Shown here: in pieces, positions 1 through 46,459 of the stretch
Layout of the letters: every line of letters starts with the position of its first letter
Numbering within the stretch: position 1 is the stretch's first letter
DNA from: Gammaproteobacteria bacterium
GTDB lineage: Bacteria; Pseudomonadota; Gammaproteobacteria; GRL18
Assembly (NCBI GenBank): GCA_015231865.1
Contig: JADGAU010000007.1
Coordinates: 1-46,459 of the forward strand
Reading direction: 5' to 3'
Length of the DNA: 46,459 nt
Program-made: the position numbers and the translations under genes
Notes under the pieces: model-generated
What the model saw: the letters and a program-made list of their open reading frames with translations, nothing else
The model's database searches: none
Told to the model about the DNA's origin: nothing

Positions 1-1
1 A

Positions 2-271
2 GCTGAAAATATTGTCGCTCAGCGTCTGGCTGCCTGTGTTAATATCTTACCTCAGGTTCGATCTATTTATCATTGGGAAGGTAATATAGAGTCTGCGGAA
101 GAAAGTTTATTATTAATAAAAAGCCATGTTGATAAATTCGACTCTTTGCAAAATACAATTGTCAATATTCACCCCTATGAAGTCCCGGAAATAATTTCTT
201 TAGATATCAAAGAAGGTTTACCATCATATCTTAACTGGCTTTCTTCAAGCATCTTTGATAAAAGAAATTAA
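2..271 (+). CDS. cutA: CutA-like divalent cation tolerance protein, 3' part only (5' end outside window)
   Basis: Open frame from base 2 translates AENIVAQRLAACVNILPQVRSIYHWEGNIESAEESLLLIKS...HPYEVPEIISLDI...YLNWL, typical CutA C-terminal pattern (HPYEVPE); stop TAA 269-271. Confidence 0.88.
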   Translation, partial: AENIVAQRLAACVNILPQVRSIYHWEGNIESAEESLLLIKSHVDKFDSLQNTIVNIHPYEVPEIISLDIKEGLPSYLNWLSSSIFDKRN

Positions 272-381
272 AATAATAGAATCTTCTTAGTAAATTTGCC
301 TGATTATAGATAAAATAGGTTAAGTCTGCTTTCCAAAAGAGTTATACTGGCACAACTATTATATATTTAGGAAGTTTATAC

Positions 382-2730
382 ATGAATTGGTTTACGTTCA
401 GTTTAAATCATTTAATGATTGTATTATCTGTGTTGATGTTTTCTGGAAATGTTCACTGTGAAGAAGAGTTTTTAAAACCCGAAGAAGCATTTAAATTATC
501 ATCAGTTAAAGTTTTATCTGTCCCTGGCGAAGAAAAACTACTACAAGTTAAATGGAAAATAGCTGATAAATACTATCTATATAAAAGCAAAGTCAGTTTT
601 TATTCGAACAATGAAGAAATTCAAGTTGGTGAATTAGAATTACCTAGCGGTGAAATTAAAAATGATGAATTTTTTGGAAGAATAGAAGTCTACAAAAAAT
701 CTTTAACTGCACTTGTTCGAATTACAACAGCCTTAAGTGGTGATTTGTCTATTATGGCAAAAACGCAGGGTTGCGCAGAGGCGGGACTATGTTATCCTCC
801 GTTAAGACAAAAAATATCATTTTCATTGGCTGCATCTGTAGCAAAAAAAGAATCTGTTAAAACAGAAAAGTCTGAATTACTTCCAGAATTATTAACTTCG
901 AATAGTGCATCGTCTGCAAAATCAGTTTTTCAGGCGTTAGAGCAAACCACAGAACAAGACGATGAGTTTTTACCGCCAGAAAAAGCATTTCAGGTTGAAG
1001 TGGCTAAGAATGAACAAGGAAAACTGGTGGCGACATGGACTATTGCCCCGGGATATTACCTCTATCAGGATAAATTTAAGTTTGAAACGATCCCTGCTGT
1101 TGATAATGCATTTGCGGCTATTAACTTCCCACCAGCGAAAACAAAAACTGATGATATTTTGGGCACTTATAAGGTATACGCTAAGCAAGTTGCAATTGAA
1201 ATTCCTTTAACCGCTAAGATAGAAAACAAAAAGGATCTTCAGCTTAAGATTACTTATCAGGGCTGTGCAGAAGCGGGTCTTTGCTATCCGTTAATGAAAA
1301 AAACTATTGACCTTAACCCTGCTGATTTAAAACTTGCTGATTCCAGTGAAGGTGTAGAGCAAACAAATGTGGCAGCACAAGGAGTAAGCGAATCAGAGCA
1401 ACTTATGTCTGAACAGGACCAATTAGCCAGTATTCTAGATAAAGGTAATGTCTTTTGGACATTGCTCATTTTCTTCGGACTGGGCTTAGCACTTGCTTTC
1501 ACTCCCTGTGTTTTTCCAATGATTCCAATTTTATCTGGAATTATTGCCGGTCAAGGCGATGATATTACTACCCGTAAAGCCTTTACGATGTCCACATTAT
1601 ATGTGTTAGCAATGGCTGTCACTTATACCATTGCCGGTGTGATTGCTGGAATGTCTGGTGAGAATATCCAAATTTGGTTCCAGACTCCATGGGTTCTGGG
1701 TGTTTTTGCCGGTATCTTTGTACTTTTGGCCTTATCAATGTTTGGTTTCTATGAAATTCAACTGCCATCAAGTATACAAAGCAAAATGACTGAAATTAGT
1801 AATAATCAAAAAGGTGGCAAGTACTCTGGTGTTATTGTTATGGGCTTTCTGTCTGCTCTGATAGTTGGCCCATGTGTTGCTCCACCATTGATGGGTGTAC
1901 TAATTTATATTAGTCAGACGGGCGACCCGTACCTGGGTGGTGCAGCACTATTTTTAATGAGCCTGGGCATGGGATTACCACTTATTGCCATTGGCACATC
2001 GGCAGGTAAGTTCTTACCTAAAGCCGGTGGTTGGATGGACTCAGTAAAAGTCTTCTTTGGTATTATGATGTTAGCCCTTGCGGTCTGGATGCTTGAGCGA
2101 GTATTAGCTCCAGGCTTAATTATGGTTTTATGGGCATTGTTATTGATTTTCTCAGCCGTGTATCTGGGTGCTTTAACGCCAATTACAGACTCGACAAGCG
2201 GTTGGGCTAGGTTTAGAAAAGCAAGCGGTTTAGTGTTATTGCTTTATGGTGTTATCCTGATTGTCGGTGCAGCTAAAGGCAATGAAAGTGTTTTTACTCC
2301 TTTGAAAGATAAAATGATCTATGGTGTCGCTGGTCAGCAGGCAAATGCTTCACCAGAGCACCTAAACTTTGATACGGTTGTTACTAATAAAGCGCTTGAT
2401 GACAAACTTACCGAAGCTAAAAATGCAGGAAGATATGCCATGCTGGATTATTATGCAGATTGGTGTATTTCATGTAAGGAATTGGAAAAATATACTTTTA
2501 CAGATCAAATTGTTATTGATACGCTTAAAAATGTAACCTTGCTGCAGGCAAATGTAACTGTTGATAATGACGAGACGAGTCAATTAATGAAACGTTTTAG
2601 TATTATTGGCCCGCCGGCAATCTTGTTTTTTGCACCAAACGGTAAAGAAATGAAGCGTTTTAGATTAGTTGGCTATAAAAATGCTGAACAATTTAAAGCA
2701 CATATAGATAAGGTTTTATCAAGTAATTAA
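382..2730 (+). CDS. dsbD: Thiol:disulfide interchange protein DsbD with two tandem N-terminal alpha domains
   Basis: Membrane core with FTPCVFPMIPIL and VGPCVAPPLMG; C-terminal thioredoxin-like YADWCISCKELE; two copies of the alpha-domain motif QGCAEAGLCYP. Confidence 0.93.
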   Translation: MNWFTFSLNHLMIVLSVLMFSGNVHCEEEFLKPEEAFKLSSVKVLSVPGEEKLLQVKWKIADKYYLYKSKVSFYSNNEEIQVGELELPSGEIKNDEFFGRIEVYKKSLTALVRITTALSGDLSIMAKTQGCAEAGLCYPPLRQKISFSLAASVAKKESVKTEKSELLPELLTSNSASSAKSVFQALEQTTEQDDEFLPPEKAFQVEVAKNEQGKLVATWTIAPGYYLYQDKFKFETIPAVDNAFAAINFPPAKTKTDDILGTYKVYAKQVAIEIPLTAKIENKKDLQLKITYQGCAEAGLCYPLMKKTIDLNPADLKLADSSEGVEQTNVAAQGVSESEQLMSEQDQLASILDKGNVFWTLLIFFGLGLALAFTPCVFPMIPILSGIIAGQGDDITTRKAFTMSTLYVLAMAVTYTIAGVIAGMSGENIQIWFQTPWVLGVFAGIFVLLALSMFGFYEIQLPSSIQSKMTEISNNQKGGKYSGVIVMGFLSALIVGPCVAPPLMGVLIYISQTGDPYLGGAALFLMSLGMGLPLIAIGTSAGKFLPKAGGWMDSVKVFFGIMMLALAVWMLERVLAPGLIMVLWALLLIFSAVYLGALTPITDSTSGWARFRKASGLVLLLYGVILIVGAAKGNESVFTPLKDKMIYGVAGQQANASPEHLNFDTVVTNKALDDKLTEAKNAGRYAMLDYYADWCISCKELEKYTFTDQIVIDTLKNVTLLQANVTVDNDETSQLMKRFSIIGPPAILFFAPNGKEMKRFRLVGYKNAEQFKAHIDKVLSSN

Positions 2731-2745
2731 TTATTTCTTATTATA

Positions 2746-4404
2746 ATGGAAAACGATCTCGAAATTATTTATCAGGAAATAGTTCCTCAGCAAGAGAAAT
2801 TAAGAGGTTCCTTTGATACTAAAAAGTTAGCAGTTGATAATTGGTACAAAAGCCTACATCTTATCAATACCGCGGAGACACAAGAAAGAATCAGCCTGGT
2901 ATTAACGGAAGTGAATCAGTTACAAGTCCCTTATGATGAGCGCAAATATTTATTGGACTTACTCTATGAGCCGGTGATTTCATTAGCAGGGCATGTCAAA
3001 AAAACATATCTTGATACCAAGTTTCCCTTAGCGGCTGAAGATAAAGAAAAAGTTAATAATTGTATTAAGTTATATAATCAATTAATTGTTGGTCATTCAA
3101 TTATTCTATTGGAGTTAGTAGACAATAGAACTCGACGGTTTTTATCAATTATTACAGGCAGACAAAAAAAAGAATTAGCAGAAACAATACAAGTTATAAC
3201 CCGTTATTTAACTCAAATTGTTTTAACTAATTTTGAAGTATACAATCAGGCTCCATCAGCGATATGGGAAAAATTATATGCTCTTTATCAATTCTCTGAG
3301 AAGAAAAAAATAGATAATTTAATGGTCACTGATAAAATGCTTCGCGCTGAAACCAGTGTTAAATTAACATTTTTGCAGTCTCTATTATTATCCCTGGCTG
3401 ATCCCTATCACTTTAATCAGCAGCAAATATATTTTATATATAAACATCTTGCCCACTGGGCAAAGTTCGTTAAGATGTCTTCTGAAGATAAATCAAAGGA
3501 TACTAATTTTTCTGCAGTTAACTTAACAGAAGAATTTATGCCGACATTTTTCCCACGAGGCAAGGAGCCAAAACGTTCTGATATGCTCTACCTTGACTCA
3601 CATGAATTAACGATAGAGCGTATTAATGAAAGTGAAGAAGAAGTGGGTGGATTTCTTTCTCCAAAGATTAAAGAAGCTTTATTGTCGCAATTAAAAGTTT
3701 CATTAGCAGTTTTTGTTGAAAGAAAGCATGATCGTCGTGAATTTTTCTCAGAAGTTAAAATAGTAATGGGAATTAATCATGTCCACTATGTACTAAATAA
3801 TTATCAGAATCCTGAATGGGTTAGTAATGCGAATTTTGAATCTAAAATATCGGATGAAGAAGATATTGATTATGGAGCATTAAACTCATTAAATTCCCTG
3901 CTTTCTCCGAGTAAACCCCCAGAGCCTCTAAAAATTGAAACATTTTTGACTGAAAATGCGAGCTTAAACGGTTTAAGTCTGGTTTGGGTAAGCCCAGAAA
4001 GCGTTAAGCTAAATATTGGAGAAGTTGTTGCAGTTAGTCATTCCAAGGAAGATAAACCTAATCAATGGGCTGTTGCAGTAATTAGGCGCATACAATATGG
4101 AGATAATCAGCCATTAAGAGTTGGTATACAAATTATCTCTTCACATAAAACTAAAGCAATTGGTGTTATGCGTCCGGATGAATTTAAGAAATATAGGGCA
4201 TTATATTTACCCGCTACTGATAAATTTTCTGCGCAGCCGACAATATTAACGGATGCATTAACTTTTAATGAAAATGAATTATTAAAAATTGTGCCTTGCT
4301 CAAAAACAGTTGCTGGTGCACCAGAACGTACAATTCGTTTAATGCAAAATAAAGAGACGACTTCATTTTATATGCGTTTTGAACTAGGTTTGGAAAACAA
4401 CTAA
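2746..4404 (+). CDS. Uncharacterised 552-aa protein; C-terminal third resembles a PilZ-like beta-barrel region (tentative)
   Basis: Long ORF 15 bp after dsbD on the same strand; C-terminal pattern LSLVWVSPESVKLNIGEVVAVS...WAVAVIRRIQYGDNQPLRVGIQIIS. Confidence 0.55.
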   Translation: MENDLEIIYQEIVPQQEKLRGSFDTKKLAVDNWYKSLHLINTAETQERISLVLTEVNQLQVPYDERKYLLDLLYEPVISLAGHVKKTYLDTKFPLAAEDKEKVNNCIKLYNQLIVGHSIILLELVDNRTRRFLSIITGRQKKELAETIQVITRYLTQIVLTNFEVYNQAPSAIWEKLYALYQFSEKKKIDNLMVTDKMLRAETSVKLTFLQSLLLSLADPYHFNQQQIYFIYKHLAHWAKFVKMSSEDKSKDTNFSAVNLTEEFMPTFFPRGKEPKRSDMLYLDSHELTIERINESEEEVGGFLSPKIKEALLSQLKVSLAVFVERKHDRREFFSEVKIVMGINHVHYVLNNYQNPEWVSNANFESKISDEEDIDYGALNSLNSLLSPSKPPEPLKIETFLTENASLNGLSLVWVSPESVKLNIGEVVAVSHSKEDKPNQWAVAVIRRIQYGDNQPLRVGIQIISSHKTKAIGVMRPDEFKKYRALYLPATDKFSAQPTILTDALTFNENELLKIVPCSKTVAGAPERTIRLMQNKETTSFYMRFELGLENN

Positions 4405-4417
4405 AGTATCGCATTAA

Positions 4418-5386
4418 CTAAAACACGGACTCTTTATAAGCAGCACCAGGCGTTTCTCTAACTAACTTAGGTACTAAATATCCAGGCAGTCTTGTTTTAA
4501 GTTGTTGAATTAGCATAATTGCATGCTGATCAGATACTTCAAAATGTCCGGTGCCAATCACTTTATCTAGTTGATGCAAATAATAGGGTAATACACCATA
4601 TTGAAGTAATCGCTCACTTAAGTCAGACAGAGATTCTACTGAATCATTTATGCCTTTAAGTAATACACTTTGATTTAATAGTTGGATATTGTTAAATTTT
4701 AGCTGCTGTAATTTTTGTTGCACTTCACTATCTAATTCATTTGCATGATTACAGTGAAAAACAATCGTAAGAGGTTTTGTCAGACTTTTAAATATTGAAA
4801 TTAATTCATCATCAATACGTTTTGGTTCAACGATAAGTTGTCGAGTGTGAATCCTTAAATATTGAAGTTGAGACAATTTGTTTAGTCGAGTTAAGATTTT
4901 CCCGAGGTTTTTATTACTCAATAGCAGCGGATCTCCACCGCTTAAAATGACTTCTTTTATATCTGATTTTTTTTGTATCTGAATGATTTGATTTTCAATA
5001 TTTTGTTTATTAATGGCCTGTTCATGATAGGGGAAGTGGCGTCGAAAACAATACCTGCAATGGATGCCGCAGGCAGAAGTAGGCATTAATAATAAGCGAG
5101 CCTGATATTTTTGAATGAGTCCATTATCATCAATATAGTCACGCTCCTTTAAGGGATCAAATTCATATCGACTTGCCTGTTCTAGCTCTGCTATTCGTGG
5201 CAGAATTTGTAATAATAAGGGATCATAGGGGTTTCCTTTCTCCATTTTAGCAATAAAAGAGTAGGGAACTCTTAAGGAAAAATCTTGATGTATTTTATCT
5301 GAATAATTGACTTGTGCCTTATTTAAAGAAAGTAATTCCAATAATTCATTGATGTCAGTACAAATTGTTTTCTTAGAAGTAAGCAA
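4418..5386 (-). CDS. epmB: EF-P beta-lysylation protein EpmB (lysine 2,3-aminomutase-like radical SAM)
   Basis: Radical SAM motif CGIHCRYCFRRHFPY, KEVILSGGDPLLL, C-terminal YLVPKLVRETPGA; divergent from efp-epmA. Confidence 0.92.
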   Translation of the reverse strand: MLTSKKTICTDINELLELLSLNKAQVNYSDKIHQDFSLRVPYSFIAKMEKGNPYDPLLLQILPRIAELEQASRYEFDPLKERDYIDDNGLIQKYQARLLLMPTSACGIHCRYCFRRHFPYHEQAINKQNIENQIIQIQKKSDIKEVILSGGDPLLLSNKNLGKILTRLNKLSQLQYLRIHTRQLIVEPKRIDDELISIFKSLTKPLTIVFHCNHANELDSEVQQKLQQLKFNNIQLLNQSVLLKGINDSVESLSDLSERLLQYGVLPYYLHQLDKVIGTGHFEVSDQHAIMLIQQLKTRLPGYLVPKLVRETPGAAYKESVF

Positions 5387-5478
5387 TAGAGCATGTTCTG
5401 TCTGATTAGAAAATGTTATTATAGCAACACTTTATTTATAACAGATACTCATAGGTAGATATCTGAGGCTCAAAATAT

Positions 5479-5571
5479 GCACGAAATAGCTTCCCCCTTT
5501 ATCAAATCTTCCCTAACTTCTCTTTTCTACTCTCAAGGGGTACTAAGTAAAGAGGGGGACTATATGGTGCA
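5479..5571. repeat. Small inverted-repeat (MITE-like) element between epmB and efp
   Basis: Imperfect terminal inverted repeats: TGCACGAAATAGCTTCCCCCTTTA versus reverse complement of the other end TGCACCATATAGTCCCCCTCTTTA. Confidence 0.5.
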
Positions 5572-5620
5572 AAGCTTAAGTACTTACTAATGAACAGATA
5601 ATAGAAATTTAGAGGAAACT

Positions 5621-6190
5621 ATGGCTTCTTATAGTACAAACGAATTTAAAAGCGGTTTAAAAATTATGATTGATAATGATCCTTGTGCCATTATTGAAAA
5701 TGAATTTGTTAAACCGGGAAAAGGTCAGGCTTTTAACCGGGTCAAAATTAGAAACTTAAAAACAGGCCGTGTGGTTGAAAGAACCTTTAAATCGGGTGAG
5801 TCGGTGGAAGCTGCCGATGTTATTGATACAACTTTACAATACCTCTATTCAGATGGTGAATTCTGGTATTTTATGAATACCGATAGTTTTGAGCAAATTG
5901 GTGCTGACAAATCTGCTGTTGCAGATTCAGAGATTTGGTTAAAAGAGCAGGATATGTGCGAGATTACTTTGTGGAATGGCGACCCAATTGCGGTTACTGT
6001 GCCCAATTTTGTTAACTTAACCGTAAGTGATACGGATCCGGGCGTTCGTGGTGATACCTCCGGCGGCGGTAGCAAACCAGCTACCATGGAAACAGGTGCG
6101 GTTGTTCAGGTTCCTTTATTTATTAATATTGGCGATATTCTAAAAGTAGATACGAGAACAGGTAAATATGTTGCTCGTGCCAAAGATTAA
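5621..6190 (+). CDS. efp: Elongation factor P
   Basis: [46 protein letters not shown]; Lys34 falls in the PGKGQA loop. Confidence 0.97.
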
Positions 6191-7155
6191 TGTCAAATAG
6201 TTTTGATTTTAACGTTCTACATGAACGGGCTAAGTTATATTACTTAGTCCGTTTATTTTTTGAAAAAAGTACCGCGCTTGAAGTTGAGACACCAATCCTT
6301 TCAAGTTCAACAACAACAGAACCATTTATCGATAGTTTTGATTTGGTTGAAGGTAATCAGCGTTTATTCTTACACACCTCTCCTGAATTTTATATGAAGC
6401 GATTACTGACAGCTGTACAGCAGGATATTTACCAATTAGTAAAAGTTTTTCGCCGAGAAGAAAGTGGTAACAAACATTTACGAGAGTTTAGTTTACTTGA
6501 ATGGTATCGAGTAAATATTGATGAACAAGCTTTAATAGATGATGTTGCAAACTTGATGCAATCAATTTGGGTATCATTTAGACCAGATAATGAAAAATTA
6601 ACAGTCGAAAAAATAAGTTACCAAACACTTTTTGAAAATTATTATCAAATCAATCCACATCAAACAACAATAAGCGAACTTAAAGCATGCGCAAAACATT
6701 CTGGTCTGATATCATTAGAGACTGCTCTAGGGGATGAAAAAGATCGCTGGTTGGATGCTTTAATGTCTTGTGTGTTAGAGTCTAATTTAGGTGGTACTCA
6801 TTCAGATCCTAAAATGACATTCATCTATGATTATCCGAAATCACAATGTGCATTAGCCAGAATATCAAAAGATGAACAGGGAAACCAAGTTGCTAAGCGA
6901 TTTGAGCTTTATATTGCCGGTGTGGAGTTGGCTAATGGGTTTTATGAGCTAAATGATGAAAAGGAACAACGTCGACGTTTTAATAATGAAAACAGCTATC
7001 GGCGTATGATAGAAAAAGAACAAATACCATTAGATGAAGAATTTTTAAACGATCTAGATACACTACCAGAGTGTGCAGGAGTAGCATTGGGCATAGATCG
7101 TTTGCTTATGTTGCTATTAGGCAAAAATAGTGTTCATGAAGTTGTATATCCATAA
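6190..7155 (+). CDS. epmA: EF-P--lysine lysyltransferase EpmA (PoxA/GenX)
   Basis: Class II LysRS-like catalytic domain (VFRREESGNKHLREFSLLEWYR; ECAGVALGIDRLLML) without anticodon-binding domain; start overlaps the efp stop. Confidence 0.94.
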   Translation: MSNSFDFNVLHERAKLYYLVRLFFEKSTALEVETPILSSSTTTEPFIDSFDLVEGNQRLFLHTSPEFYMKRLLTAVQQDIYQLVKVFRREESGNKHLREFSLLEWYRVNIDEQALIDDVANLMQSIWVSFRPDNEKLTVEKISYQTLFENYYQINPHQTTISELKACAKHSGLISLETALGDEKDRWLDALMSCVLESNLGGTHSDPKMTFIYDYPKSQCALARISKDEQGNQVAKRFELYIAGVELANGFYELNDEKEQRRRFNNENSYRRMIEKEQIPLDEEFLNDLDTLPECAGVALGIDRLLMLLLGKNSVHEVVYP

Positions 7156-7215
7156 TCTTTTGGTCAAATATCATGGGTATAAGTTTTAGTAATTACGATA
7201 ATTAGGGGAATAGTT

Positions 7216-8076
7216 ATGGCTAAAAAGAAACAAGATAATTCAAAAGATAACTCAAAAGACAATAAAACTTATAAGCTCATCAATGGGCAGAAAAAGATTA
7301 AAAATGAAGTTTACGAAAAGGAGTTAGTAAAACTGCAGCTTGAACTGGTTAAACTTCAGGAATGGATTAAGGAGAAAGGTTTAAAAGTTGCTGTTATCTT
7401 TGAAGGACGTGATGCCGCCGGGAAAGGTGGTGTAATTAAACGAATCACACAATATTTAAATCCCAGGGTTAGTCCGGTTGTTGCTTTGCCTGCACCAACT
7501 GAACGTGAAAAAACGCAATGGTATTTTCAGCGCTATGTGGCCCACTTACCGGCAGCAGGTGAAATGGCACTATTTGATCGCAGTTGGTATAACCGCGCTG
7601 GTGTTGAACGTGTTATGGGCTTTTGTAATGACGAAGAGCATGCAGAATTTTTACGTTCATGCCCGGAATTTGAACGTATGCTGGTGCGTTCAGGAATTAT
7701 TCTAATTAAATACTGGTTTTCGGTATCTGATGAAGTTCAGGAAGAACGTTTTCAGAGCCGTTTGACTGATCCACTTAAACAATGGAAATTAAGTCCAATG
7801 GATTTAGAGTCTAGAATGAAGTGGGAGGAATATTCCAAAGCTAAAGATGAAATGTTTGCCTATACAGATATTAAACAAGCGCCCTGGTATGTGGTTAATT
7901 CTGATGTAAAAAAACATGCTCGTTTAAACTGCATTTCTCACTTATTGAGCATGATCCCTTATGAAGATTTAAGTAAAGAGAAAAAGATCGTTCTGGAGAA
8001 AAGGACACAGAGTCAAGGTTATATTCGTCCACCTATGTCAGATCAGACTTTTATACCGGAAGTTTTTCCTAAATAA
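7216..8076 (+). CDS. ppk2: Polyphosphate kinase 2
   Basis: Walker A FEGRDAAGKGGVIKRI, FDRSWYNRAGVERVMGFC, SPMDLESRMKWEEYSKAKDEMF. Confidence 0.93.
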   Translation: MAKKKQDNSKDNSKDNKTYKLINGQKKIKNEVYEKELVKLQLELVKLQEWIKEKGLKVAVIFEGRDAAGKGGVIKRITQYLNPRVSPVVALPAPTEREKTQWYFQRYVAHLPAAGEMALFDRSWYNRAGVERVMGFCNDEEHAEFLRSCPEFERMLVRSGIILIKYWFSVSDEVQEERFQSRLTDPLKQWKLSPMDLESRMKWEEYSKAKDEMFAYTDIKQAPWYVVNSDVKKHARLNCISHLLSMIPYEDLSKEKKIVLEKRTQSQGYIRPPMSDQTFIPEVFPK

Positions 8077-8108
8077 AATGACATCAACATAATTTCCAAA
8101 GGTTATGG

Positions 8109-8939
8109 CTAACGAGCTAAATCAATTAACTTACACAACTCACTTAACCCCTCGACTGCACGAGGGGTTTGTCTATGTAATAAGTCACTATCAATTTGGT
8201 AGATATGCTTATTTTTAACAGCAGCTATGTGCTGCCATTTTGACCATAACTCAAGCTCAGTTTTGTTGATGTTATCTGCCTTAAAATCAACAGGAATAAT
8301 CACCAACTGAGGATTTTTACTCAGCAAGTTTTCCATAGAAATCATTGGATATGTGGTGGTACTATTAGCAAAAATATTATTACCACCACAGTCGTTAATC
8401 AGGCTATTAATCCAGTTATTTGAACCAATGGTTCGTAATGGCGAATGCCATAGCTGATAAAACACATCCACTCTTTTCTTATTAGAATAAAGTGCTTTGA
8501 TATATTGATATTCTGTTTCTAATTTTTTTATAACTTGTTCAGTATTTTTTTGCTGATGAATTAGTTTGGCAATCTTTGAAATATCAGCGCTAACTTCATC
8601 TATGGTTTGCGGATTGCTATAGAAAATTTTATAACCCAGGGATTCTAACCGCTTTAAATCCTGTATTTTATTACCAGTTTTCCAGGCAATAATTAAATCA
8701 GGTTTTAAATCAAGAACCTTTTCAATTTGAATGCCATGATAATTACCAATAATGGGGATTTGTCTGGCTTGTTTCGGATAATCAGCATGGGATAAGGTCG
8801 CAACTATTTGTTTGCCAGCGCCAATGGCATAAAGGATCTCTACCGAATGAGGAGATAAAGCAATAATTCGCTGAGAATTATTAGCATGAACGAAGTGACT
8901 AATAAATATTGTAAATATAAGTGTAAAAAAAAGTTTCAT
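8109..8939 (-). CDS. btuF: Cobalamin ABC transporter substrate-binding protein
   Basis: Periplasmic binding fold pattern RIIALSPHSVEILYAIGAGKQIVATLSHADYP; operon with btuC/btuD/btuB behind a cobalamin riboswitch. Confidence 0.85.
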   Translation of the reverse strand: MKLFFTLIFTIFISHFVHANNSQRIIALSPHSVEILYAIGAGKQIVATLSHADYPKQARQIPIIGNYHGIQIEKVLDLKPDLIIAWKTGNKIQDLKRLESLGYKIFYSNPQTIDEVSADISKIAKLIHQQKNTEQVIKKLETEYQYIKALYSNKKRVDVFYQLWHSPLRTIGSNNWINSLINDCGGNNIFANSTTTYPMISMENLLSKNPQLVIIPVDFKADNINKTELELWSKWQHIAAVKNKHIYQIDSDLLHRQTPRAVEGLSELCKLIDLAR

Positions 8940-8947
8940 TGCAGAAA

Positions 8948-9967
8948 TTAAGCGTTTTTATTTCTTAAAATGATAAAGAAAAAAACACTGCCAATAGCGG
9001 CTGTGACAATGCCAACCGGTAAAACCTGATTCTCAAATACCGTACGGGCAATAATATCCACCCAAATTAAAAAGATACTGCCTAATAAAAAGGCGGAAAT
9101 AAAGACTTTATGAAAAACTGAGCCAACTATCATTCGTGCTATATGTGGGATCATTAAACCGACAAAAGCTATACCGCCAACTTGTGCAACTAAAGTACCG
9201 GTAATAATGGCAGAAATAATCAGCAGAGAAAGTCGTAAAGAGTTTACCGGCACACCCAGACTTAAGGCACTATCATCTCCTGTTTGAATAGCTGCTATCC
9301 AGTTTCTATAAATTAAGCCAATCATAAGCCCTAAAGTCACCATGACAAAAGGTAAAGCAAGATTTTGCCATTGAATATGCGAAAAACTACCCATCATCCA
9401 AAATAGCAAAGTTGCACTAACATCCGGTGCTGAATAATAGAGGATTAAACTGGTAAATGCACTGAGCATAAACGAAACGGCAACGCCCGATAATAATAAC
9501 CGTTCAACTTTAAAGGCATGTCTTCCAGCCAAAGTGAGCATTAAAAATAATGAGAATATAGCGCCTGCTAAAGCACCCATCGTAATAGGTAAGTTCAACC
9601 AAAGAATTAAAGTGGATATCGCCATTGAAACCACAGCGCCTAAAGCAGCACCGGAAGAAATACCTAATAAATAGGGATCTGCCAATGGATTTCGAGTAAT
9701 TGTTTGTAATATGGTGCCACTTAAAGCCAAGCCTGCTCCAGTTATCATTGCCATCAATGCTCTGGGAAGACGTAATTCCCAAATTATCTGCCAATTGCTT
9801 GATTGTATATCACAGCTGGAATTAGAAAAACAAAGAATCATTTCATAGATTTCATTTGTAGCAATGGAAACACTACCAATACTAATTGCACAGATAACGG
9901 AGATAATCAGCAATATCAATAGTGCAAAAACGGGAAATTTAAAATTATTTCTAACTGGATTAATCAT
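8948..9967 (-). CDS. btuC: Cobalamin ABC transporter permease (FecCD family)
   Basis: LRLPRALMAMITGAGLALSGTILQTITRNPLADPYLLGISSGAALGA; GGIAFVGLMIPHIARM. Confidence 0.9.
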   Translation of the reverse strand: MINPVRNNFKFPVFALLILLIISVICAISIGSVSIATNEIYEMILCFSNSSCDIQSSNWQIIWELRLPRALMAMITGAGLALSGTILQTITRNPLADPYLLGISSGAALGAVVSMAISTLILWLNLPITMGALAGAIFSLFLMLTLAGRHAFKVERLLLSGVAVSFMLSAFTSLILYYSAPDVSATLLFWMMGSFSHIQWQNLALPFVMVTLGLMIGLIYRNWIAAIQTGDDSALSLGVPVNSLRLSLLIISAIITGTLVAQVGGIAFVGLMIPHIARMIVGSVFHKVFISAFLLGSIFLIWVDIIARTVFENQVLPVGIVTAAIGSVFFFIILRNKNA

Positions 9968-10766
9968 TTGAAACTGTTTTATTAGAATACTCTAAAGCGA
10001 AACTAATGCGAAGTTTATCGCTAAAGGGTTGTTGATCAATATTGGCTTTAACGTGAAATACCTGATATAAATTCTCTTCAGTAAAAACTTCCTGTGGTTC
10101 TCCATAGGCAACTATTGAACCATTATTGAGTAAAAATACCTTATCGCAATAAGTTGCGGCAAGATTTAAATCATGTAAACAGGCAATAACCGTTATATCC
10201 ATTGATCTGGCAATATTGAGAATATCAATCTGATGATAAATATCCAGATGATTGGTCGGCTCATCAAGTAATAATAATTGTGGCTTTTGTACTATTGCTC
10301 TTGCAATCAAGGCTCGTTGTTTTTCACCGCCGGAAAGGACATGAAAATTTAAGTTAAGTTTATCAACAAGATCAACTTGCCGGGCTGCCTGGTGAATAAT
10401 TTTGTGATCACTGTTATCGCCAAAAGAAAGTAGCTTTTTATGGGGAATAAGTCCCATTGCAATAATTTCAAAGACGGTTAAATCAAATTGAATGGAAAGT
10501 TCTGGCAGAGGTTCTTGCGACATGACGGCCATTTGTTTCGCAATATCACGGCGACTAAGATTATTTAAAGGTTGGTTCTTATAAGATATATTTCCTGAAA
10601 GTGGAATGTTTTTACCATAGAGACAATTTAATAAACTTGTTTTTCCGGAACCATTGGGTCCGACTAGGCCGATAAATTCATTTTCTTTAATAGAAAAATT
10701 TATATTGGAAAGAATATTCTGACCACTAATAGACCAATTTAGCGACTTAGCTTGAATAAGATCCAT
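9960..10766 (-). CDS. btuD: Cobalamin ABC transporter ATP-binding protein
   Basis: GPNGSGKTSLL Walker A, LSGGEKQRALIARAIVQKPQLLLLDEPTNHLD. Confidence 0.9.
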   Translation of the reverse strand: MDLIQAKSLNWSISGQNILSNINFSIKENEFIGLVGPNGSGKTSLLNCLYGKNIPLSGNISYKNQPLNNLSRRDIAKQMAVMSQEPLPELSIQFDLTVFEIIAMGLIPHKKLLSFGDNSDHKIIHQAARQVDLVDKLNLNFHVLSGGEKQRALIARAIVQKPQLLLLDEPTNHLDIYHQIDILNIARSMDITVIACLHDLNLAATYCDKVFLLNNGSIVAYGEPQEVFTEENLYQVFHVKANIDQQPFSDKLRISFALEYSNKTVSND

Positions 10767-10784
10767 TAGCGGTCAGTGAATAAT

Positions 10785-12668
10785 TTAATATGTGTAATGA
10801 GCAGAGATATAAACAGTACGATCAGGCTGCTGGTAATCATTACCATTAAAATCTTTAGTTAAAGTATATTGTTTATCAAATACATTGTTTACTTTTGCCT
10901 TAAGTGTCCAGTTTTTATTAACTTCCCAGGCAGTTCTTAAATTGAGGACGCCATAACCGGGAATATAATCTTGCTCATCAATTTTATTATAGCGACCAGA
11001 AGATAAGATAGCTGACGCGCCATAAGAGAGACCATTATTTTGATAATCCAGAGAAATAGAGGCATTACGTTTACTTCTTCTGGATAAGGTATGTCCAGTG
11101 TCATCATCAACAGGATTATTGGTAGATAATTGTGTTTGTAATAACCAGTTCTGATACTTCTGCTGAATAGTAAGTTCTATTCCTTTAATCTTAGCCTTGT
11201 TTACATTTTCCATCATAGAAATATCGGGGTAAGAATTAACATAAGCAATTAATTGTTCTATTTCAGTCTGATAATAATTTAGACTATAGGAAGAGCTATG
11301 AGTTTTATAGCTGATACCTAAATCAGCACTGGTAGATTGTTCAGGTTTTAAATCAGGGTTACCCTTAAAATAGGCATCAGCAGGCCAATATAAATCATTA
11401 AATGTGGGTGCTTTAAAAGCTGTTGCAAGTGATGCAGTTAAACGTAATTGCTGTGTTAAAGCATATCCACCATTAATCCCCCAGGTTGTATGAGAACCAA
11501 AAGCTTCATTATCATCATATCGTAAGGATAATTGAGCATCAATTTGTTCTCCATAATGAATAAATTGACCATAAATTGCTGAATTATCCCGAGAGTCAGC
11601 AGAAAAGTTGGTGCTGCTATTAACCTTATCCACTTGATAGTCGCTACCTAAAGTGAATAAATTAGCATCATTTATTTGAAATTCATTTTGCCAGTTAAAT
11701 AACTCGGTTGTGGTTTTAAAAGAGGTGTAGCCCTCGACCCAATAAGCATTATTGGCGCCTAGATTATGTAAATGGTTTTCCTGATTATCTTTGGATTGAC
11801 CAGCCTTAAACTTCATTGTATACCAGTTGCTAATATTGATATCCAGGCCAATATTCATTGCTTGTTGGTCAAATTCCAGGTGAGTTTTATCATCACTATA
11901 ACCATCAAAAAAAGACTTTCCCTGGCTATTTAAAAACATCGCCGACATTTGAAATTTTTCATTAAAACGGTGTTGGCCATTTAAAGATAGCGCATAATTG
12001 TTATAGCCGTCATTATCACTATCTCCGCTATTTTTAACACCATAAGAATCGTATCCTAGAAAGTCATAACCATTTGTCTCCATGGCAGACAGGCTGGCAG
12101 TCAGTTGTGAGGACTGATTAGCCAGAGTGAAATTTAAGCCCAGATCCTTAGTATCATCTGACCCACCACCAATATTAGCCTGAAAAGAATTTTTTTCGGC
12201 ATTATTGGTAAATATCTGTATAACACCGCCAATTGCTTCAGAGCCATAAAGACTTGAGCGGGAGCCTCGAACAACTTCAATACGTTCTATTTGCGCAATA
12301 GGTAAAAATTGAATTGCCGTTGTGCCCACAGTAGCAGAATGAATTGGCATTCCATCAACTAATATCAGAACATGTCCACTATTGGTGCCTCTTAAACTAA
12401 TAGATGAATTGCTGCCCAGGCCACCATCAGCTGAAAGGCTAATGCCAGGTATAGTTTGTAAAACTTCGTATAAAGATTTAGCTTGAATACGTTTTATATC
12501 ATCACGGCTAATAATTGAAACAGGGAACAAAGTTTCGTCAACAGTATCCGCAGTTCTTGTTGCAGTGACTACTATCGAAGGAATATCATTCATTTCAGTA
12601 GCAGATGCAAAACCTGATGAAGCAATAAAAAAGGCAAGTAAAGACGTACTCGTCTTATTAATAGACAT
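10785..12668 (-). CDS. btuB: TonB-dependent vitamin B12 receptor
   Basis: TonB-box/plug pattern SIVVTATRTADTVDE...LYEVLQTIPGISLS...SSISLRGTNSGHVLILVDGMP; beta barrel to C-terminal aromatic residue; ORF opens at 12689 but GGGAG-N5-ATG places the start at 12668. Confidence 0.92.
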   Translation of the reverse strand: MSINKTSTSLLAFFIASSGFASATEMNDIPSIVVTATRTADTVDETLFPVSIISRDDIKRIQAKSLYEVLQTIPGISLSADGGLGSNSSISLRGTNSGHVLILVDGMPIHSATVGTTAIQFLPIAQIERIEVVRGSRSSLYGSEAIGGVIQIFTNNAEKNSFQANIGGGSDDTKDLGLNFTLANQSSQLTASLSAMETNGYDFLGYDSYGVKNSGDSDNDGYNNYALSLNGQHRFNEKFQMSAMFLNSQGKSFFDGYSDDKTHLEFDQQAMNIGLDINISNWYTMKFKAGQSKDNQENHLHNLGANNAYWVEGYTSFKTTTELFNWQNEFQINDANLFTLGSDYQVDKVNSSTNFSADSRDNSAIYGQFIHYGEQIDAQLSLRYDDNEAFGSHTTWGINGGYALTQQLRLTASLATAFKAPTFNDLYWPADAYFKGNPDLKPEQSTSADLGISYKTHSSSYSLNYYQTEIEQLIAYVNSYPDISMMENVNKAKIKGIELTIQQKYQNWLLQTQLSTNNPVDDDTGHTLSRRSKRNASISLDYQNNGLSYGASAILSSGRYNKIDEQDYIPGYGVLNLRTAWEVNKNWTLKAKVNNVFDKQYTLTKDFNGNDYQQPDRTVYISAHYTY

Positions 12669-12714
12669 AAAAACTCCCAAACACCCCACCGGTGTTGTTC
12701 AAAAGTAAAAAGAG

Positions 12715-12925
12715 TAACCATCCCCAGAAGGTTAACAAGGTTTTTTACCGGTCTCCGGGCTCATAAAGGAAGCGATTGCTATATTAAACTCAGCCTTCCC
12801 ATATTCTTCAATACAGTGGCTAATGTGAGTTTATACTTTATATACCGTTGCGGGGGCAGCACTGGGGTTTAACCAGTTTCCCTGTTAGTTAGAATAAAAT
12901 ACTAATTAACGTAAAAAGCGTGGGT
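12715..12925 (-). promoter_or_regulatory. Cobalamin riboswitch controlling btuB-btuD-btuC-btuF
   Basis: Minus strand reads TAACAGGGAAACTGGTTTAAA.. CCCCAGTGCTGCCCCCGCAACGGTA...AGCCACTG...GGAAGGC...GAGCCCGGAGACCGG, i.e. the GCCCCCGCAAC, GCCACTG and B12-box blocks in order, directly upstream of btuB. Confidence 0.93.
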
Positions 12926-12950
12926 ATTTTACGAAGCTTAAGTGTTTGGG

Positions 12951-13559
12951 TCAACTGAACTTAATAATTTCTTTATTAGTGATTAGATAATTTAGGGGAA
13001 TATCCCAATTTTCAACAGGAATTTTATCCAGTTCCTGAATATCATGAGCAACACCAATTAAAATAGGTTTTTCGGCTTTTTTATGTTTCATAAAATCAAG
13101 ACTTCTATCGTAAAAACCACCACCCATGCCTAATCGATTGCCATTACGATCAAATCCAACCAGAGGCATTAAAATAATATCCATATCCTGTGCGTGATAG
13201 CATTCGGCCTTGTTGTATAGTGGTTCTTTAATACCAAACTTATTTTTAATTAATTTTCGATTGTCTATATAAGGTAGAAATACTAAGAAGTTCTTATTAT
13301 TCGGATCAAGAACAGGTAAAAATAATATAAAATTTTCCTGCCATGCTGGTTCAATAAAAGGGGTAAGGTTTATTTCTCCATCATTAGCTAAATAAACCGC
13401 TATTTTAATGTTAGTAGTTTCTATCGTATCGAATAATTTAAGTAAATTTAAATTTAACGCAATAGAATTTTGCTGCTGAGTAAAATCAGATAACTCACGT
13501 CTTTTTTGACGTAATTGTTTGCGTAAAAGTAGGCGAAGTTGATGTGGAGCGTTAGACAT
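12951..13559 (-). CDS. ygfA: 5-formyltetrahydrofolate cyclo-ligase family protein
   Basis: LRKQLRQKRRELS...AVYLANDGEINLTPF...DIILMPLVGFDRNGNRLGMGGGFYDRSL. Confidence 0.92.
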   Translation of the reverse strand: MSNAPHQLRLLLRKQLRQKRRELSDFTQQQNSIALNLNLLKLFDTIETTNIKIAVYLANDGEINLTPFIEPAWQENFILFLPVLDPNNKNFLVFLPYIDNRKLIKNKFGIKEPLYNKAECYHAQDMDIILMPLVGFDRNGNRLGMGGGFYDRSLDFMKHKKAEKPILIGVAHDIQELDKIPVENWDIPLNYLITNKEIIKFS

Positions 13560-13711
13560 ATGAAGTACTGTGATAAAATATAATAGCCTCTTGTTTACTA
13601 TGATCTTTTAAATCCATATTTTTAATTTTTAAATAGATTCGGAACAATTTTATAACAATATCAGTTCGTTAAGCTCGTTTTTAATTTTAATCAGTTGAAG
13701 TGAGTTTAAAG

Positions 13712-13910
13712 ATTGGGCGGGAGCACAACAAAAACCGTGGCAGCCTATCGCTCTTGAACCGTAAAGGTTCAAGTGGGAAATGCTATCTGCAAATTAGGCT
13801 CTTCAACTAAGTGAATATGCGCACAGTGCAGATAAACCAGTTCCCGGGGTATTATTTAAGGCTCAAGAAGTACCCAGGTGCTTACATGTCTTTGGAGGAA
13901 CTCCCAAAAT
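13712..13910 (-). ncRNA. ssrS: 6S RNA
   Basis: Minus strand contains GAAGAGCCTAATTTGCAGATAGC...CCACTTGAACCTTTACGGTTCAAGAGCGATAGGCTGCC, which aligns by eye with the E. coli 6S 3' half (GAAGCCUUAAAACUGCGACGAC...CCUUGAACCAAGGGUUCAAGGGUUACAGCCUGCGGC); closing stem GGGAG/CTCCC; lies upstream of ygfA, the usual synteny. Ends approximate. Confidence 0.8.
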
Positions 13911-14070
13911 AACGGCACTCTTTGCAAACGGAGGCTTCGTTATGGTTAATTATTACAATAAACATTGGCTTTGTCTATGCTGAGTTGGTTTTTAATGATA
14001 AATAGATTATCTCATTTCATTATAACTAAGCTTGAACATGGCTAATGGAGCACCAAACAGTGACTTATTT

Positions 14071-14637
14071 TTATTGTGATGGTTTAAAATCAGGCGGTAC
14101 ACCATATGGAGATACACTTTCAGGTAGGTTGCTGTTTATAGGTAAATTTTTTGGTAATATTTCTTTTTGTGGATTATTGATAAGTGGAAATTTTTCTTTC
14201 TCGATATAAATAATGCTACTGGAAGGGACTTTATGGCCAGCTTCATACATACAAGTGGAATATATAGAATCATAATAGATTTGTTTTTTTAAACGGAAAT
14301 CATCGGTAGTTGTTAAACCACCAATAATGCCTCCGGAAACCGCACCTCTAGCCACGCTTTTGTGCCTACCTCCAAAAACGCTACCTAAAATACCGCCGAT
14401 GATTGTACCAATAACAATATTGTCATTAGTTTTTTGATTTGTTGCGTAGCTTGAATACCTTTCTTCAACTTCAATAGCAGCCCGTGTTGAACATACTTGT
14501 TTATCTTTAAGATAAGTTGAATAGTTTTTTTTACTGCCGGGCAGGACTCTAACCGTTGATGATTCAGGTATTGTCGAACATGCAGATAAAAACAAACTGC
14601 TAACTAAAATAGTAACGAATGTTTGTTTCGTTTTCAT
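14071..14637 (-). CDS. Putative lipoprotein with glycine-zipper segment
   Basis: Lipobox SLFLSACS; IVIGTIIGGILGSVFGG...AVSGGIIGGL. Confidence 0.6.
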   Translation of the reverse strand: MKTKQTFVTILVSSLFLSACSTIPESSTVRVLPGSKKNYSTYLKDKQVCSTRAAIEVEERYSSYATNQKTNDNIVIGTIIGGILGSVFGGRHKSVARGAVSGGIIGGLTTTDDFRLKKQIYYDSIYSTCMYEAGHKVPSSSIIYIEKEKFPLINNPQKEILPKNLPINSNLPESVSPYGVPPDFKPSQ

Positions 14638-14648
14638 AGTATTCCTGT

Positions 14649-15044
14649 TTATTGCTTGGGTTTATGAGGAACAACCTGCATCCAGCCTTTAGGGCATGCT
14701 TCTACTTGCGGATAATAACCTTCAGGATCTTTACAATAGTACCAGTAGTTTTCAGGTTTGATTTTTGATGTTTGCTCAGATCCTGAAGGAACATCTTTTT
14801 CTATATAAATTTCTGGTTCTTTTTCAATTACCATAGTTTCATTCGGTAATACAATGACAGGAGAACGATAAAAGTTTCTATAAGGACGACGATAGCCATA
14901 ATGGTGGTAATCTCGAAAATGGCGAGAGTTATGGTGATTGCGGTAGTAATCAGGGTACAAGCCTAGCGATAAACTATATCTTGTGTCAGCATTTGCCGGT
15001 ACAATAAATATAAAAGCCAAAAACAAAAATATAATTGATTTCAT
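14649..15044 (-). CDS. Small exported protein, uncharacterised
   Basis: Signal peptide MKSIIFLFLAFIFIVPANA; His/Tyr/Arg-rich central region. Confidence 0.5.
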   Translation of the reverse strand: MKSIIFLFLAFIFIVPANADTRYSLSLGLYPDYYRNHHNSRHFRDYHHYGYRRPYRNFYRSPVIVLPNETMVIEKEPEIYIEKDVPSGSEQTSKIKPENYWYYCKDPEGYYPQVEACPKGWMQVVPHKPKQ

Positions 15045-15188
15045 GCCTTTTTCCTCTTAATTGAATTTTGTTTCAATATATACATCTTATGCCCATTTTG
15101 TTTCTAAATTATTTCATTTTCAAAAATTATGGGTGTATATCCTATCAGACAGGGATAGGACTTCACTTTCTTTGCTTCAGCCGATAGT

Positions 15189-15755
15189 TTATTGTCGAAT
15201 AATCTCGCCAGTCAATAGATCGATAATTTGTGAAGGTTTTGAGTTCTCGTTTACTTCACCATCAATGATATAATCTAAAAGATTATTAAATTGTTTATGT
15301 ATTTCCTTAACATTACCACAGGTAGCTTGCCCTGATATATTGGCGCTAGTTGAAGTTATCGGTTGTTGCAAAGCATTACAAATTGATTGAATAATAGGGT
15401 GGCTAGAAGTTCGGATGGCTATTTTCTTGTCATCAGATAAATGCTTGCCGCAAAGTAATTCTGATAAGTGAGGTAATGCGGGAACTATCCAGGTTGTAGC
15501 TTGTGTTGCAGATTGAATTGTTCGCTGTTGTTGAGACGATAATGGCTGGATAAAATCTTTAAATTGCGCAAGCTCATGGGCAATAATTATTAATCCTTTG
15601 TTGCCGGGGCGCTGCTTAAGCGATAATAATTTTTCAATGGCAGAATCTTGTTTTGGATCACAGCCTAACCCATAAACTGTTTCTGTTGGATAAGCGATAA
15701 CACCACCGTTTAAGATGATATGACATGCCTCTTTAATGATATTTTTATAATTCAA
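15189..15755 (-). CDS. tsaC: L-threonylcarbamoyladenylate synthase (Sua5/YciO/YrdC family)
   Basis: GGVIAYPTETVYGLGCDP, KQRPGNKGLIIIAHEL, PITSTSANISGQ. Confidence 0.92.
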   Translation of the reverse strand: MNYKNIIKEACHIILNGGVIAYPTETVYGLGCDPKQDSAIEKLLSLKQRPGNKGLIIIAHELAQFKDFIQPLSSQQQRTIQSATQATTWIVPALPHLSELLCGKHLSDDKKIAIRTSSHPIIQSICNALQQPITSTSANISGQATCGNVKEIHKQFNNLLDYIIDGEVNENSKPSQIIDLLTGEIIRQ

Positions 15756-15760
15756 CCAGT

Positions 15761-16237
15761 TTAGTGTTGCATATGGCTTTGGTCAAAGACAATATTTTCA
15801 ATCCAGGAAAATGCACCTTCTGAACCGGAAATATTAAATAGAACCATTAAGCTAGTCCATTGTATTTGTTCTAGATTAATTTGTTCAGTTTCCAGGGCTA
15901 AAGCACGTTCAATAACAATTTCCCGTAAACTAAAATCTAATATGCCCATGTCTTCCATATAGTATAAAAACCCACGAGCTTCTGTCGATAATTGTTCCTG
16001 CTCAAAAGAATCATAAATTCTGTTTGGAAAGTTATTGCCTTCTGCAAACTGGAATTGATAGGACTTTAATTTAGATAAATCTTCCAGCCATTCAAATGCC
16101 TTACCAATATTTTTTTGTCCAAAGCCGGCTAAAGACAATTCATTTTCAACAGAACTGCCAAGTGGAATTTGTTCAGAGTCTTCGTCCATATAGCTTTCAA
16201 ATAAATATTTTAATACATCAATGACATTTTCTTTCAT
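15761..16237 (-). CDS. smg: Smg family protein (DUF494)
   Basis: MKENVIDVLKYLFESYMD...LSLAGFGQKNIGKAFEWLEDL; adjacent to dprA and tsaC. Confidence 0.85.
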   Translation of the reverse strand: MKENVIDVLKYLFESYMDEDSEQIPLGSSVENELSLAGFGQKNIGKAFEWLEDLSKLKSYQFQFAEGNNFPNRIYDSFEQEQLSTEARGFLYYMEDMGILDFSLREIVIERALALETEQINLEQIQWTSLMVLFNISGSEGAFSWIENIVFDQSHMQH

Positions 16238-16342
16238 CTCGATCCTTTTGTGTCTTAATCATGTTAGGTTGATTTTATAAAGATTATGGGGGTGGAGTCA
16301 ATCAAGCATCTGAAAGATCAACAATCTAGTTTTAAGACTTAT

Positions 16343-17533
16343 TTATAAACTAATACGGCCATCGGGGTAAAGTTTTATCTTTCCTTCAAGTTCTAGTATT
16401 GACAATTGGGCATTGACCTGATTAATTTCAAGTTGGCATCGTTCGCATAATTCATCAATACTAATGGGTTCATAATCAATAAATTCAAAAATTGCTAATT
16501 GATTGTCAGAGCAAGGCAGATTTTCGTTCGACAATGAGTTTGGCTCAGGTTTAACAGCATCGGAATTTTCTTTTGTTTCATTCCTTTGATGTAAATTAAG
16601 GCTGGCAGCTGAAATCAGTAGAGGAGAAATTTCTTCGATAATATCCTGTGCGTTTTCAACCAGTTTGGCGCCCTGTTTAATTAATTGATGACAGCCTCGT
16701 GCTAAAGGATTATGTATTGAACCGGGAATGGCAAACACTTCTCTTCCTTGTTCTAATGCAGATTTAGCTGTAATCAGTGAGCCACTTTTAAGGGCTGCTT
16801 CAACAACTAGAGTCCCGACAGATAAGCCACTAATTAATTGATTTCTACGTGGAAAATTACTTTTATTCGGTCCTGTTCCAAGCGCAAATTCAGATATTAA
16901 TAAACCGCAATCTGCAATCTGATAAGCCAGTTCTTTATGTTTGGCCGGATAAATTCTATCAAGCCCGGTACCGGTGACTGCAATTGTTGGCTGATGATTA
17001 TCAATACACGCCTGGTGACACGCGGCATCAATTCCTAAGGCCATGCCACTGGTAATTACCATCCCGGCACAACTTAAGTAGGCAGCAAAGTCATAAGCTG
17101 TTTGTTCACCGGATTTTGTTGGGTTACGACTACCAACAATCGCAAATTGAATCGTCTTTAATAAATCTATGTTACCTTTGGCATATAAAACTGGCGGCGG
17201 CGCATAAATAGTTTTAAGCAAATTAGGATAATCTGGATCATCATAAACAATAATATGATTTTCAGCGCTTTCCTGCCATTGTATTGTGGCATCAAAATGA
17301 TCCCAGTTAACATTTTTAAGATCTGATTCAATATCTTGTAGCTGTTCTAAGTTTGCATTTTTAATATCATTAAAGTCACTTTTAGAATTTTTACAAAGTT
17401 CAATAATGAGGTTTTTATCTGTGAATAAACTGGCTATCGTTAATTGTCGATAAGCAAGTTCTTCAACAATAAAACGATAAAATGAATAGCCAACTTTAGG
17501 CGTACTTGCCAGTGCTAAATGGTATTTTAGCAT
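16343..17533 (-). CDS. dprA: DNA processing protein DprA/Smf
   Basis: FAIVGSRNPTKSGEQTAYDFA, SGMALGIDAACHQACI, GTGLDRIYPAKHKEL, FPRRNQLISGLS. Confidence 0.93.
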   Translation of the reverse strand: MLKYHLALASTPKVGYSFYRFIVEELAYRQLTIASLFTDKNLIIELCKNSKSDFNDIKNANLEQLQDIESDLKNVNWDHFDATIQWQESAENHIIVYDDPDYPNLLKTIYAPPPVLYAKGNIDLLKTIQFAIVGSRNPTKSGEQTAYDFAAYLSCAGMVITSGMALGIDAACHQACIDNHQPTIAVTGTGLDRIYPAKHKELAYQIADCGLLISEFALGTGPNKSNFPRRNQLISGLSVGTLVVEAALKSGSLITAKSALEQGREVFAIPGSIHNPLARGCHQLIKQGAKLVENAQDIIEEISPLLISAASLNLHQRNETKENSDAVKPEPNSLSNENLPCSDNQLAIFEFIDYEPISIDELCERCQLEINQVNAQLSILELEGKIKLYPDGRISL

Positions 17534-17549
17534 CCAGGTTATGGTTATA

Positions 17550-18722
17550 TTAGTATTGCTTTACGTAAGGAGACGCAACAACATCCCCAATTCTAACTTC
17601 AGAAGTAGAATCCATAATCATGGCATAACTGACTTTTTCAAAAGTACTAAAGATTAAAAGATATCCTATGCGCTCATGAGGTAGTTGAACTTCATTTTTC
17701 TTGATGCTCAAAGCTCGAAGATAGCCGTTGTCTTCTTCAAAAACGACGGGTTCTTTATTAGGATCATAAGGGTCAATCATTTTTCTACCTTTACGGTAAA
17801 TATGAAAAACATCACCAACAACAACATTATCCTGTTTACCAAAATTAATAATAGCAATATCCGTTGCTGCAACATGGGTTAAGCTTGGGCTAACACCTGA
17901 TGATAGTTGAGCAAGGATAGTTCCAGTCTTAGCTGTTTGGGCTGCTTTAGGCATAAAATGGCTATTGTAGTTGTCATTATTTAGTGGTAACAAGCGTGAA
18001 CCATTAAGTACTTCAGCTCGGGCCTTATTAATTTTGAACTTTGAAACCTGTTCTTCCGTTTTTGCCAGACGTGTTATATGGCCTTCACCTAAATATACGG
18101 CTTCATAAGCTAATATTTCTTCTTTATTTGCTGGGTTTGTTATTGTTCTACCTTTACGATAAATTCCATATTGATTGACTTCAGAATCAGGTGAAACGCC
18201 TCTAACATAAACTGAGTAATCAGTTGCGGTTAATAAATGTTCTTCAGATGTATCTAAAACATAGGGTGCCATTTGAAGTGTCTCGGCTTCAACAATTCTG
18301 TTTTGGATTAGGAATGGGGCTAAGTCACCAAGAGGAATCGTAGGAATTGCTAAATCAAGCTTTTCGATTCTTTTATGAGGTGATAATTTATAGGTTGGAC
18401 GCTGGCCTGAATTATTTCTTCTTAAAACAGGTTTGCCATTTACATAAACTAAATAAATAACATCTCCCGGGTAAATCAAATGAGGGTTTTGTATTTGTGA
18501 ATTGATATCCCAAATTTCTGGCCACTGCCAGGGGTGTTGTAAAAATTCACCTGAAATATCCCAAAGTGTATCGCCTTTAACGACAGTATATTTTTGTGGA
18601 TGATTTTCTTTTAAAGTAATTTTTTCTGCATAAACAGTTTGAGTAAAAATAAAACATAACGTAAAGCATAGCAATACAAGTTTAGTGAATAAATTAAGTT
18701 GAAAACTATCAGTCTGTTTCAT
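17550..18722 (-). CDS. LysM domain exported protein
   Basis: Signal peptide followed by KYTVVKGDTLWDISGEFLQHPWQWPEIWDINSQIQNPHLIYPGDVIYL. Confidence 0.85.
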   Translation of the reverse strand: MKQTDSFQLNLFTKLVLLCFTLCFIFTQTVYAEKITLKENHPQKYTVVKGDTLWDISGEFLQHPWQWPEIWDINSQIQNPHLIYPGDVIYLVYVNGKPVLRRNNSGQRPTYKLSPHKRIEKLDLAIPTIPLGDLAPFLIQNRIVEAETLQMAPYVLDTSEEHLLTATDYSVYVRGVSPDSEVNQYGIYRKGRTITNPANKEEILAYEAVYLGEGHITRLAKTEEQVSKFKINKARAEVLNGSRLLPLNNDNYNSHFMPKAAQTAKTGTILAQLSSGVSPSLTHVAATDIAIINFGKQDNVVVGDVFHIYRKGRKMIDPYDPNKEPVVFEEDNGYLRALSIKKNEVQLPHERIGYLLIFSTFEKVSYAMIMDSTSEVRIGDVVASPYVKQY

Positions 18723-18868
18723 CTGTCATCTCTTGTTATTTGGGTATAAGTATTTTTCTATAATAATATCTTACTTGTATGTTTTCATATAACTGCATGA
18801 AAAACAAGCCATTAGTGTTTAATTTTATTGTTTTATTATAAAACAAGCTATTGCTAATCCAATTTTAA

Positions 18869-20101
18869 TCAATTTTTACGAATTGCCCCTGATTCTTTTG
18901 CTGCTTCGGCAACGGCTGTAGACACATATTCATTTAATCTTGGGTCAAATGGCGTTGGAATAATATAATTTGGACCAAAACTTAAATCATCTAATTGATA
19001 TTTATCTAAAACTTCTTGTGGCACAGGCTCTTGAGCAAGTTTAGCGAGTGCTTTTGCTGCAGCAATAAACATCGGTTTATTAATCGCTGTTGCTTTTGCA
19101 TCCAGGGCGCCACGGAAAATATAAGGAAAACCAAGCACATTGTTAACCTGGTTTGGATAATCAGAACGGCCTGTTGCAACAATTGCATCATCACGAGTTG
19201 CGTGAATAAGTTCAGGCGTAATTTCTGGATCCGGGTTAGACAAGGCAAATATAATTGGTTTAGCAGCCATTGATTGAATCATTTCAGCTGAAATAATATT
19301 GGGACCTGATACACCAATGACAACATCAGCAGCTTTCATTGCGTCTGCTAAGGTTCTATCGTTTGTTTTTGTCGCATAAGCTTGTTTGTACTTATTTAAA
19401 TCATCACGTTTATCTTGAACAACGCCCTGACGGTCGACCATATTAATTTGTTCTTTGCGCACTCCAAGTTCTAATAATAGATTCATAGAAGCAATGCCTG
19501 CCGAACCTGCGCCAATACAAACTATTTTTATTTCATCCAATTGTTTATTTTGGATTGTTAAGGCATTTATAATGGCTGCAGAAATAATAATGGCGGTTCC
19601 ATGTTGATCATCATGAAATACAGGTATATCCAGCTTTTCTTTAAGCTGTTGTTCGATTTCAAAACAAGCAGGCGCAGCAATATCTTCTAAATTGATTCCG
19701 CCAAATGTCGGAGCAATATCAACTACGGTACGAACAACGTCATCAACATTGGTTGAATTCAATTCGATATCAAAAACATCAATATTGGCAAATTTTTTAA
19801 ATAAAATCCCTTTACCTTCCATAACCGGTTTGCCTGCAATAGGACCTACATTACCTAAGCCTAATACCGCAGTGCCATTGCTGATGACTGCAACCAGATT
19901 GCCTTTAGAGGTATATTGGTAGGCCAAACTTTTATCTTCAGCAATTTCTCTTACAGGTGCGGCAACACCAGGCGTATAGGCAAGTGCCAAATCATCCTGA
20001 CTTTCACAAGATTTACTTGGCGTTACAGAAATTTTGCCAGGCTGAGGTTGTGAGTGATACTTTAATGCCAGCTCTTTAAGCGTTTTTTTATCCAGTTTCA
20101 T
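18869..20101 (-). CDS. NAD(P)-dependent malic enzyme without a phosphotransacetylase domain
   Basis: [83 protein letters not shown] opens at 20179, [16 protein letters not shown] start at 20101 more likely. Confidence 0.92.
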
Positions 20102-20318
20102 GATCGGTTTTGTTTGATATTTAAATAAAAATGATAGTATATACTTCTGGTATTTTAAAATACACGTTTTGTTATTCAAATACTTAGAAAATCTTTAGTT
20201 TTTTAGATTGAAGTATATTAAAAATCGACTAAGCTATAAGGGTTAGGGACAACACACCATTATCCAAATCATGTAACGATAATTTAATTAATGAATACGT
20301 CGAGTAACTGAAAAGTTG

Positions 20319-21188
20319 ATGCCAACTTTGAGTCTATATTTTTATCCAGTCCTATTTATGGCCACTTTGGGTCTATTGCTTGCTACACTTCTAATATATG
20401 CTAATCGTCGCCTGACTATTTTTGAAGATCCTCTAATTGATAAAGTTGAAAATCTATTACCAAAAGCGAATTGTGGCGCTTGTGGCACTCCCGGCTGTCG
20501 AGCCTTTGCTGAAAAACTAGTCTCCCATCAACTGCAGCCGGGAAAATGTACGGTTAATACGCCTGAAATGCATGCGCAAATTGCCTCATTATTGGGTGTT
20601 GATATCGGTGGACAAATAAAACAAGTAGCTCGTCTCAGTTGTGCCGGTGGTAATAATGTTGCACGCAGCCAGGGAATTTATCATGGTCTGGATAAGTGTC
20701 GTGCTGCACAACAATTAAGTGGTGGTGGCAAAAGTTGCCCTTGGGGATGTCTTGGCTTGGGTGATTGTGTCGATGTTTGTAATTTTAATGCTATTCATAT
20801 TAATCAATATGGCTTACCAGAGGTTAATGAAGAAGTGTGTACTGCATGTGGAGACTGTGTGAATGCCTGTCCTTTAGATCTTTTTTCATTACAACCGATA
20901 TCACATCAATTATGGGTTGCCTGCAAAAATAAAGAAAAAGGTGAAGCGGCAGAATCAGTCTGTTCTGTTGCTTGTACAGGCTGTGGTCGATGCGCACTCG
21001 ATGCACCGGAAAAATTGATCGAAATTAAAGATAATCTGGCACAGATTGACTATACTAAAAATGTACTGGCTTCCAAAGTTGCTATTCAACGCTGCCCAAC
21101 GGGTGCCATTGTCTGGATTGAAAAAGGCATTGAAAAAGGTTCACAGGCAAAGAAAATTATTCGTAAAGAAGCTTTGCCGATAAGTTGA
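20319..21188 (+). CDS. RnfB-like iron-sulfur electron transfer protein (orphan; no other rnf genes in window)
   Basis: N-terminal TM helix, NCGACGTPGCRAFAEKL Fe-S domain, CTACGDCVNACPLDLF and CTGCGRCALDAPEKL ferredoxin motifs; TTG at 20316 precedes ATG 20319. Confidence 0.85.
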   Translation: MPTLSLYFYPVLFMATLGLLLATLLIYANRRLTIFEDPLIDKVENLLPKANCGACGTPGCRAFAEKLVSHQLQPGKCTVNTPEMHAQIASLLGVDIGGQIKQVARLSCAGGNNVARSQGIYHGLDKCRAAQQLSGGGKSCPWGCLGLGDCVDVCNFNAIHINQYGLPEVNEEVCTACGDCVNACPLDLFSLQPISHQLWVACKNKEKGEAAESVCSVACTGCGRCALDAPEKLIEIKDNLAQIDYTKNVLASKVAIQRCPTGAIVWIEKGIEKGSQAKKIIRKEALPIS

Positions 21189-21325
21189 TTTTTAAAAATC
21201 TTGGCCTGACAATGGGAGATGCTGTTAATTTTTAGATTTTTCCGCAGTTGACCCGTTCAGCGACTAAAGAACTTATTCACTAGCAATAGCAAAAGTTTAG
21301 TTTACGATTTAATACGGTTAGCTTA

Positions 21326-21475
21326 TATACCCATGATATTTGGAAATGCAGCGAGGCTTTTTTGATTTATTGCGATTGAGCATAGACAAACTATGTGATT
21401 GAGCTATAAATCACCAAAAGTAGGGTCTACGAAGGCAAAGTAACGAAGCCTGCATTTTCAAAGATTATGAGTATA
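21326..21475. repeat. 150-bp MITE-like element with about 30-bp imperfect terminal inverted repeats
   Basis: Left end TATACCCATGATATTTGGAAATGCAGCGAGGCTT; reverse complement of right end TATACTCATAATCTTTGAAAATGCAGGCTTCG; no ORF inside. Confidence 0.7.
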
Positions 21476-21547
21476 GTCCCTTTTCATGGCCTTTTATAAG
21501 CTTTCATGCAATAATTATTGCCTCTGTAAATATCATCATAAAATACT

Positions 21548-22033
21548 ATGAGACTAGCTCTTACTATTTTCCCTTTATTGTTTGTAATAAGTTTGACGGC
21601 TGATTCAAATGAAAAGATTAAAAAAATTCAGGAAGAGTATTATTCACATGCAATTTCGCAACTCAATAAATTAGCTCCAATCTTTCAATACATGTGTACT
21701 GATGAAAATCATGTAGGTCATGAATACAGTGAATCAAGTGGAAAATGGGAGGTTACCCAATTTAATAACAAAAGATACATTGTATCGTTATATTATGAAA
21801 AATATGGTTCTTATTCAGCAACAGTTAACTTCTTTCGTACTAAATCACCACAATATCTATGTATTTATGATAGATCGAAAGAGACTGTAATATGTCAAAA
21901 CTCTCATGGTGAATTTAAATTCAATCGTAATAACTTAAGGTTTTTGCAAGCATACACACAGGGTTATATTAATGACGAGCAGTCAATGATAGGCACACCA
22001 TCAATTTCAATAGGAACTTGTACAGAACTATAA
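21548..22033 (+). CDS. Small exported protein, uncharacterised
   Basis: 161-aa ORF with N-terminal hydrophobic signal MRLALTIFPLLFVISLTA. Confidence 0.5.
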   Translation: MRLALTIFPLLFVISLTADSNEKIKKIQEEYYSHAISQLNKLAPIFQYMCTDENHVGHEYSESSGKWEVTQFNNKRYIVSLYYEKYGSYSATVNFFRTKSPQYLCIYDRSKETVICQNSHGEFKFNRNNLRFLQAYTQGYINDEQSMIGTPSISIGTCTEL

Positions 22034-22194
22034 CAAGACAGTATTTTTCACATTGATATTTATCCAAACTTCAGCTCATATTGTCTTTATGTGTTTTTTG
22101 TACAGTAAACTTTCAGCTTGATCTGGGCCGTAAAATTGTTATATTGGATGCTCAACGGGATGATATCTAACAAGTATCAAGATAGAGAAAAATT

Positions 22195-25100
22195 ATGGTA
22201 GATAAATTAAATAATCAATCATTCAAATACCCAGGTATCCGTATGGCCATGGACGGAAATACAGCCGTCATCATGTGCGAACGAGAATCATCAGATGCTG
22301 CAGGAGCCTATCCAATTACACCATCAACTCAAATGGGTGAATACTGGGCAGAGGAAGCAGCAAAAGGCCACCTTAATATTTCCGGTAGACCGCTAATATT
22401 TGTTGAGCCGGAAGGTGAACATGCCGCTGCCGCCGTTACCGCCGGTATGTCTATGAGTGGGCTTAGAGCCAGTAACTTTTCTTCCGCACAAGGCATTGCC
22501 TATATGCATGAATCACTTTATGCAGCTGTCGGAAAACGCCTGCCTTATGTTCTGAATATGGGCTGTCGAGCCATGACGAAGTCATCTTTAAATGTGCACT
22601 GCGGACATGATGATTATCACTGTATTGATGATACCGGCTTTATTCAGATGATGGCTAAAAATGCTCAGGAAGCAGCAGATCTGAATCTAATTTCACGACG
22701 TGTTGCTGAATTGTCACTAACCCCAGCCATTATTGCACAGGATGGTTTTTTAACCACGCACCTTATTGAACCATTAAATGTGCCTGAACGAGCGTTAATA
22801 GAGGAGTACCTTGGACATCCAGATGACACGATTGACTGCGCGACACCATCACAAAAATTAATCTATGGTGAAACTCGCCGCCGGATACCAGAATTATGGA
22901 ATGTCGATAATCCACTGATGATTGGCCCTGTTGAAAATCAGGATTCTTATATGCAGTCCGTAGTCGCACAGCGTCCATATTTTTTTGATCACATTGTTGA
23001 ACTGGCTGAGCAGGCAATGCAGGAATATTATGAGTTAACCGGCAGGCAATATCAGCGTGTTGCTGAGTATCGCCTGGATGATGCGGAATATGTCATTTTG
23101 GGACAAGGCAGTATGATTGTTCAGGCTGAAGCCGTTTGTGATTATCTGCGTGAGACGCGAAATCTTAAAGTCGGCGTGATCAATATGACCATGTATCGCC
23201 CATTTCCAGGCGATCGAATTGGCCGATTATTATCTGGGAAGAAAGGTGTTGCGGTATTAGAAAGAACCGATCAGCCCTTAGCTGAAGATTTACCACTAAT
23301 TCGTGAAATTCGTAGTGCACTAAATAAATGTCTGGAAAATGCAATTGCAGAACATACTAACTCATCAAAGAAAAAGCCTTATCCTGAATATTCCAGTATC
23401 ACAACCGATAATTTCCCACGATTATATTCAGCTTGTTATGGATTGGGTAGTCGAGATTTACAGCCTGAAGCATTAGTTGCTGCGATAGAAAATATGCTAC
23501 CGGATGGCGCACAAAAATCTTTTTATTACTTATCTGTTGATTTTATTCATGAACAAGCCGCCAACCCGGCACAGGAAATTCATCAGCAAAATCTGTTAAA
23601 ACAATACCCTCACTTAAAGGAACTTAGCCTACATGGCAGTGAAAATCCGGACTTAAGGCCACCTGGTTCAACCACAGTCAGAATTCATTCAGTTGGTGGT
23701 TGGGGAGCAATTACCACCGGTAAAAATCTGGCCATGACCTTATTTGATTTACTGGGTTTTGATATTAAGGCTAACCCAAAATATGGATCAGAGAAAAAGG
23801 GGCAACCAACCACGTATTACTTATCGGCAGCACCAGAGCCTATACGTTTAAATTGTGAATATCATTATGTTGATGTGGTCATGTCTCCCGATCCAAATGT
23901 ATTTAGTCACTCTAATCCTTTAGCGGGCTTAAACAATGGCGGTTCATTTATAATTCAAAGTGAACTGGCAGACGAACAGTCAGTGTGGGAAAGCTTTCCT
24001 GAACATGCACGCCGTTATATTGTTGAAAAAGATATCCATGTGTTTTATATCGATGGTTTTAAAATTGCTCGTGAAGAAGCCTCTAATGCTGAACTTCAGT
24101 TTAGAATGCAGGGTAATGCTTTTCAGGGTGCTTTTTTTGCGGCATCCCCTCTGATGGAGCGTGCAAACCTAAATGAAGAAGGTTTATTTATTGCCATTGA
24201 TAGACAACTACGCCATAAGTTTGGTGCCAAAGGTGAGCGTATCGTTCAGGATAATTTACGGGTTGTGCGTCGAGGTTTTGATGAAGTCCATGAGATCCGT
24301 AATAAGTCGATTTTAAAGCAAGAATCTAAACCACAAATTAAACCACTTACTTTGCCTATTATGCTAAAAGAATTGCCAGAAGCTGGACATGGCCTTTCTG
24401 ATATCCATCGTTTCTGGGAGCAAACGGGTAGTTTTTATGCCAGTGGCCAAGGTGAAGAAAATTTAGCGGATCCTTATATGGCGTTGAGTTTAATGCCGGC
24501 AAGTTCCAGCGTTTTTCGCAATATGACCAAAATACGCTTTAATTATCCAAAGTTTGAAGCCAATAAATGTACCGCCTGTGGTAACTGTTTCTCCGTTTGT
24601 CCGGATAGTGCGATACCTGGACTGGTGACGCCAATAGACGAACTTTTTAATACCGCAGTTGTCAGTATTGAAACGTCTGGTCAGCCAACGATGCACCTGC
24701 GTCGATCCGTTCGCGATATTGAAAAGCAGTTACGATTATTAATAGATGAATATGGAGAAAAGGCTCAAGTTAGTAAGTTAATCCAGCGTGCTATTGAAAT
24801 GACTTTAGCATCGTCAATTCTAGAACCAATTGCTAAGTCACAGTTAGAGCAGGAATTAAAATTATTGTCAGATCATATCGGTGATTTTAATTTTGCGATA
24901 ACCAAACCTTATTATTTTACGCCAGAGAAAAAACAGGCAGGTACTGGCGCGCTATTTTCGGTAACGGTTAATCCTTATGGATGTAAGGGCTGTATGGAAT
25001 GTGTTCAGGTTTGTAACGATAATGCGCTAATAACGACCGAGCAAACGCCCGCGGCGGTGGATAAACTACAGCATGACTGGAAATTCTGGTTAGAACTACC

Positions 25101-27135
25101 AACCACACCAGCAGAATATATTCGTATTTCTGATCTCAATGAAAAAATTGGCGCATTGGAAACTTTATTATTGGATAAAAATAATTTTTCAGCCATGTCA
25201 GGTGGTGATGGTGCTTGTGTTGGCTGTGGTGAAAAATCTGTTATTCGATTATTTACTGCAACCGTCACTGCTTTAATGCAGCCAAGAGTGAAAGCACAAC
25301 TGGAAAAAATTAATAATTTAATAGCAGAATTAGATAAATCGATTCATTTTAAATTGGTTGAATCCATCAATTTAGAAGATGTTGAGACGATAAAATCGGT
25401 GATTGCTAAACATAGCAGTACCGATTTGAATCTAGGTGATCTGGCTCAGGAATTAAATCCAAATCATCAAAATGATCCGATAGATACACAATGGCTGCAT
25501 CGAAATGCAAAATTATTACATCAGCTTAAACGCTTAAAATGGCAGTATGAAACAGGTGAAACCAATCGTGGCAGAGCAGAAATGGGGATCATCAACTCAA
25601 CTGGCTGTTCTTCGGTATGGGGTTCAACCTACCCATTTAATCCCTATCCTTTCCCATGGGCAAATCACTTGTTTCAGGACTCGCCTTCAATGGCAATGGG
25701 AACGTTTCAGGGGCATATGCTAAAAATGGCCGAAGGTTTTAAAACCATTCGTATGGCCGAGCTTGAAATTGCCAAGAATTATGATAAGCAAAAGCATGAT
25801 GATTTTTTTGCTTATTTCAACTGGAAACATTTCAGTGATGAAGAATGGTTACTCTGCCCACCGGTGGTTTCTGTTGGCGGTGATGGTGCGATGTATGACA
25901 TTGGCTTTCAAAATCTTTCTCGTGTATTGATGTCTCAGTTTCCGATTAAGATTCTGGTACTTGATACACAGGTCTATTCTAATACCGGTGGTCAAGCCTG
26001 TACTTCCGGATTTACCGGGCAGGTTTCGGATATGGCTGGCTTTGGTAAGGTCTGGAAAGGCAAGCCTGAGATCCGCAAAGAAATTTCACTAATTGCTATG
26101 GCTCATCGTAATGCTTATGTTCTGCAAGGTTCAATTGCCAATACCACGCATTTACTGGAGGGCTTTATTGATGGTTTAAATAGCAGGCGCCCAGCATTGT
26201 TTAACTGCTATGCTGCTTGTCAGCCTGAGCATGGTATCGCGGATGATAAAACCATGATGCAAAATAAACTGGCTGTTGAATCGCGAGCTTATCCATTGTT
26301 TAGATTTAATCCCGACGATGGCGTAGGTTTTGATGAATGTTGTTCCATTGCCGGCAATCCTGCGCTTGAAGATGATTGGCAAAGCTATCCACTTAATTAT
26401 ACGGATGACTTGGGTATGGAAAAAACACTGCAATTGCCAATGACTTTTGCAGATTTTGCCATCACCGAAGGACGTTTTCGCAAGCATTTTAAACAGGCGC
26501 CTGTTGGTAGTTGGAATGATAATATGGTTCGTCTTGATAAATTTATTGCTCTGGATGAGAGCGAACGTCAGGATCGTTTCCCTTTTATCTGGACGGTGAA
26601 TAGTAAAAATGAACTAACCAGGGTGATGGTATCTGAAACTATGGTTGAAGCTTGCGAAGACAGGCTGCATTTCTGGCAAATGCTAAAATCCTTACTACCC
26701 CTGGAAAAGGTGGTTGATACAGAGCAATTAAAACAGCAGTGGCAACAGGAAATGGCTCAGAAGATTGGTCGTAATCTGATGTCTGTGATTTTCCAGGATT
26801 CTTCTGCATCTAAAAATATAGAGTTACAGCAAGAAGTAGATACAGAATTGCAGAATAACGAGCCAAGTGAAGCTTCAGAAAATGGTTATGAGCCTGTATG
26901 GATTGATACTTCGTCTTGTGATTCCTGTGAAGAGTGTATTGGTATTAACGCAAAGATATTTGCTTTTAATGATAATCGTCAGGCACAGGTGATTGATCCA
27001 AAAGCGGGCAGTTATGAGGATATTGTTAAAGCAGCAGAAAAATGTACGGTAAGCTGTATTCATCCGGGAACGCCCTGGAATATGGATGAAAAAAATGTGG
27101 ATAAGTTAATTAAGCGGGCTGAAGCTTATCAGTAG
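22195..27135 (+). CDS. Single-chain pyruvate:ferredoxin/flavodoxin oxidoreductase with extra C-terminal ferredoxin-like domain
   Basis: Alpha domain MDGNTAVIMCERESSDAAGAYPITPSTQMGEYWAE; gamma domain RIHSVGGWGAITTGKNLAM; CTACGNCFSVCPDSAIPG and CKGCMECVQVC; TPP domain GGDGAMYDIGFQNLSRVL...DTQVYSNTGGQ; C-terminal SSCDSCEECIGINAKIF...KCTVSCIHPG. Confidence 0.92.
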   Translation: MVDKLNNQSFKYPGIRMAMDGNTAVIMCERESSDAAGAYPITPSTQMGEYWAEEAAKGHLNISGRPLIFVEPEGEHAAAAVTAGMSMSGLRASNFSSAQGIAYMHESLYAAVGKRLPYVLNMGCRAMTKSSLNVHCGHDDYHCIDDTGFIQMMAKNAQEAADLNLISRRVAELSLTPAIIAQDGFLTTHLIEPLNVPERALIEEYLGHPDDTIDCATPSQKLIYGETRRRIPELWNVDNPLMIGPVENQDSYMQSVVAQRPYFFDHIVELAEQAMQEYYELTGRQYQRVAEYRLDDAEYVILGQGSMIVQAEAVCDYLRETRNLKVGVINMTMYRPFPGDRIGRLLSGKKGVAVLERTDQPLAEDLPLIREIRSALNKCLENAIAEHTNSSKKKPYPEYSSITTDNFPRLYSACYGLGSRDLQPEALVAAIENMLPDGAQKSFYYLSVDFIHEQAANPAQEIHQQNLLKQYPHLKELSLHGSENPDLRPPGSTTVRIHSVGGWGAITTGKNLAMTLFDLLGFDIKANPKYGSEKKGQPTTYYLSAAPEPIRLNCEYHYVDVVMSPDPNVFSHSNPLAGLNNGGSFIIQSELADEQSVWESFPEHARRYIVEKDIHVFYIDGFKIAREEASNAELQFRMQGNAFQGAFFAASPLMERANLNEEGLFIAIDRQLRHKFGAKGERIVQDNLRVVRRGFDEVHEIRNKSILKQESKPQIKPLTLPIMLKELPEAGHGLSDIHRFWEQTGSFYASGQGEENLADPYMALSLMPASSSVFRNMTKIRFNYPKFEANKCTACGNCFSVCPDSAIPGLVTPIDELFNTAVVSIETSGQPTMHLRRSVRDIEKQLRLLIDEYGEKAQVSKLIQRAIEMTLASSILEPIAKSQLEQELKLLSDHIGDFNFAITKPYYFTPEKKQAGTGALFSVTVNPYGCKGCMECVQVCNDNALITTEQTPAAVDKLQHDWKFWLELPTTPAEYIRISDLNEKIGALETLLLDKNNFSAMSGGDGACVGCGEKSVIRLFTATVTALMQPRVKAQLEKINNLIAELDKSIHFKLVESINLEDVETIKSVIAKHSSTDLNLGDLAQELNPNHQNDPIDTQWLHRNAKLLHQLKRLKWQYETGETNRGRAEMGIINSTGCSSVWGSTYPFNPYPFPWANHLFQDSPSMAMGTFQGHMLKMAEGFKTIRMAELEIAKNYDKQKHDDFFAYFNWKHFSDEEWLLCPPVVSVGGDGAMYDIGFQNLSRVLMSQFPIKILVLDTQVYSNTGGQACTSGFTGQVSDMAGFGKVWKGKPEIRKEISLIAMAHRNAYVLQGSIANTTHLLEGFIDGLNSRRPALFNCYAACQPEHGIADDKTMMQNKLAVESRAYPLFRFNPDDGVGFDECCSIAGNPALEDDWQSYPLNYTDDLGMEKTLQLPMTFADFAITEGRFRKHFKQAPVGSWNDNMVRLDKFIALDESERQDRFPFIWTVNSKNELTRVMVSETMVEACEDRLHFWQMLKSLLPLEKVVDTEQLKQQWQQEMAQKIGRNLMSVIFQDSSASKNIELQQEVDTELQNNEPSEASENGYEPVWIDTSSCDSCEECIGINAKIFAFNDNRQAQVIDPKAGSYEDIVKAAEKCTVSCIHPGTPWNMDEKNVDKLIKRAEAYQ

Positions 27136-27460
27136 TCGACCTTAAGAACTATAAATATAAAGAAAGTATATAAGGGCTTTGCTCCATATAAACTTGTCAA
27201 CTTTTAGCGTTAATCATCGAGGGGGCAACTCATCTTCATTCACCATGAAAGTCCTTTTTAGTCAAAGATAGAGTCTCTATTTCTTTGTTACTGACAGTAG
27301 GCTTTGTTATTTAATCAAGCAAACCTTAAAAACATTAAGAATATAATAAATTATATATGTATAATACCAAGCTTTTATGTGCAAGGGACCGCTCTTTGAC
27401 ATTAGAAGTTATTTTTACGTTACCAATTAGAAGTATTTAGAGAAAATTTAAGGTTAATTT

Positions 27461-28273
27461 ATGAAGCAAGTCTTGTTCCTGATTCATACACTCTTTTCGT
27501 ATAAAAGAACAGTCAACCGGGGACCGTACTGGTTGTCAGTATTAGTGGTATTTATGTTTTTTTTCTTAGGATATTATGTCGGAGAATTTCCTCAATTTTC
27601 TGAAGCACCTAATTGGAAACAATATACTAGCCTATCCATGATGGGGGTGGGCATGTTGTTATGGACCTCTACTTTAGCTAGTCGCGCTTATCTAGTTCAA
27701 AAAAACCGCCTGATATTTATTATTGGAACATGGCTTCCATTTGTTAACATTATTTTCACCCTCATTTTAGGTCTCCAACCGGCAACGCGTCCAGGTTATG
27801 AAGAAAAGCCACACATGATAGAAAAGGCTTTGAACTTTATAATTTTAGGCTCTATTTTACTTCTCATACTCGGTGCTTTACTTGGAGGCGTATTATCCTT
27901 CTTTGAGAGTGAGCTATTTGAAACGATAAAGAAAGTTATTGGAGGCACTTTGGCATTTATAATTTTATATTATATCTCAAAGTCTATTACTTCTTCCTCA
28001 GATAGTGCTTCTTCAACAACAACATCATCATCCGAAACAGATAAACCACAACGTCATAGTAAAAAGAAAGTTGGCTTTTATAGGATAAATATTGGCGGTC
28101 TCGCTCATATTAAAATACCTGTTTATAGTAATGGGATAGAATTTACAGCATATTCAAATGGCAAAGATATAACAGCAAAAAGTTTTGACGATATTGGTCC
28201 TTTAATTAATACAAGCTATATAAGTCACAAAGGTTATGCTGATTTTCAACAAATTGATGCGATAAAATATTAA
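27461..28273 (+). CDS. Membrane protein, possibly DUF805-like
   Basis: LFSYKRTVNRGPYWLSVLVVFMFFF and LPFVNIIFTLILGLQPATRPG resemble DUF805 pattern; Ser/Thr-rich linker then soluble C-terminus. Confidence 0.5.
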   Translation: MKQVLFLIHTLFSYKRTVNRGPYWLSVLVVFMFFFLGYYVGEFPQFSEAPNWKQYTSLSMMGVGMLLWTSTLASRAYLVQKNRLIFIIGTWLPFVNIIFTLILGLQPATRPGYEEKPHMIEKALNFIILGSILLLILGALLGGVLSFFESELFETIKKVIGGTLAFIILYYISKSITSSSDSASSTTTSSSETDKPQRHSKKKVGFYRINIGGLAHIKIPVYSNGIEFTAYSNGKDITAKSFDDIGPLINTSYISHKGYADFQQIDAIKY

Positions 28274-28381
28274 AATATATTTGTAATGACTTAAATTTAT
28301 ATTTTACAGTTTAACCAAACCTGATTATATCATCTACTAGAATCACTTGCTTCGATAAAGTTATCAACTGTGCGAAGAGTT

Positions 28382-28765
28382 TGTCAGCTGATAATTGACG
28401 AGAATATACAGATATCAAATCATTTCAAACAAACCATTGTTGGCTCAGAGATTAATGCTGATTGTATTGTTTCCAGGATGGAACAAAATCAAAAAACCAT
28501 TGCCTAAATTGAAGCTCGAAGCAAAAAATCAAACTATTTACTTAACGAGTTTTCAGCTTTTCATGAGCAAAGTAAACTAATTAACGTTCTTGCTGACTGA
28601 ATTCAGGAGCTTATCACAACAATTAACAGCAGCAGGGGAAGAAATCAGAACAAGCCTTGAAGAGTTTTCATTGAGTTTAGCTGCTTATAAAAAAACTATC
28701 ATTCTAAATAAATGTGGTCAGATTAAAGATGTACTTCCATATAAGCATAGGATAAATTACTAAAA
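28382..28765 (+). pseudogene. Decayed ORF (two in-frame stops and a frameshift)
   Basis: Frame through 28430 reads QTIVGSEINADCIVSRMEQNQKTIA*IEARSKKSNYLLNEFSAFHEQSKLINVLAD*IQEL, then shifts frame to QQLTAAGEEIRTSLEEFSLSLAAYKKTIILNKCGQIKDVLPYKHRINY*. Confidence 0.5.
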
Positions 28766-28811
28766 TTCTGTATAATTATTTACCCCGATAACTAAAAAAA
28801 GAAACTTATCA

Positions 28812-30365
28812 ATGTTTGATATCTGTCCTGCAAATGGCCCTTGTAATCTCCGTATCGAAATTTTATCTGGCCTGACCGTCGCCCTTGCGCTTGTTCCAGA
28901 AGCCATTGCCTTTGCTTTTGTTGCTCAAGTTGATCCTTTGGTCGGTTTATATGCCGCTTTTATTATTGGTTTAATCACAGCAATTTTTGGTGGTCGTCCG
29001 GGAATGATTTCCGGTGCAACGGGTGCTTTAGCAGTGATTATGACAGGTCTGGTTGTGCTGCATGGTGTTGAATATTTATTTGCAGCCGTTGTTTTAATGG
29101 GCTTGATACAAATTCTTTTTGGTGCTTTAAGACTCGGTAAATTTATTCGTTTGGTTCCTCATCCAGTGATGTTGGGTTTTGTTAATGGCTTGGCCATTGT
29201 TATCTTTTTAGCCCAATTAGGTCAGTTTAAAGTACCCGGTGATGAAGCTGGTACCATGATCTGGATGCAGGGTGAATTACTCTGGACCATGATGGCCATG
29301 GTCTTTTTAACAATGGTAATTATCTATTTATTACCTAAATTTACCAAAGCTTTTCCTGCGCCTTTAGCTGGAATTATTGTTGTTTCAGGCATCGTTATTA
29401 TTCTGGACTTACCTGTTAGGACGGTTGGAGATATTGCTTCAATAGCCGGAGGTTTCCCTGACTTTCATATCCCTATGATTCCGATGTCTAATATGACAGA
29501 AATTATCGATACCTTAACCATTATACTTCCGTTTTCACTTGCTTTTGCCGCTATTGGTTTAACAGAATCATTATTAACCTTGAGTGTGATTGATGAAATG
29601 ACTAATACTCGTGGTCGTGGTAATAAGGAATGTGTTGGTCAGGGTGTGGCGAATGTGACTTGTGGATTTTTTGGGGGCATGGGTGGTTGTGCAATGATTG
29701 GTCAGTCTATGATTAATGTCAATTCAGGTGGCCGTGGACGGGTGTCAGGTATTTCAGCTGCTTTATTTTTATTAACCTTTATCATGTTTGCATCGGCCTT
29801 AATTGAAAAAATTCCTTTGGCTGCATTAGTGGGTGTCATGTTTATGGTGGTTATTGGTACCTTCGAATGGTCGAGTTTCCGTATCTTATCTAAAGTACCA
29901 AAATCGGATGCCTTTATTTTAATTTCAGTCTCAGCTATTACTGTAATTACCGATAATCTCGCAATCGCGGTATTTATTGGTGTTGTTATAGCAGCCTTAG
30001 TCTTTGCCTGGAATCATGCTAAACATATTACAGTTAATATTACTAAAGATGAAGAAGATGCAAAAGTGTATGAATTACATGGTCCTTTATTCTTTGGTTC
30101 GGTACATAATTTCCAACAATTATTTGATCCAGAAAATGATCCAGATGATGTGGTTGTAGAATTTAAATATTCACGCGTTTCTGACCACTCAGCTATTGAA
30201 GCTATCGATGCTTTGGCAGAGCGTTATATTGCTGCTGATAAGCGTTTGCACTTAAGGCACTTAAGCCTGGAATGTACAGAGCTACTTAATAACGCGGGCG
30301 ATCTTTGTGAAGTAAATAAGATTGAAGATCCTAAGTATCATGTTGCTGATGATAAGTTGTCTTAA
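28812..30365 (+). CDS. SulP family anion transporter with STAS domain
   Basis: LRIEILSGLTVALALVPEAIAFAFVAQVDPLVGLYAAFI...GRPGMISGATGALAVIM; C-terminal STAS-like segment. Confidence 0.9.
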   Translation: MFDICPANGPCNLRIEILSGLTVALALVPEAIAFAFVAQVDPLVGLYAAFIIGLITAIFGGRPGMISGATGALAVIMTGLVVLHGVEYLFAAVVLMGLIQILFGALRLGKFIRLVPHPVMLGFVNGLAIVIFLAQLGQFKVPGDEAGTMIWMQGELLWTMMAMVFLTMVIIYLLPKFTKAFPAPLAGIIVVSGIVIILDLPVRTVGDIASIAGGFPDFHIPMIPMSNMTEIIDTLTIILPFSLAFAAIGLTESLLTLSVIDEMTNTRGRGNKECVGQGVANVTCGFFGGMGGCAMIGQSMINVNSGGRGRVSGISAALFLLTFIMFASALIEKIPLAALVGVMFMVVIGTFEWSSFRILSKVPKSDAFILISVSAITVITDNLAIAVFIGVVIAALVFAWNHAKHITVNITKDEEDAKVYELHGPLFFGSVHNFQQLFDPENDPDDVVVEFKYSRVSDHSAIEAIDALAERYIAADKRLHLRHLSLECTELLNNAGDLCEVNKIEDPKYHVADDKLS

Positions 30366-30817
30366 AATGTATATTATATTTTTAACGATTGAGGGTATAT
30401 ACAGTATATACTTAGTTTGAATTAAAACTGCTTTTTACAAACTTTTCAGGTTCCTTAATTACTGGATAATTTCCCCCGTATAAAAACTATTACAGTTTAT
30501 AAGTTTGTGGTTGATTGTTATAAAGTGATTACCTATTTAAAATCCCTCCAAACATAAATGGGAGCCATTCACTGAAATTGAAAAGAATTTAATTATATCT
30601 TTGAAAAATATATGAACCTATTCGAACAAGTAATAAAACCAACGTTCAATCGTTAAGAAAATATTATTGGTTTAATTTATGTGGTTAGAAGGCTTAATGT
30701 TAATAAGAATTAGCGATGTGAATAACTAAGCATCATGTTTCTATTGGCTGTAATTGACTTTTTGGATTGTATTTGTTTTGACTGTACGGCTTTTTAGGTT
30801 TAAGGAATAAAAAAATC

Positions 30818-33754
30818 GTGAATAAAATTGAAACAGAATTTGCATTAGGGCAATGCTGGATTAGTGATACAGAACTTGAACTTGGCGTAGGTAAAGTTCA
30901 TGCCATTGAACATCGGCAAGTCACTTTTTATTTTTTATTAGCTGATGAATATCGAACCTATTCATCAGCTAATGCACCACTTACCCGGTTATTATTTTCT
31001 TCTGGTGAAAAGCTCTCCTACCTTAATCAAAATAATCAAAAGTTAATTCTTGAAATTAGTGAATGTATTGATGAACAAGGGCTGATGACCTACAAAGGAA
31101 TTAATGAAGATAATCTCGAACAAAGTTTATTAGAATCCGAGATTCAACCCATTGTTAAAATTAATCGTCCGGTTGAACGGCTTTTTAATCAGCAAATTGA
31201 TCAAAACAAATGGTTTGAGTTGCGTTATCAAACTTATCAGCATTTAAAGCGACTACAAGAGTCGACACTAACAGGTCTGGCTGGTGGCAGAATCAGCTTA
31301 ATACCGCATCAACTTTATATTATTCATGAAATTGCTTCTCGATATGCGCCAAGAGTTTTATTGGCAGATGAAGTAGGTCTTGGAAAAACCATCGAAGCAG
31401 GTGGCATCCTTCATCACCAAATTATTACCGGGAAGGTTAAACGTGCTCTGATTATTGTGCCAGAAGCATTAGTGTTTCAGTGGCTAGTAGAGATGAAGCG
31501 TAAATTTAATCTCAATTTTAGTGTCTACAATGAGGAGCGATGTCAGGCAGAAGAACAAAGTGAAATGGTAGAAAATCCTTTTGATAGTTCACAATTGGTA
31601 ATTTGTTCCTTAGATTTTATTAGTAATAATGAGCAAAGATTCGAGCAAATAAAACAAACCAATTGGGACATTCTAATTGTGGATGAAGCTCATCATTTAC
31701 AGTACAGCCCTGAGCCCAATGACAGCCCTGAGCCCAATGACAGCCCTGAGCCCGGTCGTGAATATCACTGTATAGAGCAGCTTAGCCAGCTTATCGAATC
31801 TATCTTATTATTAACTGCCACACCAGAACAATTAGGAAAAGAAAGTCATTTTGCACGTCTGCGCTTATTAGACCCGGAACGTTATCAAAACTATCAACAA
31901 TTTATATCAGAAGAAAACTCTTATGAACCGATCGCCATGGCAATTGAGTATTTATACGATATTTTATTAGCGGATAAAAATCAGTCACCTGAAAATAAGG
32001 TTTCTGATACTTTAAATGAGAAACAGTGGTTAGTCATTGAACAGCAATTAGATGATTATGTTCTGATCTCAAAATTGAAACAATTATCAAACAATGATCA
32101 AGAAGTTGAAGTTATTATTGAAAAGCTAAGTGATAAACTATTAGATTATCATGGCACAGGTCGGGTTCTGGTCCGTAATACCCGTTCTTCAATTAGCGGT
32201 TTTCCAAAAAGAATACCTTGTCCGATTGCATTATCACTACCTGAAGACTATAAAAAAACGACCTTGTGTCCGGAATTTGATTACCAGCTGGATGAAAATA
32301 CAGAAACTGAACATAAGCAAGCAAATAAAAAGTGGCAAACTTTTGATCCGCGGGTAGACTGGCTGATTAAATTTCTTAAAGATAATACGGCAAAAAAAGT
32401 TGTTTTAATCACAGCACATGGGCAAACCGTTAAACAACTTCATCAATATCTTAAACATCGTGAAAATATTGTTACGGCAGTATTTCATGAACAAATGACC
32501 CTCCTAGAAAGAGATAGAGCGGCTGCCTTTTTTGCTGATGATGAGTCGCTATGCCAATCTATTTTATGCTCAGAAATAGGCAGCGAAGGACGAAATTTTC
32601 AATTTTCAAGTGATCTGATTTTATTTGATTTACCTGAGAATCCTGATTTATTAGAACAAAGAATGGGACGCTTGGATCGTATCGGTCAGAAACAGGACAT
32701 TAAAATACATATACCCTATTTTAAACAATCTGCTCAGGAAGCCATGTTTCGATGGTACCATGATGGCTTAAATGCCTTTAATGGCGTGTGTCCATCTGCC
32801 TTTCAGGTATACAATAAATTTCAGCAGCAAGTATATAGCTTGTCACGATCGGTAATGCCGGATAGCAAGCTCAAGAAATTAATTAATGATAGTCATGCAT
32901 TAAAAGAACAATTGAATCATCAATTAGAGCGAGGACGGGACAAGTTACTGGAATACAACTCCTGTCGTCAGGTTACAGCCAATAAATTGGCTCAGCAATT
33001 AAACAATTATGAAATAAGAAATGAACTTACACCATACTTAGAGAAACTTTTTGATTGCGTTGGATTAGATAGTGAAGTTTATAAAGAGAAAAGTTTCTTA
33101 CTTAGAGAGACAGATGAAATTCAATATAGCATTCAAGCAGTTGGTGATGATGGGTTAATTTATACCTGTGATAGAGAAACGGCCCTATCGAACGAAGATA
33201 TGGAGTTCTTCTCATGGGAACACCCATTAATTAATCAATTAATGGATAAAGTCATTAGTGAAGATCTGGGTACTACGGCAATGATTACCTTTAGTGATCA
33301 CAATATTAAACCTGGACAATTATTTCTGGAAGCTCTTTTCATATTGATGATCAATCAAAATTTAACAACAATTGTACGTGTATTAGTTGATATCAATGGC
33401 AAAAATATAAGTTCAAAGTTTAAAACCGATTTTGCCGGCTCAAAAATTCAAAATCTGGATAAAAAAACAATTCAAGGGCTAATGCAAGCCTATGCAGATG
33501 AAATTCGTCAGATGAAAAATGCCGCAGAACAACATATTCAAGATATTTTTCCAGAATTAACACAAAAATTAAGCAAACGGCAATTAAACCATATTCAGGC
33601 AGAAATCGACCGTCTCACTGAACTAAAGCGTATTAATCCAATGGTGCGAGAGATTGAAATTGAACGCTATCAGAACCTTTATCGACAATTGAAACGGCAA
33701 TCGGCAAATGCCTATACTTCCTTAGATGCACTCAGAATTCTTATTTCTACTTAA
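30818..33754 (+). CDS. rapA: RNA polymerase-associated ATPase RapA (HepA, SNF2 family)
   Basis: FALGQCWISDTELELGVGKV; LADEVGLGKTIEAG; LIVDEAHHLQYSPEP; LLTATPEQLG; EQRMGRLDRIGQKQDI; GTG start. Confidence 0.92.
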   Translation: MNKIETEFALGQCWISDTELELGVGKVHAIEHRQVTFYFLLADEYRTYSSANAPLTRLLFSSGEKLSYLNQNNQKLILEISECIDEQGLMTYKGINEDNLEQSLLESEIQPIVKINRPVERLFNQQIDQNKWFELRYQTYQHLKRLQESTLTGLAGGRISLIPHQLYIIHEIASRYAPRVLLADEVGLGKTIEAGGILHHQIITGKVKRALIIVPEALVFQWLVEMKRKFNLNFSVYNEERCQAEEQSEMVENPFDSSQLVICSLDFISNNEQRFEQIKQTNWDILIVDEAHHLQYSPEPNDSPEPNDSPEPGREYHCIEQLSQLIESILLLTATPEQLGKESHFARLRLLDPERYQNYQQFISEENSYEPIAMAIEYLYDILLADKNQSPENKVSDTLNEKQWLVIEQQLDDYVLISKLKQLSNNDQEVEVIIEKLSDKLLDYHGTGRVLVRNTRSSISGFPKRIPCPIALSLPEDYKKTTLCPEFDYQLDENTETEHKQANKKWQTFDPRVDWLIKFLKDNTAKKVVLITAHGQTVKQLHQYLKHRENIVTAVFHEQMTLLERDRAAAFFADDESLCQSILCSEIGSEGRNFQFSSDLILFDLPENPDLLEQRMGRLDRIGQKQDIKIHIPYFKQSAQEAMFRWYHDGLNAFNGVCPSAFQVYNKFQQQVYSLSRSVMPDSKLKKLINDSHALKEQLNHQLERGRDKLLEYNSCRQVTANKLAQQLNNYEIRNELTPYLEKLFDCVGLDSEVYKEKSFLLRETDEIQYSIQAVGDDGLIYTCDRETALSNEDMEFFSWEHPLINQLMDKVISEDLGTTAMITFSDHNIKPGQLFLEALFILMINQNLTTIVRVLVDINGKNISSKFKTDFAGSKIQNLDKKTIQGLMQAYADEIRQMKNAAEQHIQDIFPELTQKLSKRQLNHIQAEIDRLTELKRINPMVREIEIERYQNLYRQLKRQSANAYTSLDALRILIST
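31703..31756 (+). repeat. 18-bp in-frame minisatellite (about 3 units) inside rapA
   Basis: acagccctgagcccaatg/acagccctgagcccaatg/acagccctgagcccggtc; encodes (SPEPND)n between DEAHH and REYH. Confidence 0.85.
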
Positions 33755-33898
33755 ATTCTTCCATATATTTTCAGTTATTTAACAAGCTTCTGTTTCAGTT
33801 ATTTTAAATAAAAGAATAAAATTTCAGGAAATTAATTGCCACTTTAAAACCTACTCTGTTTTAGTCATAAAGCCTTTAATTAATGCATTTTAATTTTT

Positions 33899-33914
33899 TG
33901 GCACAAGCATTGCT
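33899..33914 (+). promoter_or_regulatory. Sigma-54 (RpoN) -24/-12 promoter for the flgB operon
   Basis: TGGCAC-AAGCA-TTGCT exactly matches consensus TGGCAC-N5-TTGCW, about 105 bp upstream of flgB. Confidence 0.82.
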
Positions 33915-34016
33915 TTATACCTATTAATAAATAAAACAGCGTTGAATTTAGAAATGATTTGTAGAAACTTTTTTCTAGCAGAAACTTTCTATTGACAACA
34001 GGGATAAGGTGAGAAT

Positions 34017-34421
34017 ATGGCAATAAGTTTTGATAATTTTCTAGGTATTCATGATGATGCATTAACAATTCGCTCTAAAAGAGCAGAGTTATTGGCATCA
34101 AATATAGCAAATTCTGATACGCCTAATTATAAGGCTCAGGATATTGATTTTAAGCAGGCTTTAGAAAATTCAAAATTAAATCGTAAAGCTTTTGATATGA
34201 ATACAACCAATCAAATGCATATAGAAGGTCATGGCTTTATGCCTTTAGATAGTGATATTAAATATCGTAATATTTCTCAACCATCTGTTGATGGAAATAC
34301 CGTGGATACACATGTTGAAAAAGCAGCTTTTGGTAAAAACACACTAGAATATACAGCCTCTTTACGTTTTTTAAATGGCAAGTTTACTTCTATGACAAAA
34401 GTACTTAGGGCTATGCCATAA
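34017..34421 (+). CDS. flgB: Flagellar basal body rod protein FlgB
   Basis: LLASNIANSDTPNYKAQDIDFKQAL; gene order. Confidence 0.94.
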   Translation: MAISFDNFLGIHDDALTIRSKRAELLASNIANSDTPNYKAQDIDFKQALENSKLNRKAFDMNTTNQMHIEGHGFMPLDSDIKYRNISQPSVDGNTVDTHVEKAAFGKNTLEYTASLRFLNGKFTSMTKVLRAMP

Positions 34422-34437
34422 ACTCAGGAGATGAATA

Positions 34438-34869
34438 ATGGGAATGTTTAATAATTTTGGAATTAGTGGCTCAGCAATGAATGCGCAATCCGTTCGATTG
34501 AACTTGGTTGCCAGTAATCTGGCCAATGCCAACAGTATTTCCAGTAGTGTTGAAGAAACTTATCGAGCGCGTAGACCAGTATTTGAAACCATTTATCACA
34601 ATACCATAACTGGAGATGATACAGGGCCAGAAGCAGCAAGCGTACATGTAAAAGGTGTAATAGAAGATCAATCAGAATTGCATGCGGAATACAGACCGAA
34701 TCATCCATTAGCAAATAAAGAAGGTTATGTGTTTATGCCTAATGTAAATCCGATTGAAGAAATGACCGATATGATTTCTGCTTCACAATCGTATAAAGAC
34801 AATGTCGAGGTATTAAATACGACAAAAAAATTACTAGAAAAAACAATTCAAATGGGCAAAGGGGCTTAG
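34438..34869 (+). CDS. flgC: Flagellar basal body rod protein FlgC
   Basis: SGSAMNAQSVRLNLVASNLANANS...EEMTDMISASQSYKDNVEVLNTTKKL. Confidence 0.94.
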   Translation: MGMFNNFGISGSAMNAQSVRLNLVASNLANANSISSSVEETYRARRPVFETIYHNTITGDDTGPEAASVHVKGVIEDQSELHAEYRPNHPLANKEGYVFMPNVNPIEEMTDMISASQSYKDNVEVLNTTKKLLEKTIQMGKGA

Positions 34870-34928
34870 GTAAACATCTAAATTGAGGAAAAGTTATATT
34901 GATTTAGGTGCGCATTAGGAGAACGGCA

Positions 34929-35600
34929 ATGACAAGCGTGAATAGCAATTATGAAATATTTAAAGACTTAGGTCTTACCCAACAGGCAGAAACTAAAAAA
35001 GTTGAAAGCAAACAGGATCAATTTATGAAACTGATGATTGCACAAATGGAAAATCAGGATCCTTTTGCAGAGCAGGAGAGTGGCCAGTTTTTAACTCAAT
35101 TAGCTCAATTTGATACTGCAACAGGAATCCAGGATTTAGATAAGTCTTTTAGTAGTTTTTCACAGACTATGCAGTCAAATTCAGCTCTACAGGCTTCCAC
35201 TCTGGTAGGACATAATGTTTTAGTTCCAGGTAACAAGGGAAGCTTGGAAATTGGTGGCAAGATTGATGGTGTTGTGAATTTGGATGCTACAACATCACAA
35301 CTAACTGTTGATGTATTAGATACTGCAGGACAAACGATCAAAACTATTAACTTAGGTCAGCAACTTGCAGGACCTGTAAATTTTACCTGGGATGGTAAGG
35401 ATGCAAACGGTAATATATTGCCGCCCGGCAAATATAGCTTTAATGCAACGTCAACTGTTGGTAATACAAAGCTTGCTCAAAATACTGCAATCAGCTCAAA
35501 AGTTGATAGTGTTAGTGTTGGTCAATTTGGCCAGGGAATGAAATTAAATCTGGCAGGATTAGGTGCCGTTGATTTTAATCAGGTAACGGAAATACGTTAA
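34929..35600 (+). CDS. flgD: Flagellar hook assembly protein FlgD
   Basis: QDQFMKLMIAQMENQDPFAEQESGQFLTQLAQF; internal ATG 34929 preferred over 34908. Confidence 0.92.
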   Translation: MTSVNSNYEIFKDLGLTQQAETKKVESKQDQFMKLMIAQMENQDPFAEQESGQFLTQLAQFDTATGIQDLDKSFSSFSQTMQSNSALQASTLVGHNVLVPGNKGSLEIGGKIDGVVNLDATTSQLTVDVLDTAGQTIKTINLGQQLAGPVNFTWDGKDANGNILPPGKYSFNATSTVGNTKLAQNTAISSKVDSVSVGQFGQGMKLNLAGLGAVDFNQVTEIR

Positions 35601-35643
35601 GCTAATAAAATAGCGAATGAAAGAATAAAAACGGAGAAAGAAA

Positions 35644-36891
35644 ATGGCATTTAATATTGGATTAAGTGGAGTAAATGCAGCACAGGTTGATCTTAAAACT
35701 ACGGGTAATAATATTGCTAATACAAGCACAATTGGTTTTAAGGCTTCTCGTGCAGAGTTTGCCGATATTTATGCAAATTCAAAATATGGCACAACTCAAG
35801 TTTCAACTGGTTATGGTGTTCGAACAGCAGCAATTTCTCAACAATTTACACAAGGCGGTATGACTTTTACAGAGAAAAATCTTGATGTTGCCATTAATGG
35901 AGAAGGATTTTTTAATGTAGAGAGAAGTAATGGCGAAACAGCTTATACAAGAAATGGTCAATTTCAGATTGATAAAAATGGATACATTGTTACTAATAGC
36001 GCGGATAAATTACTAGGATTTGATGAAAATGGCTCTCCAATTCCATTAGAAATTTCATCTGAACAAATTGATCCATTAATAACGTCAGAGATAACTCTTA
36101 GTGCAAATTTAGATGCAGCATCTAATATTATAGATTCTGCAATTGAGTTTGATAGGGATGACCCAGATAGCTATAATAATACTACAGCTTTAACAACTTA
36201 TGATTCCTTTGGAAATGCTATGTTGACGTCTATTTATTTTCGGAAAAATGAGCCTACTTTAGTTGATGGAGATCCAGATTCGGCTAACTGGTCAGTGTAT
36301 ACAAGAACAACTGATTCACAAGGTAATGCTATGAATAATGGGCCTTTTGAGGTTGCATTTTCTCCAACAGGTGCTTTGTCCTCGATTGATGAAGATTCTT
36401 TAGCTACTAAATTTTCAATAGAATTAGCACATGACCTTACTGCAGCATCATTACAACCTATTGAAATTGATATTTCAAAATTAAGTCAATATGGAGCCGA
36501 TTTTGCGGTTAATGACTTAAACCAGGATGGTTATACAACTGGAAGTTTATCAGGTGTTGAAATTGGTCAGGATGGTAATGTGCAGACTCGATATACAAAT
36601 GGAGAGTCAAAAATTGTTGGACAAATAATTTTAACAACCTTTAATAATCCACAGGGTCTATCAGAAATAGGTGGAAATAAATGGCTTAAATCAGGTGAGA
36701 GTGGAGATCCTACTAATAACATTCCTGGCGGATCTAATGTAGGTGTTTTACAGGCGGGGGCACTAGAACAGGCAAATGTCGATCTAACTAAAGAGTTAAT
36801 TAATCTAATTATTTCACAACGTAATTTTCAGGCAAATGCCAAGACATTAACAACTGCAGACACGGTTACTCAGGCTGCTATTCAATTATAA
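35644..36891 (+). CDS. flgE: Flagellar hook protein FlgE
   Basis: MAFNIGLSGVNAAQVDLKTTGNNIANTSTIGFKASRAEFADIYA; C-terminal VDLTKELINLIISQRNFQANAKTLTTAD. Confidence 0.94.
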   Translation: MAFNIGLSGVNAAQVDLKTTGNNIANTSTIGFKASRAEFADIYANSKYGTTQVSTGYGVRTAAISQQFTQGGMTFTEKNLDVAINGEGFFNVERSNGETAYTRNGQFQIDKNGYIVTNSADKLLGFDENGSPIPLEISSEQIDPLITSEITLSANLDAASNIIDSAIEFDRDDPDSYNNTTALTTYDSFGNAMLTSIYFRKNEPTLVDGDPDSANWSVYTRTTDSQGNAMNNGPFEVAFSPTGALSSIDEDSLATKFSIELAHDLTAASLQPIEIDISKLSQYGADFAVNDLNQDGYTTGSLSGVEIGQDGNVQTRYTNGESKIVGQIILTTFNNPQGLSEIGGNKWLKSGESGDPTNNIPGGSNVGVLQAGALEQANVDLTKELINLIISQRNFQANAKTLTTADTVTQAAIQL

Positions 36892-36900
36892 AATTCAATT

Positions 36901-37082
36901 CTTAGCCCTTAGTCCTTAGTCCTTAGTTATAATTTATCGACTATCGACTATCGACTATCGACTATCGACTATCGACTATCGACTATCGACTATCGACTAT
37001 CGACTTTCCACTTTCCACTTTCCACTTTCCACTTTCCACTTTCCACTTTCCACTTTCCACTTTCCACTTTCCACTTTCCACT
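36901..37082. repeat. Composite heptanucleotide tandem array (4x CTTAGYY, 1 spacer heptamer, 10x ATCGACT, 11x TTCCACT), one 7-bp register
   Basis: Direct reading: units at 36901-36928, ATAATTT 36929-36935, ATCGACT 36936-37005, TTCCACT 37006-37082. Confidence 0.97.
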
Positions 37083-37156
37083 TATTCTGTTTTTGGCCTA
37101 ATAAATGCATATCACTATATAAGATAATAATTGACAGATGAATAAGGGACCGGCTA

Positions 37157-37897
37157 ATGGATCATTTTTTATATACGGCAATGTCGGGAGCAAAGCAAAT
37201 TTTTTATGCACAGCAAAGCAATGCTAATAATTTAGCGAATGCCCAAACGACAGGATTTAAACAAGATTTAGCTGACGCCAGAGCAATGCCAGTATTTGGC
37301 CCAGGTATGCCGACACGTGTTTATTCTATGACGGAGCGACCAACCAGTGACTTTAATCCTGGGGGGTTTATTACAACGGGGCGAGATCTGGATGTTGCTG
37401 TGCAATCTGATGATGGTTTTTTCTCTGTGCTTGATAAAAAAGGGCAGGAAGCGTATACCCGTATGGGCGAGTTTAAAATTAATGAAGCGGGTGTGTTAAC
37501 AACAATGACCGGTTTACCTATATTAGGTGATGGTGGTCCAATTGTTTTACCTCCGGCAGATAAAATTGACATAGGTTCTGACGGCACAATCACTATTCAT
37601 CCAAGTGGTGAACCTCAGAATGTAACAGCAGTTGTCGGACAATTAAAATTAGTTAAGCCAGCTTTATCAGATATGAAAAAGAATGAAGATGGCTTATTTG
37701 TTAGAAAAGATGGGCAAATTTTACCCCCTGATTTAACCGTAAAGGTACTCAGTGGTGGCCTGGAAGGTTCCAATGTTAATGCAGTTGAGGCTATGACCAG
37801 TATGATTGATTTGCAAAGACAATATGAAATGCAGGCAAAGATGTTAAAAACAGCGAAAGATATGGAACAAGCCAGCTCACAATTATTAAGAGCATAA
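37157..37897 (+). CDS. flgF: Flagellar basal body rod protein FlgF
   Basis: MDHFLYTAMSGAKQIFYAQQSNANNLANAQTTGFKQDL. Confidence 0.93.
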   Translation: MDHFLYTAMSGAKQIFYAQQSNANNLANAQTTGFKQDLADARAMPVFGPGMPTRVYSMTERPTSDFNPGGFITTGRDLDVAVQSDDGFFSVLDKKGQEAYTRMGEFKINEAGVLTTMTGLPILGDGGPIVLPPADKIDIGSDGTITIHPSGEPQNVTAVVGQLKLVKPALSDMKKNEDGLFVRKDGQILPPDLTVKVLSGGLEGSNVNAVEAMTSMIDLQRQYEMQAKMLKTAKDMEQASSQLLRA

Positions 37898-37953
37898 TAA
37901 ATACATGCACAAAATAATACAACTATGTGTAAAACAATACAAAGAGGTGATTT

Positions 37954-38742
37954 ATGAATCCAGCATTATGGGTAGCAAAAACAGGCTTAGATTCACAGCA
38001 GACCCGTTTACAGGTTGTTGCCAATAATCTGGCCAATGCCAGTACCACAGGATTTAAAAAAGATAGAGCTGTTTTTGAAGATTTGATCTATCAAAACTAT
38101 AAACAACCGGGAGCACAATCAACTCAGGATTCGACTTTACCTTCAGGTTTATTATTAGGAACAGGCGTTAGAGTCGCAGGTACACAAAAAATGCATTTGC
38201 AAGGTGGCTTTACTCATACCGGTAATTCCTTAGATCTTGCCATACAAGGCCAGGGGTTTTTTCAGGTACTACGCCCGGATGGTACAACAGCCTATACTCG
38301 AGATGGTGAATTTCAAATCAATGAGCAAGGACAAGTCGTAACCAATGATGGTTATTTATTGCAACCCGGAATCACTATTCCAGCTAATTCTACTGGCATT
38401 ACCATTGGTACCGATGGAACAGTCTCTGTTGTAGAGCCAGGTAATGGCGGAGTATCAACTCAGGTTGGGCAGATAGAAACATCAGAATTTGTTAATTCAT
38501 CTGGCTTATTTCCTATTGGAGAGAATCAATTTCAGGAGACTTTATCCAGTGGTGCACCCACTACAGGTCTTCCAGGTTTAGAAGGGCGAGGTGCTTTATT
38601 ACAGGGATCATTGGAAAGCTCGAATGTCAACACGGTAGAAGAATTAGTAACGCTAATTGAAACGCAACGAACCTTTGAGATGAATTCAAAGTCGGTTTCA
38701 ACAGCCGATAAAATGATGTCCTACTTTACTAATAATGTTTAA
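37954..38742 (+). CDS. flgG: Flagellar basal body rod protein FlgG
   Basis: MNPALWVAKTGLDSQQTRLQVVANNLANASTTGFKKDRAVFEDLIYQ. Confidence 0.95.
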   Translation: MNPALWVAKTGLDSQQTRLQVVANNLANASTTGFKKDRAVFEDLIYQNYKQPGAQSTQDSTLPSGLLLGTGVRVAGTQKMHLQGGFTHTGNSLDLAIQGQGFFQVLRPDGTTAYTRDGEFQINEQGQVVTNDGYLLQPGITIPANSTGITIGTDGTVSVVEPGNGGVSTQVGQIETSEFVNSSGLFPIGENQFQETLSSGAPTTGLPGLEGRGALLQGSLESSNVNTVEELVTLIETQRTFEMNSKSVSTADKMMSYFTNNV

Positions 38743-39469
38743 AAAATGGATTATTAAAATGTCTCATAGCCAAACACCATCAATATTTATTATACGCCTA
38801 GTAAAAATTATTATACTTGGATTTATATTGGCCAGCTTTACCGGTTGTGCCTATCAGGGAATTAGGCCAAACCCTGAGTTTGCCACAGTCAGACCGCCAA
38901 TTAAATTTAATCCACCTAAACCTAATGGGGCCATATTTCAAAGTGAATCAAATGTTTCCATGTTTGAAACAGCAAAAGCAAAAAGAATAGGGGATATTTT
39001 AACCGTGGTCTTTGATGAAAATCATGCAGCTAAAAAAGAGAGTAAAACAGAAGACAATAAAGATACAAGTTTAGAAGCAGGGATACCAAATGTTTTAGGT
39101 AATGTGGTATCAAGTAAATACTTGAATAAACTGGAATTAGGTGTAGAGTCTGCTGCTGCGTTTGCATCAAACGGGAAAAGTGAACAAAAGAATTCTTTGA
39201 CAGGCAGTATTACGGTAACCATTGTGGAAGTATTACCTAACAATAACCTGGTTGTTAGAGGCGAAAAATTACTCACACTAAATCAGGGAGATGAATATGT
39301 TCAGTTATCGGGCATTATAAGAAGCATTGATGTGGGAACGGATAATAAAGTAGTTTCATCAAAAATGGCCAATGCAAAAATTATTTATAGTGGGCAAGGG
39401 CCAACACACGATTCTAATAAGGCCGGATGGGCGACACGTTTCTTTATGGGAGAGCTCTGGCCTTTTTAA
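38735..39469 (+). CDS. flgH: Flagellar L-ring protein FlgH
   Basis: Lipobox-like LASFTGCAYQ; GDILTVVFDENHAAKKES; EVLPNNNLVVRGEKLLTLNQGDEYVQLSGIIRS. Confidence 0.92.
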   Translation: MFKKWIIKMSHSQTPSIFIIRLVKIIILGFILASFTGCAYQGIRPNPEFATVRPPIKFNPPKPNGAIFQSESNVSMFETAKAKRIGDILTVVFDENHAAKKESKTEDNKDTSLEAGIPNVLGNVVSSKYLNKLELGVESAAAFASNGKSEQKNSLTGSITVTIVEVLPNNNLVVRGEKLLTLNQGDEYVQLSGIIRSIDVGTDNKVVSSKMANAKIIYSGQGPTHDSNKAGWATRFFMGELWPF

Positions 39470-39507
39470 GAAGTGCTCTTTTTAATAAATCGAGTTATAA
39501 TCCTTTT

Positions 39508-40002
39508 ATGAAAGGATTAATCATTTTAGCTATATTCATAGGTTTTCCCCTGATAGAACTCTATTTTCTTATTGAAGTTGGCTCTGTTATTGGCGGTTTT
39601 TATACCATAGCGATTAGTATTTTGACAGCAGTTTTAGGTATTCATTTAATTAAGCTGCAAGGTATGAAAACCTTAGCGAACATGCAACAAAAATTGCAGC
39701 AGGGAGAACTTCCTGCTGCTGATGTTATTGGTGCAATTTTACTCAGTATCTCTGCACTTTTTTTACTATTTCCAGGCTTTATTTCAGATACTTTGGGGGC
39801 CATATTATTGATTCCGATTAGTCGAAATATTATTGCTAATCAGTTAGTAAATTCAAATATTCTTCGCTCAAGGGTTTCACCTTCTGCTAATTTCCACCAG
39901 CACTTTGCCAATAGTCATAACTCCCAGGATAGCAATATTATTGATGGTGATTATGAGGACTTAACAGAGAAAGAATCACTTTCCTTAAAAAAGGAAAAAT
40001 AA
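39508..40002 (+). CDS. fxsA: FxsA family membrane protein
   Basis: FIGFPLIELYFLIEVGSVIGGFYTIAISILTAVLGIHLIKLQG; FPGFISDTLGAILLIP; ATG 39508 preferred; upstream of groESL. Confidence 0.88.
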   Translation: MKGLIILAIFIGFPLIELYFLIEVGSVIGGFYTIAISILTAVLGIHLIKLQGMKTLANMQQKLQQGELPAADVIGAILLSISALFLLFPGFISDTLGAILLIPISRNIIANQLVNSNILRSRVSPSANFHQHFANSHNSQDSNIIDGDYEDLTEKESLSLKKEK

Positions 40003-40015
40003 TTCACTCGGATGA

Positions 40016-40043
40016 CTTGAAATCGGCTAGCTTGTCCACACTT
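40016..40043 (+). promoter_or_regulatory. Possible sigma-32 heat-shock promoter for groES-groEL
   Basis: CTTGAAA (40016-40022) and CCACACTT (40036-40043), compatible with CTTGAAA-N11-16-CCCCAT-like consensus. Confidence 0.4.
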
Positions 40044-40123
40044 CTAAAATACTCTTTAAACACCCAATAATTTAGGGTTTTTTTAGTCAATAAATTAATT
40101 TTAATAGTAAAGGAGAAACGTTA

Positions 40124-40411
40124 GTGAATATACGTCCACTAGGAGATCGTGTAATCGTTCGCCGTGTAGAAGAAGAAACTAAAACAGCAAGTGGAATCTA
40201 TTTGCCTGATTCAGCAACAGAGAAACCATCAGAAGGTGAAGTCATGGCAGTTGGTCCTGGTCGTGTTACTGAGAATGGAACAACGATTCCAATGAATGTT
40301 AAAAATGGAGATAAAGTTGTATTTGGTAAGTATGCAGGAAGTGAAGTAAAAGTTGATGGTGAAACTTTTATGATCATGAAAGAAGAAGATATTCTTGGTG
40401 TATATGAGTAG
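40124..40411 (+). CDS. groES: Co-chaperonin GroES
   Basis: [46 protein letters not shown]. Confidence 0.97.
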
Positions 40412-40456
40412 TCGTATATGCATAACCCCATATCAATTTTAATTAATTAAGTTTAA

Positions 40457-42112
<1,656 letters not shown>

Positions 42113-42190
42113 CGGTTAAAACATACCGGACATACCGACCACCTCTAAAGAAACTCTATTTTTTATATGTTTTTTTAGAAAATTGAAAAA

Positions 42191-42263
42191 GGCAACATAA
42201 TATTGGTAATAAAGTTGATTCAAAACAGCTGAAATTACCTCTAAAGTTGCCTTTTTTGTTGCC
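42191..42263. repeat. Nested dyad, first att arm region (GGCAAC/GTTGCC type)
   Basis: GGCAAC 42191-42196, GGTAAT 42205-42210, ATTACC 42234-42239, GTTGCC 42246-42251 and 42258-42263. Confidence 0.75.
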
Positions 42264-42297
42264 TCTGAAAAAATATCGCTGAGTTGATTTTATTACT

Positions 42298-44682
42298 TCA
42301 TAATTTCAGTTTGGCCTGGAACATTTGTTGCTCACCTGTATAGGTCAGTGTATAACCTAAAGCATCATATCCTTTTACTCTTTTATTGAACATTCTTTGA
42401 AGCATGGGTAGTGATTGATCGACATAATCATAAACAATGACTCTTTCTTTCCCTGCATGTTGCCTGTGAATTCGCCCAACATATTGTGCCAATGAGCCTT
42501 TCCAGGAAATAGGTAGTGCGAGAAATAAAGTATCGAGCTTTGCCAGGTCAAAACCTTCTCCAATATATTTTCCGGTTGCGATAAGAACTTGAGTGCTGTT
42601 TATAGATTCTTTTGCTTCTTTTAATTCCTGACTTTTCATTCCACCTCTTAAAACCAGATTACTGATATTATTATCGGTGATTAATTGACTGATAATTAAA
42701 GCGTGTTCTCGCCTTTCAGTTAATATTAATGGCTGACGGTTGTTTTTCACTTCAGAGATGACATCTTCCACAATTTCCTTATTTCGTAATTCATTTTCCA
42801 TTAACCATGTATAAACATGAGATATATTAGGTGAGCGTTCTAGATTAACTAAATTTTCTGGTGGATTGTGATATAAATCTGAAACAATGACTTGTTGCTC
42901 AAAACTTGATTTTAAATCTGACTCAACAACATATCGAACGGGTCCAGCATTCATAAAGATTATCGGTTGATGACCATCCTGACGTTGAATTGTTGCGGTT
43001 ATGCCAAGGACATACTTCGCATGAATTTCATTTAAAATCATTTCATAATTGGGTGCAGAGATATGATGACATTCATCAATGATGATTTGTCCGTATTTGA
43101 AAACAAGAGGATTGACAGTATTGTCCTTACGATTAAATAGACCTTGATAGGTTGCAACATCTATTTGACCGCTGAGTTTCTGCTTACCACCTTTAATTAT
43201 TCCAATATTTACTTCTGCCAGAAAAGATAATAGCCTTTCTTGCCATTGTTCAACCAATTGCCGGGTGTGAACCAAAATTAATGTATTAACTTTTCTTTTG
43301 GCAATGACACCAATGGCTGTTATGGTTTTGCCAAATGCAGTAGGAGCATGAAGAACGCCTGTATTATATTGTGTAAGCTGAGTAACCGCTTTATTCTGCT
43401 CCTCTCGAAGCTCCCCCTGAAATTTTATTTTCCGTAGTTTCTTGCCGGTTTTTCTCTTATCATCATATTTTATTGATACAGATTGTTCTTTCAATAAGTT
43501 TTTTACATCATCCAGGCAACCTCTTGGTAAGATTAAATACTCTTGATCAAAATAAGCCAGACAAATAAATCGAGGTATTCCATTAGTGGAGAACCGTAAG
43601 GATTGTTTTTTGAAAAATACAGGATTAGAAAAACTCGCTATTCTTTTTAATTTTGCTATCAGTCTATCGGGTAATTCATCAATAGGAATATAGATTTTAT
43701 TAGCTAGTACAATCGTAATATTTTCTGGACAATTTTCTATCTTATTTTTATCAATGGGTAAGGTAATTTCCCAAGGTTTTAATTGAGGTTCATCAGTTTT
43801 GTCACTGTGCTGTTGTGCTAAACATTTATATACTTTTGATATTGAAAGCTTTTCAATGGTAGATAAAAAGAACCATTGGTCAAGATATGGATTGAAATTG
43901 TAATCTACAAATTCACTATTCCCTTTTTTCCTGGATTCTTTTTGAAGTGGTAATGCAATAAGGTTTCCAAAACCACCATCAGGCATAATATCTTGATTAG
44001 GGAAAAGTCTATCGTAAGAGTCAAAAGAGACTTTAGAATTATGCTCCATAGCATTATCCAAAAGTAAGAAGCCTAAGTTTCTGGCATCTGATGCTGGAAT
44101 AGCACTTTCAAAAAAGATCCAGACATGTGCTCCATTCCCAGAACGGGAACGCTCAACAGCATATGGAATATCCATTTCAGAGCAAGCTTTAGAAAATGCT
44201 GTTACATCTTCTTGCCACTGGGATTTATCAAAATCAGCTGCTAAAAAGTAACAGGTATTATCTGTTAAAAGGGGATAGATGCCAACGGTTATATTGCCAG
44301 ATAAATGCTCATATAAAACTTGTTTGTTAAGTGGTGAAAATATACGGTTTTGGCATTCACCACATTTGACTTTTGGTTTAAAGCAAATCCCTTGCTTCCA
44401 CTCATTTAAACAAGCGACAGAATATCCACTTTTGTTAAATTTATTTTCCCAGCGTAGTGCATGAATGTCATTACGCCCTTTAAATAAGTCAGAAAAGATT
44501 TGAAGCTTTTGTTCAATAGAAAATGTTTTTGAAGTGTTTAGTATGTGTGTTTCAGTATTATGGTGAGCTAGTTGCTTTTGTAGTTCTTTTTTCTGCTCTT
44601 CAAGTTTAAGCCTTTCTTCATTGATTTTATGCAAACGTTTATCAATCAGTTTAATTTCTAAATTGATATCATTTGTTTTCAT
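42298..44682 (-). CDS. AEP-primase-like / SF2 DEAH-type helicase fusion (TOTE-type AEP helicase)
   Basis: N-terminal coiled coil; primase-like CYFLAADFDKSQW (DxD) and SGNGAHVWIFF (sxH); Zn-like CFKPKVKCGECQ; helicase APTAFGKT, IIDECHH, LGITAT, GKYIGEGFD, QYVGRIHRQHAGK. Confidence 0.85.
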   Translation of the reverse strand: MKTNDINLEIKLIDKRLHKINEERLKLEEQKKELQKQLAHHNTETHILNTSKTFSIEQKLQIFSDLFKGRNDIHALRWENKFNKSGYSVACLNEWKQGICFKPKVKCGECQNRIFSPLNKQVLYEHLSGNITVGIYPLLTDNTCYFLAADFDKSQWQEDVTAFSKACSEMDIPYAVERSRSGNGAHVWIFFESAIPASDARNLGFLLLDNAMEHNSKVSFDSYDRLFPNQDIMPDGGFGNLIALPLQKESRKKGNSEFVDYNFNPYLDQWFFLSTIEKLSISKVYKCLAQQHSDKTDEPQLKPWEITLPIDKNKIENCPENITIVLANKIYIPIDELPDRLIAKLKRIASFSNPVFFKKQSLRFSTNGIPRFICLAYFDQEYLILPRGCLDDVKNLLKEQSVSIKYDDKRKTGKKLRKIKFQGELREEQNKAVTQLTQYNTGVLHAPTAFGKTITAIGVIAKRKVNTLILVHTRQLVEQWQERLLSFLAEVNIGIIKGGKQKLSGQIDVATYQGLFNRKDNTVNPLVFKYGQIIIDECHHISAPNYEMILNEIHAKYVLGITATIQRQDGHQPIIFMNAGPVRYVVESDLKSSFEQQVIVSDLYHNPPENLVNLERSPNISHVYTWLMENELRNKEIVEDVISEVKNNRQPLILTERREHALIISQLITDNNISNLVLRGGMKSQELKEAKESINSTQVLIATGKYIGEGFDLAKLDTLFLALPISWKGSLAQYVGRIHRQHAGKERVIVYDYVDQSLPMLQRMFNKRVKGYDALGYTLTYTGEQQMFQAKLKL

Positions 44683-44866
44683 TTATTATCAAATCCACAT
44701 TATTTGAATTCAGAAGTAAATCAATTATTATTTGGAATAGAAATTTTATATTTCGTTCTTCCACTTATCCTGTGTTAGCACATTTTACGACTAGCAATAA
44801 AATTAATAAAGCCAAATAAAGAAAAGCTAGATTGTTATCCTATTCTAGATATGGCGTATTTAATAA

Positions 44867-44907
44867 TTTAATCACGCCAATATAGTTTGATTAATGGCGT
44901 GATTAAA
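44867..44907. promoter_or_regulatory. 13-bp perfect inverted repeat upstream of fic, likely operator
   Basis: TTTAATCACGCCA (44867-44879) / TGGCGTGATTAAA (44895-44907), 15-nt spacer; related half-site TGGCGTATTTAA at 44852. Confidence 0.7.
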
Positions 44908-44922
44908 GATTATAATCAAGTC

Positions 44923-46032
44923 ATGAAATGGATATGGCAAAACACTGACTGGCCCGACTTTACATACGATGAGAACCTGTTCTCAGATCGTGTGACGGAA
45001 TTTAGGCTAACTTCTGAAAGACTTTGTGGTCGTATTGAAGCTTTGTCCGGTAGTAATCAAAACGAAGCTATCATAGACTTAATGCTATCAGAAGCCATAA
45101 AAACCAGTGCCATTGAAGGTGAAATTCTTGACCGAGATTCTGTACGCTCTTCACTCTTATCTTTAATCAATTCAGATACTTTAGCACCAACAAAAGATCT
45201 AAAAGGAGCTGGTGCTGCTTCATTATTGGTAGATGTTAGAAAAAAATGGTCGCAACCACTTAGCCATGATTTATTAGGTCAATGGCAGGCCATGGCTGTA
45301 CCGGAACATAGAACATCACTTATCTTGCGTGGAGATTATCGAACTGATCCAGCTCCTATGCAGATTGTGAGTGGTTTTTATGGCAGACATAAAGTACATT
45401 ATGAAGCACCTCCAGCAGCTCAGATTATGGATGAAATGAATGCTTTTATTGACTGGTATAATAAAACTACGCCACGAGATGAAAGAACAGAATTGTCCGG
45501 AGTAATACGTGCCGGAATTGCTCATGTCTGGTTTGAGACAATCCATCCTTTTGATGATGGTAATGGCCGTGTTGGCAGAGCAATTGCCGATCATGCACTT
45601 TCACAATCTCTGGGTTATCCGACATTAGCTTGCCTTGCAACTGCGATAGAAAGTAAGAAAAAACAATACTATCAGGAACTAGAACAGGTCGGTCGAGGAA
45701 AATTAAATCTAAATAAATGGTTAGAATATTTTACCTATGCCGTCATACATGCACAGTCTATTGCAAAGGAAGAAGTTGATTTTGTACTGAATAAAACCAG
45801 GTTTTATGATAGGTTTGCTGAACAATTAAATGAACGCCAGGCTAAAGTTGTTGAGCGAATATTTACTGAAGGGCGAAAAGGTTTTGAAGGTGGGCTATCG
45901 ACTAAAAATTATATGACGATAGCTAAATGTCCGAATCGTACCGCCAGTCGTGATTTATCGGATATGTTGGACAAAGGTATTATTTCTAAATATGGAGCAG
46001 GTCGTTCTACTCGATATGAATTGCATCTTTAA
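44923..46032 (+). CDS. Fic family protein (DUF4172-like N-terminus, Fic domain, C-terminal winged-helix-like region)
   Basis: HPFDDGNGRVGRA active-site motif; N-terminal TSAIEG matches the (S/T)xxxE(G/N) inhibitory motif; ATG 44923 (MKWIWQNTDWPDF) preferred over TTG 44887. Confidence 0.92.
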   Translation: MKWIWQNTDWPDFTYDENLFSDRVTEFRLTSERLCGRIEALSGSNQNEAIIDLMLSEAIKTSAIEGEILDRDSVRSSLLSLINSDTLAPTKDLKGAGAASLLVDVRKKWSQPLSHDLLGQWQAMAVPEHRTSLILRGDYRTDPAPMQIVSGFYGRHKVHYEAPPAAQIMDEMNAFIDWYNKTTPRDERTELSGVIRAGIAHVWFETIHPFDDGNGRVGRAIADHALSQSLGYPTLACLATAIESKKKQYYQELEQVGRGKLNLNKWLEYFTYAVIHAQSIAKEEVDFVLNKTRFYDRFAEQLNERQAKVVERIFTEGRKGFEGGLSTKNYMTIAKCPNRTASRDLSDMLDKGIISKYGAGRSTRYELHL

Positions 46033-46081
46033 CTTCAGTTTTAAGTTGGAAACCCCAAAGGGCACCAAGGTAATTTTATCA

Positions 46082-46102
46082 TGGGGTATATTTTGGGGTA
46101 TA
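46082..46102. repeat. Direct repeat TGGGGTATA-ttt-TGGGGTATA near the right end of the groEL element
   Basis: Exact 9-bp repeats at 46082-46090 and 46094-46102, about 50 bp left of the second att core. Confidence 0.75.
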
Positions 46103-46150
46103 AGTGAATCAAGTTAAAATAAAACATAATAAAAACAATTGCATATGTTC

Positions 46151-46169
46151 GTATGGGCGGTATGATGTA
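46151..46169. repeat. Direct repeat copy 2: putative att core (duplicated groEL 3' end)
   Basis: GTATGGGCGGTATGATGTA, followed by A so that it restores an in-frame MGGMM-stop. Confidence 0.85.
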
Positions 46170-46233
46170 ACTATTAACCCATAACAATCATTCCCTTTAT
46201 AATCAATAGGTTATAAAGACGAAAATTGAAAAA

Positions 46234-46435
46234 GGTAACATATTGGTAACAACATCGGTTCAAAATCGGTGAAAATACCTCTAAATGTTACCTTTTTTGT
46301 TACCTTTTATAAGGGTAACCGAGAGTCGTTTAAATTATTGATTCTATTGTATTTATAAGTGTTTTTCTGAACCGTTTTTTCATCAAAAAACAGCCAAAAT
46401 GTTACCTTTTTCAAAAAGTAACAGAAAAGGTAACC
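46234..46435. repeat. Second att arm region (GGTAAC/GTTACC type), with additional copies to the window edge
   Basis: GGTAAC at 46234, 46245, 46314, 46429; GTTACC at 46287, 46299, 46401; near-palindrome TGTTACCTTTTTcaAAAAGTAACA about 46400-46422. Confidence 0.75.
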
Positions 46436-46459
46436 TTCTTTCTTCTTTTGATTAAATGA

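Follow-up and report, generated by a model that had tools for sequence, protein, structure and literature searches.

Two short arrays of repeated arms downstream of groEL, arrays A and B, carry different arm words, GGCAAC in the one and GGTAAC in the other, and in each array the word has changed as a set. The window, that is the whole stretch of DNA analysed, is an entire contig of 46,459 nucleotides, in which two copies of the groEL tail lie 4.06 kb apart with one array behind each copy. Arrays A and B are probably arm-type sites at the left ends of elements inserted at the groEL 3' end by tyrosine integrases, where the integrases would bind. They look like clusters of docking sites left behind by mobile elements, for which a word switched as a set would be a tidy and largely expected outcome. 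The features of the region are as follows.

40469-42112, plus strand: groEL, the insertion target gene (547-aa ORF; relatives in 55 of 57 genomes)
42093-42111, plus strand: putative core copy 1, GTATGGGCGGTATGATGTA, 19 bp identical to 46151-46169
42186-42263, plus strand: array A, GGCAAC type, two plus-strand arms followed by three minus-strand arms; hairpin fold with a U tract
42298-44682, minus strand: putative cargo gene for a TOTE-type archaeo-eukaryotic primase and helicase, 794 aa (Pfam AEP-TOTE 4e-100, ResIII 3e-26)
44887-46032, plus strand: putative cargo gene, its listed start codon being TTG, for a 381-aa protein with a Fic domain and DUF4172 (Pfam Fic 1e-15, DUF4172 3e-25; PADLOC SoFic 2e-41)
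46083-46102, plus strand: arm pair of the P4-like right-end type, two copies of GGGGTATA at 46083 and 46095, spaced by 12 bp and lying 70 bp ahead of the second tail
46151-46169, plus strand: putative core copy 2, a non-coding duplicate of the groEL 3' end, 19 bp identical to 42093-42111
46229-46319, plus strand: array B, GGTAAC type, two plus-strand arms, three minus-strand arms and a further plus-strand copy at 46314
46394-46437, plus strand: another cluster of GGTAAC arms, which repeats part of array B in the opposite orientation (inverted repeats I1, 25 nt, 88%, and I4, 21 nt, 95%)

The identical 19-bp copies flank the insert as a duplicated core would, and other elements at the groEL site suggest that this tail serves as the recombination core. 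Array A starts 74 bp past the groEL stop codon and array B 59 bp past the non-coding tail copy; the right end of the window falls 155 bp past the right array and 289 bp past the second tail. Family members that carry no insertion mostly have an ordinary GC-rich terminator behind groEL with no such dyad, and the array is absent from relatives with an ordinary terminator or unrelated sequence after the gene. The surroundings of groEL also differ in this lineage, since a Sua5/YrdC-like gene that neighbors groEL in several relatives is found here at 15534-15737. In one relative (G006, L053:43-1449), a 468-aa integron-integrase-like protein is encoded directly behind groEL on the opposite strand.

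The sequence-only reading had proposed that a C-to-T change is mirrored on all outer arms, and every arm was recovered where it had been placed. Array A has GGCAAC at 42191 with GTTGCC at 42246 and 42258, and array B has GGTAAC at 46234 and 46245 with GTTACC at 46287 and 46299. Both words are strongly enriched and mutually exclusive. GGCAAC occurs three times in array A against 0.04 expected from dinucleotide shuffles, with no GGTAAC, while the 289 bp behind the second tail hold seven copies of GGTAAC against 0.16 expected (maximum of 3 in 2000 dinucleotide shuffles) and no GGCAAC. The inner arms, said to be kept in both arrays, are complete on the left (GGTAAT at 42205, ATTACC at 42234); on the right the inner 3' arm amounts to TACC alone (46276-46279), leaving a weak GGTA/TACC dyad. 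The two arrays can be aligned as homologs, with 82% identity (E = 6.7e-17). Arms of array B are spaced by 11 and 12 bp and the 3' arms of array A by 12 bp, close to the core and within the 10-13 bp of tandem arm sites; the 5' arm pair of array A is spaced by 14 bp. Further exact GGTAAC copies on the right, at 46314, 46401 and 46429, and a degenerate one near 46418 had gone unlisted in that reading, as had the inverted cluster and the 19-bp duplication of the groEL tail.

The insert between the two tails has a right end of a different type. The sequence GGGGTATATTTTGGGGTATA lies at -70 relative to the second tail, with exactly the geometry of three P4-like groEL elements, whose right ends have an arm pair spaced by 12 bp and placed 70-71 bp before the tail (-71 in L304, -70 in G366, -70 in G100). 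Behind the left core, the place of the Arm-DNA-bind_3 integrase of P4-like elements is occupied by the TOTE gene, and neither ORFs nor Pfam revealed an integrase between the two tails. Because the right end is of the P4-like type and the left end of the GGCAAC type, the insert is read as composite. The segment 42113-46150 would then be a decayed composite, with array A on its left, the P4-like GGGGTATA arms on its right, TOTE and Fic genes as cargo, and no integrase. No clusters of the arm words were found near the integrase loci of the same genome. The window shows no right end for array B, and neither a contig continuing the window nor another end of the GGTAAC element turned up in searches. 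The solitary TOTE primase-helicase beside a DUF4172-Fic protein in an integration hotspot (42298-46032) may be a small cargo with a defence function; Acinetobacter plasmids encode relatives of the TOTE protein with 56% identity.

Two further arrays were identified, each in a member of the family. Array C, with GGTAGC/GCTACC arms and one stray GTTACC, has the same layout behind groEL in a Thiohalomonas sp. MAG (G011, JAIVER010000050.1). Array D, which is more diverged, has GAGTAGC/GCTACTC arms (AAAAGAGTAG ... TTTGCTACACGTTTGCTACTCTTTTTTT) and occupies the same place behind groEL in another genome (G001). A loosened pattern of the array start matched only three times in 24 family genomes (A, B and C), always behind groEL. 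The dyad pattern, run against 85,488 species genomes, gave 106 stretches, among which only the Thiohalomonas MAG carrying array C was recognised behind groEL; the others were read as chance or as unrelated hairpins and repeats. A looser scan of viral sequences gave 11 matches, and no array or recognised integrase accompanied any of them. The assemblies of arrays A, B, C and D yielded no linked integrase, and the 141-kb contig of array D has no integrase and no second tail within 74 kb. A tandem repeat of TTGCTAC, sought as the other ends of C and D, was found in three relatives, where it precedes a gene with no relation to groEL, and at one place between unrelated genes in the genome of the window.

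Integration at groEL is already known, and its tail is heavily used by phages and P4-like islands. Viral contigs scanned for this tail returned at least 120 stretches, many of which are phage-carried groEL-like genes, and among the matches listed there are more than 20 att junctions, with the near end of the integrase 42-230 bp behind the tail. Tandem repeats with a period of 11-12 bp are found at these junctions, including GGGGCAAA, TTGGTCAC, CATCCCAT, GGGTAAC, TTGTTGCC, TTGACCAC, AATCACAT, GGGGTATC and others. Where both sides of the att are visible, the arm word is usually identical on the two sides (L216, L226, L247, L270, L291, L296, L299, L304, G100 and G366). The words differ in L213 and L239, where the tail is probably the junction of two elements. 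Five genomes from a class search for two tails were examined further; G366 and G100 have P4-like islands with identical arms at both ends, the tails of G366 being 7.6 kb apart. Two integrases from the groEL site have Arm-DNA-bind_3 and Arm-DNA-bind_4 domains. Three groEL prophages (L201, L210, L293) have TTACTCACA arms, spaced by 12 bp and starting some 62 bp past the tail, with a small possible excisionase gene alongside; in L293 the arm is present once only.

The relation between arm word and integrase was examined for 17 integrases at groEL, with arm words picked by hand. In six integrase pairs with at least 64% identity, arm similarity was 0.88-1.0. The arms of L296 and L300, at 58% identity, also match, and the other listed pairs at 51-63% identity have similarities of 0.38-0.62. 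Mantel tests over all 17 gave r = 0.10 (P = 0.14) for the full protein and r = 0.19 (P = 0.03) for the N-terminus, with r = 0.02 for the 13 non-P4-like integrases alone. In these other groEL phages the arm motif clearly tracks the integrase only among close relatives. Since arm likeness is confined to close integrases and the Mantel correlation is weak, arm words appear to change fast relative to the protein.

The preferred mechanism can be outlined as follows. Tyrosine integrases would insert elements at the groEL 3' end with the 19-bp tail as core. The arm-binding domain of such an integrase would contact several short sites in each att, and a shift in its specificity would be followed by all of them. 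With this shared specificity, GGCAAC (A), GGTAAC (B), GGTAGC (C) and GAGTAGC (D) would each change as a set, unpaired copies included. On this view array B would mark the left end of another element, the rest of which lies beyond the end of the contig. The arms are laid out as a palindrome and would also fold into a strong hairpin that may have a further role in halting transcription of groEL. Several points count against this mechanism, namely arrays A to D without a linked integrase, an insert with unlike motifs at its ends, and array D without a second tail within 74 kb. Local duplication or gene conversion could be another route to one letter throughout an array.

An alternative, judged unlikely, is that the dyads are RNA hairpins terminating groEL transcription and that the mirrored changes are ordinary compensatory base-pair changes. 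All four arrays fold far better than shuffled sequences, with z-scores of -4.45 (A), -5.25 (B), -7.20 (C) and -5.2 (D). The outer stem leads into a T tract, giving a stable hairpin directly before a U tract as in intrinsic terminators, with an unusually long loop, and relatives have a terminator at about the same place. Across A-D, 4 of the 11 outer-stem pairs are changed on both sides, against 0-1 for slid partners, a count that is biased upwards because the arms were chosen for complementarity, and that draws on four sequences only. The innermost stem is itself no arm motif and exceeds chance in B (P = 0.004) and C (P = 0.010), which plain protein sites leave unexplained, with P = 0.076 in A and 0.65 in D; B and C retain it with sequences that differ. 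Against termination as the whole explanation, the copies outside the hairpin have switched too (42258 in A; 46299, 46314, 46401 and 46429 in B; two in C). Of 8 exact GGYARC-type copies outside the main hairpins, 7 are of the type of their own array (A contributes one, B four and C two; the exception is also in C), and the same letters in unpaired copies disfavor a purely RNA reading. In addition, P4-like elements have a separate terminator ahead of a similar nested array, and neither A nor B is flagged by a simple terminator scan, whose loop limit of 8 leaves out loops so long. An Rfam search returned nothing relevant, and a hairpin directly behind the tail is no general feature of elements at the groEL site. 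The sequence-only reading had offered arm-type sites that co-evolve with two recombinase or excisionase specificities, or else a conserved RNA structure. The hairpin is supported, as a second choice; arm-type sites fare better, with arrays behind duplicated groEL tails, matching arm spacing at this hotspot and the motif outside the hairpin. These data suggest that the protein sites are primary and that the hairpin may be a by-product or a second function.

It is doubtful that array B is the original sequence behind groEL, moved away from the gene by one insertion, with array A a related copy carried in with the element from another host, which would make the arrays a host feature and not integrase sites. 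A single element would suffice here, B follows the right-hand core, D has no visible element, and groEL-targeting elements do bring their own sequence behind the tail. Most family members, however, show nothing similar behind groEL, and B has seven GGTAAC copies reaching to about 265 bp past the tail, with no gene evident before the contig end. The arrays are very improbable as iterons of a satellite-like element's replication origin, bound by its initiator: although they are short repeats in both orientations with an element-specific motif, and a primase-helicase gene adjoins A, they lie a short and similar distance from the recombination core, as do arm sites of other groEL-site elements, and no initiator is linked to them. 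Integron attC sites carry RYYYAAC/GTTRRRY boxes with the inner boxes inverted relative to the outer. They were rejected as candidates, as GTTRCCT does not match GTTRRRY, array C carries GCTACC, and the inner arms run in the same direction as the outer. A speculative combination, also rather improbable, is that one palindromic array does two jobs, integrase docking and an element-supplied groEL terminator, and that changes of word let tandem elements share a core without mutual excision.

If arm-type sites are the correct reading, this locus offers four natural variants of an array and lets the arms of an attachment site be seen changing as a set. Co-variation of dyad arms need not mean RNA structure, and any copies that lie beyond the stem have to be examined as well. 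Where elements share a core, fixed distances from it, such as the -70 of P4-like right ends, can reveal remnants of elements once the integrase is lost.

Among known systems, P4-like islands (PF13356; G366, G240, G100, G003, L304) share with the window the core, the 12-bp right-end arm pair at -70 and, on the left, a nested ++/-- arm array that folds into a hairpin (z -1.9 to -6.6). They differ in having the integrase directly after the array and a separate conserved terminator, whereas the window arrays have GGYARC-type arms and a shorter distance to the tail, their first arm being 64-79 bp behind it. In the P4-like elements L304, L307, L311, L313 and L019, a conserved terminator-like hairpin, GCYCGTAARCCYAGTGTTTACGGGCTTTTTT, lies at about +30 to +65 behind the groEL tail, as if the element brought a new terminator for groEL. 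Arm-DNA-bind_4 (PF14657) phages (e.g., L226, L190, L270) have their first arm 52-69 bp behind an identical tail, an 11-bp period and, in some, nearly the same words (GGGTAAC, TTGTTGCC), but only direct repeats with no nested dyad, and an integrase convergent with groEL. The staphylococcal PICI SeCISE48 also inserts at the groEL 3' end, with an att overlapping the last 18 bp of the gene (PMC8125051); it is a complete element with an integrase, and the comparison covered its insertion site. Intrinsic terminators of groEL operons resemble the arrays in position and in a stem leading into a U tract, while the arrays have a very long loop with inner stems and tandem copies outside the stem.

Follow-up and report, generated by a model that had tools for sequence, protein, structure and literature searches.

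The 794-aa protein encoded at 42298-44682 of the window (the whole contig analysed here, 46,459 bp of a 3.54-Mb genome in 299 contigs) is, as judged from its sequence, probably a catalytically intact DNA primase-helicase, and it belongs to a family that is already known and widely mobile. The gene is an uninterrupted reading frame with an ATG start and, together with a divergent Fic gene, makes up the entire gene content of a unit bounded by two perfect copies of a 19-bp sequence from the groEL 3' end (Table 1). The reading that we prefer, tentatively and at slightly less than even confidence, is that of a stand-alone conflict-type primase-helicase carried as cargo on a groEL-end cassette, next to an independent, putatively self-inhibited class II Fic protein. 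The original prediction, which paired the two genes as a candidate conflict system, is thus partly supported. The family is common and named after conflict systems, and no published test of its function was found in the literature searched.

Table 1. Features of the repeat-bounded unit and its surroundings (window coordinates), and toxin genes just upstream of homologous primase-helicase genes (locus handles).
Feature	Position or locus	Strand	Basis or remark
Left 19-bp repeat GTATGGGCGGTATGATGTA, probable attL core	42093..42111	+	Last codons of groEL
Left hairpin/arm-like block AAAAAGGCAAC...GTTGCCTTTTTT	42178..42264	+	Past groEL; terminator of groEL, arm region of an integrase, or both
AEP primase / SF2 helicase fusion	42298..44682	-	794 aa; Pfam, profile, alignment, structure match
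SF2 helicase core, residues 424-740	42463..43413	-	Walker A 446-453, DECHH 536-540, GRIHR 736-740
AEP (Prim-Pol) domain, residues 58-286	43825..44511	-	Pfam PF22548 and 37-homologue alignment
Divergent intergenic region, primase-helicase vs Fic	44683..44922		Sequence; 240 bp shared upstream if Fic starts at ATG 44923
Fic family protein (DUF4172-Fic-wHTH)	44923..46032	+	Pfam; 369 aa from ATG
Two direct GGGGTAT repeats, 12 bp apart	46083..46101	+	Adjoin right repeat; possible integrase arm sites
Right 19-bp repeat, probable attR core (alternatively the left end of another element in tandem)	46151..46169	+	Perfect copy of GTATGGGCGGTATGATGTA
Right hairpin/arm-like block AAAAAGGTAAC...GTTACCTTTTTT	46221..46305	+	Local alignment with left block
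HigBA just upstream of primase-helicase	L031, L072, L092		
PIN/UPF0175 just upstream of primase-helicase	L007, L065		
ParDE/RelBE just upstream of primase-helicase	L069, L070, L088, L108		
AbiE just upstream of primase-helicase	L081-L084		
HipBA just upstream of primase-helicase	L078, L120		

The first observation on this gene, a fusion of an AEP-type primase with a DEAH-type SF2 helicase, was confirmed in full. The primase-side motifs DFD and GAHVW are located at residues 150-152 and 184-188, and the helicase-side motifs APTAFGKT and DECHH at residues 446-453 and 536-540. In the Pfam scan, the AEP-TOTE family PF22548 matched residues 58-286 with an E-value of 4.2e-100 (334 bits; the cut-off is 27), so that the proposed link to the TOTE AEP family holds at the level of the domain. 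After a linker domain (residues 290-420), ResIII matched residues 424-567 (E 2.8e-26), and DEAD (2.9e-12) and Helicase_C (3.1e-7) extended the helicase match to residue 740. PriCT, an origin-binding HTH and a hexameric helicase were not found in the protein by the same scan. An alignment of 37 homologues showed that the AEP catalytic residues D150, D152, H186 and D224 are invariant, as are G451-K452-T453, D536-E537, H539, A563-T564, G736-R737 and R740 of the helicase; a C4 zinc-binding cluster in the AEP domain (C91/C100/C107/C110) is nearly invariant. As both active sites are invariant in the 37 homologues, the protein is under selection as a two-activity enzyme, and it probably has the primase and helicase activities expected from its family. 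The first half of the 37-homologue profile matched the structure of a CRISPR-associated Prim-Pol (7nqd, E 1.6e-24), and the second half matched XPBII, UvsW, RadD and 7clg, which we take to be SauUSI (structures 6p4f, 2oca, 6jde and 7clg). The AlphaFold model of the protein is mediocre (pLDDT 65, pTM 0.49, built from 5 sequences); its AEP half superposes on the Marinitoga Prim-Pol MpCAPP (7nqf) with a target-normalised TM score of 0.75 (Foldseek).

This combination of domains has already been described, and the window protein is an ordinary example of it. Helicase-fused CAPPs form the third type of CAPP_A, designated CAPP-Helicase (Zabrady 2021, PMC8211822), which is the commonest non-CRISPR architecture and is typically found on mobile or transposable elements; relatives of the AEP half show DNA polymerase activity and a primer synthesis that is stimulated by GTP (PMC8211822). 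By every sequence feature tested, namely an MpCAPP-related AEP (7nqd/7nqf), a C-terminal helicase and intact catalytic residues of both, the window protein fits the non-CRISPR CAPP-Helicase type. The activities of CAPPs were shown for other types (MpCAPP, DbCAPP), whereas the helicase-fused protein of the window is known by its sequence. The CRISPR-linked subset of CAPPs is found in operons with CRISPR-Cas genes, whereas the unit in the window consists of two genes only, and no CRISPR-like repeat array was detected across the window. The E. coli homologues are named 'TOTE conflict system archaeo-eukaryotic primase domain-containing protein' by NCBI. According to a statement cited in PMC12458937, TOTE stands for TPR, OB, TBP and Effector. 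The effector domain of these systems, AEP-TOTE (PF22548), is shared by the window protein; however, TPR, OB and TBP partners were found neither in the 42.1-46.2 kb interval nor among the families listed, 25 per scan, for the neighbours of 70 homologues, and for this reason we do not file the protein as a TOTE system. It may nevertheless work like one despite the missing partners. The SF2 helicases XPB, UvsW, RadD and SauUSI, the core of which was matched by the profile, lack an AEP domain. SauUSI and XPB-Bax1 act together with a nuclease, whereas, in agreement with the original observation, neither the ORF list nor the Pfam scan revealed a nuclease gene between the two repeats.

The setting of the two genes, described originally as compact and mobile, could be delimited more sharply. 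The two copies of the 19-bp repeat are 4,058 bp apart, and the primase-helicase and Fic genes are the only genes between them. When up to 2 mismatches were allowed, exactly two copies of the repeat were found in the 3.54-Mb genome and none of the reversed control; a dispersed repeat could therefore be ruled out. The left and right hairpin/arm-like blocks gave a local alignment of 88 columns with 82% identity and a score of 94, whereas none of 500 shuffles scored above 31. The GGGGTAT repeats resemble, by eye, arm-like repeats past groEL in two other loci (L137 and L165). No integrase gene is present inside the 4,058-bp unit, and the contig stops at 46459, 290 bp past the right repeat. In at least 7 genomes of relatives in the same family, tsaC-smg-dprA comes after groEL, whereas foreign DNA starts directly past the groEL stop codon in others. 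The N-terminus of an Arm-DNA-bind_3 integrase is located about 400 bp past groEL in one of these (G003, locus L165), and the foreign DNA of another (G006, locus L161) contains a Phage_integrase gene. The foreign DNA and tyrosine recombinases past groEL in these relatives indicate that elements integrate at the groEL 3' end in the family. Judging from these sequence features, the 4,058-bp unit is probably an element integrated at a groEL attachment site, or one of two such elements in tandem. In the window, tsaC-smg-dprA is located at 15189-17533 on the opposite strand, about 25 kb from groEL; because tsaC is found on this very contig, at 15.2 kb, the gene order differs in this genome, and tsaC could not be used as a marker for the far end of the island. 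Elsewhere in the window, at 36907-37081 between two flagellar genes, there are successive arrays of the 7-bp repeats CCTTAGT, TATCGAC and TTTCCAC.

The predicted divergent Fic neighbour was recovered by Pfam with a DUF4172 and a Fic domain, followed by a winged-helix-like C-terminus. The listed start codon is the TTG at 44887 (381 aa), but translation more likely begins at the ATG at 44923 (369 aa). In the ATG-initiated protein, the active site HPFDDGNGR at residue 208 fits the motif HxFx(D/E)GNGR, and an N-terminal TSAIEG at residue 61 fits the inhibitory motif (S/T)xxxE(G/N). By the published class rules, this combination of an active site with an upstream inhibitory motif identifies the protein as a class II Fic, predicted to be self-inhibited. 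Class II Fic proteins are self-inhibited and do not need a separate antitoxin. The two motifs are shared with SoFic and other class II Fic adenylyltransferases, the PADLOC SoFic model matches with 2e-41, and adenylyltransferase activity is predicted. However, the protein reaches only 55 bits with the NCBI SoFic equivalog, which has a cut-off of 550, and its N-terminus is DUF4172. Probably, the gene is independent cargo and does not encode a subunit of the primase-helicase.

The original prediction also left room for a recurrent unit of primase-helicase and Fic, and this did not hold up. All 145 Fic domains in 45 other genomes with a primase-helicase were placed, with distances measured to the Fic domain. 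A Fic domain within 5 kb of the primase-helicase was found in 4 of the 45 genomes (G016, G149, G163 and G416), compared with 0.55 expected (p=0.002), but within 1 kb in none. The proposed check for recurrent linkage thus came out largely, though not entirely, against a joint unit: in these genomes the two families are found near each other more often than expected, but never adjacent. Their relative orientation also varies, with Fic converging on the primase-helicase from its 3' side in L087 and on the same strand in L073; on one plasmid (L120) the distance is about 3 kb. The closest homologues from the same family (L065 and L069, 61-66% identity) are preceded by toxin-antitoxin (TA) genes and followed by a 2OG-oxygenase-like gene. 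Fic is absent from their putative operons, the only one being a different Fic 3.9 kb off in G016. A specific recurrent pairing was rejected on the basis of the neighbours of about 70 loci and the Fic placement in the 45 genomes. Fic and primase-helicase genes thus show weak clustering without a conserved pair.

The primase-helicase family itself has a wide, sporadic distribution on mobile DNA and no obligate partner. The fusion is present in 33 of the 387 species sampled from the class (about 8%) and in 17 of 399 genomes of a sample of the phylum, the genome of the window being counted in both. Among complete E. coli genomes, 683 of 5,426 carry a homologue that spans 80% or more of the E. coli protein, and the islands in E. 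coli have the gene order AlpA, YfjI, inovirus-type Gp2 and then the primase-helicase. Ninety-one plasmid records contained a homologue at E<=1e-100, and in 87 the match spans at least 80% of the protein. A primase-helicase over 80% of its length was present in none of 50,697 phage records; in IMG/VR, a relative is encoded on 13 contigs, mostly at nearly full length. The genome of the window, in addition to the copy on contig G000:C277, harbors degenerate second copies of both genes. A truncated primase-helicase C-terminus with 74% identity is located amid small TA genes on contig G000:C105 (L095), and an internally deleted copy of the window Fic adjoins an unrelated Fic on G000:C292 (L096); these are separate contigs, too short to tell whether the degenerate copies were once together.

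Toxin genes are enriched immediately upstream of the primase-helicase. The 5' flank was usable in about 66 loci, and in 16 of these a toxin is encoded within the first 1 kb (0.24 per kb), whereas the 216 kb located 3-5 kb away from these primase-helicase genes contained 6 toxins (0.03 per kb). The per-kb excess is 5-9-fold (p 1e-6 to 4e-5, with loci counted without phylogenetic correction); the 5-fold value and p=4e-5 assume 10 distant toxins (0.05 per kb) instead of 6. In a test confined to small ORFs, likewise uncorrected for phylogeny, toxins accounted for 10 of 62 near and at least 4 of 100 far ORFs (p=0.01, or p=0.13 with 4 more far toxins). This test and the rate per kb replaced a first comparison (17 of 119 versus 2 of 110 ORFs, p=5e-4), which was biased because single-member families were absent from the families listed. 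The upstream toxins are mostly encoded on the same strand as the primase-helicase, often after a short gap, and their types (Table 1) are scattered over the helicase tree. Altogether, the neighbours of the homologues include AbiE, HigBA, ParDE, HipBA, PIN, Abi_2, type III RM and Schlafen-like genes. No fixed partner was apparent on annotated plasmids and loci, where HipBA, HigBA, TniB/TniQ, Tn3, AbiEii, RNA ligase, RhuM and YhcG were found.

A defence role for the primase-helicase is plausible from its sequence and context. The SF2 motor would load on branched, stalled or incoming DNA and expose single strands, on which the fused Prim-Pol could lay short primers, an activity known in vitro from the related MpCAPP domain, and these primers might divert or restart synthesis. 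Such activity would be of use in a conflict with other replicons, through interference with plasmids or phages or through protection of the carrier element. Compared with routine replication of the element, such a conflict is somewhat more likely, because TA, restriction and abortive-infection genes are found among the neighbours and full-length copies are missing from the phage genomes, although some homologues are present in contigs classed as viral. The AlpA-YfjI-Gp2 layout in E. coli, which suggests a replication module, and the usual role of bacterial AEPs, most of which are replication genes of mobile elements (PMC5862659), point in the opposite direction. The protein could instead be a replication or repair module of its carrier elements, with the TA, Fic and restriction genes as ordinary cargo. 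In other loci, homologues have TniB/TniQ, RIT-like recombinase trios or Tn3 as neighbours, which would be in line with this possibility; however, the domains missing from the Pfam scan, the presence of the gene on plasmids that have their own replicons, the extremely variable carrier context and the absence of full-length copies from phage records argue against it, and we regard it as rather unlikely.

The upstream toxins would acquire a different meaning if the primase-helicase and interchangeable TA modules (HigBA, ParDE/RelBE, HipBA, AbiE or PIN) formed functional units, in which inhibition or triggering of the helicase would release the toxin and Fic would be one such partner. The toxins encoded within 1 kb upstream, most of them on the strand of the primase-helicase, are compatible with such units, and the scatter of their types over the tree would mean that partners change. 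Yet about three quarters of the loci have no toxin at this position, the small-ORF test is the weaker of the two, TA modules are common on mobile DNA in any case, and the window Fic is divergent and predicted to be self-inhibited. This makes functional units of this kind improbable, and a modular guard-type defence, in which the family would be wired by position to swappable TA modules with Fic as one variant, is marginally more doubtful still. Least credible, and indeed very unlikely, is one dedicated two-gene conflict system of primase-helicase and Fic. The divergent pair with its shared 240 bp inside one repeat-bounded unit, the excess of Fic within 5 kb and the degenerate second copies of both genes, although on separate contigs, would fit such a system, but the two genes were never adjacent elsewhere in the sample, their orientations vary, and the putative operons of the closest homologues lack Fic. 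Compared with the original prediction, the corrected hypothesis would link the primase-helicase to upstream TA modules and integrative elements, not to a dedicated Fic partner.

Several further neighbours were observed in more than one locus. A 2OG-Fe(II) oxygenase-domain protein of 786-787 aa is encoded about 75 bp downstream of the primase-helicase in both closest homologues (L065:5455-7815 and L069:2838-5201, both on the minus strand) and is a possible operon partner in the family of the window. A gene for a DUF6155-like protein of 183-191 aa (sub-threshold in Pfam, 45-77% identical) is located directly upstream in L102, L103, L104, L117 and L119; it overlaps the start of the primase-helicase by 8 bp in L117 and L119, and is preceded by a Zeta-toxin-like gene in L102 and L103. 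A CoiA-N-like protein is encoded divergently, about 155 bp from the primase-helicase, in the Vibrio genome L005 (6908-7846, minus strand) and in L101 (6938-7906, minus strand), and the two proteins are 64% identical. In a single locus, an RNA ligase gene (L086:5020-5817; PF09414, 1.4e-31) is located directly upstream. Finally, the alphaproteobacterial plasmids L034, L035, L062, L063, L124 and L125 carry two to three consecutive tyrosine recombinase genes (RIT-like) beside the primase-helicase, often together with DUF736.
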